A stretch of 64,000 nt of DNA, taken from contig NZ_CP089294.1 of assembly GCF_021919345.1 (NCBI RefSeq), forward strand, positions 62,001 to 126,000. Direction: 5' to 3'. Of the stretch, positions 1 to 64,000 are shown piece by piece; position 1 is the stretch's first letter; each line of letters opens with the position of its first letter. Both the position numbers and the translations under genes were made by a program. The notes below the pieces were generated by a model that ran no database searches, was not told where the DNA came from, and saw only the letters and a list, made by a program, of their open reading frames with translations. This DNA is from Paenarthrobacter nicotinovorans. GTDB lineage: Bacteria > Actinomycetota > Actinomycetes > Actinomycetales > Micrococcaceae.

Positions 1-2
1 TC

Positions 3-278
3 GGACAGGGCTATGAGTTCACGGCCATCACGGCCGTCGTTCTCGGCGGCGTCGCCCTGGGAGGTGGACGTGGCGCAGTCCTGTCCGCGGTAGCAGGGGC
101 TTACGTCCTGGAAACCCTTGTCAGCATTCTCAACTTTGCCGGCGTCCAATCGACGTGGCGCCCTTCAGTTCAAGGCGCAATTATCATCCTCGCTCTCGGC
201 ATCCCACTGCTGCGCATGAAGCGCCCAGCATGGCTGACGAAAAGGCCGGTAAACCGCAACACCCCGGATGACCAGTAA
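3..278 (+). CDS. Sugar ABC transporter permease, C-terminal part
   Basis: The gene enters from the left edge and the last 91 codons are present, ending in TAA. The visible part has two hydrophobic segments separated by a short polar stretch, then a basic tail (LLRMKRPAWLTKRP). The Gly-rich VVLGGVALGGGRGAV stretch is typical of the permease family of ribose-type importers (BPD_transp_2). It lies 50 bp ahead of a binding lipoprotein gene on the same strand, which fits one importer operon; the ATPase gene would be further left. The substrate cannot be told from this fragment. Confidence 0.8.
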   Translation, partial: GQGYEFTAITAVVLGGVALGGGRGAVLSAVAGAYVLETLVSILNFAGVQSTWRPSVQGAIIILALGIPLLRMKRPAWLTKRPVNRNTPDDQ

Positions 279-328
279 CAAATAACAACAACCCCCTGGC
301 CATAGCAGGCCACTTCGAAAGGAACAAC

Positions 329-1534
329 GTGCCTACACAAGGGACCAAAACAAAGATGTTTGCGGTACTAGGTGCAGCCGCCATGATGATCACCGCGTGT
401 GCTCCCGGTTCGACCGCTGGTGCGGAAACCTCTCCGGGTTCCACCACCACAGCCAACGACTGGTTCGACCAGGCACAATTCGATCTGGAAAACTCGCAAC
501 GGACTGCAACCTTTGCCGGGGACCCATCCACCCCCTATCTTCAGTACCTCGACGGGCCAATGGTAGACGCCACAGCATTCAAAAAGAACGCGCCGGCCAA
601 GGTCTGTTTCTCCAACGCTGCGCTCAGTAACACGTGGCGGCAGACCGGCTGGATCACCATGAACGAACAGCTCAAGGAGCTGCAAAAGCAGGGTGTCATC
701 TCGCAAATGGAAACCCGCAACGCCCAAGACAGCGACAACACACAGGTTGCTGACATCGACTACTTCGTGAACCAGCAATCCTGTGACGCCTTCATCATCG
801 CCCCCAATTCGCCACAGGCAACGGCACCGGCAGTGGAAAGAGCCTGCAACACAGGAAAACCCGTCATCATCTTCGACCGTGGGGCCGGCACGGATTGCGC
901 AACCACATTCATCCACTCCGTGGGCGGCATGGCCTGGGGAATTGATTCAGCGACGTTCGTAACAGAAAACGTCAAACCAGGAGGACACGTAGTAGCACTG
1001 CGTACGGCGCCTGGAGTTGACGTTTTCGAGCAGCGCTGGGCCGCTGCCCAGCACATTTTCAGCGAGGCAGGGCTGAAATACACGGACTACATCACCGGTG
1101 CCGACCCCACCAAGATCAAAGCAGTCGTGGCCGATGAGCTCGCCAAAGGAACTGTCGATGCCGTTTGGGTGGACCTGGGCGACCAGTCGGTTCCAGCTAT
1201 CGAGGCCTTCGAGGATACCGGCAAGGACATCCCTGTGGTGACCGGCGAAGACAACCTCTCTTACCTCAGGGCATGGAAGAACAAAGGGTTCAAAGGCTTC
1301 GCGTCCGTGTATGACGCCTACCAGTGGCGAACCGCGCTCCTTGCGGCAGCGTCCCTCTTCCGGGGCGAATCAATCCCCAAGGATTGGGTATTGCCGCAGG
1401 TACCCGTCACTTCCGAAGATCTCGACAAGGTCCTGAAGACCAACGAGGGAATGCCCGATTCGCATTACGCAGCCTTCGGCGGCGAGGACCTTCCAGGCTT
1501 TCCGCAGGTATGGCAAAAGCGGGTCATTCCCTAA
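329..1534 (+). CDS. Sugar-type ABC transporter substrate-binding lipoprotein
   Basis: A 401-residue extracytoplasmic binding protein. It begins at GTG 329 behind an AAAGGA ribosome site. A signal peptide with hydrophobic core is followed by a lipobox (MMITAC) with the lipidated Cys at residue 24. The mature part has the two-lobe pattern of the ribose/autoinducer-2 binding family (peripla_BP_4), including FIIAPNSPQATAPAVERA and PVIIFDRGAG, where a sugar is usually contacted. It follows the permease gene and precedes oxidoreductases, so the ligand is probably a sugar, polyol or sugar acid degraded by genes 1602-5123. Ligand identity is not visible in the sequence. Confidence 0.85.
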   Translation: MPTQGTKTKMFAVLGAAAMMITACAPGSTAGAETSPGSTTTANDWFDQAQFDLENSQRTATFAGDPSTPYLQYLDGPMVDATAFKKNAPAKVCFSNAALSNTWRQTGWITMNEQLKELQKQGVISQMETRNAQDSDNTQVADIDYFVNQQSCDAFIIAPNSPQATAPAVERACNTGKPVIIFDRGAGTDCATTFIHSVGGMAWGIDSATFVTENVKPGGHVVALRTAPGVDVFEQRWAAAQHIFSEAGLKYTDYITGADPTKIKAVVADELAKGTVDAVWVDLGDQSVPAIEAFEDTGKDIPVVTGEDNLSYLRAWKNKGFKGFASVYDAYQWRTALLAAASLFRGESIPKDWVLPQVPVTSEDLDKVLKTNEGMPDSHYAAFGGEDLPGFPQVWQKRVIP

Positions 1535-1601
1535 CGCACAGGGGAGGGCCGGGAAGAACGTCCTTCCCTCCACACTTCACTTCAGTTCGAAAGGAAAGCC
1601 C

Positions 1602-2129
1602 ATGGCGGCAGACAGCGCTGTTTTTTCGCCCCATCCAGACCTATTTCCACCTGCGCGCGTCGCAGAGCTCATCGTGCTGGCAAAAGCACTCTATCCACAC
1701 CCGGACCTACGGGACGGACCTTACACCCGGACTGTTTCCAGCATCATCACACAGGCCGCATCAGATCCCGGGCTATACCGAACCCTGTCAGACGGATTAA
1801 GGGACTTGGTCCAGATAACAACTTCGCCAATCCGCGACATGGATTCCAAGGCCATTGATTGCCTGTTGCGAGCGGTTGAGCAAACGACGTTCTTCAACAC
1901 TCTGCGTCCGCTGGTTGCATTTCACCTTTACGACGACCGCGAAGTCTGGGAATTCATAGGCTACCCGGGGTCTTCGTTCGAACAGGGCGGCTACCTGCAC
2001 CGCGGATTCGACGACCTGGCATGGCTTCCCCAACCCCGCATCGAAGAACCCGCCGAGCCCCTCCTCCCCATCGGACCTCTCCCAACCATGTCTCCTGACG
2101 TGACCGAATATGCAAGGACAGCCGGATGA
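1602..2129 (+). CDS. Gluconate 2-dehydrogenase subunit 3-like protein
   Basis: 175 residues, matching the small-subunit family that pairs with GMC-type dehydrogenases (gluconate 2-dehydrogenase subunit 3). Family-like stretches are HPDLRDGPYTRTV, LYDDREVWEFIGYPG and GGYLHRGFDDLAWLPQPRI. Most studied members carry a Tat signal that helps export the flavin subunit; this one starts directly with MAADSAVFSPHP and has no twin-Arg or hydrophobic leader. The stop overlaps the start of the GMC gene by four bases (ATGA), so the two proteins are very likely made together and form a complex, here probably cytoplasmic. The substrate is unknown. Confidence 0.8.
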   Translation: MAADSAVFSPHPDLFPPARVAELIVLAKALYPHPDLRDGPYTRTVSSIITQAASDPGLYRTLSDGLRDLVQITTSPIRDMDSKAIDCLLRAVEQTTFFNTLRPLVAFHLYDDREVWEFIGYPGSSFEQGGYLHRGFDDLAWLPQPRIEEPAEPLLPIGPLPTMSPDVTEYARTAG

Positions 2130-3694
2130 AAAAGTATGACCTCACTGATGACGACGTCGCCGTTATCATCGGTTCCGGCCCCGGCGGTGCCACCTTGGCC
2201 CTCAGACTCGTGCAGCAAGGCCTTAAAGTCGTGCTTCTCGAAGCAGGCCCATGGATCACCAACGACAAGTTCATCAACGACGAACGGGAGTCCTACAAGC
2301 AGCTCACATGGACCGACACCCGACTGGCAACTGGATCATGGAGCCTCGCGAAGGACTTCCCCGGCAGCCCGGCGTGGAACGGAAAGGCCGTCGGTGGAAC
2401 GGCGACATTCTGGACCGGACTGACACCCCGATTCAAATGGCACGAGTTCAAGACACACACGTACTACGGAGACCTGCCCGATGGAACCATCGCAGACTGG
2501 CCACTGGACCTGGACGAACTCGACCATTACTACACCGCAGCGGAAAAAGCGGTGGGAGCCTCCCACCGGCACGGCCGACCTCCGCTGCCGGCGAGCAACG
2601 GCTACAAGGTTCTGGCGAACGGCGCCGAACGAATCGGATACCGCCATTACGCTACAGGCCCCTACGCCACCAACGTTGAACCCTACGATGGCCGCCCGGG
2701 CACAGTTCAGGACGGCTTCGCTATGGCAGGCGATAAAAGCCGCGCCAAGTGGTCACCACTTGTCAGCGAGATACCAAAGGCTTTAGCCACGGGCCTGCTG
2801 GAACTGCGGACCGAAGCCCAAGCCGTACAAATCACGCTTGGCCCTGACGGCCGCGCGGACGGCGTCGTCTACACAGACACCGTCGGAAACCTGCAACGTC
2901 AACGGGCTCGCCTCGTAGCTGTAGCAGGAAACGCAATCGAGACCCCACGCCTGCTCCTGCTTTCGGCTACCTCGGGCCATACCGACGGCCTTGCCAACTC
3001 CTCAGGCCAGGTCGGGCGCAACTATATGCGGCACACCACCGGTCTCGTCTACGCCGAGTTCCCCAACGAAGTCCATATGTACCGCGGCGAACCAATGGCA
3101 GGCATCATCAGCGACGAATCGCGGCATGACCCATCACGGGGCTTCGTTGGCGGCTACTACATCGAGATGATCGCCCAAGGGCTGCCCTCATTCAGTACCT
3201 TCATGAGCCCGGGGGAGTGGGGGCCACAATTCACAGAAAAGGTAGAAGCCTACACCCGCACAGCGGCACTTTGGATTTGCGGTGAGGACGTTCCGCAGGC
3301 ATCCAACAGAGTGACCCTAAGCAACACCGTCACCGACCGCCTCGGTCTGCCCGCACCTGTCGTCCACTACGACGACCATCCCAACGACATCGCCATGCGG
3401 AACCACGGCTACGAGCAGGGCGAGAAACTCTTCAAATCTGTCGGAGCCATCCGCACAACCAGAGCCCCGGGGATGCCCTCCGGCCACAACCTGGGAACAG
3501 CCCGAATGAGCCAGAAGCCTGATGAAGGCGTCGTCAACAGTTTCGGTCAAGCCCACGACGTACCTAACCTGTTCGTCTCCGACGGGTCACAATTCACCAC
3601 CGGCGCTGCCGCGAACCCCACCCTGACAATCGTCGCCCTGTCGATGCGACAGGGCGACTACATCGGCCGGCAGCTCAGCGCGGCAGCTCTGTAG
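2126..3694 (+). CDS. GMC-family FAD oxidoreductase
   Basis: A 522-residue flavoprotein. The FAD-binding Rossmann motif VIIGSGPGGATLA is near residues 13-25, followed by an acidic strand end (LLEAGPW). The C-terminal GMC signature is present: PSGHNLGTARM with the catalytic-type His, and TGAAANPTLTIVALSMR with the His/Asn-pair region. No Tat signal is visible. It overlaps the small-subunit gene and is followed after 52 bp by an aldehyde dehydrogenase gene, so the inferred path is sugar or polyol oxidation to a carbonyl compound and then to an acid. The family covers gluconate, 2-ketogluconate, sorbitol and alcohol dehydrogenases, and the sequence does not choose among them. Confidence 0.85.
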   Translation: MKKYDLTDDDVAVIIGSGPGGATLALRLVQQGLKVVLLEAGPWITNDKFINDERESYKQLTWTDTRLATGSWSLAKDFPGSPAWNGKAVGGTATFWTGLTPRFKWHEFKTHTYYGDLPDGTIADWPLDLDELDHYYTAAEKAVGASHRHGRPPLPASNGYKVLANGAERIGYRHYATGPYATNVEPYDGRPGTVQDGFAMAGDKSRAKWSPLVSEIPKALATGLLELRTEAQAVQITLGPDGRADGVVYTDTVGNLQRQRARLVAVAGNAIETPRLLLLSATSGHTDGLANSSGQVGRNYMRHTTGLVYAEFPNEVHMYRGEPMAGIISDESRHDPSRGFVGGYYIEMIAQGLPSFSTFMSPGEWGPQFTEKVEAYTRTAALWICGEDVPQASNRVTLSNTVTDRLGLPAPVVHYDDHPNDIAMRNHGYEQGEKLFKSVGAIRTTRAPGMPSGHNLGTARMSQKPDEGVVNSFGQAHDVPNLFVSDGSQFTTGAAANPTLTIVALSMRQGDYIGRQLSAAAL

Positions 3695-3746
3695 ACATTC
3701 CGTTCCGCTGCCCTACCAGCCATCGAAAACAGCAACAAGGAGCATC

Positions 3747-5123
3747 ATGGCAATCGCGACCATCGACCCCACCACGGGCATCACCCTGAAAACCTTCGAC
3801 GCCCATACGCCCGAAGAGGTAGAAAACCGGATCGCCCGTGCGGAAGCAGCATTCCGGTCACTGCAGAACACCTCCTTTGAAGAACGTGCCCGCTGGATGC
3901 ATAAGGCCGCTGACATCCTCGAAAGCGAAGCCGACGAAGTGGCCCGTCTCATCGCCACCGAGATGGGCAAAACCTTAACGACAGCAAAGTACGAGGCCCT
4001 CAAATCAGCCACCGGCATGCGGCACTTCGCCGATCACGCCCAGCGCTACCTTAGCCCGGAAACCCCGGTCCCGGCGTCCGAGGTCAACGCCTCCAACCTC
4101 CACGTACAATTCGACCCGTTAGGCGTCGTTTTGGCCGTTATGCCCTGGAATTACCCCCTTTGGCAGGCCGTCCGCTTCGCCGCCCCCGCACTAATGGCGG
4201 GCAACACGGGGCTCCTCAAGCACGCCTCAAACGTTCCTCAATGTGCGCTGTACCTGGGAGACCTCTTCGCCCGCGGCGGTTTTCCTGAAGGCGCGTTTCA
4301 GACACTGCTGGTTGAAGGCAAAGACGTTATTCCCCTCGTGGATGACGCAAGGATCAGGGCGGTCACCCTGACCGGCTCCGTCGCTGCCGGTTCCGCCATT
4401 GCTGAAGCAGCCGGCAGGAACATCAAAAGGAGTGTCCTGGAACTGGGAGGCATGGATGTCTTTATCGTCATGCCCTCGGCCGATATTGAAAAGGCCGCTG
4501 CCCAGGCAGTAATCGCACGCCTTCAAAACTCGGGGCAGTCCTGCATCGCGGCCAAGCGCTTCTACGTTCACGAAGATGTCTACGACCGCTTTGAACATCT
4601 GTTCGTTACAGGTATGGCCGAAGCAGTTGCCGGTGACCCCTTGGACGAAAGCACCAGCTTTGGCCCCCTGGCCACGGAGCGAGGACGCCAGGACGTTCAT
4701 GAACTGGTTAGGGACGCCCGCGAAAAAGGGGCAGCAGTTCAGTGTGGAGGAGAAATACCGGAAGGGGAGGGCTGGTACTACCCGGCGACTGTCCTCACAG
4801 GCGTAACAGAGGACATGCGCATCTACCGGGAAGAATGCTTCGGCCCCGTGGCTTGCCTCTACAAAGTGTCATCACTCCAGGAAGCCATCGCTCTCAGCAA
4901 CGACTCTGATTTTGGTTTGAGCTCAAGCGTGTGGACCAATGACGAGACCGAAGCGACCGAAGCAGCTCGATCAATCGAGGCCGGGGGCGTCTTCATCAAC
5001 GGTCTGACGGCGTCATTCCCGGCGGTGCCTTTCGGCGGCCTCAAAGACTCCGGCTACGGACGTGAGCTCTCCGCCTATGGAATCCGGGAGTTCGTAAACA
5101 TCAAGACGGTCTGGACCTCCTGA
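3747..5123 (+). CDS. NAD(P)-dependent aldehyde dehydrogenase (succinate-semialdehyde dehydrogenase-like)
   Basis: 458 residues of the aldehyde dehydrogenase superfamily, oxidising an aldehyde to its acid in the cytoplasm. The general base is Glu 232 in LELGGMDVFIV and the nucleophile Cys 266 in NSGQSCIAAKRF, with the usual 34-residue spacing. Length and the NSGQSC form resemble the short NAD-type succinate-semialdehyde dehydrogenases. The start follows an AAGGAG site. It comes 52 bp after the GMC gene and is followed by a strong hairpin, so it probably closes the transport/GMC operon. The substrate is inferred only as the aldehyde product of that route. Confidence 0.85.
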   Translation: MAIATIDPTTGITLKTFDAHTPEEVENRIARAEAAFRSLQNTSFEERARWMHKAADILESEADEVARLIATEMGKTLTTAKYEALKSATGMRHFADHAQRYLSPETPVPASEVNASNLHVQFDPLGVVLAVMPWNYPLWQAVRFAAPALMAGNTGLLKHASNVPQCALYLGDLFARGGFPEGAFQTLLVEGKDVIPLVDDARIRAVTLTGSVAAGSAIAEAAGRNIKRSVLELGGMDVFIVMPSADIEKAAAQAVIARLQNSGQSCIAAKRFYVHEDVYDRFEHLFVTGMAEAVAGDPLDESTSFGPLATERGRQDVHELVRDAREKGAAVQCGGEIPEGEGWYYPATVLTGVTEDMRIYREECFGPVACLYKVSSLQEAIALSNDSDFGLSSSVWTNDETEATEAARSIEAGGVFINGLTASFPAVPFGGLKDSGYGRELSAYGIREFVNIKTVWTS

Positions 5124-5135
5124 CCCACCCGAAAC

Positions 5136-5173
5136 GGGGCGGCGCTGGCCCTACTAACCCTCAGCGCCGCCCC
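5136..5173 (+). terminator. Intrinsic-terminator-like hairpin after the aldehyde dehydrogenase gene
   Basis: Perfect 12-bp arms GGGGCGGCGCTG (5136-5147) and CAGCGCCGCCCC (5162-5173) around a 14-base loop, 12 bp after the stop codon and followed by a pyrimidine-rich run. It separates two transcription units. Confidence 0.75.
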
Positions 5174-5198
5174 TTCAACCCTTTTCTCTGAGGAAAAT

Positions 5199-6365
5199 AT
5201 GACTAAAACAGCGATTGTCCGCGTCGCCATGAATGGCATCACCGGCCGGATGGGCTACCGCCAGCACCTGCTGCGTTCCATCCTCCCCATCCGCGACGCC
5301 GGCGGCTTCACCCTCGAAGACGGCACCAAGGTCCAGATCGAACCGATCCTCGTAGGCCGCAACGAAGCCAAGATCCGCGAACTCGCCGAGAAGCACAAGG
5401 TTGCCGAGTGGAGCACGGACCTGGACTCGGTCGTCAACGACCCCACCGTCGACATCATCTTCGACGCCTCCATGACCAGCCTCCGCGCCGCCACCCTGAA
5501 GAAGGCGATGCTGGCCGGCAAGCACATCTTCACCGAGAAGCCCACCGCGGAAACCCTGGAAGAGGCCATTGAACTGGCCCGCATCGGCAAGCAGGCAGGC
5601 GTCACCGCAGGCGTCGTACACGACAAGCTGTACCTCCCGGGCCTGGTCAAGCTCCGCCGCCTGGTGGACGAAGGCTTCTTCGGCCGCATCCTGTCCATCC
5701 GCGGTGAGTTCGGCTACTGGGTCTTTGAAGGTGACGTTCAGGCAGCACAGCGCCCGTCCTGGAACTACCGCAAGGAAGACGGCGGTGGAATGACCACGGA
5801 CATGTTCTGCCACTGGAACTACGTCCTTGAAGGCATCATCGGCAAGGTCAAGAGCGTCAACGCCAAGACCGCCACGCACATCCCCACCCGCTGGGACGAA
5901 GCCGGCAAGGAGTACAAGGCAACGGCTGATGACGCTTCCTACGGCATCTTCGAGCTTGAAACCCCGGGCGGCGACGACGTCATCGGCCAGATCAACTCTT
6001 CCTGGGCCGTCCGCGTCTACCGCGACGAACTCGTCGAATTCCAGGTGGACGGCACCCACGGCTCCGCCGTTGCCGGCCTGAACAAGTGCGTCGCCCAGCA
6101 GCGCGCACACACCCCCAAGCCGGTCTGGAACCCTGACCTGCCCGTCACCGAGTCCTTCCGCGACCAGTGGCAGGAAGTCCCCGCCAACGCCGAACTGGAC
6201 AACGGCTTCAAGCTGCAGTGGGAAGAGTTCCTGCGCGACGTCGTCGCCGGCCGCGAGCACCGCTTCGGCCTCCTCTCCGCAGCCCGCGGCGTGCAGCTTG
6301 CAGAACTCGGCCTGCAGTCCAACGACGAACGCCGCACCATCGACATCCCGGAGATCACGCTCTAA
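5199..6365 (+). CDS. Gfo/Idh/MocA-family oxidoreductase
   Basis: 388 residues, an NAD(P)-dependent sugar or polyol dehydrogenase family member. The N-terminal Rossmann start is RVAMNGITGRMGYRQHLL; the family lysine motif appears as FTEKPTAETLEEA. The start ATG has AGGA upstream and follows the terminator at 5136-5173, so a new operon starts here. Its TAA overlaps the ATG of the next gene by one base. Codon use is strongly biased to C-ending codons (GGC, GCC, ATC, AAG), visibly more than in the genes to its left, which suggests a highly expressed native gene. The exact sugar is unknown; neighbours are a DUF993 aldolase-like gene and glycerate kinase. Confidence 0.85.
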   Translation: MTKTAIVRVAMNGITGRMGYRQHLLRSILPIRDAGGFTLEDGTKVQIEPILVGRNEAKIRELAEKHKVAEWSTDLDSVVNDPTVDIIFDASMTSLRAATLKKAMLAGKHIFTEKPTAETLEEAIELARIGKQAGVTAGVVHDKLYLPGLVKLRRLVDEGFFGRILSIRGEFGYWVFEGDVQAAQRPSWNYRKEDGGGMTTDMFCHWNYVLEGIIGKVKSVNAKTATHIPTRWDEAGKEYKATADDASYGIFELETPGGDDVIGQINSSWAVRVYRDELVEFQVDGTHGSAVAGLNKCVAQQRAHTPKPVWNPDLPVTESFRDQWQEVPANAELDNGFKLQWEEFLRDVVAGREHRFGLLSAARGVQLAELGLQSNDERRTIDIPEITL

Positions 6366-7573
6366 TGACTTCGCTCATCCTTCCCTCCTCCGACGGCGGC
6401 ACCCGGGAATACCGCCTGCAGGGCGCCACCACCTGGGCCCGCCCCGGCGGGCCGCTGACGGCCCGCCGGGCGTACGCCGCCGCCCACGTCATCCCCGAAG
6501 TCCTCGCGGATAACACTCCGGGTGCCCCGGCCCGGCTCGACTGGGACGCCACCATGGCGTACCGCCACGAGCTGTGGTCCTACGGTCTCGGCGTCGCCGA
6601 TGCCATGGACACCGCGCAGCGCGGCATGGGCCTGGACTGGGCCGCCACCCAGCAGCTCATCAAGCGCACCGGCGTAGAAGCGGCGTCCGTGGTTGCAGCG
6701 AACAACGCAGCCACGGCCGGCAAGTCCGTCCGGGACCTTGTCTCCTGCGGTGCCGGAACGGACCAGCTGGACATTGACTCACTGCCCGCAGGCGAAGCCG
6801 GCCTGAAGGCCGTGCTCGAGGCCTACCGCGAACAGATCGCCGTGATCACCGAAGCCGGGCCGAAGGTCATCCTGATGGCCTCCCGTGCCCTGGCCAGGGT
6901 AGCCAAGGGTCCGGAGGACTACCTGAATGGGTACTCGACGCTGCTGCAGGAGGTGGACCAGCCGGTAATCCTGCACTGGCTGGGCACCATGTTCGACCCC
7001 GCGCTTGCCGGTTACTGGGGCTCGGACGACGTCGCTGCCGCCACCGAGACCTTCCTGGGCCTCATCAAGGACAACGCGGACAAGGTTGACGGCGTCAAGG
7101 TCTCGCTGCTCGATGCCAGCCACGAGGTGGCCCTGCGCGCAGCGCTGCCCGAAGGCGTCCGCCTCTACACCGGTGACGACTTCAACTACCCCGAGCTCAT
7201 CGACGGCGACGGCACCCACCACTCCGACGCGCTGCTGGGCATCTTCGCGGCCATCTACCCGGCCGCCTCGGTGGCCCTGCAGAACTACGACGCCGGAAAC
7301 GCCGCCAAAGCCCGCGAGATCCTGGACTCAACCCGGGAACTGGGCAAGCACATCTTCAGCGCCCCCACTTTCTACTACAAGACCGGCATCGCGTTCATGT
7401 CCTGGCTCAACGGCAAGCAGCCCGGGTTCCAGATGGTCGGCGGCCTGCACTCCGGCCGCTCCGTCTGCCACCTCGCCAAGACCTTCGAACTGGCCGACCA
7501 GGCCGGCCTGCTCAAGGACCCGGCACTGGCTGCCTTCCGGATGTCTGAATTCTTACAGACAAGCGGGATCTAG
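6365..7573 (+). CDS. DUF993 family protein (dihydrodipicolinate synthase-like)
   Basis: 402 residues when started at ATG 6365, coupled to the previous stop (TAATG). A longer frame to 6167 exists but lies inside the upstream gene and encodes an Arg/Pro-rich shadow, so it is not used. The protein matches the DUF993 family, annotated as dihydrodipicolinate synthase-like TIM-barrel lyases; stretches such as PVILHWLGTMFDP and VKVSLLDASHEVALR fit. In actinobacteria such genes travel with Gfo/Idh/MocA oxidoreductases in sugar or polyol operons, as here. An aldolase-type cleavage of a keto-sugar acid is an inference. It shares the C-rich codon use of the gene before it. Confidence 0.8.
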   Translation: MTSLILPSSDGGTREYRLQGATTWARPGGPLTARRAYAAAHVIPEVLADNTPGAPARLDWDATMAYRHELWSYGLGVADAMDTAQRGMGLDWAATQQLIKRTGVEAASVVAANNAATAGKSVRDLVSCGAGTDQLDIDSLPAGEAGLKAVLEAYREQIAVITEAGPKVILMASRALARVAKGPEDYLNGYSTLLQEVDQPVILHWLGTMFDPALAGYWGSDDVAAATETFLGLIKDNADKVDGVKVSLLDASHEVALRAALPEGVRLYTGDDFNYPELIDGDGTHHSDALLGIFAAIYPAASVALQNYDAGNAAKAREILDSTRELGKHIFSAPTFYYKTGIAFMSWLNGKQPGFQMVGGLHSGRSVCHLAKTFELADQAGLLKDPALAAFRMSEFLQTSGI

Positions 7574-8743
7574 ATGGACCTTGCCAATCCGCGCCCGAAT
7601 GAACACGCACGGGTTCTCATCGCATCAGATAAATTCAAGGGCTCCCTTTCCTCACGAGAGGTCGCCGCCCATCTCACTGCTGGTCTTCGCAGCGTGCATC
7701 CAGACGTTCAGGTCAAACAGCTGCAGGTCGCTGATGGTGGCGAAGGCACAGTAAAAGCGGTGATCAGTGCAGGCTTCAGCAGCCATCTCGTTCAAGTCAG
7801 CGGTCCCACGGGACGTCCAGTTGTCGCAGAATTTGCAACACGGGGCAACGAAGCCGTTATTGAGATGGCAAATGCCGCTGGCTTAGCCCTTCTCCCAGGG
7901 GGTGCCTCCGCTCCGCTGACCGCTAGTAGTAGAGGAGTAGGAGAACTCGTCTGCGCAGCCCTCGACCTGGGCTGTAACAAGATCATCATCGGGGCTGGAG
8001 GAAGCGCCTGCACTGACGGTGGGGCTGGATTGCTGGCGGCACTCGGTGCCGAATTTCTCGATGCCAAGGGTCAACCTCTGCACGAGGGCGGGGGGTTTCT
8101 GATGGACCTCGCCTCCGTGAAACTGGACAACCTGGATAAGAGACTTCGTCGGGCGCGATTCGTTTTGGCAACAGACGTTAACAACCCATTGCTCGGTCCT
8201 GAGGGTGCAGCAGCGATATTCGCGCCCCAAAAGGGGGCTACGATGACCGACATCGCGCGCCTCGAAGCCGGACTTGAGCAGCTAGTCGCAAGTATGGAGC
8301 AAGAAATCGGTCCTCGGGCTATTAGAGCCGCCGCAGTACCAGGAGCGGGATCTGCCGGCGGGCTCGGTTACGCTGCCATCGCAGTCCTGGCTGCGCAAAC
8401 CCAACCAGGAGTCGTTGCCTTCCAAAACATCCTGGAACTGAACCACTACATCGCGGACTCAACACTCGTAATAACCGGTGAGGGAAACATGGACGAGCAA
8501 AGCCTCGGCGGGAAGCTGCCCCTGGGCATCAGTCGCATCGCTTCAGAACACGGTATACCAGTGATTGCAGTCTGCGGAAACATCGCCCTGGACGCTTCGC
8601 AAGTTGAGCTCGCCGGTTTCACCCGGGCCTACTCTCTGCGGGAACTGCAGCCCGATCTGTCCCGATGCATCAACCAAGCTGGGCCACTGTTAGAACAAAT
8701 TGGGAGCACCATCGGATCTGATCTTCACAAACTGGGTGCATGA
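7574..8743 (+). CDS. Glycerate kinase
   Basis: 389 residues of the glycerate kinase family (PF02595), phosphorylating D-glycerate with ATP. Diagnostic stretches are IASDKFKGSLSSREVA at the N-terminus, QVADGGEGTVKAV, IGAGGSACTDGGAGLLAALG, PGAGSAGGLGYAAIAVL and TGEGNMDEQSLGGK. The ATG directly abuts the stop of the DUF993 gene. Its codon use is less biased than that of the two genes before it, so it may have joined the operon later. Glycerate would be the end product of the upstream route before glycolysis; this is an inference from gene order. Confidence 0.9.
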   Translation: MDLANPRPNEHARVLIASDKFKGSLSSREVAAHLTAGLRSVHPDVQVKQLQVADGGEGTVKAVISAGFSSHLVQVSGPTGRPVVAEFATRGNEAVIEMANAAGLALLPGGASAPLTASSRGVGELVCAALDLGCNKIIIGAGGSACTDGGAGLLAALGAEFLDAKGQPLHEGGGFLMDLASVKLDNLDKRLRRARFVLATDVNNPLLGPEGAAAIFAPQKGATMTDIARLEAGLEQLVASMEQEIGPRAIRAAAVPGAGSAGGLGYAAIAVLAAQTQPGVVAFQNILELNHYIADSTLVITGEGNMDEQSLGGKLPLGISRIASEHGIPVIAVCGNIALDASQVELAGFTRAYSLRELQPDLSRCINQAGPLLEQIGSTIGSDLHKLGA

Positions 8744-8786
8744 CAGACACGGCGGGCAGGGCAGGTCGCACGTTGGAGGCAAGAAT

Positions 8787-8972
8787 ATGAGCAAATTCCA
8801 ATACCTTGAGCCCGGCAGCCGAATTGAAGCATGGGACAAAACCGGCACCCGCTGGCAAGGAACCGTAGATATGGCAGACCCTGATCTGGGCGTTATTTGG
8901 ATCCACACAGACGTTGGGGAACGCAAACTCCTCGACTTCCACGAGCATACGATCCTTGCGCCCTGCCGGTAA
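8787..8972 (+). CDS. Small conserved protein, paralogue of the protein at 40989-41366
   Basis: 61 residues, started at ATG 8787 because GGAGG lies 7 bases upstream. No known family is recognised. It aligns over nearly its full length with the C-terminal half of the protein at 40989-41366: both share the spaced pattern G..I, G.VD...P.LG.IWI and GER.L. The pattern of alternating hydrophobic residues suggests a small beta-barrel. It sits 43 bp after glycerate kinase and converges on hamB. The other copy lies between xdhC and mobA in a molybdenum-enzyme maturation series. Function unknown. Confidence 0.6.
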   Translation: MSKFQYLEPGSRIEAWDKTGTRWQGTVDMADPDLGVIWIHTDVGERKLLDFHEHTILAPCR

Positions 8973-9109
8973 ATCTGCAACCAGACTCGCTGAGGCTCGT
9001 GGTTTTAACGCCGATAACGAATATTCCGTCAAGCTGGGGGAGCAGGCCGATCACTGATTCGTAGCAGAGTTCTGGCACTGCAGTCGGGGACTGTGAAGCC
9101 GAGCAATGT

Positions 9110-11782
9110 CTATCCCTCCGCGCTATCAACCTCAACTTCCATCTTCACCATGATGTTCTCGACCTCGGCGCGCGCCTCGTCCGACAAGGTGGTCCTTGCC
9201 AGTACCGATTCATGATCGAGTTCTTCCAGCTCGTTTTCATCAGAGAATCTCAGTGCGTCTGCGTGGTCTGCCAAAAGCTCCGCCGCTACAGCCCGACCGA
9301 AGCCCACCTCTTGCAGTTGAATCGCGCGCTCGTCCGTGGTGCCGTACTCGACGAGCGTCGCCACATTGATCCCCGATGCATTTCTTCCAAGCGCCATGAC
9401 ACTGACGTCAATGAAGTTCTGCAGGTACCCCATGATGCGGAACCGTAGGCCCCCTTCTATATCTTTGAGAGTCCATTCGATAATGAGGTTGATGTGCTTC
9501 GCAGAGTGCCTGTCGAAGGGCTCAGTAACCAGGCTCTCCTCGCGGGAGTAGTCACGGTAGGTGATTGAACCACGTTGACTGTAGTAGGCAACCGAGCTGG
9601 AGATAACACGGCTGATCGGGTCGCCTCGCACCCACCCGCGCATAAGGAGCGCCCAGTAATAGAGACGGCGATCCCATCCATCGGCATCCGCTCTCCTCGG
9701 CATGAGAGGGTCTGTTCCCGATACCTCGGTTGTCCTCCAGTCGTACAAGGTGCTGAGCCGTCTAAGAACGGTGAGGAACGTCTGGACATCACTGAGAACG
9801 GCGTCATTTGTAACGAGGGGAACAGTAGAGCCGGCCTTTAGTTCGTTCCAGATACGGTCCTGGTATTTCGGGAGGATGTTCGGTGAGCGCCGCAAAACGT
9901 CCGTTGGCACGGCAATTGAAGAGGCTGCTTTTCTGAGCAACTCCCGGCCGTCTTTGACCTTGTCGAGGAAGTAGCTGCGAAGCGGTGTCTGCTGGTTATC
10001 GAGCTGGTGCAGGGTGAGGATTGACGCGTATTGCTCAACACTTCGCTGCTGGTCAGCCGATGTCGCCGCGGGCAGACTCTCGCCCCGCAGGATCCGCGCT
10101 ATGTCCGTGTATTCTTTCTTTCGGTTGTTTGCCGGCCTGACCAGAAAGCTCTCCGCCCGGCCAGGATCTGACCGAGAAATCAGTGCGCGCGTCGTCGTTG
10201 CCCAGCGGTTATCCTCCTCGCGAACACAGACAACGTTGCCAGAAAAGTCGTATGTGAGACGCCCTGCGCGTCCGGCAAGGTTCTCAAAATCGATCTTCGT
10301 AAACAGACTGTTTCCGTGCTTGTCGTTAAGGACGAAGATGTTCTTCGCTGGGAGATTGACGCCCTCCAGTAACGTCGATGTGCACACTACGAACTGGACT
10401 GCTGAGTCGGGGTCGGCGAAGGCCTGCTCGACTCGTTCGCGCACCTCTTGCGGCATCTTGCCGTGGTGGAAGGCAACGCCATGACGCAACGTGTTTGCCA
10501 GGAAGTAGTCCTTGTGGACGTACTCGCGAACGTGCGCGGCAAGCTCTTCGACCTTCTCATCAGTGACTTCATTTCGACGTTCCGCAAGTCTGAGGGCGAA
10601 TTCTGCAGACTTTAGCGACCCGTTGATGTAGATGATTGCCTTCCGCTCGCCACTAAGCGAGAGGATGAGGTCCACCACGCCTCCATGTCCCGGCCCGGCC
10701 TCGATTTCCCTAGGCTGCGTATCCTGCCCGGAGAAGTAGTACTGCTTTCCGGCGATTAGATCAACGAAATAGCGCTGCTGCGCGACCGTTCGCTCCCGGA
10801 CGGTGAACGCTCCGTTGACGGCCTTACCAAACAATTCCAAGAAGAGCTCGGGATTTTCAATGCTGGGTGACGCGAACACGAGTTTTGTAGCAAAACGACG
10901 AGTCACCTCGACGATCGAGTGGTAGTAGAGCGAGCTTCTTGCGTCGTTTTTTGCAATGACCTTCTGGGCCTCGTCAACCACAAGGTAGTCAATCTCGCGC
11001 ACAGGGTTGGCGAGATAACGAAGCAGCCGTTCTGGCGTTAGCACGAAAACGGTGCGTCGGTACTTCTGACGCAGCAACTTGGGCAGTGAAGGATAGGTTG
11101 CAACGTTCACCTCCGGCACGTCCGCAAGGAGCTTCCGAAGATCGGCCGCCGTCTGCCCGATGAGTGCCTTGGTTGGAACAAGCACGACGACGCAATGATC
11201 GTTGAGATCATCGCGACGAACGATGTCATACAGTGCGTCCTTGATGATGAAGGACTTACCGAGCGAAGTTGGTCCCGAAAAGCTGAAGTAGTCCTCGCCG
11301 CGCATTTTCTCTGTAATGGCGTATTGGGTATCGGTGAGTGTGGCATCTCCCTTGCTGGTGCGCTGCAACACCTCCTTTGCGATGCGCAAAGTGCCCCGAG
11401 AGAGCGGCAGCGCGAAGCGGCTCCCTACACCCTTCTGAAGGGTAGCGATACCAGGGAAATTGCCGAGCTGCACGAGAACCGCTTCGGCAACTGCGAGCAG
11501 TCGGTTGCTCAGCTCTTGGTCGAAGCCTGTCGAGGAGTCGTACTCCCGAAGCAAAGCGATCGTCGTGTAGGCGAGTTCTCGGTGACGAGGGTCGCTAGCG
11601 TGTGACAGCACGTCCGCGTAGCGCAGCAGGTGCTTTGCCTCAAGCGGATCGACAGCGTGCAAGACCTCCCCTGAAAGGAACAGCTCGGCGACTGCGCGCT
11701 CGAGGTTTTCATACGCGGATTGGAAGTCCTCGCGCTCAACAATCATCTCGCTGAGCAGGTCAGCGGCGGTACGCGAGGTCAC
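9110..11782 (-). CDS. hamB: Hachiman defence system helicase HamB
   Basis: 890 residues, superfamily-2 helicase. Motif I is SGPTSLGKSFIIKD (near residues 169-182), motif II is DEAQ (270-273) after YLVVDEAQKVI, motif III-like is FASPS, and motif VI is NLAGRAGRLTY, followed by a long C-terminal region without a recognised domain. The gene starts at GTG 11782 and overlaps the hamA stop (GTGA), so both are made from one message. In the known Hachiman system HamB is the DNA-sensing helicase that holds HamA inactive and releases it on damage or phage attack. A free-standing repair helicase is the alternative, but the hamA partner makes Hachiman the better call. Confidence 0.88.
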   Translation of the reverse strand: MTSRTAADLLSEMIVEREDFQSAYENLERAVAELFLSGEVLHAVDPLEAKHLLRYADVLSHASDPRHRELAYTTIALLREYDSSTGFDQELSNRLLAVAEAVLVQLGNFPGIATLQKGVGSRFALPLSRGTLRIAKEVLQRTSKGDATLTDTQYAITEKMRGEDYFSFSGPTSLGKSFIIKDALYDIVRRDDLNDHCVVVLVPTKALIGQTAADLRKLLADVPEVNVATYPSLPKLLRQKYRRTVFVLTPERLLRYLANPVREIDYLVVDEAQKVIAKNDARSSLYYHSIVEVTRRFATKLVFASPSIENPELFLELFGKAVNGAFTVRERTVAQQRYFVDLIAGKQYYFSGQDTQPREIEAGPGHGGVVDLILSLSGERKAIIYINGSLKSAEFALRLAERRNEVTDEKVEELAAHVREYVHKDYFLANTLRHGVAFHHGKMPQEVRERVEQAFADPDSAVQFVVCTSTLLEGVNLPAKNIFVLNDKHGNSLFTKIDFENLAGRAGRLTYDFSGNVVCVREEDNRWATTTRALISRSDPGRAESFLVRPANNRKKEYTDIARILRGESLPAATSADQQRSVEQYASILTLHQLDNQQTPLRSYFLDKVKDGRELLRKAASSIAVPTDVLRRSPNILPKYQDRIWNELKAGSTVPLVTNDAVLSDVQTFLTVLRRLSTLYDWRTTEVSGTDPLMPRRADADGWDRRLYYWALLMRGWVRGDPISRVISSSVAYYSQRGSITYRDYSREESLVTEPFDRHSAKHINLIIEWTLKDIEGGLRFRIMGYLQNFIDVSVMALGRNASGINVATLVEYGTTDERAIQLQEVGFGRAVAAELLADHADALRFSDENELEELDHESVLARTTLSDEARAEVENIMVKMEVEVDSAEG

Positions 11783-12777
11783 TTCTTTTTCTTCTCCTTT
11801 TGTGGGCGCAGGTTCTTGCCACTCAGCTCAGAGGCGAGATCGATGCGGATGTTCTCGATTCCCCGCAGGCTGCCATTCACGTTTCGCTTCAGGAAGGGGA
11901 CTGCGTAAATGTGGAACTGGAAACCGCCTAGCCCGCGCTTCTGGATCTCGGTCCGGATGGTTTCAACCTCCGCGGTTATCGTCGATAGTGCGAGCTCACG
12001 AAGATAACTCTCGATTTCCTGTGCTGTGTGATCAGCGAACGGATAGGTCGTCACGTCGAGTTCGAAGCCGATGAACACTCCGAAAGCATTCGACTTCGTG
12101 ATGGTTGGCATCCCTGATGCAGGGGGCAGAAGAATAGAAGCAAGGAGCTCGACTTTCGCCTTGTCGAGGCTTTCTTTCAAGAGTTCGGACTCGACCAGCC
12201 AAGTGTCGAAATCGAAGTCGTCCTCCTGGACCTTGCCCATGGACTCGAAGGCAGCCTTCACACCACGGCCGGCACTGGATCCGACCTTACGAGCCGTATC
12301 CCCGTACATCTTTGACTCGCCAAATATCAGCTGGTAATTACCTGGCGATGCCTCAAGTAGGTGCACGCCATCAGTACCGTGGACATAGTGCTCCGAAGAC
12401 GTTTTAAGTTCCATTTTCGAGAGGATCTTGGGCGCACCCAGATGTCCTTCAAGAAAGGAGTAGAGAAGCAGCTCGCCACCTTCACCAGCGTTGGCGTCAG
12501 GGGTCTTGAATTGAGTCTGGGTTTTCCTGAAGAACTCACCCATGCGGCTCGGATCGCTGAGCATCTTCTGCAGGTTCTGGCGGGAGAGAACGTAACTGAT
12601 GCTGTTATTCACCAGTTCTTTGAAGAGCGGCTTCACAGCAAAATCCCCGCCGTCAACGCGAAGCACATGTAGGTGCATGACCGTCTTCTGGTGGATATCA
12701 AACCTTGTGGGATCGTAGAAGAGCGCCAAGAAGCGGTCGCGATTCATCAACGAGAGCGGCAGGGCAGGGCTGCTCAT
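11779..12777 (-). CDS. hamA: Hachiman defence system nuclease HamA (DUF1837)
   Basis: 332 residues with the DUF1837 fold of HamA, the effector nuclease of Hachiman. The nuclease core is readable: GEGGELLLYSFLEGHL (residues 98-113), HGTDGVHL with Asp 136, and IFGESKMYG with Glu 154 and Lys 156, giving a PD-(D/E)xK arrangement D136 ... E154-x-K156, so the active site looks intact. The protein ends in a Lys-rich tail. It is directly upstream of hamB with a four-base overlap. In characterised systems HamA degrades DNA after release from HamB and stops phage spread. ATG 12777 lacks a clear ribosome site; Met 11 is an alternative start. Confidence 0.88.
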   Translation of the reverse strand: MSSPALPLSLMNRDRFLALFYDPTRFDIHQKTVMHLHVLRVDGGDFAVKPLFKELVNNSISYVLSRQNLQKMLSDPSRMGEFFRKTQTQFKTPDANAGEGGELLLYSFLEGHLGAPKILSKMELKTSSEHYVHGTDGVHLLEASPGNYQLIFGESKMYGDTARKVGSSAGRGVKAAFESMGKVQEDDFDFDTWLVESELLKESLDKAKVELLASILLPPASGMPTITKSNAFGVFIGFELDVTTYPFADHTAQEIESYLRELALSTITAEVETIRTEIQKRGLGGFQFHIYAVPFLKRNVNGSLRGIENIRIDLASELSGKNLRPQKEKKKK

Positions 12778-13132
12778 TGAGTGGCCACCACCATTCGCCG
12801 AGCATGATGTCGAGATGTGGGTTCAAAATCTAAGCCCCTGCGTGAAAACATGTGCCGGCTCCTTCGCGCCAACGGCACGTGTTGAGGTTTTTTGTTTACC
12901 CGTCAACGGTACCGGCGACCACCGACACAGGCAGCCCGGCGCTGTTCGTGTCTCCACGGACGTTTTTCCTGCGGGCCGCAACTGGCATATTCATGGACGT
13001 ACAGGAGTTCTCGCCGCTACTTCTATTCCCGTGCTTTGAACGCCTGCCTTCTGTAAAGCAGTCACGCTGGACCGACAACTGCCCCTGAACATCCTTGCCC
13101 AGTGTTCCGTGGGTTCCTGTCCGCGGCAGGAG
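12778..13132. other. 355 bp without a supported gene, upstream of hamA
   Basis: This must hold the hamA promoter. Short frames exist on the + strand (12815-13088) but have no ribosome site and no recognisable family. I see no terminator, tRNA or repeat in it. Confidence 0.5.
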
Positions 13133-14848
13133 TTATTGACTCTTGTACATCGGTAGTTGGTCGCTGTAGGTCGGCCCTTGTTGATGGTTCAGCAAGACAA
13201 CCAGGCGGGGTTGCGAAGTGTCGTGTGCTGATGAGTAGTCGGGATCGCAGGCTGGCTTCTTAAAGCCTCTGAGGACCTCTGCCTGAACACAGTTCCACCC
13301 GACGCCTGTGGGGAAGTAACGGAGGAATATGGTGCTGGCTGTTGAGCAACCATTGCCCAGGTCCATCTGGATGCAAAGCGTGTAATCCGTTGCGCCCGGA
13401 GGGGGGTCGGATGGCTCCGCATACTGAACTCGTATGGACGGGTATTTTGCCTTAGTTTCCACGTCGCTGAAGCAGATAGCGGGTGTTGACCGGGTGCACC
13501 ACTTGCCACCTACGGCCGCCGGCATGCCCGGAATCGAAGACGGGCGAGGAGACGAGGGCGCGGCGGCTACCTGGTATTTGAGGGTAATTGTGTAGCCGTT
13601 GATGTTCAGGGCTGTATCGGCAGCCGCCGCGAAGCCGTTGGCTGCGGTCTGCAGTCCCGACCAGACCCAGGAAAAAACCTGTGCTATCCCGACGGCCAAC
13701 ATGTCCAGCATTTTGCCTTTGGCGATCCTTTCGAAGACCTTGCCCATGCAGGACATGACAGTGCCCGTAGCGCCGTTGAGGTAATTAGCGGCAGCCTTGG
13801 CATTGGTCACGTCAGCCGTGGCCATACTTTGAAAGCCTGCTACACAGTTGGCTGCGTCCACGGCCGAATTGATGGTTTCCATCGGAATCTTGCCGAGCAC
13901 CTTGGTGTATACCATTCCAACAGTTTCGACGCCGAACCATAGCGCCGTCGCCAGGTAGGCAGGGGGAGAAGGTTGGAGCCGGACGCCTTTCTCTCCACTA
14001 GCGGCGTCAACCCGGTACTCCACGGTCTCGCCTGGCCCGATGATGTCGATGACGTTGCCGGGCTTTGAAGGCGCCGTGATGTACTTGGCGAGTCGAGGAA
14101 CCATTTGCCCGAAATCCAAGCTGCGGGCATTCATAGACAAACCCTTGGTTCTTTCAGCCGAGACGGCGTACCCGCGGGAGTTGTTGACCTTCAGCACGGT
14201 GGACCCATCCTGCGACTTCCCCAGACACCATCGAACCCGGCCGCCGTCATCGCTGGCTACCGACACGTTTCCCGCACGGGCTTCAGTTTCGCGATCGCAT
14301 TTTGGCTGCTCCCCAGTGCCGGAGTCCCTGTAGATTCGGTCCAGCTGTCCGCGAGCCCAATTCATAGCCGCGTCCCAGGCCTCCTTCACCCAGTTAGAGA
14401 AGTGCGTGGTGTGAACCATCAGGTCTTTGCCCGAAATCTCGGCGTCCAAGACGTACTGGATTGGATCGTTCGGGTTCTCGTTGAAACCAACGAGGGGTGG
14501 CGGTGCACCGTCGGTGATGGCGTCCTTAAATACGAGCGTTGCCTTGCCCGTCAAATGGGCACCCGATAGTTGGATAGCCCACCCGCGGCGGTCCTCCGGG
14601 AGATCGACAGGCTTTACCTCGAGTTGTCCACTACCGGTAAAGGCGGAAGCCGGGATACGAATTTCAGGGGACCCGTTGTTGCTGAGCAGCGTCACATCGT
14701 TCCCCTGGCTGACGCTGACACTGCCGTCGTTATCCGACCCCACCGCTGAAACCCATGGTGGAGACCACACGCCGGCCAAAACTAATGCAATGGATATTGC
14801 ACAAACGACCGCCGTCACCGACAGAACTACCCCCAGTACCGTCTTCAT
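13133..14848 (-). CDS. Secreted or membrane-anchored protein of unknown function
   Basis: 571 residues when started at ATG 14848, where the protein opens with a signal-anchor (LSVTAVVCAISIALVLAG). A frame extending to 14980 adds a basic leader without hydrophobic character and is not used. After the anchor come beta-rich sequence (roughly residues 40-160), a central region with small hydrophobic helices (VFSWVWSGLQTAANGFAAAA) and a C-terminal part with at least eight cysteines, suggesting disulfides outside the cell. I do not recognise a family. It is divergent from another membrane-anchored protein gene (15195-15806) and lies beside a defence system, but nothing in it shows a defence role. 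Confidence 0.65.
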   Translation of the reverse strand: MKTVLGVVLSVTAVVCAISIALVLAGVWSPPWVSAVGSDNDGSVSVSQGNDVTLLSNNGSPEIRIPASAFTGSGQLEVKPVDLPEDRRGWAIQLSGAHLTGKATLVFKDAITDGAPPPLVGFNENPNDPIQYVLDAEISGKDLMVHTTHFSNWVKEAWDAAMNWARGQLDRIYRDSGTGEQPKCDRETEARAGNVSVASDDGGRVRWCLGKSQDGSTVLKVNNSRGYAVSAERTKGLSMNARSLDFGQMVPRLAKYITAPSKPGNVIDIIGPGETVEYRVDAASGEKGVRLQPSPPAYLATALWFGVETVGMVYTKVLGKIPMETINSAVDAANCVAGFQSMATADVTNAKAAANYLNGATGTVMSCMGKVFERIAKGKMLDMLAVGIAQVFSWVWSGLQTAANGFAAAADTALNINGYTITLKYQVAAAPSSPRPSSIPGMPAAVGGKWCTRSTPAICFSDVETKAKYPSIRVQYAEPSDPPPGATDYTLCIQMDLGNGCSTASTIFLRYFPTGVGWNCVQAEVLRGFKKPACDPDYSSAHDTSQPRLVVLLNHQQGPTYSDQLPMYKSQ

Positions 14849-15194
14849 ATCGACATTCTGAGGGGTACCAGGGGCACTTCGGCTCCACAGTTGCAATATT
14901 ACGCGACAACGATCTACAGCCACTCGCTCCGTGGGCCCGTCAGGACCCTCGAGCAACTTTGCGGGCACGAATGATTGCACGTTTTCGCATCTACCGTCGG
15001 CCTACACATACGCCGACGCCGACAACGGATATTTCGTCCGCCTATGGGGGCCGGCTGCTGAGGAGGTCAAAGGATGGCGGTCGTGACGTTTCAGCCGGAT
15101 CCGACCCTTTGTACTGGGAGCCAGCCACCGGCTTCAACCGATTCCTAGCAGTTAGAATTCACCAACATCACCGTTCTAACCCGGGGCCCCTTCA
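14849..15194. other. Divergent promoter region, 346 bp
   Basis: Gene-free spacer between two divergently read extracytoplasmic protein genes; it must contain both promoters. I did not find a convincing sigma-70 pair or palindrome. Confidence 0.45.
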
Positions 15195-15806
15195 ATGACT
15201 CATCCCTATCCCGCCATGCTGCCTGCACCGCAGCATCCTAAGACGCCCAGGGCTCTAATCATCACGTTGATCGTCATTGGATCACTAGCCGTTGCATCCG
15301 TGCTTGGCGCATTCATCTTCTTTGGCATTCAAAGTTCCGCTGCCGCAGCACACGAAGCACAAGCCAGTAGTGCAGCTTCATCGAGGGCAGCGGCGAGCCA
15401 ATCAGCCGCCGCAGAAGCTGCAAACAAAGCCAGGGCACAACGGGAAGCTGCCGCATCACTGGCCAAGGCTGAGGCGGAGAGGGCCAAGGCAGACCGGATA
15501 GCGATGGAAAAGCAGGGTTGGACATATGTGTCCGATTATCTGTACTTCGCCACACCCGAAGAAGATTACCTCTGCCCGTCCACGCGGTACGGGTGCACCT
15601 ACATGGTCGTGACCAACAACAAGGCCGGGGGATGCCCGAGGGGGATTGGGGTTCGTGCATCGTTCATCTCGGCCAGCGGCGTATCCGTATACAACGGCGC
15701 ACGCACAACAGGGGCGCTGGCGGCCGGCGAGCAGGCTCAACTGGACTTCACCGACTTATCGGGGCAGGGCGCGTCATTCCGCGTGGACTCAATGTCCTGC
15801 TACTAA
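15195..15806 (+). CDS. Membrane-anchored Ala-rich coiled-coil protein, unknown function
   Basis: 203 residues. A short Pro-rich cytoplasmic end is followed by one transmembrane segment (ALIITLIVIGSLAVASVLGA), then an Ala/Ser/Glu/Lys-rich coiled coil (about residues 55-108) and a C-terminal domain with five cysteines (in EDYLCPSTRYGCTYMVV, GGCPRG and the final SMSCY). The end resembles FxLYD-like extracellular beta domains but I cannot assign it. ATG 15195 is used; the ribosome site is weak. Divergent from the 571-residue anchored protein, so the two may be functionally linked. Confidence 0.65.
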   Translation: MTHPYPAMLPAPQHPKTPRALIITLIVIGSLAVASVLGAFIFFGIQSSAAAAHEAQASSAASSRAAASQSAAAEAANKARAQREAAASLAKAEAERAKADRIAMEKQGWTYVSDYLYFATPEEDYLCPSTRYGCTYMVVTNNKAGGCPRGIGVRASFISASGVSVYNGARTTGALAAGEQAQLDFTDLSGQGASFRVDSMSCY

Positions 15807-16024
15807 GACCTCAAACCGCATTCGTCTTGATGACGCTGAGCCCAGATTGAAACCAGGCAACAGAGATCGCTCCGGCCGCCGCGGTCGAACTTGGAAGCGG
15901 TGAAATGCGTTGTTCCGGAATCGCGCGCAAACGTGGACAGCAGGCTGACCTGGACCTGCTTCCCGTCGGGTCCTTGGCTCAGGATCTGAATCAATGATTC
16001 ATCGAATGCATCACCGGCACTCAT

Positions 16025-16352
16025 GCGGCCGCTGGTCCGCAGTTGCCGTGAAAACCCCGAAATGACGGGGCCAGGGCGGCTCTTTGCCCTGCAGAAAACA
16101 GGGTCCCGTCGATTGCGTTTAACGCAATAGGCAGCTTTCTACTTTACATAACATCCGTTATCGGCATCCAAAGTACGGGAGTAGAAGTAGCTGCGGGAAC
16201 TCCCGTCCATCAACGAATCTGGCGTTTCCGCCGGACAAGCAGGCTTTTGTCGAATGCGGACGTGCTGGCGTCCTGGCGTGAACTCGCGCTTGGGTCCTTG
16301 CGACTGTCGGTTTCATGCATCTAATGCATGTTTCCATGGTTTAAGGGTCGTT
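16025..16352. other. 328 bp gene-free spacer before the integrase remnant
   Basis: No gene is supported. It contains the palindrome listed at 16314-16330, just upstream of the integrase remnant. A 73-codon minus-strand frame ending at 15803 reaches 16024 but has no ribosome site. Confidence 0.45.
16314..16330. repeat. Palindrome CATGCAT-CTA-ATGCATG
   Basis: Perfect 7-bp inverted repeat around a 3-base centre, 22 bp upstream of the GTG start of the interrupted integrase. It could be an operator or a recombinase arm site of the old integrase cassette; no second copy was seen in the window. Confidence 0.5.
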
Positions 16353-16767
16353 GTGAGTGGTGTCGTTCCGGGTTTTGTCCCGCGGAGGCTGGTGGATCCG
16401 GACATTGGGCTGTTCCGTGCTGATGAACGGGTTTTTACGGCCATGCTGGATGGCTGGCGGGCGCAGATGCTTGCCCGTGGCCTCACGACGGACACCATCA
16501 AGCAGCGTTGCCAGCTGCTGGAGCGTTTTCAGCGGTTCACGGGTGAATTTCCGTGGCAATGGCGCCCCGCGGACATCGATGATTTCCTGGCCTCGGCACT
16601 TTGGCCCAGTGAGCGTGGCGCCCGGATGTCCCTGGGCTCGTTCGGTGATGCGTTCGCTGCCGCGCGGGATGCCGTCGGTCTGCCGCACGAGTTGGGTCTG
16701 CATTGCCCGAGGCATTTCTACGTGACGCACCTGGTCGAAGCTGGTTATGACGCGGCCTTCGTGCAGA
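16353..16767 (+). pseudogene. Tyrosine recombinase remnant, 5' part (split by Tn554-like element)
   Basis: Starts at GTG 16353. The first 90 or so residues are an N-terminal SAM-like core-binding domain (MLARGLTTDTIKQRCQLLER). It then jumps to the H-x-x-R region (LHCPRHFYVTHLVEAGYDAAF), so about half of the catalytic domain, including the first catalytic Arg, was lost by an in-frame deletion. The coding sequence stops making sense at 16768, where the Tn554-like element starts. Joined to 20764-20891 it reads in frame as FVQTQVGHSYASTTGLYT, the normal end of such an integrase. It was therefore already defective or was reduced after the insertion. Confidence 0.85.
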
Positions 16768-16773
16768 TTATCT
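16762..16773 (+). repeat. Left end of the Tn554-like element: core TGCAGA + TTATCT
   Basis: Core hexamer shared with the right end, followed by the left half of a 6-bp inverted repeat. Probable recombination site. Confidence 0.75.
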
Positions 16774-16887
16774 GGGGCAGGAACCGGGGTGTCTTTGACG
16801 TGCAGCACGGGGCCCGTAACCGTGCAGTTCCGCGTGATGGAGGTGCTTATCTGAAGCTGTCCATCACACGGGATCGCGGGAGGGTTC

Positions 16888-17994
16888 ATGCAGGTTCAAC
16901 GAGTTTTGGTGTCCGGTTCGCCGCTTGAGTCGTGGACTGTGCTTGATGATCATGGTGTCGTTGAGCCGGTGGAGCGGTTTTTGGCTTACCTGACCGACGT
17001 CGAGAGGTCGCCGAACACGCTCAAGGCGTATGCGCATGATCTCAAGGATTGGTTCGTCTTTCTTCGCCACCGCGGCATTGATTGGCGCCAGGTGAGGCTG
17101 GAGAACGTCGGCGAGTTCGTCGCTTGGCTGCGGCTTCCGCCTGCCGGGCGCGCCGCTGACGTGACGCTGCTGCCATCGGCTTCCCATCACTGCGGGCCGG
17201 GCACGTTGAACCGCAAGCTCGCGGCCGTGAGCGGCTTTTACGTGTTCCACTCCCGTCACGGGGTCCCGCTGGGCGACCTTGTCACCGAGTTCGAAACGGT
17301 CCGGTACCGAAGAACGGGATGGAGACCGTTCCTTGCTCACCTTGCCGGGGACAGGCCGCAGCGGCGCAGGATCGTGAAGCTGCGTGAGCCGAAGAGGTTG
17401 CCCACGGTCCTGCCTGCGGCGACGGCTCAAGCAGTGCTGGATGCGTGCACGCGGCTGAGGGACCGGTTCCTGTTCGTCCTGCTCTGGGAGTCGGGAATCC
17501 GTATCGGCGAAGCACTCGGACTAAGGCATGAGGACATTGCAGTCGCCGAGGGCGAGCTGACGATCCGCCGTCGGGTGAACGCCAACCGTGCCCGGGCGAA
17601 GTCCGTTTCGCCGCGCACGATACCGATCGGCGCGGACGTCGTGCGGCTCTACGGCGACTACCTTCACGAGGAATACGGAGATCTGGACAGCGACTACGTG
17701 TTCGTGAATCTGTGGGCGGGCCCCCGCGGCCGCCCGATGGGCTACGCGGCAGTCTATGACCTGGTGAAGCGGCTGCGCCGGGACACTGGAGTGGATTTTG
17801 ACCCGCACTGGTTCCGCCACACCTATGCCACCCGCTTGCTACGAGCCGGGACACCCATCGAAGTGATCAGCAGCCTGCTTGGCCACGCATCGGTCGCAAC
17901 CACCATCGACGTCTACGGCCACCTCACCGTTGAGGACGCCCGCCGCGCCTTCGAAAAGGCAGGGCTGCTGACCGGAAAAGAGGTCACCTGGTGA
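16888..17994 (+). CDS. tnpA: Transposase A, tyrosine recombinase
   Basis: 368 residues. An N-terminal SAM-like domain (NTLKAYAHDLKDWFVFLR) is followed by a catalytic domain with the first Arg in ESGIRIGEALGLRHEDI, the H-x-x-R box in HWFRHTYATRLLRAG, and the LLGHASVATTIDVYGH segment whose Tyr is the nucleophile. All expected catalytic residues are visible. ATG 16888 has GGGAGG upstream. The stop overlaps the tnpB GTG (GTGA). Length and order match TnpA of the Tn554 family, which cuts and joins the element ends together with TnpB. Confidence 0.9.
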   Translation: MQVQRVLVSGSPLESWTVLDDHGVVEPVERFLAYLTDVERSPNTLKAYAHDLKDWFVFLRHRGIDWRQVRLENVGEFVAWLRLPPAGRAADVTLLPSASHHCGPGTLNRKLAAVSGFYVFHSRHGVPLGDLVTEFETVRYRRTGWRPFLAHLAGDRPQRRRIVKLREPKRLPTVLPAATAQAVLDACTRLRDRFLFVLLWESGIRIGEALGLRHEDIAVAEGELTIRRRVNANRARAKSVSPRTIPIGADVVRLYGDYLHEEYGDLDSDYVFVNLWAGPRGRPMGYAAVYDLVKRLRRDTGVDFDPHWFRHTYATRLLRAGTPIEVISSLLGHASVATTIDVYGHLTVEDARRAFEKAGLLTGKEVTW

Positions 17995-20234
17995 GCTCCC
18001 TCGCACTGAATGAAAACGAGGACGGTTGCGGTCTGTTGGCTAAACTCATGGCCACCGTCCGGCCCGAATTCAGACCCGAAATCGTGATCCCGGCCCCAGG
18101 CTCCCTCGTCTTCAACACCGAGCCCTGCCGGATCGACGAGTGTGAACGGCAACGTACGGTGAAAGGGTTCTGCAAAAGCCACTACAAGCGCTGGCTGGAC
18201 CAAGGACGCCCCGAATGGGAGTCATTCCTCGCCAGCCCCGGCCCATTACCCGTAGGCGACGGCCCCTTGGCGGCATGCACCGTCACCTGGTGCCGCTTCG
18301 GTTCGGCCAGACGCGGCCTCTGCGTCAGCCATCACGGGTTCTTCAGTCGTTCCAGCGAGACCGACGTGATTAAGTGGCTCGCTACCCTCTCACCCGAGCC
18401 GGTCATCGAGCGGCCCGAATGCAGGCTCGCGTTCTGCGACCTCTGGGCCCAAGGCAACTCGCCGTTGTGTCTGAACCACAAGTCCCGCTGGCACGCCATT
18501 GGCGCACCGGATATCGACGAGTTCGTCGCCCGGTGCGAAAGCGTGGGCCTGGACCGGTTCGATTTCCGATGCCTGGCAGATCGTCCCCAGCTGCGGCTTG
18601 AGCTCCAGCACGCCATGCAATGCCGCCACGATGAACGCCGGGCCAGTACCCGCTCCTCCGTTGTGACGCCCGTGATCCGGCTCGTCTCCGACAGCGGCGT
18701 CACCTCGCTGCTGGACTGGAATCTTGACCAGTGGGCAGCGTTCTATATCGCCGGCCGGGTGGGCCGCAGTCACCGCCACAACGGGCAACTTGCGTTCCTG
18801 CGCTTTGCCTACACCCGGCTCGAAGACCTCGTCGCCGGCACCGGCTGGGAGTCAGAGTATTCCCGCGACGCCTGGGCCCTGCACCGCCTCGGCTACACCG
18901 ACACCCGCGGCACCCTCCGCTTCGACAAGATCCCGCAACCGTGGCTGCGCCCCCTGGCAAAACGCTTCATCCGATGGCGGCTGACCAGCGGCAGGGAAAT
19001 CATCCAAGGGCGCGTCGACATCCTCGCCCTGAACCGATTCGCCGCGTTCCTCGCCCGCACCATCCCCCACTCCGACAGCCCGGACTGCATCGACCGCGGC
19101 ATCCTGGAACGCTTCCTCGCCGAGCTCGCCCGGGACAAACGGGCAGTAATTTCCCGTGGCCGCGACGTCAGCTCCCTGAACGCCTTCTTCGCCGCGATCC
19201 GCCGCCACGACTGGGCCAAAGACCTGCCGGCATCGGCGAACTTCTACCCTGAAGACTTCCCACGACCAGCCAAACGACTGCCCAGGGCCCTGGCCGATCA
19301 CATCATGGCGCAACTGGACCAACCCGAAAACCTCGGCAAATGGACCAGCCCCGACAGCCGGCTACTCACCCTGATCCTAATGCGCTGCGGACTGCGCGTC
19401 GGGGACGCCTGCAACCTCGCTACCGACTGCGTGGTCCGTGACGGTGACGGCGCCCCCTACCTGCGCTATATGAACCGGAAGATGAAACGCGAAGCCCTCG
19501 TACCCCTCGATGAGGAAGTCCACGCCGCCATCCTCGATCAGCAGCGACGCGTCCGCGAACGATTCCCCGACGGCAGCAACTGGTTGTTCCCGGCCCCGAA
19601 GATGAACCCCGACGGAGCAAAACCGCTCACCACGCACTCCTACCGCGGACAGCTTGAAGACTGGCTGGAACGCTGCGACATCCGCGACGAACACGGACAA
19701 GAGGTGCGCCTGACCCCACATCAGTGGCGCCACACCTTCGGGACAACACTGATCAACCGCGACGTTCCCCAGGAAGTTGTCCGGGTCCTCCTCGACCACA
19801 CCTCGGCGGAGATGACCGCCCACTACGCCCGGCTGCACGACACAACCGTGCGCCGCCACTGGGAGGAAGCCCGTAAGGTCAACATCAACGGCGACACCAT
19901 CACCATTGACCCGCAAGGACCACTCGCCGAAGCCAGCTGGGCCAAACAACGCCTCGGTCGCGCAACACAGAGCCTGCCGAACGGATTCTGCGGGCTGCCG
20001 GTTCAGAAGTCCTGCCCGCACGCCAACGCCTGCCTGACCTGTCCCATGTTTGTCACCACCGCCGAGTTCCTCCCCCAGCACCAAGAGCAGCGCCGCCAGA
20101 CCGTCCAGATCCTGTCCGCCGCCGAAGCCCGCGGACAGACCCGGCTCATCGAGATGAACCAGGCAGTACTGCACAACCTGGACCGCATCATTGACTCCCT
20201 CGACGACACCGCACCCGACGAGGCCGCCGGATGA
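17991..20234 (+). CDS. tnpB: Transposase B, large tyrosine recombinase
   Basis: 747 residues, starting at GTG 17991. The N-terminus carries Cys/His clusters (for example ECERQRTVKGFCKSHYKRW, repeated in two similar copies), probably zinc-binding. The recombinase domain is in the second half: LILMRCGLRVGDACNLATDC with the first Arg, HQWRHTFGTTLINR with H-x-x-R, and VLLDHTSAEMTAHYARLHD with the nucleophilic Tyr. Near the end there is another Cys/His cluster (KSCPHANACLTCPMF). It is longer than the classic TnpB because of the N-terminal zinc region. It overlaps tnpA and tnpC by four bases each, so the three are translated as a unit. Confidence 0.9.
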   Translation: MSSLALNENEDGCGLLAKLMATVRPEFRPEIVIPAPGSLVFNTEPCRIDECERQRTVKGFCKSHYKRWLDQGRPEWESFLASPGPLPVGDGPLAACTVTWCRFGSARRGLCVSHHGFFSRSSETDVIKWLATLSPEPVIERPECRLAFCDLWAQGNSPLCLNHKSRWHAIGAPDIDEFVARCESVGLDRFDFRCLADRPQLRLELQHAMQCRHDERRASTRSSVVTPVIRLVSDSGVTSLLDWNLDQWAAFYIAGRVGRSHRHNGQLAFLRFAYTRLEDLVAGTGWESEYSRDAWALHRLGYTDTRGTLRFDKIPQPWLRPLAKRFIRWRLTSGREIIQGRVDILALNRFAAFLARTIPHSDSPDCIDRGILERFLAELARDKRAVISRGRDVSSLNAFFAAIRRHDWAKDLPASANFYPEDFPRPAKRLPRALADHIMAQLDQPENLGKWTSPDSRLLTLILMRCGLRVGDACNLATDCVVRDGDGAPYLRYMNRKMKREALVPLDEEVHAAILDQQRRVRERFPDGSNWLFPAPKMNPDGAKPLTTHSYRGQLEDWLERCDIRDEHGQEVRLTPHQWRHTFGTTLINRDVPQEVVRVLLDHTSAEMTAHYARLHDTTVRRHWEEARKVNINGDTITIDPQGPLAEASWAKQRLGRATQSLPNGFCGLPVQKSCPHANACLTCPMFVTTAEFLPQHQEQRRQTVQILSAAEARGQTRLIEMNQAVLHNLDRIIDSLDDTAPDEAAG

Positions 20235-20644
20235 ACCGCTCCGACAACAGCCGGCACCTGGTCAAAGCTGCACAGCAGCGCGCGGCGCTCACCAGGTCCA
20301 AAGCCGTCCAAGCGCTGCGCACCCTTCATGCGGAAGGCCGCCCGGTCACTTTCGACGCCGTCGCCAGATACGCCCGGGTCTCCCGGTCCTGGCTTTACAC
20401 CCAGCCCGACCTCCGCGCCGCAATCGAACGCCTCCGCCAAAACCAAGCCGCCCCGGAGCCCACACCGGAATCCCGGCCACAGCGGGCAAGCGAGGCCTCG
20501 CTACGGCAACGACTAGAAGCGGCCAACGACAGAATCAGACGACTCAACGACGAGAACCAACGACTGCGACAGCAACTCGCACACGCCCTCGGACAACGCC
20601 GCCAAAGTCCATCACCAGACCCCGCGACCATCCCGAATCCATAA
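20231..20644 (+). CDS. tnpC: Transposon accessory protein TnpC (DUF6262-like)
   Basis: 137 residues. The N-terminal half resembles a helix-turn-helix domain (VTFDAVARYARVSRSWLYTQ) and the C-terminal half is a coiled coil (LRQRLEAANDRIRRLNDENQ) ending in a polar tail. This matches the small third protein of Tn554-type elements, which influences the efficiency and orientation of transposition but is not the catalyst. It overlaps the end of tnpB. Confidence 0.8.
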   Translation: MNRSDNSRHLVKAAQQRAALTRSKAVQALRTLHAEGRPVTFDAVARYARVSRSWLYTQPDLRAAIERLRQNQAAPEPTPESRPQRASEASLRQRLEAANDRIRRLNDENQRLRQQLAHALGQRRQSPSPDPATIPNP

Positions 20645-20751
20645 CGGATCCACGAGAATGGAAGGACAGCCAATGCCACCGTCATGCACGTCCCGGACAC
20701 ACCCACCAACACAAAACCGCAGGCCAGAGGCACACCAGCCCGACGGGCTCA

Positions 20752-20763
20752 AGATAATGCAGA
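20752..20763 (+). repeat. Right end of the Tn554-like element: AGATAA + core TGCAGA
   Basis: Right half of the inverted terminal hexamers (AGATAA pairs with TTATCT at the left end), followed by the second copy of the TGCAGA core. Confidence 0.75.
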
Positions 20764-20891
20764 CGCAGGTTGGCCACTCCTATGCGTCGACTACCGGGCT
20801 CTATACCTCGGTATCGTCGGACTTCAAGCAGAAAACCGTGCAGCAGATGATTGCACGCCGCATCGCGAACTTGGAGGACCCAGGTGCCTGA
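20758..20891 (+). pseudogene. Tyrosine recombinase remnant, 3' part
   Basis: Continuation of the gene that begins at 16353. From 20764 it reads QVGHSYASTTGLYTSVSSDF and on to a TGA at 20889-20891; the segment holds the nucleophilic Tyr of the tyrosine recombinase. The codon at the junction is made from base 16767 and bases 20764-20765, so the frame is kept. Without the element the total product would be 180 residues, too short to be active. Confidence 0.85.
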
Positions 20892-21238
20892 ACAGCGCCG
20901 GATTGGCTACCGCTGGAAACCTGCGAGCCCTGATGACAAAGCAGAACCTCTGGAAGACCACCGAACTGATGCCGCTCCTGAAATCCCGTGGCATCAACCT
21001 CTCCGAAAGCCAGGTCTACAGGCTGGTCACCTCGACGCCGGAGCGCATTCCGGCAAAGACATTCGCGGTGCTCTGCGACGTCCTGGGCTGCACCCCGAAC
21101 GACCTTTTCGAACCTTTCGTGGAGATGCGCGCCGCGGCGACAGCGAACGCCCCGAAACGCAGCGAAGACCTCGGCATCCAACCAGGAAACCCGATCGCAC
21201 GACGTGTCCGACTCGTCGCTCCCGAAGACGGTGAGTAG
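20884..21238 (+). pseudogene. XRE-type helix-turn-helix regulator with a +1 frameshift
   Basis: The expected start is GTG 20884, overlapping the integrase end, and reads VPEQRRIGYRWK. At about 20920 one extra C shifts the frame; removing it gives KLRALMTKQNLWKTTEL and runs without break to TAG at 21238. The rest is a Cro/C1-type domain (SESQVYRLVTSTPERIPAKT, VLCDVLGCTPNDLFEPF). A restart at ATG 20933 could give a 101-residue protein but has no ribosome site. This gene usually follows the integrase in such three-gene cassettes. Confidence 0.75.
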
Positions 21239-21480
21239 GCCACGCAAAGCAGAGGACCCCGTTCGCTGGCCGGTCCCCTGCGGCCGCTGCGGCCAGCACC
21301 ACCAAACGGTCGCGCGTTGGCCCGACGGCGGAGTCTGCGGCTACTGCTATCAGCAGGCAAAACGCACCCGCGGGGTCTGCGCCTGCGGCCATGACCGGGC
21401 CGCCGCCATCCTCATCCTCGTCTTCGGACAACAAGCTGAAAACATCGCACGTCTAACCTGGGACGACATCAGCGTCACCG
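21231..21480 (+). pseudogene. Zinc-ribbon integrase remnant, truncated
   Basis: Starts at GTG 21231, overlapping the XRE gene end. It has an N-terminal zinc ribbon with paired cysteines (VPCGRCGQHHQT, GVCGYCYQQAKRTRGVCACG) and then jumps directly to LVFGQQAENIARLTWDDIS, a piece from the catalytic domain of the same protein type. Meaningful sequence ends near 21480; the frame runs on to 21572 without similarity I can recognise. So it has both an internal deletion and a lost 3' end. It marks the right edge of the old integrase cassette, 270 bp before the nicotine genes. Confidence 0.65.
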
Positions 21481-21752
21481 GCGGCGTGGACCAACGGCCG
21501 ACTAACGGTCGTGAGCAGTTTCCTTGCTCCGCAGCTTTTTGCCCTTGCCACGGTGTTTCGCTGAGTTGCTAGCCTTGCCGACATCTGCAGCCGTGAAGGT
21601 TAGGGCCATCGCTCGGTGGCAACCCTAGCTATGACTTTTCGCAAATTCTGCAGCCGCGGACCAGACAGACCCATCTACAACCGCAACATCACAGTTACGT
21701 CAGTGTGGTGTCCTCGACAGGGACAGTTTGCTGTCGTGGCGCGTTGTCCTTT

Positions 21753-22367
21753 TTAGCGGGATAGCTTCTCCCTGTCCGGCTCCATATCACCGATGTGTCC
21801 GGCGGTGTTGGCTGCTAGGACTCGGGCAACGAAGGCGCTGTACTCGTCCATGTAGTGGCGCAGGAATTTCGCGGTGCGTTCATCCTTGACTTCGCCCCCT
21901 TCCCCAAACACGTCCGCGTCGTAGTGAACGTATGCTTCAGGCGAATTCAGCTGGGGTGCGTCTAGGAAGCTAAGGATGCTGCGGAAGGATGACTGCATCA
22001 CGGCGGTGCCGATACTACCCGGGGAGGTCCCGATGATGCCGGTGGGTTTACGGGCGAACGAATTCGATCCCCAAGGACGAGAGCCCCAGTCGATAGCGTT
22101 TTTAAGGGCACCCGGAATGGAACGGTTGTACTCGGGAGACACGAAGAGAATACCGTCCGACGCTTCAATGGCACGCTTGAGCGCCCGGCCTTCCGGCGGG
22201 AAATCCGCGTCGTAGTCATAGCTATAAAGCGGGAGATCCCTAATCGGAATTTCGCTGAACTCGAGGTCCTCTGGTGCAAGATTTATCAAAGCTTGCGAGA
22301 GAACCCGGTTGATAGAGCCGGTTGCCAGGCTCCCCACGAAATATCCGATCCTGTATTTTGCTGCCAA
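21753..22367 (-). CDS. nboR: NADPH-dependent FMN reductase family, probable nicotine blue oxidoreductase
   Basis: 204 residues with a flavodoxin-like fold: the FMN phosphate loop region GSLATGSINRVLSQAL at residues 12-27, and SPEYNRSIPGALKNAIDW, the hallmark of the FMN_red / chromate reductase family. In P. nicotinovorans an FMN-containing NAD(P)H-nicotine blue oxidoreductase belongs to the PmfR regulon and reduces the toxic dimer of trihydroxypyridine by two electrons. Position next to the mao operon supports that role here. The symbol is an inference, since the family is broad (quinone and azo reductases). Confidence 0.65.
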   Translation of the reverse strand: MAAKYRIGYFVGSLATGSINRVLSQALINLAPEDLEFSEIPIRDLPLYSYDYDADFPPEGRALKRAIEASDGILFVSPEYNRSIPGALKNAIDWGSRPWGSNSFARKPTGIIGTSPGSIGTAVMQSSFRSILSFLDAPQLNSPEAYVHYDADVFGEGGEVKDERTAKFLRHYMDEYSAFVARVLAANTAGHIGDMEPDREKLSR

Positions 22368-22748
22368 AGTTTCAATCCTTTCTTTTCCGATTTACGGCGG
22401 CCGCAGGCTAACTTGTGCGTTGCTGCCGGTTTATGTGGTCAGCCAGCCGAGCCAGGGAAGAAGATCCTGTACTTCGGGATTGCGATTTTCAACGGGAGTC
22501 CTCAATGCCTGAGAAGGAAGGGCAGCCTTGCTAAATTTTTCGACGAACGTGCAGTTACCGAGTGGTGTCCGATCTTGGAGGTGGCGCGCACCATGGTTAG
22601 TTGACCGCACATGGCAAAACCCGGGGCGGAACAGGTGGAACGAGTGCTTGTTCACGTCTAGACCTTTTGTAGAGCTATGGATACAGCGACTTTCGCTACG
22701 ATGAAGGGTAGAAAACTTTTACGGCACAGGTGCTTGTCCCGTTTCAGT
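22368..22748. promoter_or_regulatory. Spacer upstream of nboR, 381 bp
   Basis: No gene is supported. It lies between the cupin stop and the nboR start, so nboR probably has its own promoter. On the nboR-sense strand it contains GGTCTAGAC (22656-22664), resembling GGTCTAAAC upstream of purU (33292-33300); both could be chance. Confidence 0.35.
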
Positions 22749-24850
<2,102 letters not shown>

Positions 24851-25099
24851 ATGCCACAGCACACGGGCATATTTAGCAAGGTCATCACAGTTGATCACCG
24901 CTGCGAGGTGGATGAACGACTCACCGCCGTGGTCACCGAGGCAATGGCGCATGCGTTACGGACGTCAACCCATGGAATTGTTGTCACGCGTCACGACCAA
25001 AGAACGTTCAGTGTCCGCCTTTCGCCGGACATATCCCCAGGGACGACAGTGGAGCGCGATCTCTGGAGAAGCAATGTTGGATGTCGACCGAATATCTAA
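24851..25099 (+). CDS. Small conserved hypothetical protein
   Basis: 82 residues. ATG 24851 has AGGAG 9 bases upstream. The sequence (MPQHTGIFSKVITVDHRCEV, then EAMAHALRTSTHGIVVTRHD) looks like a genuine folded alpha/beta protein and reminds me of short uncharacterised Arthrobacter proteins, but I cannot name a family. It is followed after 182 bp by sad on the same strand. It could also be the leftover of a longer gene, since the last dozen residues look less protein-like. Confidence 0.5.
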   Translation: MPQHTGIFSKVITVDHRCEVDERLTAVVTEAMAHALRTSTHGIVVTRHDQRTFSVRLSPDISPGTTVERDLWRSNVGCRPNI

Positions 25100-25281
25100 T
25101 GTTGGACTCCGTGCTCCTAACATAAGAGTCAATTTCGCCGGCACTCATGCGACGCCTACCGTCACAACTTTGTCTCACCATGGTCCGCGTCTTGCGCTGT
25201 CCTTAGCGGAAACTTACTCACCCCCAATGTGCCCACCCACCACAATCAGTCGCTTACAAAACAATCTTCTGAGGACTACAA

Positions 25282-26787
25282 ATGACAGTTGAATCGGCTG
25301 TGTTCCCCGCCGCTCCCCTAGAGCGCGAGGCCCCTCTGCTCGCGTCTGTGCCCACCGGCTTGCTTGTTGGCGGCCAGTGGCGGGATGCATCAGACGGCGG
25401 AACGTTTGATGTGCGTGATCCTGCTACGGGGGAGGTGCTCGCTACTCTAGCTTCGGCCACTAGCGAAGATGCCGTCGCCGCTCTGGAGGCTGCTTGCGCG
25501 GCGCAGACCTCGTGGGCGCGGACCGCTCCGCGGGTGCGAGCCGAGATTTTGCGCCGTGCCTTCGACCTGGTAACAGCGCGATCGGAGGACTTCGCGCTTT
25601 TGATGACGTTGGAGATGGGCAAGCCATTGGCTGAAGCCCGGGGCGAGGTTGCCTACGGCGCCGAGTTTCTGCGTTGGTTCTCGGAAGAAACTGTTCGGGA
25701 CTACGGCCGATACCTCACCACCCCCGAAGGTAAGAACAAGATCCTGGTCCAGCACAAACCCGTAGGTCCCTGCCTGCTGATAACGCCGTGGAATTTCCCG
25801 TTGGCCATGGCTACTCGCAAGGTTGCTCCCGCGGTCGCCGCTGGTTGCACGATGGTTCTTAAACCAGCAAAGCTGACGCCGCTAACTTCGCAGCTATTTG
25901 CCCAAACGATGATGGAGGCCGGCCTTCCTGCAGGAGTTCTCAATGTCGTTTCTTCCTCCTCGGCGTCGGGGATATCCGGGCCACTCCTGAAAGATTCCCG
26001 GCTGCGTAAGGTTTCCTTCACAGGGTCCACTCCGGTCGGCAAGCGCCTGATGTCAGACGCTTCCCGACATGTCCTGCGGACTTCCATGGAATTGGGTGGA
26101 AATGCTCCGTTCGTCGTGTTCGAAGATGCAGACCTGGACAAAGCTGTAGAAGGGGCAATGGCGGCCAAGATGCGGAACATGGGCGAGGCCTGCACAGCAG
26201 CCAACCGGTTCCTCGTTCAAGAATCCGTGGCGCAGGAATTCACCCGGAAGTTCGCAGCCGCGATGGGTGCCCTCTCCACCGGCCGAGGTACGGACCCTGC
26301 CAGTCAGGTCGGCCCGCTGATCAATAACGGTGCTCGCGACGACATCCATGCCCTAGTCACTGCTGCGGTGGACGCCGGCGCTGTCGCTGTCACCGGCGGG
26401 GCCCCCGTGGACGGACCAGGCTACTTCTATCAGCCCACCGTCCTCGCCGACGTTCCCAACAATGCGGCGATCCTCGGCCAGGAAATCTTCGGACCCGTCG
26501 CTCCTGTCACCACCTTCACTACTGAACAGGACGCAATCAAACTGGCTAACGCCTCGGAATACGGGCTCGCGGCCTACCTTTACAGCCGCGACTTTAACCG
26601 GCTCCTGCGGGTGGCGGAGCAGATCGAGTTTGGCATGGTTGGCTTCAACGCGGGCATCATCTCCAACGCCGCCGCCCCCTTTGGTGGCGTTAAACAATCA
26701 GGGCTAGGCCGCGAAGGCGGGTCCGAAGGTATCGCCGAATACACCACCACCCAATACATCGGCATCGCCGATCCCTACGAGAACTGA
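25282..26787 (+). CDS. sad: NADP-dependent succinate-semialdehyde dehydrogenase
   Basis: 501 residues, aldehyde dehydrogenase superfamily. General base Glu 270 in SMELGGNAPFVVFEDADL and nucleophile Cys 304 in MGEACTAANRF; the ELGGNAPFIVF and GEACTAANRF forms are typical of GabD-type succinate-semialdehyde dehydrogenases. The ATG has GAGGA upstream. In P. nicotinovorans Sad oxidises the succinic semialdehyde made by Mao from the nicotine side chain to succinate. Located divergently from mao with a gene-poor promoter region, and followed after 41 bp by a broken fumarylacetoacetase-family gene. Confidence 0.88.
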   Translation: MTVESAVFPAAPLEREAPLLASVPTGLLVGGQWRDASDGGTFDVRDPATGEVLATLASATSEDAVAALEAACAAQTSWARTAPRVRAEILRRAFDLVTARSEDFALLMTLEMGKPLAEARGEVAYGAEFLRWFSEETVRDYGRYLTTPEGKNKILVQHKPVGPCLLITPWNFPLAMATRKVAPAVAAGCTMVLKPAKLTPLTSQLFAQTMMEAGLPAGVLNVVSSSSASGISGPLLKDSRLRKVSFTGSTPVGKRLMSDASRHVLRTSMELGGNAPFVVFEDADLDKAVEGAMAAKMRNMGEACTAANRFLVQESVAQEFTRKFAAAMGALSTGRGTDPASQVGPLINNGARDDIHALVTAAVDAGAVAVTGGAPVDGPGYFYQPTVLADVPNNAAILGQEIFGPVAPVTTFTTEQDAIKLANASEYGLAAYLYSRDFNRLLRVAEQIEFGMVGFNAGIISNAAAPFGGVKQSGLGREGGSEGIAEYTTTQYIGIADPYEN

Positions 26788-26828
26788 ACGACTGGTAGGG
26801 GCTTACATGCCGTCTGAACCAGTGAATA

Positions 26829-27566
26829 ATGCGACTTGCTAGGATACAAACGAGCGCAGGCCCACGGCATGCAGTATTTCGGAACGGTGAGTGGCACCAT
26901 CTGGAAGACCCCTTTGCCGAAGTCATATCCTTCACTGGGCAAGTCACACCGGCGGATGGTGCGAAGCTACTCGCCCCGGTACGTCCGTCCGTCCTCATAG
27001 GAATGAGCCATAACCGCCCTACCAATAAGCATCCGCTTCCCGTATAGGCATGGCACAAATCCGTACATACCCTGGCCAACCCGGGTGATCAGATAAAGAC
27101 GGCTCGGGACGCTGGGGCAGTCCACGTGGAGGGCGAGTTGGCAGTTGTTATTCGTAAACGCGCTGCCGGTCTCACCACGGAAGAGGCGATGGACCATGTG
27201 CTGGGGTACACGATCGCGAATGATGTCACGAACGCCGACCAAGGACTTATCGACGAAAAACTCTTCCAAGCCAAAGCCGGTATCAATTACACACCTCTTG
27301 GACCTTGGATTGAGACCGACATTAGGGATCCTGAAAAGGTCAACATCACCGTGCGAGTGAACGGCGAGGTTAGGGCCAATTCCGGGACATTCAATCTACC
27401 CACGAGCGTCGTGGACTGCCTGGTGTATGTCACTCGCTGGACGACTCTGAAGCCTGGTGACATCGTGATGACGGGGGCGCCGGGTACCTTCGCAGCTGTT
27501 AACCCCGGAGACTGCGTACAAATCAGTCTCGAGGGAATTGGTACGTTGACCAGCACAGTCGTCTAA
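26829..27566 (+). pseudogene. Fumarylacetoacetate hydrolase family gene with one in-frame amber codon
   Basis: The frame opens at ATG 26829 (MRLARIQTSAGPRHAVFRNG) and continues unchanged to TAA at 27566, a 245-codon gene of normal length, except for TAG at 27045-27047. Around it the protein reads NKHPLPV-stop-AWHKSVHTL; relatives usually have Gln or another residue there, so a CAG to TAG change is likely. The catalytic part is downstream: VHVEGELAVVI (metal-binding Glu pair), YTIANDVTNADQ and DIVMTGAPGTFA. The family includes 2-hydroxyhepta-2,4-diene-1,7-dioate isomerases and acylpyruvases. Unless suppressed or a sequencing error, no active product is made. Confidence 0.82.
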
Positions 27567-27581
27567 ATACTGCAAATAAAG

Positions 27582-27601
27582 GACCCCTTCCGAGAGGGGT
27601 C
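27582..27601. terminator. Hairpin between convergent genes
   Basis: GACCCCT (27582-27588) and AGGGGTC (27595-27601) with a 6-base loop, 15 bp after the end of the sad-side genes and upstream of the convergent nepB end. A likely terminator, though without a strong T-run. Confidence 0.55.
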
Positions 27602-27765
27602 AGGCACAATCCTTCGCAAGTCCATGATCTGACCCTTGGCGCCGTTCTTCAAGCGGCCCGGATAGTCCGATGTGCTTCGTCACCTAGCCCGACTTCCTTG
27701 AGTTCGCCGAGCGCCGGCTCTCCCGAGCTATGAGAAGACGCGGAACATCGGCTGTACCCAACCTC

Positions 27766-28266
27766 TTAGACGTCTTTGCGTCGTGCCGAGTGTTGGCGCG
27801 TGGTGGCAAGGTTCAATATAACGATGCCCCCGATCACTGCAGTAATGGCTGTTATCCTTCCCAAAGTGACTGCCTCTCCGTGGATAATCGCGCCAGCAAA
27901 GGCAACGGCTACTGTGCCTAGACCAGACCACGTAGCATAAGCGACGCTTAGTGGTACTGCCCTAAGCGCGCGGGTTAGCAGAAAGAAGGAAAAGGCGTAT
28001 AGTGCCATGGCCGCGGTTGTCTGTGCCGGGAGTTGAAAGCCTTCGGAAAAGTCGAGAATTACTGTGCCAGTCACCTCGGTGGTTATGGCACTTCCAAGAT
28101 ACAACCAAGCATGAAGGCGATGTCTATGAAGTAACGGCGCACGTTTCTGCCCCCTGTTACCTTTGTCAGCCGCCACGCTTCCTGCCTCTCCTGTGATGAT
28201 CTGCCGAATCGCTGTGCAAAAGTTCAAGACCGTCCTGACTGGAGTTCGTCGTGCATAGCTACTCAT
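27766..28266 (-). CDS. nepB: Small multidrug resistance pump subunit, probable NepB
   Basis: 166 residues. After a basic, cytoplasmic N-terminal extension of about 50 residues come four hydrophobic segments of the SMR family, with the membrane Glu in SAITTEVTGTVILDFSEGF and the YATWSGLGTVAVAFAG motif of segment 3. NepAB is a heteromeric efflux pump of the nicotine regulon, reported to export methylamine. The gene follows the 116-residue SMR gene. The N-terminal extension makes it longer than ordinary SMR proteins; a start further inside cannot be excluded. Which subunit is called A or B is from memory. Confidence 0.78.
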   Translation of the reverse strand: MSSYARRTPVRTVLNFCTAIRQIITGEAGSVAADKGNRGQKRAPLLHRHRLHAWLYLGSAITTEVTGTVILDFSEGFQLPAQTTAAMALYAFSFFLLTRALRAVPLSVAYATWSGLGTVAVAFAGAIIHGEAVTLGRITAITAVIGGIVILNLATTRQHSARRKDV

Positions 28267-28316
28267 GCCCCCGATTATCAGCCTTCATGGTCTGAACTCG
28301 GGAGGCAGAGTTTGAG

Positions 28317-28667
28317 TCATTGACCGGCTTGGAGGTTGAGGGTGACCACGCCCGTGACCACAAGAGCCAGTCCGATGGCATGTTTCCAGCTGAAGCGTTC
28401 ATTTCTGAACAGGACGCCAATAACTGCTACAGACGCAGTTCCCAGGCCGGCCCAAAGTGCGTAAGCAATTCCGATGTCGGTGAACTTGAGGATCTGAGCC
28501 AAGAGGGCGAAGGCAACCGTGTATAGGCAGGCGACTGCCACAGTCGGCTTGAGTTTCCTGAATCCGTTTGTTTGAGGGAGCAGACTGGTAGCTGCTACTT
28601 CCGCAGCGATCGCCAGTAAAAGAAGGGGCCAGATGGTTAATGCCCTCCTTCCATACCTGGTCTGCAA
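28317..28667 (-). CDS. nepA: Small multidrug resistance pump subunit, probable NepA
   Basis: 116 residues, the normal SMR length, with four membrane helices. The essential Glu is in LLLLAIAAEVAATSLLPQT and segment 3 shows the signature IAYALWAGLGTASVAVIG. Pairs with the next gene, as SMR heterodimers do. It begins 27 bp after folD and so is likely the fourth gene of the purU-mabO-folD-nepA-nepB series, tying export of a side-chain product to the enzymes that produce it. Confidence 0.82.
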   Translation of the reverse strand: MQTRYGRRALTIWPLLLLAIAAEVAATSLLPQTNGFRKLKPTVAVACLYTVAFALLAQILKFTDIGIAYALWAGLGTASVAVIGVLFRNERFSWKHAIGLALVVTGVVTLNLQAGQ

Positions 28668-28694
28668 ACGAAGGGTGGTCCTGGCGGGGCGTTT

Positions 28695-29621
28695 CTACGC
28701 ATACGAAAGATCCCGTTCGGCCGCCTCAACGACGTTTACAAGAAGCATCGCCCGGGTCATAGGACCAACACCGCCGGGGTTGGGTGAGATCCAGGCGGCG
28801 ACCTGCATAGTGTCGGCATCGACGTCTCCTTGGAGGGCGGCTTTGCCGGTGCTGGCGTCAAGGATCCGTGACACTCCTACGTCTAAGACTATTGACCCCG
28901 GCTTCAGGTGTTTACCTTGCACGATCCCCGGTACACCGGCAGCGGCCACGACAACATCTGCGCGCTTTAGCAGCTTGGGGAGATCAGCCGAACCGGTATG
29001 CGCTGAAGTGACGGTTGCGTTGATAGCGCGCCGTGTAAGCAGTAGCCCCAGGGGCCGGCCCACTGTCACTCCTCGACCGATGACAAGCACTTCCAAACCG
29101 TTGAGAGCGATCCCGTGTCGGGATAAGAGCTCCACGATGGCGTTTGGAGTGCAGGGTAGAGGAGAGGTGAGGTCGCCGCTAACGTTGAGTGCAAGCTTTC
29201 CAAGGTTGATCGGATGTAGTCCGTCTGCATCCTTTTGAGGGGAAATTTTTTCCAAGACAGCATTTTGGTCGATATGTGGGGGCAGTGGTAGCTGGACTAT
29301 GTAGCCTGTGGTTCTGGCATCTTTATTCAGCTCATCAAGAACGCTCTCTAATTCCCTCTGAGAGATTGTCGACGGTAAGTCCCGACGAATGGATTCAATC
29401 CCCACTTCCGCACAGTCTCTATGCTTCCCCGCTACATAGGAATGGCTTGCAGGATCATCACCAACGAGGATCGTTCCCAAGCCAACCGTCTTGCCATGGT
29501 CCTTCAATGCTGCAATTCGACCCGCGAGTTCGGTTTTCACGGCACGAGCGGTTGCCCTGCCGTCCAGGATGTTGCCGACGTTCTCCAACGGGTTCGGTTC
29601 GTGCATGACGTTCTTGGCCAT
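28695..29621 (-). CDS. folD: Methylenetetrahydrofolate dehydrogenase / cyclohydrolase
   Basis: 308 residues from ATG 29621, chosen because AGGAAGG lies just upstream; a frame to 29693 has no such site. FolD oxidises 5,10-methylene-THF to 10-formyl-THF in the cytoplasm. Catalytic Tyr/Lys are in [30 protein letters not shown] marks the substrate loop, [15 protein letters not shown] the folate site and [15 protein letters not shown] the NADP site (Gly/Arg; usually GRSxxVG). Following mabO by under 100 bp, it processes the methyl group of 4-methylaminobutyrate, delivered by MabO as methylene-THF. A housekeeping folD is expected elsewhere. Confidence 0.92.
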
Positions 29622-29717
29622 AGGCCTTCCTTTGTAGTGGTCCCGTGAGGCTTTCATCTGTCCAGAGGCCGAACCATGCGATATCTGGGCCAAGGGGGGT
29701 CGAGGGGGATGTCGCTC

Positions 29718-32192
29718 CTAACCGCGGAGCCGTTCGCCCTTTGGATCGTAGAACGGCCGCCGGGAGACCTTCGCGGGGTAAAGCCGTCCCTTGCACTGGA
29801 CCTCGAAGTCACCGGAGAGATCTGCATCAGGTTCAAGAGCGGCAATTCCGACTGCGCGTCCCAGCGTGTGGCCATAGCTGCCGCTCGTCATGCGTCCGAC
29901 TGGAAGGCCGTTACAGTATACGGTCTCGTCATGTACGAACACCGGATCGGGGTCTTCCAGTGCTACATACACCGTTCGATGATCGGGCGCTGTGGGGTCG
30001 AGCTTGAGGAGGGCGTCTTTGCCTAGGAAGCCTCCCGGTTTGTCCATCGAGATAGTGAAACGAAGGCCTGCCGAATAGGGATCGTCAATGGGCCCGATGT
30101 CGTGACCCAGGTGCCTGAATCCCTTCTCGCTGCGCAGTGAATCCAAGGCGTGGTATCCGGCCAATTTGAGTCCAAGATCCTGCCCTGCTTCCCACAGCGC
30201 GTCCAGGACGTTGACTGCCATGTCGGCACTTGGGTACAACTCGTAGCCCAATTCGCCTACGAAGCTCACGCGCAAACTGTACGCATAGCCGTCTGCAATT
30301 TCTACCATGCGTCCGTGGGTGTATCTCTGTGCTTCGTCGGACCAGTCTTCCGGCGAAATCCTGCTAAGAAGTTCTCGGCTTTTCGGTCCCATGACTCCGA
30401 TTGTGGCCAGAGCCGCCGTGCAGTCAAATACCGCGGCCGCTTTACCCCGAGCGATTCGTTTGAGGTATGCTGCCGTCTTTTGCTGGGTAAATGACGGGGT
30501 AACGACCAAGAACCGGTCAAGGCCAAGACGAGTGATGGTTCCGTCTAGTTCGATCCCCGCTCGGTCATTTAAGAAGAGGGTATAGACCGCTTTATCGGTC
30601 TCGACGTCGATGTCTGCTGTTGCGGCCATCTGACACACCTCAAGAGCATCAGGACCAGCAACTTCGAATTTTGCAAAAGGACTCAGATCGAAAAGGACCA
30701 CGCCCTCACGCGCCGCTTTATGTTCTTCGGCGACACGGTCGAACCAGTTCGGGCGTCCATAGCTGTAGTCGTAGGTGGGAGAGGTTCCCGGGGCCCCGTA
30801 CCAGTTTGCCCGCTCCCCACCGTTAACTTCACCAAAGCAGGCCCCGAGCTCAGCGAGGCGCGCGTGAAGGGGCGTTCGACGGACGTTGCGGCCAGTTTCC
30901 ATCTGCAAGTTCGGCCAGTGCATTGCATAAAGTCGACCAAGGCCCTCCTTAGTTCGGGCCTTGAGATAGTTTCGGTTGTTTTGGTGTCCCGAAAAGCGCT
31001 GCACGTCCACCGCGGATGAGTCAAAACCGGGCGTACCTGAAATGACCCACTCCGCCAGCTCCTTACCTATGCCGGGAGCAAAGATAATCCCCTGAGAATT
31101 GAAGCCTGCTGCCACGAAGAGATTGGAAAGTTCGGAGGTTTCACCCACGGCAAAGTTGGCGTCTGGGGTGAAGCTTTCGGGAGCGTTCAGGAATCGGTCG
31201 AATCCCGCCGAAGCAAGTGCCGGCACTACCCCTTCGGCCTTCGCTCTGATCGGAGCGAAGTGTTCCCACTCCGGTCCGAACTCGGCGAAGCCGTTGGAGG
31301 GAATCTCCTCAACGGGGCGTGGAAGCCCGTCAGGCTCGAATGCGCCAACCAAGAGCCTCCCGGCCTCGTGACGGATGTAGTAGCTGTTGTCTAGATCCCT
31401 ATATACGGGCAGCTCAGGGACAGCCCCGTCAATTTCTGCAGATCGGACGTGGATGTGTTCGGCGGCGTACAAGGGGACCTTCACCCCGGCGGTGGCCGCG
31501 AGATCACGAGTCCACAAACCGCACGCCAAAATCACCCGATCGCAGTGCACGATTCCTTGATCCGTGAGTACGCCGACGACGAGATCGCCCTGACGAAGTA
31601 CCTTGTGTACGGCAACGTTTTCGCGTATTTGGGTCCCAAGGCTATGGGCGAGTTTAGCGAGAGCCACTGTTGCGTGACCCGGGTTGATGTGACCATCGTC
31701 AGGCAGCAGGAGCGCTCCGGCAACCCCTGAGTAGGTTGCGAGAGGCCACAATTCCTTGTATCGGTCCTCAGTTAGCCATTCAGTTCTTACGCCCTGCTGG
31801 TCGGCCACGTCCTTTGCATAAAGAAGCTCGTCAACGCGACCGGCGGTTCGCGCAACACTGAGGGACCCGCAACGCTGAAATGAGACGTCCAGCCCGGACA
31901 TCTGCTCGAGCCGGCTATAAAAGTCCAAGCCGTACTTGGCCAGCTTTGTCATAGTCGTGGTCCCGCGCGCTCCAGTGACCAAGCCTGCGGCGTGCCAAGA
32001 GGTGCCGCTGCCCAGGACGTTGCTCTCCAAAAGTAGGGTGTCGTTCTCACCCGCAGCTGAAAGGTGGTAGGCAATGCTGGCACCGATAATGCCGCCACCG
32101 ACCACGACTGTACGGACGTGGGTCGGCAACGGGTCATGGGAAGTAGCTGTAAACATGCTGGCGCTTATGTCGCGGTCGACAAGCCTGTCCAT
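29718..32192 (-). CDS. mabO: 4-Methylaminobutyrate oxidase (demethylating, covalent FAD)
   Basis: 824 residues, the length I recall for MABO of P. nicotinovorans. The FAD motif VVVGGGIIGASIAYHL starts at residue 29; SWHAAG places Trp 66 and His 67 exactly where the studied enzyme has the FAD-linking His 67 and its Trp 66. The C-terminal half is an aminomethyltransferase (GcvT-like) folate domain (GYELYPSADMAVNVLDALW, GHDIGPIDDPYSAGLRF). It converts 4-methylaminobutyrate to GABA, transferring the methyl carbon to THF. Flanked by purU and folD in one series, consistent with the known purU-mabO-folD operon under PmfR. Confidence 0.93.
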   Translation of the reverse strand: MDRLVDRDISASMFTATSHDPLPTHVRTVVVGGGIIGASIAYHLSAAGENDTLLLESNVLGSGTSWHAAGLVTGARGTTTMTKLAKYGLDFYSRLEQMSGLDVSFQRCGSLSVARTAGRVDELLYAKDVADQQGVRTEWLTEDRYKELWPLATYSGVAGALLLPDDGHINPGHATVALAKLAHSLGTQIRENVAVHKVLRQGDLVVGVLTDQGIVHCDRVILACGLWTRDLAATAGVKVPLYAAEHIHVRSAEIDGAVPELPVYRDLDNSYYIRHEAGRLLVGAFEPDGLPRPVEEIPSNGFAEFGPEWEHFAPIRAKAEGVVPALASAGFDRFLNAPESFTPDANFAVGETSELSNLFVAAGFNSQGIIFAPGIGKELAEWVISGTPGFDSSAVDVQRFSGHQNNRNYLKARTKEGLGRLYAMHWPNLQMETGRNVRRTPLHARLAELGACFGEVNGGERANWYGAPGTSPTYDYSYGRPNWFDRVAEEHKAAREGVVLFDLSPFAKFEVAGPDALEVCQMAATADIDVETDKAVYTLFLNDRAGIELDGTITRLGLDRFLVVTPSFTQQKTAAYLKRIARGKAAAVFDCTAALATIGVMGPKSRELLSRISPEDWSDEAQRYTHGRMVEIADGYAYSLRVSFVGELGYELYPSADMAVNVLDALWEAGQDLGLKLAGYHALDSLRSEKGFRHLGHDIGPIDDPYSAGLRFTISMDKPGGFLGKDALLKLDPTAPDHRTVYVALEDPDPVFVHDETVYCNGLPVGRMTSGSYGHTLGRAVGIAALEPDADLSGDFEVQCKGRLYPAKVSRRPFYDPKGERLRG

Positions 32193-32247
32193 CAGGGTCT
32201 CATTTCTACTCAGGTCGATGTACGACTCTGGGCAAGGGTAGTTGTGC

Positions 32248-33111
32248 TTAGTTGAAGACGACGGTGCGGTGGCCGTTCAGCAGGATCCGCTGTTCCGCGT
32301 GCCATTGAACGGCACGGGACAGTGCAAGTCGCTCAGCATCCTGCCCTGCCACTGCGAGTTGAGCTGGACTGTAGTCATGTCCAACTCGAAGAACTTCCTG
32401 TTCGATGATTGGTCCTTCGTCCAGTTCGGCGGTGACGTAGTGTGCTGTCGCCCCAACGAGTTTCACCCCGCGGTCAAATGCTTGGTGGTAGGGTTTGGCG
32501 CCCTTAAACCCTGGAAGGAATGAGTGGTGGATATTGATGGCCTTGCCAGCAAGTTCGCGGCAAAGATTGTCGCTAAGGACCTGCATATACCGGGCTAGAA
32601 CGGTCAGTTCCACTTCATGTTCTGCAAGGAGAGCCAGCAGATGTTCCTCTGCTTCCTGCTTGGTTTCCGGCGTTACCGGAATGTGAAAGAAGGGGATTCC
32701 ATGGGCATCTGCAACTGGCTGAAGAGTCGCATGGTTCGAGGCGATGAATGGAAAATCCACTTTGAGTTGTCCTGAGCGCCAACGGAAGAGCAGGTCGTTG
32801 AGGCAATGCTCGGCTTTGGAAACCAGCAGTGCAACCTTGGGTCGATCAGAGGCGTCGACCAAGGTCCACTCCATCTCGTATGTGGAGGCCACCGCTAGAA
32901 ACGCGCTTTTCAGATCGCCAATGGATACAGTTGCTGGGCAGGAGATGTGCACGCGCATGAAGAATCTGCGTTCCGCGGCATCGTCGAACTGCTGACTGGC
33001 AAGAATATTGCAGCCATGGGATACCAAGAAGCCTGAGACAGCGTGAACGATTCCAATCCTGTCTCTGCAGCTGAGTGAAAGAATTACTTGGCGGAATTGG
33101 GCGTTTTCCAT
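32248..33111 (-). CDS. purU: Formyltetrahydrofolate deformylase
   Basis: 287 residues: an N-terminal ACT domain (RDRIGIVHAVSGFLVSHG, residues 16-33) and a formyltransferase-fold hydrolase domain. The catalytic Asn/His/Asp set lies in INIHHSFLPGFKGAKPYHQA (INIHHS) and GATAHYVTAELDEGPII. It releases formate and THF from 10-formyl-THF, regenerating the acceptor for MabO. First gene of the series, 55 bp before mabO, downstream of a 600-bp leader with inverted repeats. Confidence 0.93.
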   Translation of the reverse strand: MENAQFRQVILSLSCRDRIGIVHAVSGFLVSHGCNILASQQFDDAAERRFFMRVHISCPATVSIGDLKSAFLAVASTYEMEWTLVDASDRPKVALLVSKAEHCLNDLLFRWRSGQLKVDFPFIASNHATLQPVADAHGIPFFHIPVTPETKQEAEEHLLALLAEHEVELTVLARYMQVLSDNLCRELAGKAINIHHSFLPGFKGAKPYHQAFDRGVKLVGATAHYVTAELDEGPIIEQEVLRVGHDYSPAQLAVAGQDAERLALSRAVQWHAEQRILLNGHRTVVFN

Positions 33112-33710
33112 GGGGCTCCTAGGGGGGAGGTTCGTACGTGGGGGTGCCCTTGCGAGGAGGGACGGTTCGGGCAGTGCCTATAGATAGGCCTACGCCTGCC
33201 AGCTGCACCTGCATCGTGTGTTGACCATACGCGCCAGAACGGGCCCCTTCCATGCGGTGTTTGTCTGAAAAGACCATGGTTTTGGTACTAAGGTCTAAAC
33301 TGCGACTTTGATACGTCACAGTGGTGGGGCGGCTTGCGTTGCAGCCTGCCGAGCGGAGCGTGGCCTGGGCTGGGGACGCAAAACCTTCGAGGGAGTCGTT
33401 TTGCCACTGCCCCTCACCTTCGCGCCAGCGCCGGAAGAAATGCATGAAGCCAGCGACCGGAGGTGGCATCGCTGGCAGCTATACCCAGGTGATCAGCTCG
33501 GCAAAAAGGAGGCCTGGCCTCAAGCTCATGGACCGCCTACATCGTGCTGGTCTTAGACCCTCAACCGCTGTCACATGGCTTGCTCAATCAGTACCTGTCG
33601 ACGTGCTGCTGCTTCCCGGGCCCAAACTCAGCGGGTACCACCCACCTTCAACGGCCCGTTGGATTCAGCCCCGGTGAAGTTCCCAATTTCACAATGGGTC
33701 CTTGTTGGAT
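33112..33710. promoter_or_regulatory. purU upstream region with inverted repeat AGACC ... GGTCT
   Basis: About 600 bp without a supported gene, holding the promoter of the purU-mabO-folD-nep series. AGACC (33271-33275) and GGTCT (33292-33296) form an inverted repeat around GTACTAAG (33285-33292 overlaps the right arm); GTACTAAG is also found just before pmfR (35845-35852). PmfR is known to activate this operon through inverted repeats in this region; that these are those repeats is an inference. Confidence 0.45.
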
Positions 33711-33744
33711 GTTCCCCGCATCTGTTCGGACAGATGCGGGGAAC
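33711..33744. terminator. Hairpin GTTCCCCGCATCTGT / ACAGATGCGGGGAAC
   Basis: Perfect 15-bp arms (33711-33725 and 33730-33744) around TCGG. Second of two hairpins downstream of the permease gene; probably a terminator, perhaps left from an earlier gene, since no T-run follows on either strand. Confidence 0.6.
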
Positions 33745-33808
33745 GAAGCATGGCTCCCTTCAGCTCACTGTCCTCGTGGGTCTCTTTTAGAAGGTTCATT
33801 GTGGTAGC

Positions 33809-33844
33809 AGGAGGCTCCCGGCCGGGGTTGGACGGGAGCCTCCT
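33809..33844 (-). terminator. Terminator-like hairpin after the permease gene
   Basis: AGGAGGCTCCCG (33809-33820) pairs with CGGGAGCCTCCT (33833-33844). It lies 90 bp past the stop of the minus-strand permease gene and before the purU leader. Confidence 0.65.
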
Positions 33845-33933
33845 AATTGCGCGCTATTTGGGAGCGGGCGCTACTCGCCGCTGCAGTTTATGCAACCTGC
33901 GCCTTGACTCCTAGGGAGATCATGCAATGCGCC

Positions 33934-35379
33934 CTAGGCGGAAATCGAGGTCCTTCTTTTGCTGCGGACAGATGCCACAAAGCCGACGAGGAACACCGCG
34001 ACTGTTCCGATCATTACATAGGGTAATGCGCTCAGGGGCCCCGGCGCTGGGTACAAGATTCCGTTTACATAGAGCCACAGAACAGTTGCCGACGCCAGAG
34101 CAGCGCCTATGTTTACCAGAACCGATTTCCGCGGACTGAGGCGATTTAGCAACACCGCACCGCCGATGCAGATGAGGAAGTATGGAATTACCCAGAAGTA
34201 GACCAACAGGGTGGCAATGTATCCGTAAATTTCCAGGGGGGTGGATGATGTCAGCCAGAGCATTACAGGGGGGCCAACGAGCGAGGGAACTCCAAGGAAG
34301 GCAATGGCTGCCAGCGGACTCTTGTAACGCTTGCTGACTTTGGTTAAGGCAGAAGGCAGGAGGCCGTCAGAAGCCGCGCTGACAACGACTCGCGACCCGT
34401 AGTTGAAGAATCCAATCAGGCTGGCAAAGACGGCAGCAGCCAGAACCAGGTCGCTGATGTTCGATAGAAAACCTACCCCTGCTGCTTCAGCAAGCACCGC
34501 ATTCGGTGAGACACCAAGGGCAAGCTGGTCAGCAGAATCGACAAGAGTCGGCACCTGGATAACTGTGGCAGCAAGGAAGGCCATACCGAGGACGACGGGG
34601 ATCACCATGATTGCCCGAGGAATCGCGCGGGTAGGGTTTCTGGTTTCTGCGCCAAGGGCCGCGCTGCTTTCGAAACCGATGAAGAACGTCGAGCCTATTG
34701 CTAGACCTTGCAGGAAACTGTTGAAGGTGAAGTCGCTGAGACTAAGCTGGCTCGCCAGGTCAACATTTCCGCCGAATGCCGTTGCCACGGTAATGACCAA
34801 CATAACGGGCACAGAAACGACCGTGAGGATGACGCTGGAACGGACTGATACGTCCAATCCTCGATAGGCGATCCCCATAGCTATCAGCGCCGCTAAGACG
34901 TAAATTACCAGTTGTATCTCTGGTCCTGCTGCGCTAGAAACGCCCACGGACATGAGGAAACTTCCGACATAGAGACCCAGTGAGACGACTAGGACCATGA
35001 CTACAACGATGTAACCTGGGACCATCGCCGCCGCGATGACGAGCGGGCTCCACGAGCCAAACACGTGCCGAATATAGGAGTAGAGCGACCCAGTTCCTAT
35101 AAACCGTCGGGCGAACGCAGTAACGAATAACCCAATGATGGTGAATGCCACAACGGAGGCAGCCATAGCCAGCCACGACGAACGCCCTGTGTAGGCGGCG
35201 AGGAAAGCGGGGACTGCTGAAAGACCGACGGCGGGAATAAAAGAGGATATTGAAAGCCCCATCACCTGCGGGCCGGTGAGGTGTCCCAACTGTAGATCTG
35301 CATGGGCTATATCTTGAGGAGGTGGTGCTTGGCCACCGTCCGCCGATGTTCCTGTGATATCAGAAGAAGAAGATTGCAA
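33934..35379 (-). CDS. APC-superfamily amino acid permease
   Basis: 481 residues with about 12 hydrophobic segments. The first segment region carries LTGPQVMGLSISSFIPAVGL and TM6 FFIGFESSAALGAETRNPTRAIPRAIM is the consensus amphipathic region of APC transporters. N- and C-termini are polar (C-terminal SVRSKRRT). Divergent from pmfR and near the mabO operon, so it may import a methylated amino acid, GABA-like compound or nicotine intermediate; the substrate is not known from sequence. Confidence 0.85.
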   Translation of the reverse strand: MQSSSSDITGTSADGGQAPPPQDIAHADLQLGHLTGPQVMGLSISSFIPAVGLSAVPAFLAAYTGRSSWLAMAASVVAFTIIGLFVTAFARRFIGTGSLYSYIRHVFGSWSPLVIAAAMVPGYIVVVMVLVVSLGLYVGSFLMSVGVSSAAGPEIQLVIYVLAALIAMGIAYRGLDVSVRSSVILTVVSVPVMLVITVATAFGGNVDLASQLSLSDFTFNSFLQGLAIGSTFFIGFESSAALGAETRNPTRAIPRAIMVIPVVLGMAFLAATVIQVPTLVDSADQLALGVSPNAVLAEAAGVGFLSNISDLVLAAAVFASLIGFFNYGSRVVVSAASDGLLPSALTKVSKRYKSPLAAIAFLGVPSLVGPPVMLWLTSSTPLEIYGYIATLLVYFWVIPYFLICIGGAVLLNRLSPRKSVLVNIGAALASATVLWLYVNGILYPAPGPLSALPYVMIGTVAVFLVGFVASVRSKRRTSISA

Positions 35380-35860
35380 AGGTGTACGCCTTTCAGGTGA
35401 GTCGCGGTCACACGACCACGACGCTTAAGCGGCTTCTTCGAACCTGTCGAAGAAGTCGGTTGGGAAGATGCGCCCTTGCACCTACCAGATGGCGACTTGG
35501 GTTCGGATTGTGGTTGCGACCAATTCAGTCTTGTATGCTCACCGAGCCAGTTCGCCAGCAATGTTTTCGGCTGTTCAAGCTGTTTAGCCTTCTAACAGCG
35601 TTCGATACCAGCGGGAGGGGTTGAGTCGAGCTGGTCTCACAAATGACGGCCACGCTCCGATGCTGTGGGAATACTTGTGTGGCCGGTGTCAGGTCAGTGC
35701 ACGGTGCCTACAAAGCTCCCTAAGGGTCATGGCTGCCTGCGTGTGACACACCTTACGCATCCGTTCCGTGAGCCAAAACTCGACAAGAGACCAAAGTTTG
35801 CGAAATATTCGTGTTGGCGTACTAGAGAGTTACCTCATACACGAGTACTAAGATGCCCGT
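35380..35860. promoter_or_regulatory. Divergent spacer between permease and pmfR, 481 bp
   Basis: No gene is supported. A possible pmfR promoter is TTGCGA followed after 16 bp by TACTAG. Just before the start codon TCATAC-AC-GAGTACTAAG (35835-35852) resembles both the mao palindrome (TCATAC / GAGTATGA) and the GTACTAAG of the purU leader, so it is a candidate auto-regulatory site. Confidence 0.4.
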
Positions 35861-37273
35861 ATGGAACAGCAAGTGCTGACGGTCAGGGACCTCGTTACCG
35901 CTCAAAGCCTGGGTATGAAGGTACTTTCTGGCGCCGGCGGCCTTGACCGGCAGGTTCTATGGGCGCACAGCTGCGAGTTGAGTGATCCCGACCGCTGGCT
36001 TGGTCCGCACGAGTTACTCATGACAGTGGGCCTGTGTGTTCCGCATAGTGCCGTGGAACAACGGAACTTCATTGTCAAACTCGACGAGGCCGGCCTTTCC
36101 GGTGTTGCCCTGGGGGATCACAACAGCCTCCCCCCACTCACTCGGGAACTATACGAAGAAGCAGACAGACGTTCTTTTCCTGTACTTCTCACGAACCAGG
36201 CCACTCCCTTCGCAGCAATTGGGAGAACAGTTGCCGCTGCTACCGCAACCACCCAAACCATGCAAGTACTCAAGCTGAGCAAGCTCTATCAGTTGTCCAC
36301 TTACGCCCGTACTGACCCGTTACGGATGATGAACGACTTACAGGCTCTTCTAAGGGCGGGTCTCAGCGTCTTCGATGTGCAAACCGGCCTAACGATTGTA
36401 GAAGGGGCACCGCTAGAATTTATGCCCACGTCCGTCCGGGAACGTACCTATGCGCTCCCGGGGGACAGCGACTCCAGGCTCATGATTTCCGAATATCCCG
36501 GCGAAGAGGTGAGCAGCTTCCTGCTAATCCATGTCCTGCAGGTGATAGATGTCGCGTTGAGCCAACTTCTACGGTCACTTCGCCGCCGTTCCGAACGGTC
36601 GACTCAAATGCTTGCGTCCATTTTTGAAGGGCGTAGCCCTGATGGGTTGGGGAGCATTCTGGGTCCGAGCGGTACTTCGTCAGGCTATCAATTCGTTGCA
36701 GTGGCATTGGAAGATAGCGAAAAGGTAGCCCGGGCCGCGTCCATCAAGTCACTGCCAGTTCTGGCCGGGCCCGGAAGCAGCTCGTTTTTTATCCTGATGC
36801 CTGAGCAGAGTCGAAATGACGTCCGGAACTTGCTCCACGGCCTCGACGTCCGGGCCGGGGTATCGTCAACCTACCTCGACTTGCGGGATGCTAAAGCTGC
36901 TGCGGATGAAGCCGCAAAGATCTTTTCATCTGGTGGGACGAACGGTCTATGGACGGACTTCACCGGGGTCCCGGTATCGCTACTAACCCGCTCTAGAAAG
37001 GAAGCCTCGGCCATAGTCCAACAGGTATTAGGTAGACTCGCGGGTACGGATCCTAAAATAACTGTTCTGCGTGAAACGCTGTTTGCTTTCCTTGCCAATG
37101 ACCGTCGCTGGAATGAAACGGCAGCCGCTCTTGGCATCCACCGGCAGACCTTGTCCTATAGACTCACCCGGATCAAAGAGATCACCGGGCGGGATATCGC
37201 GTCGTCAGCGGATCTGTCTGCCTTCTGGCTTGCGTTTCAAGCCTGGCCCTCCTTCTCGGACAGATCCGACTGA
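35861..37273 (+). CDS. pmfR: PucR-family transcriptional activator PmfR
   Basis: 470 residues. N-terminal PucR sensor domain (TVRDLVTAQSLGMKVLSGAG, residues 7-26, through WAHSCELSDPDRWLGPHELL), a middle region of unknown fold, and a C-terminal PucR helix-turn-helix (ETAAALGIHRQTLSYRLTRI). In P. nicotinovorans PmfR activates purU-mabO-folD and other genes of the nicotine regulon in the presence of nicotine. Divergent from the permease gene and 2.7 kb from purU, the arrangement of pAO1 as I remember it. The inducer is not evident from sequence. Confidence 0.88.
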   Translation: MEQQVLTVRDLVTAQSLGMKVLSGAGGLDRQVLWAHSCELSDPDRWLGPHELLMTVGLCVPHSAVEQRNFIVKLDEAGLSGVALGDHNSLPPLTRELYEEADRRSFPVLLTNQATPFAAIGRTVAAATATTQTMQVLKLSKLYQLSTYARTDPLRMMNDLQALLRAGLSVFDVQTGLTIVEGAPLEFMPTSVRERTYALPGDSDSRLMISEYPGEEVSSFLLIHVLQVIDVALSQLLRSLRRRSERSTQMLASIFEGRSPDGLGSILGPSGTSSGYQFVAVALEDSEKVARAASIKSLPVLAGPGSSSFFILMPEQSRNDVRNLLHGLDVRAGVSSTYLDLRDAKAAADEAAKIFSSGGTNGLWTDFTGVPVSLLTRSRKEASAIVQQVLGRLAGTDPKITVLRETLFAFLANDRRWNETAAALGIHRQTLSYRLTRIKEITGRDIASSADLSAFWLAFQAWPSFSDRSD

Positions 37274-38249
37274 AGACTTCCGTCATTCACGAGTTCCTCG
37301 TTCCAGGCTGTCGTAGTGACGGACATTGTCTAGGGCACCGCTCATACACCCTGCGAAGGGCGTCTTCCAAAGAGCAGGTTCTACTTGCGATCCAAGGAAT
37401 CAGACAAAAGGGTTTCTTGTTTTTGGCTTTCCCTATCATGACTGCCGCTTCCCGAACGTCTAATGTCGAAGAACAGGGCTTGTTGTTGAGTGCACCTGTG
37501 AGCAGCAAAATCGGCTGACGCGACTCGCCCCGGTTCCTGCTCCGGTTATCCCTGCTCTTACATAGGAGCCTTCCGTATCAGCAGTCGAGCTCCCTTTGTC
37601 CCTCAACACCCTCGTCCACCAACGCGTGGCCTCGAGGAACAGAAAGGTTACCCCATGATGACAGCCGCCGTTCCGGACGGGCACACTTTAGATCCCCGCT
37701 TACGCACCCTCACCCCAGGACAGCACCCGCGTCTTGCCCTTGAACCTGCCGGTTCTGGTTGCGAAGAGCACCCCTGCAGATTCTGCAACTTGCCGGAAAC
37801 GGATTGAGCAGCCAACGAAAGCAAGTTAGCGGTGCTGCTGTCACGGACAATGGCTTCCCCAGAACCCGCCTCATCCCGTCGGTGTTCTTAGGACTACTTG
37901 TGCAAGCGAAATCGAGAAGTGAGGGTGTGCAATTAGGCGGTCTTGTTTTTCGCTGGTCGTCGATGTGTCAAACGTGTCGGCGCCGCCGCACAAAAATCGG
38001 TTTTGACCGCGGTGGATGTCGCGGACGCTGCGGACGTTCTTGGCGTCGGAGGTGACGTCCTTCCCACAGTTTTACCGCTCAGATGTTCCCTTCTTCGCCT
38101 TACCACCAGTGACGGCAGCCCGCTGCTCCGGCCCACAGCAACAGGTGTACGATCTTGGGCCGTTGGGACGTGGAGAGAAAGCTGGCGAAAGCACCATCGG
38201 CCTCTGATGCGAGATGGGGGCATATCGCAGGCCTTCAAGCTGTGTGGAG
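37274..38249. other. About 975 bp without a supported gene
   Basis: Short frames on both strands lack ribosome sites and families; several overlap each other in the low-complexity style of shadow frames. Part of it is probably decayed DNA linked to the IS3 remnant on its right side. Confidence 0.5.
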
Positions 38250-38507
38250 TCAGTGGGCTGGTTGTTTGTTTGGTTCGGGAAGGTTGATTCCTACGTAGGT
38301 TTGCGGTGCTGGTGTGGTGGGTCGGTCTCGGAATCTGTGCGGGTACTGGTCGTAGTAGCGTTGCAGGGTTTGGTCGCGTTCCTTCCGAATGCTTTTCCAT
38401 GTGCCGTCGTGGACTTGCGCTGAGGAGAACAGGGCGATGCCGGAGTGTTCGTGCTTGGTGTTGTACCAAACCCAATTCCCATTTACAGGCGCCCTCGTGT
38501 GGTTCAT
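38250..38507 (-). pseudogene. IS3-family transposase remnant (C-terminal end of OrfB)
   Basis: 85 residues on the minus strand containing WYNTKHEHSGIALFSSAQVH and LQRYYDQYPHRFRDRPTTP, the last part of the rve integrase domain of IS3-family transposases; the natural C-terminus (VGINLPEPNKQPAH) is present. All catalytic Asp residues and the upstream OrfA are missing. Sequence similarity ends at about 38490-38507, where the reading frame of the neighbouring plus-strand gene begins to make sense. So an IS was cut down by later rearrangement here. Confidence 0.75.
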
Positions 38508-38516
38508 CGTCGAGGT

Positions 38517-39203
38517 ATGCGAGTGGCCGGAATTCTCCCCTCAGACGCTCCTGACCCGCGGGCCGGATGGGCCGAGCGCCTGAAGCTGATGCCCATTCCG
38601 GTGATGGGGCTCGCGCCTCAACCATCGTTGGAGGACACCGACAGCGTTGGTGTGACCTATGGCCAAGATGATCGTGGGTACAACGAGATGACGGCGAGCA
38701 TCACCTATACGCTCTGGCGAAACCCGGATGACCACTCAGACCCGGTAAACCTCGCGGACCTCAACGAGAAGACACGCAGATCGATCGAGGAAGTTCCGCC
38801 ATGGCCGCGGCCCCCTTGGCTGATCGAGTACGTGGAGCGCCTGCGTTACCCGCAACTTGAGGAGGCCGTGCGAACCACCTGGCACCGTGATCCATCCGAG
38901 CGTTCTTCGGTTCGAAGCCTGTTGGTTGACCATGTCAACCACATCCTCATGAACCAATATCGGCAAGAGCTCTGGCCGGGCAGCAACCCGTGGGACCAGC
39001 ACGCCCCCACAGTTACCGGCCGGATGGTCAACAGCCAGGCCAGGACCGTCATCAACGGAGTCGATATGCCCGGTGCAGAGGTCGATACGGACCCGTTCGT
39101 CTACGGTATCGGAGCCCAACTGGCAGGCGGCGGCGTGGTGACCGCTGTGCTTCCCCGCACTGAGCTCAAGCACATCCAAGTCCAATTCATGCCCCGGACC
39201 TAA
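38517..39203 (+). CDS. Hypothetical protein, 5' end uncertain
   Basis: 228 residues from ATG 38517; ATG 38589 (204 residues) is an alternative. Neither has a convincing ribosome site, and the border of the IS3 remnant is about 10-30 bp upstream, so the true start may have been lost. The sequence (RSIEEVPPWPRPPWLIEYVE, VRSLLVDHVNHILMNQYRQE, DPFVYGIGAQLAGGGVVTAV) looks like a soluble protein with normal composition, but I recognise no domain. It is the only intact-looking gene in the decayed stretch between pmfR and the mobA series. Confidence 0.5.
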   Translation: MRVAGILPSDAPDPRAGWAERLKLMPIPVMGLAPQPSLEDTDSVGVTYGQDDRGYNEMTASITYTLWRNPDDHSDPVNLADLNEKTRRSIEEVPPWPRPPWLIEYVERLRYPQLEEAVRTTWHRDPSERSSVRSLLVDHVNHILMNQYRQELWPGSNPWDQHAPTVTGRMVNSQARTVINGVDMPGAEVDTDPFVYGIGAQLAGGGVVTAVLPRTELKHIQVQFMPRT

Positions 39204-40078
39204 CGGTTCCATTCCAAACACAGCAACACCAAGCTTGACGTCGCCCCCTAGGGGAACCTCGTCCGTAAGCCGATCCCCAACCGGGTCAGCGATCCAGTCC
39301 ATTGGCGGGGCCGGGACGAAGGATGCATGGTCGTTGGCGGTAACGGGTGGCCAGTGTCGCCCCGAAAGGGGCCGTCATCGACATCGATGAGACCGATCTC
39401 GCCGAGGCTTTCTAACTGCCCGGCGCTGACCTTTCCAACGAAGAACTGCTGGTCCAGGTCATTCCCATCCAGTCTGACGAATTCACGTTTATGTCCTGTT
39501 TCCTTGTCCACCACCGCAGCCAGCTCGCCAAGGAAAGGGACGGAAACAAGTATTGCACCGAATGCGAAGGCTGAACCATTTCACCTGCTCGAAGGGCGAC
39601 GGCTGACCCTGGGAAATATGTGGACAGGGCTGCAGCGCAACAGCAGTCCCAGCGTCTCCTCGACCTCACGAACCCGACGCGCCGGCCCCGGACTAAGCTT
39701 CACCACCTGGATGGGAAACAACGCATTCCGCAGCTTCCAAACCTGTCACAGTCAGCCCTTTCTAACGCGGACCACTCGCCATTCGTGCGGGCCATGTTCC
39801 CATGCTCTCGTGGAATCAGATTCGGTCGAGGTCACCCTCCTGGATCATCCGCCGCCACTTCCGGAACGTCCACCGTGTCCCGTAGCGCCACACATTGCCC
39901 GATATATGGCTGATGTCCACAACCGGCACGCTGCGCGATTGCCATGCACAGTTTCACCAACTGCTCATATCGGGCATCGGAGGCACTGGACTTCCTAGAC
40001 ACATATTAGGTCTACCGATGAAACTCCTAAGTCGCTGAGGTTAACTCCAAGCCGTAGGAACGGTTCAATTTTGGCCCG
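39204..40078. other. 875 bp of decayed DNA
   Basis: No intact gene. The plus-strand frame from 39356 reads VAPKGAVIDIDETDLAEAF, a TAA at 39413-39415, then LSNEELLVQVIPIQSDEF up to TGA at 39574: protein-like on both sides of the stop, so possibly the remains of a gene following 38517-39203. Other frames here are Ser/Arg/Pro-rich shadows. Confidence 0.35.
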
Positions 40079-40291
40079 TCACCGACAATGGCTTTTATTC
40101 ACGCAAAGACACCTTCCGCCCTTTGTGTCCGCTGCCTGGCAGAGACCAAGACCGGAAGGCGGCAGGTCGGTCATTCTTCCCAGCCAAGTCCATTGGTCGT
40201 CGCGAGAGGGGTGCTTGCATTCGGCACATTCTGTCTGTCCGCTGCCAAATAGTGCCGTACGTAGTCGATCCATCCGGAATAGGAAAGCCAT
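40079..40291 (-). CDS. Small Cys-rich protein downstream of mobA
   Basis: 70 residues. ATG 40291 has AAGGA 10 bases upstream. It contains CAEC (residues 22-25), a Cys around residue 51 and a closing CLCVNKSHC, six cysteines in all, compatible with a zinc ribbon or metal site. It lies 90 bp after the mobA stop on the same strand and may be the last gene of that series. I recognise no family, and a 70-codon frame could be chance, though its composition is more protein-like than the shadows nearby. Confidence 0.4.
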   Translation of the reverse strand: MAFLFRMDRLRTALFGSGQTECAECKHPSRDDQWTWLGRMTDLPPSGLGLCQAADTKGGRCLCVNKSHCR

Positions 40292-40381
40292 AGTGGAACG
40301 TCCTTCTGTTCAGAGAATCAACCTAAACGTGCTTTTGAGACCCACGAGAAATAGGTGGGGTGCAGGCTGCGGGGCATCGTC

Positions 40382-40996
40382 CTACAGGAGGCGATACATC
40401 TGCTCGACGGTGTCTACGTCCTCACCGGTAGATTCATCACTGCAATCGATAAGATCTACGAGCCACGGTTTCTGGCGTAAGAAAACCCTGGCTCCGGCAT
40501 CACCGGAAACGGTACTGGCCACTGCTGGCCGAAGTCCTGCATCGATGACCATTGGATGACCTCTTCGGAGCACCCGAGGGCTGTCTAACGATGAGTACGC
40601 AGCCGAACTGATGCGCCCCGGCCGGTGGGAGACGAGTAGCCGGCCAACAGTGGTGACGCTGAGCCCTGGTTGATCTACCAGAGCCACGAGGATGTGGTTC
40701 TTTGTATGTGCAGCAGCATCACCGGCAAGGTAGGAACTTCCCATACCTGAGGACCAGTCATGGTTCACCACTATCCGATAGGGCTCAAGGTTTGCACGGG
40801 CGCACACCGCTTGTGCATTCGCTCCAAGAACAATTACTACCTCATGACAGCCGCCGACAAGCATTGTCTCGGCGGCGTCCTCAACGAGGGTTCGTCCGCG
40901 GTATGGCAGGAGCGCCTTCGGACCACGCCCAAGACGTTTTCCGGCGCCGGCGGCCAGCAACACTCCCGTCACACACGGCAAATCCGTGTCACCCAC
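40382..40996 (-). CDS. mobA: Molybdopterin cytidylyltransferase (MobA/MocA-like)
   Basis: 204 residues of the MobA-like NTP transferase fold. The nucleotide loop LLAAGAGKRLGRGPKALLPY is at residues 13-32; DQPGLS binds the metal and RRGHPMVI the product region. In P. nicotinovorans mobA was shown to be needed for the molybdopterin cytosine dinucleotide cofactor of nicotine dehydrogenase and its assembly. Its start overlaps the preceding small gene by 8 bp. It serves NdhABC and KdhLMS. Confidence 0.85.
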   Translation of the reverse strand: MGDTDLPCVTGVLLAAGAGKRLGRGPKALLPYRGRTLVEDAAETMLVGGCHEVVIVLGANAQAVCARANLEPYRIVVNHDWSSGMGSSYLAGDAAAHTKNHILVALVDQPGLSVTTVGRLLVSHRPGRISSAAYSSLDSPRVLRRGHPMVIDAGLRPAVASTVSGDAGARVFLRQKPWLVDLIDCSDESTGEDVDTVEQMYRLL

Positions 40997-41366
40997 CGTG
41001 AGGTTCCTGTTCGCAAGATGGAAGGACTGTCAGATCCCATTGCTTGGTGCGATCCCGACGCAGTCGATAGTCAGTACAAAAGATTAGCCTTCTCTCCCCA
41101 AGCCCTTCTAGGCGAATCCAGATGATGCCAAGGGAAGGAGCGCTCGTGTCCACGACGCCGGAGTAGGGTAACGTGCCATCTTCACACACCTGGATCTGGT
41201 CACCCTGCCCCAACATTTGCAGATCAAATAGCTGGCTTTCGTCGAAGTTGCCGGGTGCGGGATTTTCTACTGACTTTGAAACTGCCATGGTCTTGTTGTC
41301 CACCGGGTTTTGCCAACTTCGGCTGTCTTCAGAAGGTTGCATTGCTAGCTCTTTAAGGTTGGACAT
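40989..41366 (-). CDS. Small protein between xdhC and mobA, paralogue of 8787-8972
   Basis: 125 residues from ATG 41366, directly after the xdhC stop; a frame to 41432 lies inside xdhC and is not used. The first 45 residues are polar and probably disordered; residues about 48-100 (LGQGDQIQVCEDG, YSGVVDTSAPSLGIIWI, LGERRLIF) form a small beta-rich domain also making up the 61-residue protein at 8787-8972. Embedded with overlap between a sulfurtransferase-linked chaperone gene and mobA, it may belong to molybdenum cofactor insertion. No known family or motif is recognised. Confidence 0.65.
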   Translation of the reverse strand: MSNLKELAMQPSEDSRSWQNPVDNKTMAVSKSVENPAPGNFDESQLFDLQMLGQGDQIQVCEDGTLPYSGVVDTSAPSLGIIWIRLEGLGERRLIFCTDYRLRRDRTKQWDLTVLPSCEQEPHGG

Positions 41367-41368
41367 TG

Positions 41369-42502
41369 CTAGGCCGGATCCGAGTGCACAGCGCCAGTGG
41401 AGTCGCGCAGAGGGCGGCCACTCCCCTGCCAACGCTTGGCTATTATTTCGGCCACAACTGACACTGCTGTTTCCTCCGGTGTCCGGCCGCCGAGATCAAG
41501 TCCGATGGGACTATGAAGCTCGGCAATTTGCCGCTCTATCACTCCAGCCTCCAGAAGGCGGTTTAGCCGATCTTCATGGGTCTTTCGTGAGCCCATAGCG
41601 CCTATGTAGGAGGGCCTGCATGCCCCCTCCAGCCGCAGGGCGATTTCCAAGACAGGGACGTCGAACTTGGGATCATGGGTAAGAACGCAGATGACCGTGC
41701 GGTTGTCCACCTTTCCCTGTGTCACTTCCTGCTGAAGGTAAACGTGAGGCCAAGATACGATCACCTCGTCCGCACCAGGAAAGCGCGCGGTGGTCGCAAA
41801 TACAGGGCGAGCATCGCAGACGGTCACATGAAAGCCCACCATTGACCCAGCCCGCGCGACTGCTGCTGCAAAATCGATGGCACCAAAAATGATCATTCTG
41901 GGCTTGGGCTGATAGGAAGAAACAAAGACCTTTGTTCCGGTTTCCATCCGTTCCCCGCTGGGACCGTACGTGAGCACCTTGGATTCACCCGAAGCCAGCA
42001 GGCCTCTCGCATCGTCGGCAATCGCATGGTCCAGCATGTTATTGCCGAGGGTCCCGCCAGTATGGGCTGGCCAGACTATTAGCCGCTTACCCAGCATTTC
42101 TGGCTGGTCATGTTCGACCACGGTAGCAGTGGCAACGGGGTTGCCCTTCTGAACGTCCTGAATGATCGTTCGTAATTCTGGGTAACTTTCTTTGGTGACT
42201 CGTTCAACGAAGACGTCGATTGTTCCGCCACAGGTCAGTCCTACGGCTACAGCGTCATCGTCGCTATATCCAAACCGTTGCAGAACAGGAGTACCGTCTT
42301 CAATGACCTCCTGCGCAATTTGGTAAACAGCTCCTTCGACGCAACCCCCGGAGACTGAGCCGACGGCCTCCCCCGGGGTGCTTACGGCCATCGCAGCGCC
42401 CGCTGGCCGGGGGGCCGATTTAGACGTGCTGACGACTGTGGCGAGGGCGAAGGTTTCTCCGTGCGTCGTCCATTCTGCCAGTGCTTCAATAACGTCACGC
42501 AT
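41369..42502 (-). CDS. XdhC/CoxF family molybdenum hydroxylase maturation protein
   Basis: 377 residues. N-terminal XdhC domain (SVSGGCVEGAVYQIAQE, with the conserved Cys; LTCGGTIDVFVE with a second) and C-terminal Rossmann domain (PRMIIFGAIDFAAAVARAG, CDARPVFATTARFPGADEVI, IGAMGSRKTHEDRL). XdhC proteins bind the molybdenum cofactor and help its sulfuration before insertion. It overlaps the coxE-like gene by 8 bp and is followed at once by the small paralogue gene and mobA. Role inferred: preparing cofactor for nicotine and ketone dehydrogenase. Confidence 0.88.
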   Translation of the reverse strand: MRDVIEALAEWTTHGETFALATVVSTSKSAPRPAGAAMAVSTPGEAVGSVSGGCVEGAVYQIAQEVIEDGTPVLQRFGYSDDDAVAVGLTCGGTIDVFVERVTKESYPELRTIIQDVQKGNPVATATVVEHDQPEMLGKRLIVWPAHTGGTLGNNMLDHAIADDARGLLASGESKVLTYGPSGERMETGTKVFVSSYQPKPRMIIFGAIDFAAAVARAGSMVGFHVTVCDARPVFATTARFPGADEVIVSWPHVYLQQEVTQGKVDNRTVICVLTHDPKFDVPVLEIALRLEGACRPSYIGAMGSRKTHEDRLNRLLEAGVIERQIAELHSPIGLDLGGRTPEETAVSVVAEIIAKRWQGSGRPLRDSTGAVHSDPA

Positions 42503-43586
42503 GTGCTATCCGATCTGCTAGGTCCCTAAAAGCTGCCATGGTGTGGCCGGCGACCAGGGCATCAACGTGCGGGAGAACGGCCTTAATGCCGCTCTGTATA
42601 GGTTCGTATCCAGACTTTCCGCGGTGGGGGTTGGCCCAGATAACACGATGAGCCAAACCATGGAGGCGGGAAACCTGACGGGCAAGATCCCTGGGATCCC
42701 CACGTTCCCATCCGTCACTGGCGATCACCAGCACAGAACCTCTGAGCATTGCGTGTTGTCCCCACAGGGTAATGAAGGCCGCTAGGGCTTCGCCCAGTCG
42801 CGTGCCTCCGGACCAATCGGGAACGACGAGTCCAGCGTCCAACAGTGCGACCTCCGGATCCGGGTGCTGCAATGCCGAGGTCACTCTGGTTAGGCGTGTG
42901 CCGATAGAAAATACTTCTGTTGTGTCGGACGCGCCAGCTAAAAGGCGGTGACCGAAGCGGAAAAAGCTGTCAGCATAGGCTTCCATAGATCCTGAAACAT
43001 CTACGATCAAGACGACTCGTCGGGGCTTATTCGTTCGGAAGCGATATTGCAGGCGCCCTGGTTCGCCGCCTCTCCTCAGATTGTCTCGGACAGTGTGTGC
43101 CGGATCGATGCGCTTGTGGCGATGGGTCCGCTTGTAACGCGCCCTTCTCAGCGGTTCTCTAACAGGTAGAGCAGCAAAGGCCTCCGCAAGATAACTCTTT
43201 TCCTCCGCTGACATGAGTGCCACATCTCGGTGTTGCAGGGATTCATCTTTGCTAGCCAGTGCAATCTGCTGCTCCAATTCCGGCTGAGGGCTGTCGCCGT
43301 CTGCTGCGTCGGGAAGGCTTGCTTCCTGTCTCTCCGAAAGGGGCACAGGAATCGGCGATTCCGATGAAAACCACAGGCGGAATGTCCGGTCGTAGGGCCC
43401 GAAGTCAGACCTGCTCCTACATAACGTCGCGCGTCCGGCCCAGAAGACCTCGTCGCGACGCTGAAGATCCAAAACGCTCAGAGCCTCGAGGTAAAGCTGG
43501 GCCTGTTCGGCCCCTATGGTCATCCCCTCATCTCTGAGAGCACCTACGAAACCATAAAAAATTTTCAGACCTACTTGTGAAGACAT
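42495..43586 (-). CDS. coxE: CoxE-like VWA domain protein
   Basis: 363 residues. The N-terminal half is the CoxE-type helical region; a von Willebrand A domain follows with MIDAS motif LIVDVSGSMEAYADSFF, the T of GGTRLGEAL and the D of ASDGWERGDP. A basic linker (RARYKRTHRHKRIDP) separates them. VWA CoxE proteins work with MoxR-type CoxD ATPases in assembling the metal site of molybdenum hydroxylases (shown for CO dehydrogenase). The gene follows coxD by 17 bp and overlaps xdhC. Confidence 0.87.
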   Translation of the reverse strand: MSSQVGLKIFYGFVGALRDEGMTIGAEQAQLYLEALSVLDLQRRDEVFWAGRATLCRSRSDFGPYDRTFRLWFSSESPIPVPLSERQEASLPDAADGDSPQPELEQQIALASKDESLQHRDVALMSAEEKSYLAEAFAALPVREPLRRARYKRTHRHKRIDPAHTVRDNLRRGGEPGRLQYRFRTNKPRRVVLIVDVSGSMEAYADSFFRFGHRLLAGASDTTEVFSIGTRLTRVTSALQHPDPEVALLDAGLVVPDWSGGTRLGEALAAFITLWGQHAMLRGSVLVIASDGWERGDPRDLARQVSRLHGLAHRVIWANPHRGKSGYEPIQSGIKAVLPHVDALVAGHTMAAFRDLADRIAHA

Positions 43587-43603
43587 CGCCAGTACCGTTC
43601 ACG

Positions 43604-44497
43604 TTAGGTAGGAAAGACGGTTCTTAGGGCGTTCAAGATAAGCTCCTGGTCGTCTTGGTCTTTGCAGAGGGCGCCAATTGTCAGGCTGGCACTGTCGGCG
43701 TCGATGTCACTTCCGCCAAGGCGGTTCAAAGCCTGGGCCCAGTCAAGCGCTTCGGCTACCCCAGGGGAGCGTCGCAAACGTCCCTGATTGCGCAAGGACT
43801 GGACTACGTCCACCACCTGCTGCGCTAGCTTCTCATCCACGCCGGGCAGCCGTGTCTTGATGATCTCCAACTCACGGGCCGGTTCTGGGTGGTCTATCCA
43901 ATGAAAGTAGCATCGCCGTTTCAGAGCCTCGTGTAACTCTCGGGTCCGGTTGGAGGTCAGGATCACGATGGGTGGAACTTTGGCGGTGATAGTACCCAAT
44001 TCGGGTATAGATATTTGGTTTGATGCGAGCACTTCCAGGAGGAACGCTTCAAATTCATCGTCAGCTCGGTCAACCTCGTCGATGAGGAGAACGGCCGGTC
44101 CACTTTGTAAGGCCCGAAGAATCGGACGAGGCAGCAGGAAACGTTCGGTATATAGGGACTGCTCTAGTTCCTCCGCACTCGTTGTCGAATTTGCTGCCTC
44201 CAGTGAGCGTAAGTAAAGAATCTGACGTGAGAAATCCCAGTCATAGAGCGCTTGGGTGGACTCGATGCCCTCGTAGCACTGCAGTCGGATCAACGGGATT
44301 GCCAGCATCTTAGCTATTGCTTCGGCCAAGGACGTTTTTCCCGTGCCTGGAGCACCTTCAACAAGCAGCGGCTTGTTCATCGCAACAGATAGAAAGACGG
44401 TGGTGGATAGACCCTCGTCAGCCAAATAGTTGACAGCCTTGAGCCGCGCAGCCATCTCACCGGGACTTTCCGGTTTGGTCACTTTGTCGTTACTCAT
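43604..44497 (-). CDS. coxD: CoxD-like MoxR AAA+ ATPase
   Basis: 297 residues. Walker A is VEGAPGTGKTSLAEAIAKML (about residues 51-70), Walker B is VLLIDEVDRADDEFEAFLL, sensor 1 is VILTSNRTREL and the Arg finger region LKRRCYFHWIDHP. This is the MoxR subfamily that partners VWA proteins. In CO dehydrogenase systems CoxD is a chaperone-like ATPase for the active-site cluster. First gene of the coxD-coxE-xdhC-orf-mobA block; a 200-bp gap separates it from the omega-amidase gene, so it may have a promoter of its own. Confidence 0.88.
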   Translation of the reverse strand: MSNDKVTKPESPGEMAARLKAVNYLADEGLSTTVFLSVAMNKPLLVEGAPGTGKTSLAEAIAKMLAIPLIRLQCYEGIESTQALYDWDFSRQILYLRSLEAANSTTSAEELEQSLYTERFLLPRPILRALQSGPAVLLIDEVDRADDEFEAFLLEVLASNQISIPELGTITAKVPPIVILTSNRTRELHEALKRRCYFHWIDHPEPARELEIIKTRLPGVDEKLAQQVVDVVQSLRNQGRLRRSPGVAEALDWAQALNRLGGSDIDADSASLTIGALCKDQDDQELILNALRTVFPT

Positions 44498-44699
44498 TGT
44501 CTCGCCTTGCTAGTCGGTTTTCGAGGTGTGGCATTGCGGCTTTTTGCGGTGTCTACTTATGCAGGTGCTGAATACCGCCAGTAGAAGGGCGTCCACCGGC
44601 CGTACCAACCGTAAGAACAGCCGATTCCGGGATGCCCCGCCCTACCCGAATCGGCAGGACATCCCGGCCGAGTCTGCTCGGATTAGACCCTTACTATTC

Positions 44700-45575
44700 C
44701 TACAAGTGGCTTGCGATCACGGTCTTGCCCTTAGCAGCCCAGATATCTGCCCGCCGGTCGTTCAGCACCGGGAACGAACTTCGCAGTTCGTTCAGTGAAT
44801 CGAAATTGAGAGTTGCACGGAGAACGGCTTCCTCTTTGTCTGCCTGAGCGAGGATATCTCCGTTGCCATCCACAATCTGACTGTGACCACCCAGCTCCAC
44901 CTCCTGGTCAACCCCCGTCATGTTGCATTGCACGACAAAGGATTGGTTTTCGATTGCTCGAGCGCGACCCAGAGTCTGCCAATGCTGAATTCGCGTAAGT
45001 GGCCAGCATGCTGGTATCACATTGAGCGCCGTACCTTCTGCTGAGATGTGTCGATATAGTTCGGGGAAGCGAAGATCGTAGCATGTGCTGAGCCCAGTGA
45101 TGGCAGTGGCTCGTTCTGTCTGCAGCTCCACCACCCTGGGTTCATCTCCCGCTGCTATCAGCTTTGGCTCTCCGTCGGAAAAGCCGAAGCGGTGGATCTT
45201 TTTATAGGTCGCCCGGAGGGATCCGGTCGGGTCAAAAAGAACCGATGTATTCCACATGTCAGAAGCAGCGCTGCTTGGTTCCGTGACCATGAAAGAGCCG
45301 GCGTGAAACCAGGCCTTCTTGTCCCTGGCCACTTCGGACAGGAAAGTGAACACTTCACTTTCCAGCGAAATGGCGTTCTTTCGCCAGCTGTCGTAGGAGA
45401 ACCCGCCATGAAGCCAGAGTTCAGGCAGGACGATCAGGTCCGCTTTGCCGACGCCAGAAACCAAGTCCTGGATACGCGAAATCCTGTCCTCGAGCAGCTC
45501 TGTTGAGTCAAATTTCACCTGAACAGCTGCTACGTCAAGTTGCCCTCTACTTGGTGCTAGTTCGCGCACTTCCAT
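44700..45575 (-). CDS. nit: Omega-amidase (2-ketoglutaramate amidase), nitrilase superfamily
   Basis: 291 residues from ATG 45575, five bases after the coxG stop; a longer frame to 45668 lies in coxG. The nitrilase triad is clear: Glu in IVLPELWLHGGFS, Lys in TYKKIHRFGF and Cys in TGLSTCYDLRFPELYR. P. nicotinovorans uses a nitrilase-family omega-amidase to hydrolyse 2-ketoglutaramate from the pyridine ring to 2-oxoglutarate and ammonia. Located in the same series as dhph, which supports that substrate. The symbol is the one I recall from pAO1 literature. Confidence 0.85.
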   Translation of the reverse strand: MEVRELAPSRGQLDVAAVQVKFDSTELLEDRISRIQDLVSGVGKADLIVLPELWLHGGFSYDSWRKNAISLESEVFTFLSEVARDKKAWFHAGSFMVTEPSSAASDMWNTSVLFDPTGSLRATYKKIHRFGFSDGEPKLIAAGDEPRVVELQTERATAITGLSTCYDLRFPELYRHISAEGTALNVIPACWPLTRIQHWQTLGRARAIENQSFVVQCNMTGVDQEVELGGHSQIVDGNGDILAQADKEEAVLRATLNFDSLNELRSSFPVLNDRRADIWAAKGKTVIASHL

Positions 45576-45580
45576 CAGGT

Positions 45581-46288
45581 TCAAGACCTTCGGTTGCTTC
45601 CTGCGGCAACACCGGCCGAGAAGACCGCAATCAGCGCAGCTACGATGGAAACGATTGCGGGCAGCCACTGTCCAACTGCGGGAACTTCGACCTGAGTGCC
45701 AGGGCCCTTTTTGGCGGCCCGCGTGTCCTTTGCCAGCTTGATGAGGTCCAGTACTTCGGATTCTGCCTGAAGAGGTTGCTTTACTTCTCTTCCGAGGGCT
45801 GCTTCAGTTTTTGAGAGCTCAGATGCTTCGCTGCTGCTCTCGCTTCCTGAAGTCATCTCTACAGCCAACCGTTGGGCGAATACTCCGAGGATGGCCGTGG
45901 CCGCTTCATTGATTACACCTCGCCCGAACTGAGCGATTTTACCTGTCATGTCCAGCTCGGTCTGAACAATGACGGTGGCGCCGTTTGCTTCCGGCTCAAG
46001 TCGGGCGGTGATAGTTGCGGACATATTTCCTTGCCCGCGAGCATCCTTCGCACGGGCCTGAATTACCGCGCGGCGGCCCTTTTCATCGACCTCAATGAAT
46101 CGGGCAACGCCGACATACTCGGCCGTGATGGGCCCAACCTTGATTTTTGCCTTGCCCTCGTACTCGTCACCGTCAACACTGGTGATGGATGCTCCGGGAA
46201 GCATGGGGGCGATTCGCTGCAAGTCCAGCAAAACCGGCCACGCCTCGTCCGGGGGTACGGGCACGGTAAAAGTGTTGGTCATCTCCAT
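45581..46288 (-). CDS. coxG: CoxG-like SRPBCC protein with C-terminal membrane anchor
   Basis: 235 residues. Residues 1-145 are the CoxG/SRPBCC fold (FTVPVPPDEAWPVLLDLQRI at the start, LPGASITSVDGDEYEGKAKI, GRGVINEAATAILGVFAQRL). A polar linker then leads to one membrane helix (WLPAIVSIVAALIAVFSAGV) near the end. CoxG recruits CO dehydrogenase to the membrane in aerobic carboxydotrophs and binds quinone-like ligands, so here it may link nicotine or ketone dehydrogenase to the respiratory chain. Starts 15 bp after dhph. Confidence 0.85.
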   Translation of the reverse strand: MEMTNTFTVPVPPDEAWPVLLDLQRIAPMLPGASITSVDGDEYEGKAKIKVGPITAEYVGVARFIEVDEKGRRAVIQARAKDARGQGNMSATITARLEPEANGATVIVQTELDMTGKIAQFGRGVINEAATAILGVFAQRLAVEMTSGSESSSEASELSKTEAALGREVKQPLQAESEVLDLIKLAKDTRAAKKGPGTQVEVPAVGQWLPAIVSIVAALIAVFSAGVAAGSNRRS

Positions 46289-46303
46289 GATGGTTTTTCC
46301 TTA

Positions 46304-47497
46304 TTAAGAATTAGTGACGACGGATGGTTCATCCACTTTAGGGAGCCCAAAAGCAAACGCGGGGTTTCCGGGCTCAAAGCTTCCCCCGTGCTGCAGACGG
46401 GACGCCATCTTTTTCACTTTGTTGAGATAAGCGTGTCCCTGCTGCAGCTGTCTGGTTTCCCAACTCTGCAGGGACCCCCGCAGATCATGGTTCTTTGTGA
46501 AGACTTCGGCAAGGGTTCGTGCGTCATCACAAGCTTTAGCACCCCCCGCAGCGGCGTGGGGCCTTGGAGTCACCGCCGCGTCTCCGATCAACAGGACACG
46601 GCCATGAACCATGCGGTCGACGGTGGCATCTGCAACAACAGTCACGAATGGGGAGGAGGCGTTGAGTACGAGGTCCCTGAAGGGCTTGAAGAGGCTCTCG
46701 CCCTTACTGTGGAACTGACGGAGATTGTGGGGATTCAGCGAGTTGTTGTGCACCGATGTCGGGAGCCTGATGCCGCGAACGTCTGTCATAAGTTCGTCGA
46801 GGTCCGGTCCTTCAGCGACGTTCCAGTACCACTGAAAATTCAGACGCGGGGACTCGGCGTTTTCCCGTCCTGGAATCGGGTAAGCGATGAGGTGGCCATC
46901 GTCCAGAAGTCCATACGTGAACTTGTCGTTAAAGTAGTTCCACACGTCGTCGGCAACTTCGCCCGGCTGAAGCACGCCTCGCCAGGTGACGTAGCCCGCG
47001 TATGTGGGCTCAATACCCAGCAGGCGCTTGCGAACTACCGAGGCTCCGCCGTCCGCGCCGATCACCCAGTTCGCTTCGGCCTTTGTGCCATCTGAGAAGC
47101 GCATCTGCACTGTTTCGGAATCTTGGCTTAGGCCGACCAGGCATTTACTGGTGTGGTATCGCTCGGGTCCGAACAGCTCGTAGAGCCCCCCGTATATCGA
47201 GTCGTAGCTAGTGAAGCGCCAGTCTGCAGGAACGGATCCGACTCTTTCTCCAGTCAGTGCGTCCACATATTCCATGGATGATGACGGCACGCTGATGGAG
47301 TCCAGCTCAACGCCTTGCTCCAGCAAGTAATGAACAAGCTCCGGCTGGACGACAATGCCTGTGCCGAAGCCTGAGAGGGGCTGAGGTGATCGCTCATAGA
47401 CATCGACGTCAACGCCAGCATCTCGAAGCATCAGCGCTGCTGTCAGCCCAGATATCGAACCACCAACTACCGCGATACGGTCGGTCGTGGGACTCAT
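46304..47497 (-). CDS. dhph: 2,6-Dihydroxypyridine 3-hydroxylase
   Basis: 397 residues, the length of the structurally known DHPH of P. nicotinovorans. Flavoprotein monooxygenase motifs: VVGGSISGLTAALMLRDAG (FAD, residues 9-27), GADGGASVVRKRLLG (DG motif) and HGRVLLIGDAAVTPRPHAAA (GD motif). It uses NADH and oxygen to make 2,3,6-trihydroxypyridine, the precursor of nicotine blue or of ring cleavage. ATGA overlap with the cyclase-family gene before it, supporting a shared pathway step. Confidence 0.93.
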   Translation of the reverse strand: MSPTTDRIAVVGGSISGLTAALMLRDAGVDVDVYERSPQPLSGFGTGIVVQPELVHYLLEQGVELDSISVPSSSMEYVDALTGERVGSVPADWRFTSYDSIYGGLYELFGPERYHTSKCLVGLSQDSETVQMRFSDGTKAEANWVIGADGGASVVRKRLLGIEPTYAGYVTWRGVLQPGEVADDVWNYFNDKFTYGLLDDGHLIAYPIPGRENAESPRLNFQWYWNVAEGPDLDELMTDVRGIRLPTSVHNNSLNPHNLRQFHSKGESLFKPFRDLVLNASSPFVTVVADATVDRMVHGRVLLIGDAAVTPRPHAAAGGAKACDDARTLAEVFTKNHDLRGSLQSWETRQLQQGHAYLNKVKKMASRLQHGGSFEPGNPAFAFGLPKVDEPSVVTNS

Positions 47498-48426
47498 GCG
47501 TTATTCCTTAGTGCCATGGCGAGCGGGCGCATCGGGGCACCGCTCGCTCCCCGAAGACGGATAGGAGCAGCGATTAGGCAAAATTCCTTTACTCCATCCG
47601 CTGCCAGTTCCTCCAGATTCAACAGTTCCACCATGGGCACACCGGCTTCGGCAAGGAAGTGGGTATGCCCGGGAAGCCAGTTGTCCTCATGCTCCGACGG
47701 ACCTACCTCTACGCACTCCTGGTCAGCACCGATTGCGGAAATGTTTTGGCTGGTGAGCCATCGGGCAGCATCCAGGCTTAGGCCTGGAGGGTTTCCAAGA
47801 GTCTTGGTTCCGTCCGGCCAGTAACGCATACGTCCGGTACGGACCAAGGGCACATCCCCCGTCTGCAGTACGAGGCCGGCTTTATCCAGTGCCTCTTCGA
47901 TGTCTGCAACAGTGATCGCGTAGGAATCAGGGAGGCAGTCAACGTTCTTGAGACCAGCAATATCCAACAATACGCCGCGGGTGATGATTGGCGGGATCGT
48001 CTCCGCCCCGCCCTTGGTCCAGGTCCGGCTGCCCAGATTCTCTTCCGGCTTATACCCATTGTAGATCTGTCCGTCGACACCGAAGTGGTTCAACGAGTCA
48101 ATATGCGTCCCGGTGTGGGTATACATGAAGACGACGTCACCCGAGTAGCACACGTGCCTGTTGACATCCTCGCCGACGCCGTTGAGGTTATCCACCACCG
48201 TGCCTTGAGGGGTGTGGCTCATGAAAATTTGGTAGCTAGGGTCACCGGCTCCCTGAAAGCTGGGCATGCCTACGAAGTAGTCAACACTGAGGTCATAGAC
48301 CCGAGACGGGTCGGCCCGGTGAAGGACGTCGGCGCGTACAGACTCGTCAAGGAGGTTTAGTGCGCCCCGCTCGTCATCGGCGCCCCACGGGCTCATCCCG
48401 ACCTTTACGTCTGCAGTCTGGCTCAT
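47494..48426 (-). CDS. Cyclase-family metal hydrolase, candidate trihydroxypyridine ring-opening enzyme
   Basis: 310 residues of the cyclase / kynurenine formamidase-like family (PF04199). The metal motif HTGTHIDSLNHFG is present; Leu replaces the usual Pro in HTGTHxDxPxH, as in longer members of the family that begin with WGADDERGALN. The start overlaps the Dabb stop (TGATG) and the stop overlaps the dhph start (ATGA), so it is translated between them. An enzyme that hydrolyses trihydroxypyridine to ketoglutaramate is needed between DHPH and the omega-amidase, and this is the best candidate. That function is an inference; the family label polyketide cyclase is not informative. Confidence 0.8.
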   Translation of the reverse strand: MSQTADVKVGMSPWGADDERGALNLLDESVRADVLHRADPSRVYDLSVDYFVGMPSFQGAGDPSYQIFMSHTPQGTVVDNLNGVGEDVNRHVCYSGDVVFMYTHTGTHIDSLNHFGVDGQIYNGYKPEENLGSRTWTKGGAETIPPIITRGVLLDIAGLKNVDCLPDSYAITVADIEEALDKAGLVLQTGDVPLVRTGRMRYWPDGTKTLGNPPGLSLDAARWLTSQNISAIGADQECVEVGPSEHEDNWLPGHTHFLAEAGVPMVELLNLEELAADGVKEFCLIAAPIRLRGASGAPMRPLAMALRNNA

Positions 48427-48731
48427 CAGACGGCCTCGACTTCGTAATCAACCACAGCCCTGTCCGCGAACATCGGCATAAGTGTGGCGACTACCTCGAG
48501 GTGGAAGGGATCCGTGGAGTACTTGTCCAGATCAGCCCAGCTTGCAAAGTCAGAAATCAGAACTCCGTCCCACGGCGCACCGTTATCCCCGGGGTCGCCA
48601 GAGTGAGTGCCAATCTCCCAGCCCTGAATGAAACCTAGGCGCGGGGGAAGAGTGTTGAGAATTTCAACAATTTCCTCCTGGTTGCTGCCTTCAGCTACGC
48701 GCCATGCAAATACGTGTCGAACCTTAGTCAT
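48426..48731 (-). CDS. Dabb (stress-responsive A/B barrel) protein
   Basis: 101 residues from ATG 48731 with GAGAGG 8 bases upstream. It shows the dimeric ferredoxin-like pattern of Dabb proteins: VRHVFAWRVAEGSNQEEI at the start, NTLPPRLGFIQGWEIG, ISDFASWADLDKYSTDPFH and a closing FADRAVVDYEV. Such proteins include enzymes acting on phenolic or polyketide rings. Being translationally coupled to the cyclase gene and lying between kdhL and dhph, it may act on a hydroxypyridine or bind one. No active-site claim can be made. Confidence 0.78.
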   Translation of the reverse strand: MTKVRHVFAWRVAEGSNQEEIVEILNTLPPRLGFIQGWEIGTHSGDPGDNGAPWDGVLISDFASWADLDKYSTDPFHLEVVATLMPMFADRAVVDYEVEAV

Positions 48732-48828
48732 CAGTAGACCTCTCATGTGTGTCTTGGATTACCCGCCGGGTTGTGTCTGTTCAGTTTGGTAAGAGCAGCG
48801 AAGTTGTCCCACTGGCGGATTGCACAAG

Positions 48829-51213
48829 TTACCGTTCTGCTTTGTTCAAACCTTGACAGCGGCTGAAGATCTGCTCGGGGGTGACTGGCAAACGGTCAGT
48901 ATGTACGCCATCGGCGATGGCATCATCGATAGCTGAAGCGATTGCCGCGCCGGCCGCAATGATGCCAATTTCCCCAAGGCCCTTGGCGCCAAAGGGGTTG
49001 TCCGGTGACTTGGCATCTTCAGTTACAAAACAGTCGACGTTCGGCATCTCCTGAGCGCTTGGCAACAAGTAGTCCATGAACGACGTCGTAATCGGCTGTC
49101 CATCCTCTTCGTAGAGGAACTCCTCGTACAGGGCGCCTCCAATGCCTTGAACCGCCGCACCTATGATCTGGCCCCTCGTGGTCAGGGGGTTGATTACCCT
49201 TCCTGCTTCCGTGGAAGTGGAAAAGCGAAGAATCCTATGACCGCCTGTGTCAGGATCTAGTTCGATTTGTACGAGTGTTACCCCGTATGGATAGTTCATG
49301 GCGTTGTTCATGTAGACCGCGTCCGCTGCTAGGCCGGGTTCATCATTGTCGGCCCTCGCCGTGAAGGGGTCCCTCGCCGCTGCGATCTCGTACAGCGAGA
49401 TTTGCTGATCAGTGCCCTTGACCTTAAAACTGCCTGCAGTTAATTCGAGGTCGTCCGGATCAGCTTCCAGCATCTCACTGGCCAAGCGTCTGGCTTTTTC
49501 CACAACTGCAAGCGCAGCTTTGCGGGCAGCACCTCCAGCAAGAACAGTTGAACGGCTGGACCAGGAACCCACACCGTCCGGAATAAGCTCTGTATCGCTA
49601 TGGACGATGTCAATGTTTTCGGGAGCGATCTGTAGCTCTTCGGCGACAATCTGGGCCAGAACCGTTTCGATTCCCTGCCCGACCGAGGAACCTCCGGTTT
49701 TGACCGTAACGCGGCCGGCACGGCTGACTTCAACGCCGCCGGTTTCGAAAAGCCCCAGACCTGCCTTATCCATCAGCACGCCGAGGCCTACGCCGACTTT
49801 TCGGCCATCCGCCCGTAGTCGTTTGGATTCCTCAAGCCACTCCGAGAAGTTTGCTGCCTCCAGAGCTTCGTTGAAATGCTTAACTACGTCTCCCGAGTCG
49901 AAGTGGTAGGGCTCGTGGACGATGTCAAGACCCGGTGTCCAAGGGAGATCTTCAGCCGTAAGAAGGTTTCGTCGGCGAAATTCCGTCTTGCTGAGACCGA
50001 TTTCTGCACACGCCAGATCAAAGATCCGCTCTCGAGCGAAAGTGGACTCGTAGCGTCCAGGCGCGCGGTAAGCTCCGACAGGTGTTTTGTTGGTGAAGAC
50101 GGCGTGCAGAGTAGCATCGTAGGCAGGGACCCGATAGGGGCCGAACACAATGCCGGCAGTAATGTCGCTGACTAGCGGCTCCGCCTGCCTGAAATAGGCA
50201 CCATGGTTGTGGAAAATTTCGTCCTTCATACCCAGGATTCTGCCCTCAGCATCGAGCGCGAGTTCGAGCTTATGCACCATTTCCCGGGCATGGGACGTGG
50301 AAGTCATGTGCTCGACTCGGTCCTCAGTCCATTTGATCGGGACTCCCAACGTACGGGCTGCCCATGCTGCAACAACGTTTTCTGGGAAGACTCCGCCCTT
50401 CACCCCAAAACTGCCGCCGATCTCTACGTGTTTCATCCGTACGTTGACCTCGGGAAGATTCAGCATCTTGGCGATGATCCTCCGGTTGTCATGCACATGC
50501 ACGGTGCCCCAGATGAACAGCGTGTCCCTTGCTGGGTCGGGCTGTACCACTACGGCCCGCGGTTCCATAGGTACACCGGAATGGCGGTTCGTGACGTACT
50601 TGTGGCGAATGACGTGCTCTGCTTCGGCGAAGGCGCGATCAATATCGCCGTAGGCCTTTTTGATGCGCGCACCTTCATTGCCGCGCCCCGGAAAGAGCTC
50701 GACCTTACCGGTCAATGCTTCTTCCGGATCCAAGAGGACCGGGAGCGGCTCATACTCGATAGAGACAAGCTCAGCTGCGTCTTCGGCAAGATAAGGATCA
50801 ACAGCAAGTACAGCAACCACCGGCTGCCCCACATATAGCACCTTGTCTACTGCTAGGACGGGGTGACTGAAGTCCTCAATGTTTTCATAAATTTCGTGAT
50901 ATCCCAGCTCTTCCAAGAGAACCGAACCCAGGTGCCGCGTGTGCTCAGACGTGATAACCATTCGTACGCCTGGAGTCTTTTCAGCTTCAGTGGCGTCTAT
51001 GGACACGATCCGGGCATGAGCCTGTGTTGAACGGACAATGCGCATATGCAATTGCCCGGGCACTCCCAGATCGCCAGCAAATGTTGCTGTTCCAGTGAGT
51101 AGCCGGCGGTCCTCCCGCCGCAGAACCTCCTGGCCTATCCATGCCTGTCTGTTGCCCTCGTCCGCGCCGGCTCTACCGTTGTCAGGGATGAGCGCTTTAG
51201 CCTTTGCCATCAT
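48829..51213 (-). CDS. kdhL: Ketone dehydrogenase large (molybdopterin) subunit
   Basis: 794 residues, the length of KdhL in P. nicotinovorans. Xanthine oxidase family large subunit: substrate-side domain LRREDRRLLTGTATFAGDLG near residue 30, then molybdopterin-binding GGSFGVKGG, GGSSVGQGIETVLAQIVAEE and the catalytic Glu in GAKGLGEIGIIAAGAA. With KdhM and KdhS it hydroxylates 6-hydroxypseudooxynicotine to the 2,6-dihydroxy compound. Unlike NdhABC, its partners are not adjacent but lie 4 kb away on the other strand. It heads the long minus-strand series and is divergent from dhponh. Confidence 0.92.
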   Translation of the reverse strand: MMAKAKALIPDNGRAGADEGNRQAWIGQEVLRREDRRLLTGTATFAGDLGVPGQLHMRIVRSTQAHARIVSIDATEAEKTPGVRMVITSEHTRHLGSVLLEELGYHEIYENIEDFSHPVLAVDKVLYVGQPVVAVLAVDPYLAEDAAELVSIEYEPLPVLLDPEEALTGKVELFPGRGNEGARIKKAYGDIDRAFAEAEHVIRHKYVTNRHSGVPMEPRAVVVQPDPARDTLFIWGTVHVHDNRRIIAKMLNLPEVNVRMKHVEIGGSFGVKGGVFPENVVAAWAARTLGVPIKWTEDRVEHMTSTSHAREMVHKLELALDAEGRILGMKDEIFHNHGAYFRQAEPLVSDITAGIVFGPYRVPAYDATLHAVFTNKTPVGAYRAPGRYESTFARERIFDLACAEIGLSKTEFRRRNLLTAEDLPWTPGLDIVHEPYHFDSGDVVKHFNEALEAANFSEWLEESKRLRADGRKVGVGLGVLMDKAGLGLFETGGVEVSRAGRVTVKTGGSSVGQGIETVLAQIVAEELQIAPENIDIVHSDTELIPDGVGSWSSRSTVLAGGAARKAALAVVEKARRLASEMLEADPDDLELTAGSFKVKGTDQQISLYEIAAARDPFTARADNDEPGLAADAVYMNNAMNYPYGVTLVQIELDPDTGGHRILRFSTSTEAGRVINPLTTRGQIIGAAVQGIGGALYEEFLYEEDGQPITTSFMDYLLPSAQEMPNVDCFVTEDAKSPDNPFGAKGLGEIGIIAAGAAIASAIDDAIADGVHTDRLPVTPEQIFSRCQGLNKAER

Positions 51214-51332
51214 GCGTTCAGTATGTCATCGGGCCGTCCAGCCTGGATGTTCAGGCATTGACAAAAACGCGGCCTAAGTCTCCGCAGTTAGTAGGCGCCC
51301 TCGCGCAGCTTCCATAGCATGATCATTTCGCA

Positions 51333-51350
51333 GACCCCTTGCGCGGGGTC
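51333..51350. promoter_or_regulatory. Palindrome GACCCC-TTGCGC-GGGGTC in the kdhL/dhponh divergent promoter
   Basis: 6-bp inverted repeat whose loop TTGCGC could be the -35 of dhponh (17 bp before ACTATA at 51362-51367). It lies 31 bp upstream of the dhponh start. Possible operator; alternatively a simple hairpin. Confidence 0.35.
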
Positions 51351-51380
51351 ACGGAAGTCTGACTATAGGGAGATAACGGT

Positions 51381-52484
51381 ATGACTGTAACTTCGCAGGT
51401 GAAACCTGAAGATGAAATGCTGAACTGGGGGCGTCTTATCCTTGACGGCGTTTCCTACTCAGACATGGTGGGTGCTCGCGATAGGCCCAAGGAAATCACC
51501 TGGTTTGACTACTGGATGAGTCTCGCAAATGAGTATGAGCAGGAAGCGGAAAGGAAAGTGGCACTGGGCCATGACCTGTCCGCCGGTGAACTCCTGATGT
51601 CAGCCGCACTCTGTGCCCAGTACGCTCAGTTCCTCTGGTTCGACGAGCGCCGGCAGAAGGGCCAAGCTCGGAAAGTTGAGCTGTATCAGAAGGCAGCTCC
51701 ACTGTTGTCCCCGCCTGCAGAGCGTCACGAGCTAGTCGTCGACGGTATCCCGATGCCCGTCTATGTGCGCATTCCGGAGGGACCGGGACCACACCCCGCT
51801 GTGATCATGCTTGGTGGTCTTGAGAGCACAAAAGAGGAAAGTTTCCAGATGGAAAATCTTGTGCTCGATCGGGGAATGGCTACTGCCACATTTGACGGTC
51901 CCGGCCAGGGCGAGATGTTTGAGTACAAGCGGATTGCGGGTGATTACGAAAAGTACACGTCCGCGGTAGTGGATCTGCTCACCAAACTTGAAGCGATTCG
52001 GAATGATGCTATCGGAGTGCTGGGGCGGAGCCTGGGCGGTAATTACGCTCTCAAATCTGCCGCCTGTGAACCGCGTTTGGCCGCATGCATTTCTTGGGGC
52101 GGATTCTCAGACCTGGACTACTGGGACCTCGAAACTCCCCTGACAAAGGAAAGCTGGAAGTACGTCTCCAAGGTTGACACTTTGGAGGAAGCAAGGCTGC
52201 ACGTCCATGCGGCTTTGGAGACCCGGGACGTCCTTTCCCAGATCGCATGCCCGACGTACATCCTGCACGGGGTGCACGACGAGGTTCCACTGTCCTTCGT
52301 GGATACCGTCCTCGAATTGGTGCCGGCAGAACACCTGAACCTAGTGGTTGAAAAGGACGGTGATCACTGCTGCCACAACCTTGGAATCCGTCCCCGGCTT
52401 GAAATGGCAGACTGGCTCTATGATGTTCTGGTTGCCGGAAAGAAGGTCGCCCCAACAATGAAAGGGTGGCCCCTCAATGGATAA
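51381..52484 (+). CDS. dhponh: 2,6-Dihydroxypseudooxynicotine hydrolase
   Basis: 367 residues, identical in length to the known enzyme and very similar to the sequence I remember. Alpha/beta hydrolase: nucleophile Ser 217 in GRSLGGN, Asp 300 in HGVHDEVPLSF and His 329 in DGDHCCHNLG; I verified these three codons at their positions, and they match the published triad numbering. It cleaves a C-C bond, giving 2,6-dihydroxypyridine and 4-methylaminobutyrate, where the pathway splits. Divergent from kdhL; the ATG follows a GGGAG site. The stop overlaps the following cupin gene by 8 bases. Confidence 0.95.
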   Translation: MTVTSQVKPEDEMLNWGRLILDGVSYSDMVGARDRPKEITWFDYWMSLANEYEQEAERKVALGHDLSAGELLMSAALCAQYAQFLWFDERRQKGQARKVELYQKAAPLLSPPAERHELVVDGIPMPVYVRIPEGPGPHPAVIMLGGLESTKEESFQMENLVLDRGMATATFDGPGQGEMFEYKRIAGDYEKYTSAVVDLLTKLEAIRNDAIGVLGRSLGGNYALKSAACEPRLAACISWGGFSDLDYWDLETPLTKESWKYVSKVDTLEEARLHVHAALETRDVLSQIACPTYILHGVHDEVPLSFVDTVLELVPAEHLNLVVEKDGDHCCHNLGIRPRLEMADWLYDVLVAGKKVAPTMKGWPLNG

Positions 52485-52827
52485 GATCAGGAAGATCAGT
52501 ACCGCGACCGCGCCGCTTGAATCCTGGCAGCCGGACGGTGTAACCGTCCATGAGGGAAATCCCAATGGTCATGGGTTCACGCTTTTCGAACGCACTTCCT
52601 CTCCCCAGTTCGGCACGGGTATCTTCACTTCGCAGCCGAGCACAACAACCTATGAACTCACTGACAACGAGATTATCTACGTTGTCGAAGGCTCAGCAAC
52701 GCTCACACTTGCATCCCAAGAGCCGGTTTCCGTGACTGCCGGCGATTTGGTATTTCTGCCGAAGGGGCACACATCTACCTGGGAGTTTCACGAGCCATTC
52801 AAGGAAATCTGGTTCTTGGTGGAATAG
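52477..52827 (+). CDS. Cupin_3 (DUF861) domain protein coupled to dhponh
   Basis: 116 residues. Cupin strands include TTYELTDNEIIYVVEGSATL and a closing LVFLPKGHTSTWEFHEPFKE, typical of Cupin_3. It overlaps the end of dhponh (ATGGATAA), so it is translated with it. A related cupin is coupled to mao at 22749-23093; the two share the general pattern but differ widely in sequence. The metal ligands are incomplete by the usual cupin rule, so a binding or isomerase role is as likely as oxidation. Function unknown. Confidence 0.75.
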   Translation: MDKIRKISTATAPLESWQPDGVTVHEGNPNGHGFTLFERTSSPQFGTGIFTSQPSTTTYELTDNEIIYVVEGSATLTLASQEPVSVTAGDLVFLPKGHTSTWEFHEPFKEIWFLVE

Positions 52828-52861
52828 GAGATGTTAGCAGCGACGCCGTGAGCAGGTTCAT

Positions 52862-54085
52862 TTACGGTGCAGGTTGCGGGAGGCCGGGAGATTCCTCCAA
52901 CCCAGTAAGCTCGAGCTTCATGGCCTCGACCATCCGCGAAAGTCTGATGGCAACGGGCAATTCATCTCGCAGCACTCCCCTTGCACCAATTTTGCCCTCG
53001 ATGAGTTTCAGTCGATAGGCGATAGTTCGGCTGTGCACTCCGAGGCGCTGTGCCGCGGACGCCGCATTCTGACCCGAAGCAAAATAGGCTTCGAGGGTTT
53101 CCACTAACCTGCTTGGGGGGTCTTGGTGCAATCCGAGACCCCCCAGTTCGTCGGAGATGAATGTGGTTACGGCAGCGAGATCGCGCATAGCCAACGCCTC
53201 GAGCATGACATCTTCATACCAAGTGACCTGAGTGCCCAGTTTTTGGGCAACCGAATCGGCCTCCAACGCCCGTCTATGGGAAACTATAAATCCGTCCACA
53301 CCTTCGCTCAGAGTCCCAAACGAAATTCTGGTGTCCTTCGGCAAGGCGTTTGCGAGGACAACTTGCGGTGAGGGCAGCCGATTCGACCACTCGGCCCAAA
53401 TATAGCCGGTCTCATCCTCGGCCGTGATAACAAGGGGGCGGATCCGAGAGGCAGTGCCCAGTGTCCGAGCAACAGCCTCCGTGCTTTCGCCAGGTACCAC
53501 GGCTGCCAGGTGCCGGCCGGAAAGGTTATAAGAAAAAACCGTCGAATCGATTGGCAGCCCAGCGAGGAGAGCCCTCAGCGTCGATAGCTTCCTCCGGTTC
53601 TGGCTCTGCCTTGAGAATGCGGTGCTCTCCATTTGGTACGTCTCAATAATGGAAGCGGAAACTTTATCGTTCCAAGCGAAATGGCTTGCACTGGCGTGCC
53701 GCAGAACCTTTGACCGTCGGACGGGATCGGCGATGATTCGATGCGCCTCTTCCAAGACAAACTCCCACAAAGTGGCTTGGGCCGCCCTAGATCCCCTGAG
53801 CAGATGATGAAGGTCGACGCCCGCCCGCGCAGCCAGCCTCACCTCGCGAAGAGTTTCGTTGGAAGCCCTAGTGGCTCCTACGCGCCCCTGACCGATGTAT
53901 TCGAGGACATCGCGCAAGGAAGCCGTGATGGTTTCCGATTCCGCCTCGGTAAGAGAGGCGTTACGTGTCGCGGTCGAATAGTCTTCGTACGCATACTGCA
54001 GTCTCGCCCGTATACAGTCATAGATTTCGGGAATCCTTGCCTTCACGGCAACGGAAAGTTCATCCAGTCCTTCCTCAATGGTCAT
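52862..54085 (-). CDS. PucR-like helix-turn-helix regulator 1
   Basis: 407 residues. The N-terminal half is a helical sensor region (LRDVLEYIGQGRVGATRASN, VRLAARAGVDLHHLLRGSRA), the middle a GGDEF-like CdaR domain (TRISFGTLSEGVDGFIVSHR) and the C-terminus a PucR HTH (ASAAQRLGVHSRTIAYRLKL). Convergent with the cupin/dhponh genes and divergent (63-bp gap) from a paralogue with the same layout. Likely controls nearby catabolic genes such as kdhMS or dhponh; the ligand is unknown. Confidence 0.82.
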   Translation of the reverse strand: MTIEEGLDELSVAVKARIPEIYDCIRARLQYAYEDYSTATRNASLTEAESETITASLRDVLEYIGQGRVGATRASNETLREVRLAARAGVDLHHLLRGSRAAQATLWEFVLEEAHRIIADPVRRSKVLRHASASHFAWNDKVSASIIETYQMESTAFSRQSQNRRKLSTLRALLAGLPIDSTVFSYNLSGRHLAAVVPGESTEAVARTLGTASRIRPLVITAEDETGYIWAEWSNRLPSPQVVLANALPKDTRISFGTLSEGVDGFIVSHRRALEADSVAQKLGTQVTWYEDVMLEALAMRDLAAVTTFISDELGGLGLHQDPPSRLVETLEAYFASGQNAASAAQRLGVHSRTIAYRLKLIEGKIGARGVLRDELPVAIRLSRMVEAMKLELTGLEESPGLPQPAP

Positions 54086-54148
54086 ACACTGAGACTATCA
54101 ACAGAGCTCGCCTGCGCCGAGACTCAGGCGGCGCATGAATTTAGGAAC

Positions 54149-55333
54149 ATGATCCAGACACAACATCTATCGGCAGTATCGGTCGCCATTACATCGGACA
54201 TAAATCAACTGTCCGACTCTATGGTCCGTCGACTCCATGATGATGTTCAGGCTGGTGTGGGCTTGGACCCTGCACTGGCGCAGCGGAGATCTGAGCGGCT
54301 GGCCGCGGCCCTGCTATCTATCAGCAGGGCCTTGTCCGGGTCAGAGGAACCAGACGACAAGTTTCTTGCCGAGGCCACCTTGGAGGCTCGCGAGACAGCC
54401 CAGGCCGGCGTGGATCTACTCGAGCTCATCCATACCTATCGAGTGCTGCAGTCTGCGACCTGGGATGTGCTCCTGGACCTTACAACTACTCTTATCCCGG
54501 ATGCATCACAGCAATTGGAAATTCAAAAATGGGTCTCTCAGTTGCAGCATCGGTGGCATGACGTTGTAGTTGCCAACGTCATCGACGCGTATCGTTCAGA
54601 ACAGCATCGGTTCTTTTACAAGTCGGAGGATCACCGGCTTAGAAATGAGTTGCGGGATTTCATTGCAGGACGGCGCACTGCCCGACCAAACACGGGGTAC
54701 CCCTTTGAAGGACAACATTTATCCGTGGTGGCCTGGGGAAATGATCCAAAGGGTACCATCGACCTCGCCGCCACGCTGATCAACAGCGAAGTGCCTTTGG
54801 TACTCGAAAGCACCGGCGGAGCCTTTCTGGGCTGGTTGGCGGTAAAGGATGGACAGAATGCCGACGCGCAAGTCATTGAAGGGGACTTTCCCGACGGTGC
54901 ACATTTGGCTCTAGGGTCCATTGATAAGGGGTTCTCCGGTTTCCGGCGCAGTCACCAGCGTGCTTGGAGGGCTTATAAAGTTGGCCGCTTGACCGGCGCA
55001 CGGATAACCCGGTACACGGACGTGGCTCTCGAAGCTGTCTTCGCTACAAATATGCAGGCGGTGCGTGACTTGGTCTTGCAGCAGTTGGGCCCTTTGCTTG
55101 CTGACCCCCGCAAAGACATACTTTGCGACACTCTCCGGGCCTATTTCTCTGCTGGTTGCAATGCCGTAGCGGCTGCAGCAGCACTCCAGGTTCATGAGCG
55201 CACCGTTGCCTACCGGCTCAGATCCATTGAAGAACGGCTTGGCATAAGCGTTGCAGAACGTCATGTCGAGCTCCTCGTAGCCCTACGACTTTATGGCTTG
55301 CTGAAGTCAATCGCCGAGACCGACATCCTGTAG
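54149..55333 (+). CDS. PucR-like helix-turn-helix regulator 2
   Basis: 394 residues from ATG 54149, chosen because the longer frame to 53741 runs inside the opposite gene and because this start gives the same N-terminal length as the paralogue. AGGA is only two bases upstream, so the start is not certain. Domain layout equals regulator 1: helical sensor (EARETAQAGVDLLELIHTYR), CdaR-like middle (HLALGSIDKGFSGFRRSHQR) and PucR HTH (AAAALQVHERTVAYRLRSIE). It reads towards kdhM, 149 bp downstream. Confidence 0.8.
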   Translation: MIQTQHLSAVSVAITSDINQLSDSMVRRLHDDVQAGVGLDPALAQRRSERLAAALLSISRALSGSEEPDDKFLAEATLEARETAQAGVDLLELIHTYRVLQSATWDVLLDLTTTLIPDASQQLEIQKWVSQLQHRWHDVVVANVIDAYRSEQHRFFYKSEDHRLRNELRDFIAGRRTARPNTGYPFEGQHLSVVAWGNDPKGTIDLAATLINSEVPLVLESTGGAFLGWLAVKDGQNADAQVIEGDFPDGAHLALGSIDKGFSGFRRSHQRAWRAYKVGRLTGARITRYTDVALEAVFATNMQAVRDLVLQQLGPLLADPRKDILCDTLRAYFSAGCNAVAAAAALQVHERTVAYRLRSIEERLGISVAERHVELLVALRLYGLLKSIAETDIL

Positions 55334-55481
55334 CGAACGGGAGCGTCAGGGCTGGTTCGTCGCGGGATTGTCTGTTCTAGATAGGTCGGGGTGTTGATTT
55401 GTCCCATGACGCAGAGCGCAAAGTCATACCAAAGGGGCAAAGTGGTGACATGAACAATGAGCGCGGCCGGCGGTACTGCCC

Positions 55482-56372
55482 GTGAAGCCACCTTCCTTCG
55501 ATTACGTTGTTGCCGATTCGGTTGAGCATGCGCTCCGCCTGCTGGCGGACGGGGGCGATGACGCTAAAATCATCGCCGGCGGTCAGAGTTTAGTCCCGCT
55601 CCTAAATTTCCGGATGTCCCGCCCGTCCCTTTTGGTTGATATAAACCGCGTTCCCGGTTTGGCAAACATCAGGAAATCAGATCAAACCATTGCGATTGGC
55701 GCGCTGACACGTCATGCGAAGCTAACAACCTCCAAAACCATTTCGCAAAACCTTCCAATCCTGTCGGAAGCGGCGGCGTGGATCGCGCACCCTCAAATTC
55801 GTAACCGAGGAACGATCGGTGGCTCCCTTGCACACGCTGATGCTGCCGCAGAGCTGCCCGTAGTCCTGCTAGCCCTTGACGCCTACGTCACCGCACAGTC
55901 TTTGCAAGGTGAGCGGAAGATTCCTCTCAAGGAACTATTGGTCTCACATTTCGTCTCAAGCATCCTTCCCGGCGAGCTCATTGTGGAGGTAAACGTACCT
56001 CAATTGCCTCACGGGAGCGGTGCTGCATTTGATGAATTTTCTCGTCGGCATGGGGACTACGCCATAGGTGGCGCTGCGTCCATCGTTACCCTGGATGAGC
56101 AGGGCAAGTGTTCGCGGGCGAGGATTACTGTCCTGGGTGGAGGGTCCACCGCCATCCGCTGCCAGGAGGCGGAAAACATCCTAATTGATAGCACTCTCTC
56201 CAGCCATGATATTGCCGCAGCTGCGCACGCCGCGGTACAGGGGCTTGACCCCGTGCCCACGGTGCATGGAAGTGCCCAATATCGCGCGCAAGTTATTCGG
56301 ACAATGGTCGAACGAACCCTCGCCAAAGCACTGCACCGGGCGAGACCGACAAAGGAAAGCATGGATCACTGA
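55482..56372 (+). CDS. kdhM: Ketone dehydrogenase medium (FAD) subunit
   Basis: 296 residues, starting at GTG 55482 (no in-frame ATG upstream fits; ribosome site weak). CO dehydrogenase flavoprotein family: AKIIAGGQSLVPLLNFRMSR near residues 28-47 is the FAD pyrophosphate motif and IRNRGTIGGSLAHADAAAEL the second, followed by the C-terminal domain. It passes electrons from the Mo/FeS subunits of KDH to the acceptor. One-base overlap with kdhS (TGATG). Confidence 0.9.
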   Translation: MKPPSFDYVVADSVEHALRLLADGGDDAKIIAGGQSLVPLLNFRMSRPSLLVDINRVPGLANIRKSDQTIAIGALTRHAKLTTSKTISQNLPILSEAAAWIAHPQIRNRGTIGGSLAHADAAAELPVVLLALDAYVTAQSLQGERKIPLKELLVSHFVSSILPGELIVEVNVPQLPHGSGAAFDEFSRRHGDYAIGGAASIVTLDEQGKCSRARITVLGGGSTAIRCQEAENILIDSTLSSHDIAAAAHAAVQGLDPVPTVHGSAQYRAQVIRTMVERTLAKALHRARPTKESMDH

Positions 56373-56854
56373 TGAACGCCTTTCGCCTCACGGTTGAAGT
56401 AAACGGAGTCACCCACGCAACGGACGTCGAGCCTCGTAGGCTCCTTGCGGACTTCCTACGAGACGACCTGCACCTCAGGGGTACACGAGTAGGCTGCGAA
56501 CACGGCGTATGCGGTTCCTGTACTGTCCTATTGGATGGTCAGCCCGTTCGATCCTGCACCGTGCTGGCCGTACAGGCCAATAATTCCAGGATTGAAACGG
56601 TCGAAAGCCTGCAGAAGGACGGACAGCTTCACCCGCTGCAGAGGTCGTTTTCTAAGTGCCATGCCCTGCAGTGCGGATTTTGCACGTCAGGGTTCTTGAT
56701 GACGCTCAAGCCTCTTTACGATGACGAAGACGTCACCCTCGATGCGACATCTGCTCGTGAAGCTATCTCGGGAAATATTTGCCGATGTACCGGATACCAG
56801 CAAATTGTGGAAGCGACAGTCGATGCCTTCCATTGCAGAGATCACAACGACTGA
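56372..56854 (+). CDS. kdhS: Ketone dehydrogenase small (2Fe-2S) subunit
   Basis: 160 residues with both iron-sulfur clusters of the family: plant-type motif CEHGVCGSCTVLLDG plus a further Cys in PVRSC, and the second cluster in CGFCTSGFLMT and NICRCTGYQQIV. It connects the molybdenum centre of KdhL with FAD in KdhM. Coupled to kdhM by overlapping stop and start; no further gene follows for 1.4 kb. Confidence 0.92.
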   Translation: MNAFRLTVEVNGVTHATDVEPRRLLADFLRDDLHLRGTRVGCEHGVCGSCTVLLDGQPVRSCTVLAVQANNSRIETVESLQKDGQLHPLQRSFSKCHALQCGFCTSGFLMTLKPLYDDEDVTLDATSAREAISGNICRCTGYQQIVEATVDAFHCRDHND

Positions 56855-58221
56855 CGAGGATCTGGGCCCCTTCGCTGCTCTACTTGTAGACCGCCAGCCT
56901 TAACCCTGGCAATTCCCGCGCCGATCGCGCGAGTATTTTGCGATTGACCTTCAGAAATCCCATGAGGGGTCTGTATGAATACAGAATTTCGAAAGTGATG
57001 ATGCAACAGCACTTGATGAAGCGCGATGACGACACGGCCGGACCGAACCAACCGAGCGAGGGGCGCTGGCAAGCAGCTTCTTTGCAGAAGATGCTTGTCA
57101 GCGCGGCGTCCGCATATCGAGATCCTGAGCATGTCTCGATGTGGGAATCCTGGTCTCATGGCTGAGTGTCTATAGAAGGGTACAAGAACGAAAATGAGCT
57201 GAAGCTGGTTATCCGGCACCCGCCAACACGAGCGCCAGGCTAAACAGCACTATTTGGCCTTCATGTTTCCGGGCCAGACACGACTCCTCCTGGCTCGGAA
57301 TTCACCGTCCATGAAAGGCTGCGGGGAATGCAGCATCTGCATTCCCCGCAGCCTTCTTACAGTGACACTACTCCGGACAGATTGGATGTCTGCCGCGCGC
57401 CCTCACCGGTCAAGCGAACTTGGCCCCGGGGGGACTCTATCGCGTGATGATTCTCGTCTTGAGCCCGATGACCGCATAACGCGGTTTGCAGGGTGTAATC
57501 CTGAGCACTGTCGACAAAACCACGTACCGCTGTGCAGGTAGGTCAAGACGGGCCTGCAAGATATTCTTTGATGCTTGAGCTCACATATCCTCGCCGGGTT
57601 GCATCCGTAGGCCGCCACCGTGGACGAAACCGGCAGCGGCGCCGTAGAGATCGTCCGAAACTGTCAGTCAACAAGGCGAGAAACATTTCCGCGGTCGCCT
57701 GCCGGCATTATGGGTGGCGCAGCAAGACAGTTGAACGAAGTTGTGAAGCCTGCGGTCTGCCTTGTCGCAGGTACTCATGCGTCCCAGAGGGCGGGAGTGG
57801 TGGAGCTGACCCTGCTCCCAGAGGGCGGGGGATGAGTCCAATGGGCAAACCAGTTCCCGTAGACCTCGTTCCTGCGGCGTAGTGTTTTATTCCAGCGGAG
57901 ATTTAACGCCAGGTAGGGCACTGGATTCCGACGGCCAATGTCCGGCCAGTCATCCGGTGAGGCATACGGCCGACGATTTGAGCAAGATGCTGTCAGGTGC
58001 GCTATACCGAGGCTGTCGCCCCAGTTTCACTCCACCACAGTGTCAGTCCAGGGCTTCTGTTCGAAGAACGGACTAATCCCGAATAAGAGCCATGGTCAGC
58101 ACCCTAGGCGAGGTACCGGTCACTTCCCGAAAGATGGTCCTTGAAACGGCCCAGATATTTGCTTGTGTCCAACGAGCTCTGGAAGAGACAGTTGCGCTGT
58201 CCCGACAGCCGGCTTCGATGG
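56855..58221. other. 1.37 kb without a supported gene
   Basis: Between kdhS and the DUF6167 gene. Several frames of 60-116 codons exist on both strands, all Arg/Pro/Ser-rich without ribosome sites or families. The only clear structure is the perfect hairpin at 57315-57355. Probably the scar of a rearrangement. Confidence 0.5.
57315..57355. terminator. Perfect 19-bp hairpin
   Basis: Arms AAGGCTGCGGGGAATGCAG (57315-57333) and its exact complement (57337-57355) around CAT. A strong bidirectional-terminator shape, but 460 bp past kdhS and 870 bp from the next gene, so the gene it served may have been lost. Confidence 0.65.
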
Positions 58222-58458
58222 TCATAGGTCGCTTGGCACTTGGACCGCGCTACTTGCCTTAAGCGCGACGCGAAGCTCCGTGTCCCGTTCGCGCATTCCT
58301 GCGCGGACGGCGTCGGCAAAATCGTAAATTCCCTGAGTAATGCCGGCTACTGCCCGCTCTAGGCCTTCATGCCCCAATCCGGACTTTTTTTCATCCACCT
58401 TCCGAAGGGCAATGATTCCAATAGCCACACCGATTCCCATCCAAACAAGTCGTTTCAT
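58222..58458 (-). CDS. DUF6167 family protein
   Basis: 78 residues: MKRLVWMGIGVAIGIIALRK membrane-anchor start, then a helical stretch GLERAVAGITQGIYDFADAV and RAGMRERDTELRVAL. This is the short conserved protein that in Micrococcaceae normally lies between a DUF948 gene and alaS in the core chromosome (DUF6167 as I recall it). Here alaS is absent. AGAGAAGC upstream of the start serves as ribosome site. Possible membrane or envelope role; unknown. Confidence 0.75.
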   Translation of the reverse strand: MKRLVWMGIGVAIGIIALRKVDEKKSGLGHEGLERAVAGITQGIYDFADAVRAGMRERDTELRVALKASSAVQVPSDL

Positions 58459-58473
58459 GCTTCTCTCCGGAAC

Positions 58474-58848
58474 TCAGCGGCTTCGGCGGCCGGTGGCGGG
58501 TTTGGAGTGATTCACCAAGGCCGTTCTGACACCGTGACTAAAAGCCAATACCTTGATCAACGGTGACCCTATACTGGCAGCGACGAGAGAGGACAGGGCG
58601 GAGACGTTGGCGCTGGCGTCAGAAACGTTAGTCGCTATGGTGTCCACCTTCTTGAGTTGGTGGTGTGTGGTGGTCACAATAGCTGTCACCTCATCCAACA
58701 TCGGTGCGGTGCCGTTACTTATTGATCTGACTGCCATTCGCACCTCGTCGAGTACCTGGCCTAGCTTCATAATGGGCACCGCCAACAGCAGGACAAGGAG
58801 TGCAAAGACCCCAGCGGCAATCAGCCCGGCGATAGCACCAACAGACAT
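58474..58848 (-). CDS. DUF948 domain protein
   Basis: 124 residues from ATG 58848 with GGAG 8 bases upstream; a longer frame to 59064 is not protein-like. One membrane helix (AGLIAAGVFALLVLLLAVPI) and an amphipathic heptad-rich region (VRMAVRSISNGTAPMLDEV, NVSDASANVSALSSLVAAS) follow the DUF948 pattern of methyl-accepting-like coiled coils. In Arthrobacter relatives this gene stands next to the DUF6167 gene and alaS. Both genes look complete, so a core pair has been copied or moved into the nicotine cluster. Confidence 0.8.
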   Translation of the reverse strand: MSVGAIAGLIAAGVFALLVLLLAVPIMKLGQVLDEVRMAVRSISNGTAPMLDEVTAIVTTTHHQLKKVDTIATNVSDASANVSALSSLVAASIGSPLIKVLAFSHGVRTALVNHSKPATGRRSR

Positions 58849-59401
58849 AGATTCATCTCCAACAAGATTGATGTGTGAGCACAAAGGTGCCCGCAATGAC
58901 GGGGAAAGAGTGGCGCTGAAAGCGCTGGCCTTGGTGCCGGCGAATCCTAAGGCAACAAGGCGAGACAGCAGCCTTTTACGCACCAAAGCCACCTGGTTAG
59001 CCTGAAACCTGGTGGCAGCGTGCCACGAGAGAATCGGCCGATACTTATGGCTCCTGCCAGACACCCGCTGGAGCAGGAGTAACAGGCGTTGGGCACCGTA
59101 GCGGCACCAAGTTATGCGAAATGCCCTGTATCAAGTCCTTGAACCAAAATCCGATGACCACGAAGCCCAAGCGGGTGACCCTTGACAACCAGAAGGCCAC
59201 CGGCCGCCATTCCTAACGGCCGGTGACGTTCATCAGACTCAGTGCAACTGCTTGCTGTCATGGTTGCAGCAGGCGCCGGCGTCAACCCGTACGCTGCAGA
59301 CGGTCACCTGTATCTGGGAGGTACCGCTTGCCTTAGTAATGCTGTCTTGGGCCGAAGTCATCCGAGAGCGCCGAGGAATGCATAAGTGAGTCTGCAGGTT
59401 T
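58849..59401. other. 553 bp spacer between 6hlno and the DUF948 gene
   Basis: No gene is supported. It includes the hairpin at 59198-59225 and must hold the DUF948 promoter. Confidence 0.45.
59198..59225 (-). terminator. Hairpin downstream of the ndh-6hlno operon
   Basis: CACCGGCCG (59198-59206) and CGGCCGGTG (59217-59225) around a 10-base loop, 180 bp beyond the 6hlno stop on the minus strand. Confidence 0.5.
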
Positions 59402-60679
59402 CTACGAATGCAGAATTGCGTTCACCGCGCATTCAGCGGTTTCCAGTGCGCCTTCAATATATCCGGGGAACTCTAACGAAACATCGGAACCTACGAAATG
59501 AATCCGGCCAGCGGGCTCTCCAAGTTCCTTATGCACTCGACTAAATTGTCCCACGCGCGGTGCTACCCAGGGCCCTTCGAAAAGCGGGTCTGCGATCCAG
59601 TCGTGGTAGTCGATACCCAGAACTTCAACCTCCGGCAAGTAGTAAAGCACCGCGTCCTTGACTGCGCCGATATCGGTCGGATCGAAGGATCCTGAGTCCG
59701 TGAAAGCCACCAACAGTCGTTCGCTTTCCGACACCTCGCAATAATCGTAGAGAGTGGGAAATATTCCGTCTCCGACGCATTCAATTCCTGCCTCGGCTCC
59801 CCGCACGTGGATAAGAATTTTCAGACCCTGACCACCATGCCCTTCCTCGATTACTGACCTGCGCCGTTCAGGAAGTGCGGGGGTGAAAACGATCCTTCGC
59901 CAAGTGTTCATTGGAGTAGCAACAATCACGGAATGAGCCTGGAAGGCATGCCCATCCTTGACCGTCACGTTCACTACATCGCCAGACTGGTCTATTCCGG
60001 TCACGACAGTCTGCAGTCTGATTTCAGGAATTTCTTGGCTCATTGCGTCGACAAGGTCAGCGGAACCATTGGAAAAAACTTCATCCAGCGAGAGAACAAC
60101 ACCTAGGATGCTGTAGTGATGCGCTGCAACAAGTTGCAGCATCCAAAGCGCGGATGCTTGGTCAGCCGGCTGGCCAAGCATGTTCCATGCCCAAGCGAGC
60201 AAGAACTGCCTAGAAACAGGGGGCAAATCGAGTTTGTCAACATACTCGTTCAGTGGGATGTCCAGGTCCTCAAGGTCCTGGTTTTCCAATCCCTTTTCCA
60301 GATCTATCCTGTGCGCATCACGCAGCAATGTGTAGGTGGCTGCTTCCACCGCAACTGCTTCTGAGCCAGGAATAGGAAATGCCTGGTCTACTGCGGTCGG
60401 TCCAAGGCGATGCCTAAACGAGGTGAACTCGCTTGCAGCTGCAGTGGGAATTCCATACCGGTCCAATTCAGCTGCCAAACGCGGGTGGTGCTTCCGGTGA
60501 AGGTATGCTCCACCGATCTCGACCCGCAGGCCAGGTACATTCCGGGACTCCCGGGAATACGCCCGTCCTCCCAGACGTTCACCGCCTTCAAGCAGAAGTA
60601 CCTTCTTGCCGGCGTTGGTAAGATCGCGAGCTGCTTTCAGCCCGCTGAAACCCCCACCAACCACAATCGCGTCATACAA
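59402..60679 (-). CDS. 6hlno: 6-Hydroxy-L-nicotine oxidase
   Basis: 425 residues, the exact length of the characterised enzyme. FAD motif VVGGGFSGLKAARDLTNAGK at residues 6-25, GGERLGGRAYSRE, and the C-terminal amine oxidase motif HFVGSDVSLEFPGYIEGALE. It oxidises the pyrrolidine ring of 6-hydroxy-L-nicotine, leading to 6-hydroxypseudooxynicotine and hydrogen peroxide. It lies 67 bp after ndhC as last gene of that operon. The D-specific oxidase gene of pAO1 is not in this window. Confidence 0.95.
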   Translation of the reverse strand: MYDAIVVGGGFSGLKAARDLTNAGKKVLLLEGGERLGGRAYSRESRNVPGLRVEIGGAYLHRKHHPRLAAELDRYGIPTAAASEFTSFRHRLGPTAVDQAFPIPGSEAVAVEAATYTLLRDAHRIDLEKGLENQDLEDLDIPLNEYVDKLDLPPVSRQFLLAWAWNMLGQPADQASALWMLQLVAAHHYSILGVVLSLDEVFSNGSADLVDAMSQEIPEIRLQTVVTGIDQSGDVVNVTVKDGHAFQAHSVIVATPMNTWRRIVFTPALPERRRSVIEEGHGGQGLKILIHVRGAEAGIECVGDGIFPTLYDYCEVSESERLLVAFTDSGSFDPTDIGAVKDAVLYYLPEVEVLGIDYHDWIADPLFEGPWVAPRVGQFSRVHKELGEPAGRIHFVGSDVSLEFPGYIEGALETAECAVNAILHS

Positions 60680-60746
60680 AGTTTTCCTTCTTTCAAGTTT
60701 CTAGCTCGGGCGCTTTGAGCTGCATCAAAGATGCAGGAGCAATGCG

Positions 60747-63197
60747 TTACTCCCTGTCCATAGGGCCGCGATCAAGCGCGGGTACCCCTGCCCGTTCCCA
60801 TAGCTCTGACCAGTCCTGGGGGCCCTGCAGGTCAATGATGCCTTTCGTTGCACGAACAACCTTCTCCGGAGTGGCAGGGAGTTCATAGAGGACAGAACCA
60901 AACGGAGATAGCGCATCATTTACGGCATTCAGCACCGCAGCCGGCGCCGAAATCAGACCCGACTCCCCCATGCCCTTCACCCCAGATGCTGTCATCACGG
61001 ACGGTGTTTCAATGTGCCTGATTTCAAATGGCGGAGAAACATCCATAGTCGGCGTCTGGTAATCCAGGAAAGATGTCGTAGACAAATTTCCTGCGTTGTC
61101 ATAAGCCAGCTGTTCGAAGAGGCCCATACCAATTCCTTGTACGACCCCACCTCGAATTTGACCTTCAACAATTGTGGGGTTGATAATAACGCCGCAGTCC
61201 TCTACAGAATAAACCTTTTCGACTTTCACAAATCCAGTGACAGGATCCAGTTCAACAATAAGGGCATGACCGCCGTTCGAAAACATCGGCCGGGATGTGT
61301 CCCACGCCTTCGTGAACTCCAAACCAGGTTCAAAACCGGCGGGCCACTTGGATGAGTCCCAGTAGACTGCCATGGCCACGTCGGCGATGCTCACTCGTGA
61401 TTCCGCAGCGCCTATGACGGACGCGAAGCCGTCTTCCAAAACGATATCTTCCTCAGAAGATTCGAGCATGTTCGCAGCTACGGCCACCAGTTTCTGTCGA
61501 ATGGCATAAGCTGCACGGTTGACACACCCGCCCGCGATGACAGCCGCTCGGCTTCCAATGGTACCGCTGCCATAGGCCCCCTTAGTGGAGGTCCCCGCAT
61601 CGACACTGATCGATTCAAAAGGAATACCCAACACGTCCGCCGCTACCTGAGCGAGCGTGGTTTGATGGCCCTGACCCTGTGAGTTCAATCCCGATGTTAT
61701 AGTGACCGACCCGGTTGAATCCATCTTGACGGTAGCCGTGTCATGAAATACATCCGTTGCGCCGTGAGCCTGCATCATGCCGGTGCTCTCGCCGCTACTT
61801 TCGACGAAAACGCTGATTCCCAGCCCTAGGTACTTTCCGGCTTTGCGGGCTTCATCCTGTCGCCTAAGAAAGGCCGGGTAATCGACCATTTCTTCCAACG
61901 CATCGATTACTTCAAGAAAGGATCCCTCCTCATAAACGACGCCCTGGGGATTTGTCCAGGGGAACTCCCTGACAACATTCCGTCTCCTGATTTCAAAAGG
62001 AGACACCTTCATCTTTCGCGCCAAATCATCCATGAGGGATTCTCTGGCAAGAGTTCCCGCAGTGTAACCAACGCCACGGAAGGCGCCCATGGGGCACTTG
62101 TTGGTAACGGCCCCCTCGTAGACGTACTCAGCGGCCGGGATATCGTATACACCAGTTGGCGTGACTGCGGCGGTCGCCCAGCATTCCACAGCCATGGTCT
62201 GCGGGGGCATGTGGTAGGCGCCTCCATCAACTAAGGCATGCGTACGAACGCCGGTTATTCGTCCTTCAGCGTTGGCCGCATATTGGATCGTGACGAACTG
62301 TTCGTGGGCGTGTGAGCCCGCCAGAAGATTTTCCCGGCGATCCTCTACCCATTTCACCGGCGTCTTCAGGTGCTTCGAGGCCAAGGGCATGAGCATTTCC
62401 TCAGGAAATACGTGCGCCTTCTGACCAAAGCCTCCACCCGTATCGGGAGAAATGACCTCACTTCGGGACTCATCGAAACCAAGAAAGAGGCTGAGGCACA
62501 TTTTTACGTAATGGGGCATCTGCGTCGACACCCAAAGTTTAAGCCGGTCCTCAGTCCATTCGTAGTCCGCTAGGCACCCCCTTGTCTCCATCGGTGCGGC
62601 GGCCACCCGACCAGGGTGATACAGGGCGGAAACCACATGCTCAGCATTGCTAAAAGCCTCATCCACGTCCCCAAAAGAAGCCCGCCCGCGAATGCCTACA
62701 TTGTCGGGGCGTTCGCCGTTCGCTACGGGGCCCCCTTGAATCGACTTGCGCGGGTCAAGCACTACCTCGAGGTGCTCAAGCTCAAGGCCTACAAGATCAC
62801 AGGCATCTTCTGCAGCCGCTCGCGACTCGGCGACTACCAATACAACCGGTTCTCCAACGTAACGTACGACGTCCTTGGCCAAGAGCGGCATGGTCATAGC
62901 TTCGCATCCCTCAGCGGTGTACTGCGCTTCGATGCCGGCGCAGTATTGCTCAATGTCGGCGGATGTCCAGACAAGGTGAACGCCAGGCATTTCTGAGGCG
63001 GCCGACGTATCAATGCCGGTTATTTGAGCATGAGCAGCAGGGCTGCGCACGAAACAAGCATGCAGTTGGCCGTCGACGTTGATGTCGTTCAGGTACTTCC
63101 CGCGCCCGGTCAGAAGTCTTGCGTCCTCAGTTCGCGGAACTCGCTTACCGATCACGTTTCTTGTTATGGGAGGAGAGTAATAGTGTGGGTTATCCAT
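60747..63197 (-). CDS. ndhC: Nicotine dehydrogenase large (molybdopterin) subunit
   Basis: 816 residues from ATG 63197, overlapping the ndhB stop by 8 bases; a frame reaching 63476 lies inside ndhB and gives a basic shadow, so it is rejected. Xanthine oxidase family: RVPRTEDARLLTGRGKYLND at the start, GGGFGQKAHVFPEEML and SQGQGHQTTLAQVAADV for the cofactor, catalytic Glu in VKGMGESGLISAPAAV. It hydroxylates L-nicotine at C6 with water as oxygen source. Similar in layout to KdhL but clearly divergent. Confidence 0.93.
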   Translation of the reverse strand: MDNPHYYSPPITRNVIGKRVPRTEDARLLTGRGKYLNDINVDGQLHACFVRSPAAHAQITGIDTSAASEMPGVHLVWTSADIEQYCAGIEAQYTAEGCEAMTMPLLAKDVVRYVGEPVVLVVAESRAAAEDACDLVGLELEHLEVVLDPRKSIQGGPVANGERPDNVGIRGRASFGDVDEAFSNAEHVVSALYHPGRVAAAPMETRGCLADYEWTEDRLKLWVSTQMPHYVKMCLSLFLGFDESRSEVISPDTGGGFGQKAHVFPEEMLMPLASKHLKTPVKWVEDRRENLLAGSHAHEQFVTIQYAANAEGRITGVRTHALVDGGAYHMPPQTMAVECWATAAVTPTGVYDIPAAEYVYEGAVTNKCPMGAFRGVGYTAGTLARESLMDDLARKMKVSPFEIRRRNVVREFPWTNPQGVVYEEGSFLEVIDALEEMVDYPAFLRRQDEARKAGKYLGLGISVFVESSGESTGMMQAHGATDVFHDTATVKMDSTGSVTITSGLNSQGQGHQTTLAQVAADVLGIPFESISVDAGTSTKGAYGSGTIGSRAAVIAGGCVNRAAYAIRQKLVAVAANMLESSEEDIVLEDGFASVIGAAESRVSIADVAMAVYWDSSKWPAGFEPGLEFTKAWDTSRPMFSNGGHALIVELDPVTGFVKVEKVYSVEDCGVIINPTIVEGQIRGGVVQGIGMGLFEQLAYDNAGNLSTTSFLDYQTPTMDVSPPFEIRHIETPSVMTASGVKGMGESGLISAPAAVLNAVNDALSPFGSVLYELPATPEKVVRATKGIIDLQGPQDWSELWERAGVPALDRGPMDRE

Positions 63198-63687
63198 TTT
63201 TGTTTCCAATCTGGCCCGCTGCGTCCAGGACGGCCTCAACAATCGTCTGGTAGCCGGTGCAACGGCATAAGTTACCGGAAAGAGCCTCGATAACTTCCTC
63301 TTTTGTCGGGCTTGGGTTTGCCTCGAGCAACTCCGTAGCCGACATGAGGAAGCCTGCAGTGCAAAAACCGCACTGGAGGGCGTGGTGCCTTTTGAAAGCT
63401 TCCTGAAGCGGGCTGAGGGCTCCGTCCGATAGGTCCTCGACGGTCCGTATGCTCCGCCCATCGCCCTGAGCGGCAAGAGTCAGACAAGATCGTACGGCTG
63501 CCCCGTCCATGAGTATCGTGCACGCACCGCAAACCCCGTGTTCACATCCGAGCTTAATACCCGTAAGTTTTTGGTCATTCCTCAGGTGGTCGGCCAGAGT
63601 TTCCCGCGCGTCCACTGCAACAGTGCGGCGACGTCCGTTTACTTCCACGTCTATTTCGACGCGATCTGATGGCGATGGTGTTGTCAC
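63190..63687 (-). CDS. ndhB: Nicotine dehydrogenase small (2Fe-2S) subunit
   Basis: 165 residues, starting at GTG 63687, which overlaps the ndhA stop (GTGA). Two iron-sulfur clusters: CEHGVCGACTILMDGAAVRSC spans the first (residues about 46-66 in the read given), and CGFCTAGFLMS with NLCRCTGYQTIVEAVL the second. It carries electrons from NdhC to NdhA. Very close in form to KdhS, as expected for sister enzymes. Confidence 0.93.
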   Translation of the reverse strand: MTTPSPSDRVEIDVEVNGRRRTVAVDARETLADHLRNDQKLTGIKLGCEHGVCGACTILMDGAAVRSCLTLAAQGDGRSIRTVEDLSDGALSPLQEAFKRHHALQCGFCTAGFLMSATELLEANPSPTKEEVIEALSGNLCRCTGYQTIVEAVLDAAGQIGNKNG

Positions 63688-63998
63688 GTACGTGCTCCTG
63701 CTTCAACTATGGTGCGGCGGATCAGCTCCTGCACCAGGCCATGCCGATATTCGGCCGATCCGTGGATGTCTGAGATATACGAGAGCGATTTCGCTCCAGC
63801 TTCTGAAGCGGCTTCAGCCCTTTCCGGTGACAGTTCGGATCCGTTGAGGACGTCTTCTGCATCGGGCACTCGTTGTATTTTGCCGACAGCGCCTCCTACG
63901 GCAATCCGGACATCAGAAATTCGCGAATCCGCAGTCGATAGAACGACTGCGACATTGGCGAGCCCATAGTCCCCGGATCGCCTGGCGAACTCCCCGTA
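63684..63998 (-). CDS. ndhA: Nicotine dehydrogenase FAD subunit, C-terminal part
   Basis: The gene runs out of the right edge; 104 codons to the TGA at 63684-63686 are visible. It shows the C-terminal domain of the CO dehydrogenase medium-subunit family: EFARRSGDYGLANVAVV, ISDVRIAVGGAVGKIQRVPD and the final SAEYRHGLVQELIRRTI. First gene of the ndhA-ndhB-ndhC-6hlno operon as far as can be seen. The FAD-binding N-terminal half is outside the window. Confidence 0.88.
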   Translation of the reverse strand, partial: YGEFARRSGDYGLANVAVVLSTADSRISDVRIAVGGAVGKIQRVPDAEDVLNGSELSPERAEAASEAGAKSLSYISDIHGSAEYRHGLVQELIRRTIVEAGART

Positions 63999-64000
63999 GC

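Follow-up and report, generated by a model that had tools for sequence, protein, structure and literature searches.

A self-contained Tn554-family transposon in an integrase gene of Paenarthrobacter nicotinovorans and its probable lineage at fixed codons of transposition genes

Site-specific elements use safe sites within host genes. Tn554 itself targets radC, a target that is not required of all members of its family; transposition in this family needs TnpA, TnpB and TnpC. In the sections available to us, PMC10214605 describes how the 6-bp footprint of Tn554, taken from the left flank at the donor, ends up to the right of the new copy, and gives this placement of the hexamer as the rule both for Tn554 and for the SEs (strand-biased circularizing elements), which are reported from Gammaproteobacteria, have the core genes intA, tfp, intB and srap and use other targets. 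The actinobacterial Tn554-related transposons were defined as a class by Van Houdt et al. (2012; PMC3414803), whose accessible passages report a long N-terminal extension without recognisable domain and mention neither targets nor a hexamer rule nor zinc motifs. The GInts, according to the parts of PMC5385486 at hand, carry ginABCD, with several tyrosine recombinases and the TnpC-like GinD, and related GInts reuse ssb. Finally, the Tn5053/Tn402 res-site hunters prefer, and nest in, the recombination apparatus of other mobile elements; the portion of PMC7765201 consulted ascribes to them tniABQ, 5-bp direct repeats and, as targets, res sites rather than codons of enzyme genes.

The window analysed here, a whole stretch of 64,000 nucleotides, belongs to contig C2 of a two-contig, 4.48-Mb genome. 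On its plus strand, to which all window coordinates below refer, an element of 3,990 bp extends from 16768 to 20757; its ends are common to ten aligned copies of 3,989-3,994 bp, and at other loci the blastn match of the element stops at the same ends. The preliminary description had reported TGCAGA at both ends, with TTATCT and AGATAA inside in inverted order, and the coordinates agree: the left terminal TTATCT (16768-16773) is the inverse of the right terminal AGATAA (20752-20757), and the hexamers TGCAGA lie immediately outside, at 16762-16767 and 20758-20763. The left hexamer belongs to the target itself, as its equality with the hexamer of empty sites shows; the right one, here the same, is read as brought from the donor site. 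TGCAGA alone is common, with 61 matches in the window.

Three reading frames overlap inside the element in the order tnpA, tnpB, tnpC, encoding a tyrosine recombinase of 368 aa (16888-17994; PF00589), a long tyrosine recombinase of 747 aa (17991-20234; PF00589) and a DUF6262 protein of 137 aa (20231-20644; PF19776). The proposed kinship with Tn554 extends to all three proteins, which are homologous to TnpA (35.7%, E 8e-79), TnpB (32.8%, E 4e-73) and TnpC (31.0%, E 1e-21) of the Tn554 reference. Pfam recognises only tyrosine-recombinase and DUF6262 domains in these genes. TnpA and TnpB retain the HxxRH and GH/DH...Y motifs and, judged from the motifs alone, may both be active. Overall, we put at roughly 0.8 the joint probability that the window element is a self-contained Tn554-family transposon and that, within its long-TnpB lineage, each clade sits at conserved codons that are fixed for the transposition genes it uses in other elements.

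The gene interrupted in the window encodes a tyrosine integrase. Its 5′ part (16338-16761) is 100% identical to NicSoilE8 over 424 bp, with an open frame that continues into the element up to 16928, and its 3′ part lies at 20764-20891. As foreseen from the sequence, excising 3,996 bp (the 3,990-bp element plus one hexamer) fuses ...DAAFVQ in frame to TQVGHSYASTTGLYT. Natural counterparts of this predicted empty site, without gap over 806 bases, occur on the NicSoilE8-2 plasmid (804/806 bases, 2 mismatches) and in genome G476 (803/806 bases, 3 mismatches), and both are identical to the prediction for 30 bases either side of the junction. Excision thus restores the frame of the recombinase gene, but does not make it whole: compared with the intact gene in L106, 582 bp (194 codons) are missing near 16592. 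Since the two empty sites share this deletion, it predates the insertion, and the element landed in a remnant. The same integrase remnant on plasmid pCZY of Paenarthrobacter ureafaciens (L125) bears a 1.4-kb insertion, by eye an IS256-type element, about 15 bp upstream of the site.

When intact, the host module consists of three genes: the integrase, which comes first and is the interrupted one, a Cro/C1-type HTH gene (20932-21238 in the window; the L129 homolog matches PF13443) and a gene for a cysteine-rich protein with weak recombinase similarity, present in the window as an internally deleted remnant (21231-21483). The module (L126-L140; about 16141-21483 in the window) is dispersed and repeated. 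Among 15 modules, the homology of most pairs breaks off at about -1,209 on one side of the site and at about +1,908 or +2,400 on the other. It is longer in some pairs, and G369 holds two copies that are 99.8% identical. Because the module is dispersed and repeated and has shared boundaries, it is probably a mobile element itself.

Close copies of the transposon occur in Arthrobacter and Pseudarthrobacter plasmids, in one MAG and in genomes; a copy on a Streptomyces plasmid has a TnpB of 66%, and that of an Embleya-like genome copy is 72% to the Streptomyces TnpB. Counted once each, and leaving out four sister plasmids of NtRootA2, the close copies number 13: the window, NtRootA2, two on P. defluvii pB (a and b), nzgw91, MA-N2, M2012083, ZXY-2, G412a, G412b, G414, Streptomyces NBC_01562 and G930. 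Every one of them interrupts a tyrosine integrase gene, always at one and the same codon, between F-V/I/L-Q and x-Q-V/M/C-G-H, with both junctions visible in 12 and only the right one in ZXY-2. At least six different integrases are involved, which supports the reading of the preliminary description that the element targets integrase genes. In a tree of 44 TnpBs, the 11 integrase-site rows are grouped with support 100/99.

The host integrases of near-identical elements share only 37-50% protein identity with one another. NtRootA2, P. defluvii a and P. defluvii b carry elements identical over 3,990 bp in three different integrase genes, from which the window element has 2 differences, and identical elements occupy two integrase genes of G412 (G412a and G412b); such identity marks the copies as recent. 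The G930 copy is reversed at the target codon, and the left and right flanks of the M2012083 copy derive from different integrases. In eight carrier genomes, the strict target pattern was found unoccupied once (G413) and never in the other seven; this unoccupied match (G413:C1:3121135-3121158) is near the filled site of the MA-N2 genome. As for internal variation, M2012083 (L025) has a short inverted duplicate of about 148 bp inside tnpB, and the Streptomyces NBC_01562 copy (L030 7733-8725, minus strand) has, between tnpC and the right end, a 330-aa gene that is phosphotransferase-like by eye. No relatives were found in the viral contigs searched or in the family of G798 (0/35); the phage records searched yielded two distant Listeria records, and the genus of G1064 yielded 3/70, all of them 53-58% relatives already in the sample.

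Empty sites are frequent. The window-type right flank is present in 42 of 204 genomes of the genus, and 17 of the 20 loci read were empty (16 with TGCAGA, 1 with TGCAAA) and 3 occupied. The second integrase type (P. defluvii b) is present in 25 of 189 genomes; the 25 loci read comprise 20 empty sites (10 TGCAAC, 10 TGCAAT), 3 occupied ones, one scar-like (L173) and one other (L196). The third type (P. defluvii a) was met in 28 plasmid records; in the four of these that were read, the site is empty and has TCCAGC. The sequence at L173 (G480 contig C28) reads GATCCT-AGATAA-TGCAGATGGGCC, which could be the scar of an imprecisely lost element or an assembly artefact. Rue61a p232 (L198) and P. defluvii pB (L028) each carry a divergent pair of integrase modules, with both sites empty in p232 and both filled in pB; the two plasmids have one module type in common and differ in the other integrase.

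Across the three integrase types, occupied copies have on the left a hexamer that is also found in empty sites, and the right hexamer may differ. The left/right pairs are TCCAGC/TGCAGA in P. defluvii a, TGCAAC/TCCAGC in P. defluvii b, TCCAGC/TGCAAC in nzgw91 and TGCAAC/TGCAGA in G412a; with the chimeric M2012083 and with G930, the hexamers are unequal in 6 of the 12 two-junction close copies, which led us to reject a target duplication as the origin of the right hexamer. Each right hexamer in the clade is also the hexamer of some integrase site. TGCAGA had been put forward as the core of the element; we abandoned a fixed core, as other copies have TCCAGC, TGCAAC, TGCAAT or the complement of TCCAAC, and the constant parts are the element ends and the target motif. 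Since the hexamers record target and donor, relatives with other hexamers do not speak against integrase targeting. The footprint appears to be of the Tn554 type, with the target hexamer on the left, the donor hexamer on the right and no target duplication. On this basis we infer movement, and the simplest order of moves would run from a TGCAGA site to P. defluvii a and on to P. defluvii b, and from G412b to G412a.

The habit of the wider family exceeds the integrase genes of the close copies. Among 40 loci with more distant TnpBs, and 11 further ones, no integrase fragment broken at the element ends was found; where TnpB is full-length, the upstream flanks resemble transposase genes. We mapped the TTATCT/AGATAA ends and then searched the left and right flank pieces separately. 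In L032, L034, L069 and L071, one flank matches the IS256 profile (NF033543) as far as 302-303 and the opposite flank from 303-304 onwards; in L161 the left piece matches to 303 and the right piece gave no match; in the IS256 cases the last base of the hexamer starts a Glu codon, presumably the catalytic one. The IS5 profile (NF033580) is matched to 123-124 and from 128 in L162, L164 and L166, and both flanks begin at 128 in L165. The IS1380 profile (NF033539) is cut at 352 on both sides in L072 and L099 and on the left in L073. Single loci represent IS1182 (L026, right piece, the left being a contig edge), IS3 (L074, a single piece recognised) and a serine recombinase (L031, one piece, PF00239 to 121 of 145). 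Six plasmid relatives were added later, and the three with ends are all in transposition genes, again one locus per class except for tniB: L202 in a Tn3 transposase (PF13700, right piece), L203 in tniB (PF05621, left piece) and L204 in istB (PF01695, 62-209 and 210-237). L163 lies between TniA- and TniQ-type genes, and we take its target for tniB, given that the cut coincides with that of L203.

Together with 16 of 18 in the first set, 19 of 21 mapped insertions of distant relatives are in transposition genes (IS256, IS5, IS1380, IS1182, IS3, Tn3, serine recombinase, istB and tniB), a count in which L026, L074 and L202, and by profile also L031 and L203, have one recognised flank piece only. 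The exceptions are L033, in a gene that was not recognised, and L098. The latter is an element with a partial TnpB match, in a gene cut near a conserved motif which, from its two halves, we take to be a YhcG/DUF1016-type nuclease. L073, L165 and M2012083 have chimeric flanks; in L165 and L073 the two flanks belong to separate copies of one transposase family and point in opposite directions, as recombination between two copies of the element would leave them. Excluded from the mapped count were L070 (no TnpA found), L082, L089 and L102 (no ends found), L090, L092 and L093 (left end only), L100, L101 and L167-L171 (degenerate or fragmentary) and L205-L207 (30-39% TnpB), in which a search for a pair of ends found none.

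The target class follows the TnpB tree. Among 37 rows, those in tyrosine recombinases (YR; 6), IS256 (5), IS5 (4) and IS1380 (2) and the short TnpBs (12) form one group each; of the eight rows in no group, L163 (tniB) and L033 fall within the IS5 group; the 4 changes of target class are the minimum, and 0/200 shuffles were as low. The palindromic label of this tree, which L075-L077, L094 and L095 also bear, is based on a check of L078, L079, L080, L083, L084 and L097; L035 was labelled 'other'. The twelve short-TnpB loci (L078-L097 group) have a different left end, CGATATCT, and nine of them also a matching right end; in these nine, the imperfect palindrome AAACGAY/RTCGTTT flanks the element and the flanks are otherwise unrelated.

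The long TnpBs have an array of three C-x4-C...C-x2-H motifs, at residues 46-163 in the window protein (18126-18479), whose twelve C/H are invariant in 49 aligned sequences (48 homologs, drawn from 120 listed matches of 475). The three motifs are present in 20 of 22 long-TnpB loci, L165 and L166, truncated, having none, and in 0/12 short TnpBs; L089, L091 and L093 have one motif each, and L082 has three without a mapped target. Because long and short TnpBs contrast in both motifs and targets, the zinc array would be the part that reads the target. The AlphaFold2 model of TnpB has a mean pLDDT of 76 and a pTM of 0.43. A Foldseek search against the PDB gave no known fold for the N-terminus, the best 50 of 105 matches being tyrosine recombinases, among them XerA, Tn1549 Int and Cre.

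By analogy with its kin, the element would form a circle carrying the left 6 bp, strand exchange at the target would follow, and transposition would presumably be of the copy-out kind. The inserted copy has the target's 6 bp to its left and the 6 bp that it carried to its right. The target gene is cut, in the window clade, upstream of its GH...Y segment; the target enzyme would lose function, and the choice of target would fall to the TnpB zinc array. A more ambitious version, to which we give even odds, is that of a lineage of hyperparasites that has specialised on the transposition genes of other mobile elements, ten gene families in all, at codons that are conserved and often near-catalytic, each clade with its own enzyme, in which the zinc array reads the target and its loss accompanied the switch to the palindromic site.

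These patterns could also have arisen otherwise. Ordinary Tn554-type specificity for short matches, with the apparent preference reflecting the abundance of transposition genes and their tolerance of insertions, is an unlikely explanation in our view. Transposase genes are indeed common on the sampled replicons, and the targets of L098 and L033 were not recognised as transposition genes; however, 19 of the 21 mapped insertions lie in such genes, the position is fixed within each family and the class is set by clade, and short-TnpB relatives from these same genera sit at a palindrome whose flanks are unrelated. Less probable still is the absence of any targeting, a few old insertions having been carried around inside their host modules through homologous recombination or the transfer of plasmids. 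Such co-spread would suit the dispersed and repeated state of the modules, the relatedness of several carrier plasmids and the M2012083 flanks from two integrases. Against it, near-identical elements reside in integrases that are only 37-50% identical, the left hexamers differ, many homologs are empty and one copy is reversed; moreover, in other clades the cut falls at one profile position across different subfamilies of IS256. The suggestion, made in the passages of PMC10494377 available to us, that the Tn554-like genes serve to mobilise a nicotine-catabolic transposon of 49 kb seems very improbable for this element, whose own ends lie 3,990 bp apart and recur in other integrases. We thus retain the reading of a self-contained transposon from a lineage at fixed codons of transposition genes.

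The actinobacterial class (2012, PMC3414803) and the 6-bp rule are known already. On the other hand, the passages seen of the literature searched, which was mainly open-access, contained no statement we recognised that Tn554-like elements target integrase or transposase genes, nor did we meet there the transposition-gene preference, the clade-specific codons or the zinc array. If the reading is true, a lineage aiming at the transposition genes of other elements would be a natural brake on those elements and would ride on whatever carries them, and the nesting would be explained without chance. Should the hyperparasite version hold, other transposons would be silenced and would offer landing sites that are safe, plentiful and mobile. 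Because the right hexamer records the site occupied one step before, it makes movement between plasmids traceable by sequence alone, and the long TnpBs, alike in design and with many targets, provide a comparison set for target choice by tyrosine recombinases.

Compared with the known systems, the window element has the same tnpA-tnpB-tnpC order as Tn554 of Staphylococcus aureus and homologous proteins, and the one codon used by 13/13 close copies is site-specific insertion of the kind seen in the Tn554 family. Unlike Tn554, the window copy is without resistance cargo and, whereas the Tn554 reference is situated behind a UPF0758 gene, which we take to be RadC, it sits in an integrase gene instead of radC. 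The third protein, a DUF6262 protein, sets it apart from the RITs with their three tyrosine recombinases, as do its three genes from the SEs with four core genes. With the GInts, as far as the passages describe them, it shares multiple tyrosine recombinases and a TnpC-like protein; it differs in having three genes rather than ginABCD, and GInt targets are not described there as transposition genes. It is a member of the actinobacterial class as the accessible passages define it, i.e., a small and a long tyrosine recombinase with a TnpC partner. Finally, its genes are of the tyrosine-recombinase and DUF6262 types only, unlike the tniABQ of the res-site hunters, and yet both these and the window lineage aim at the recombination apparatus of other mobile elements.
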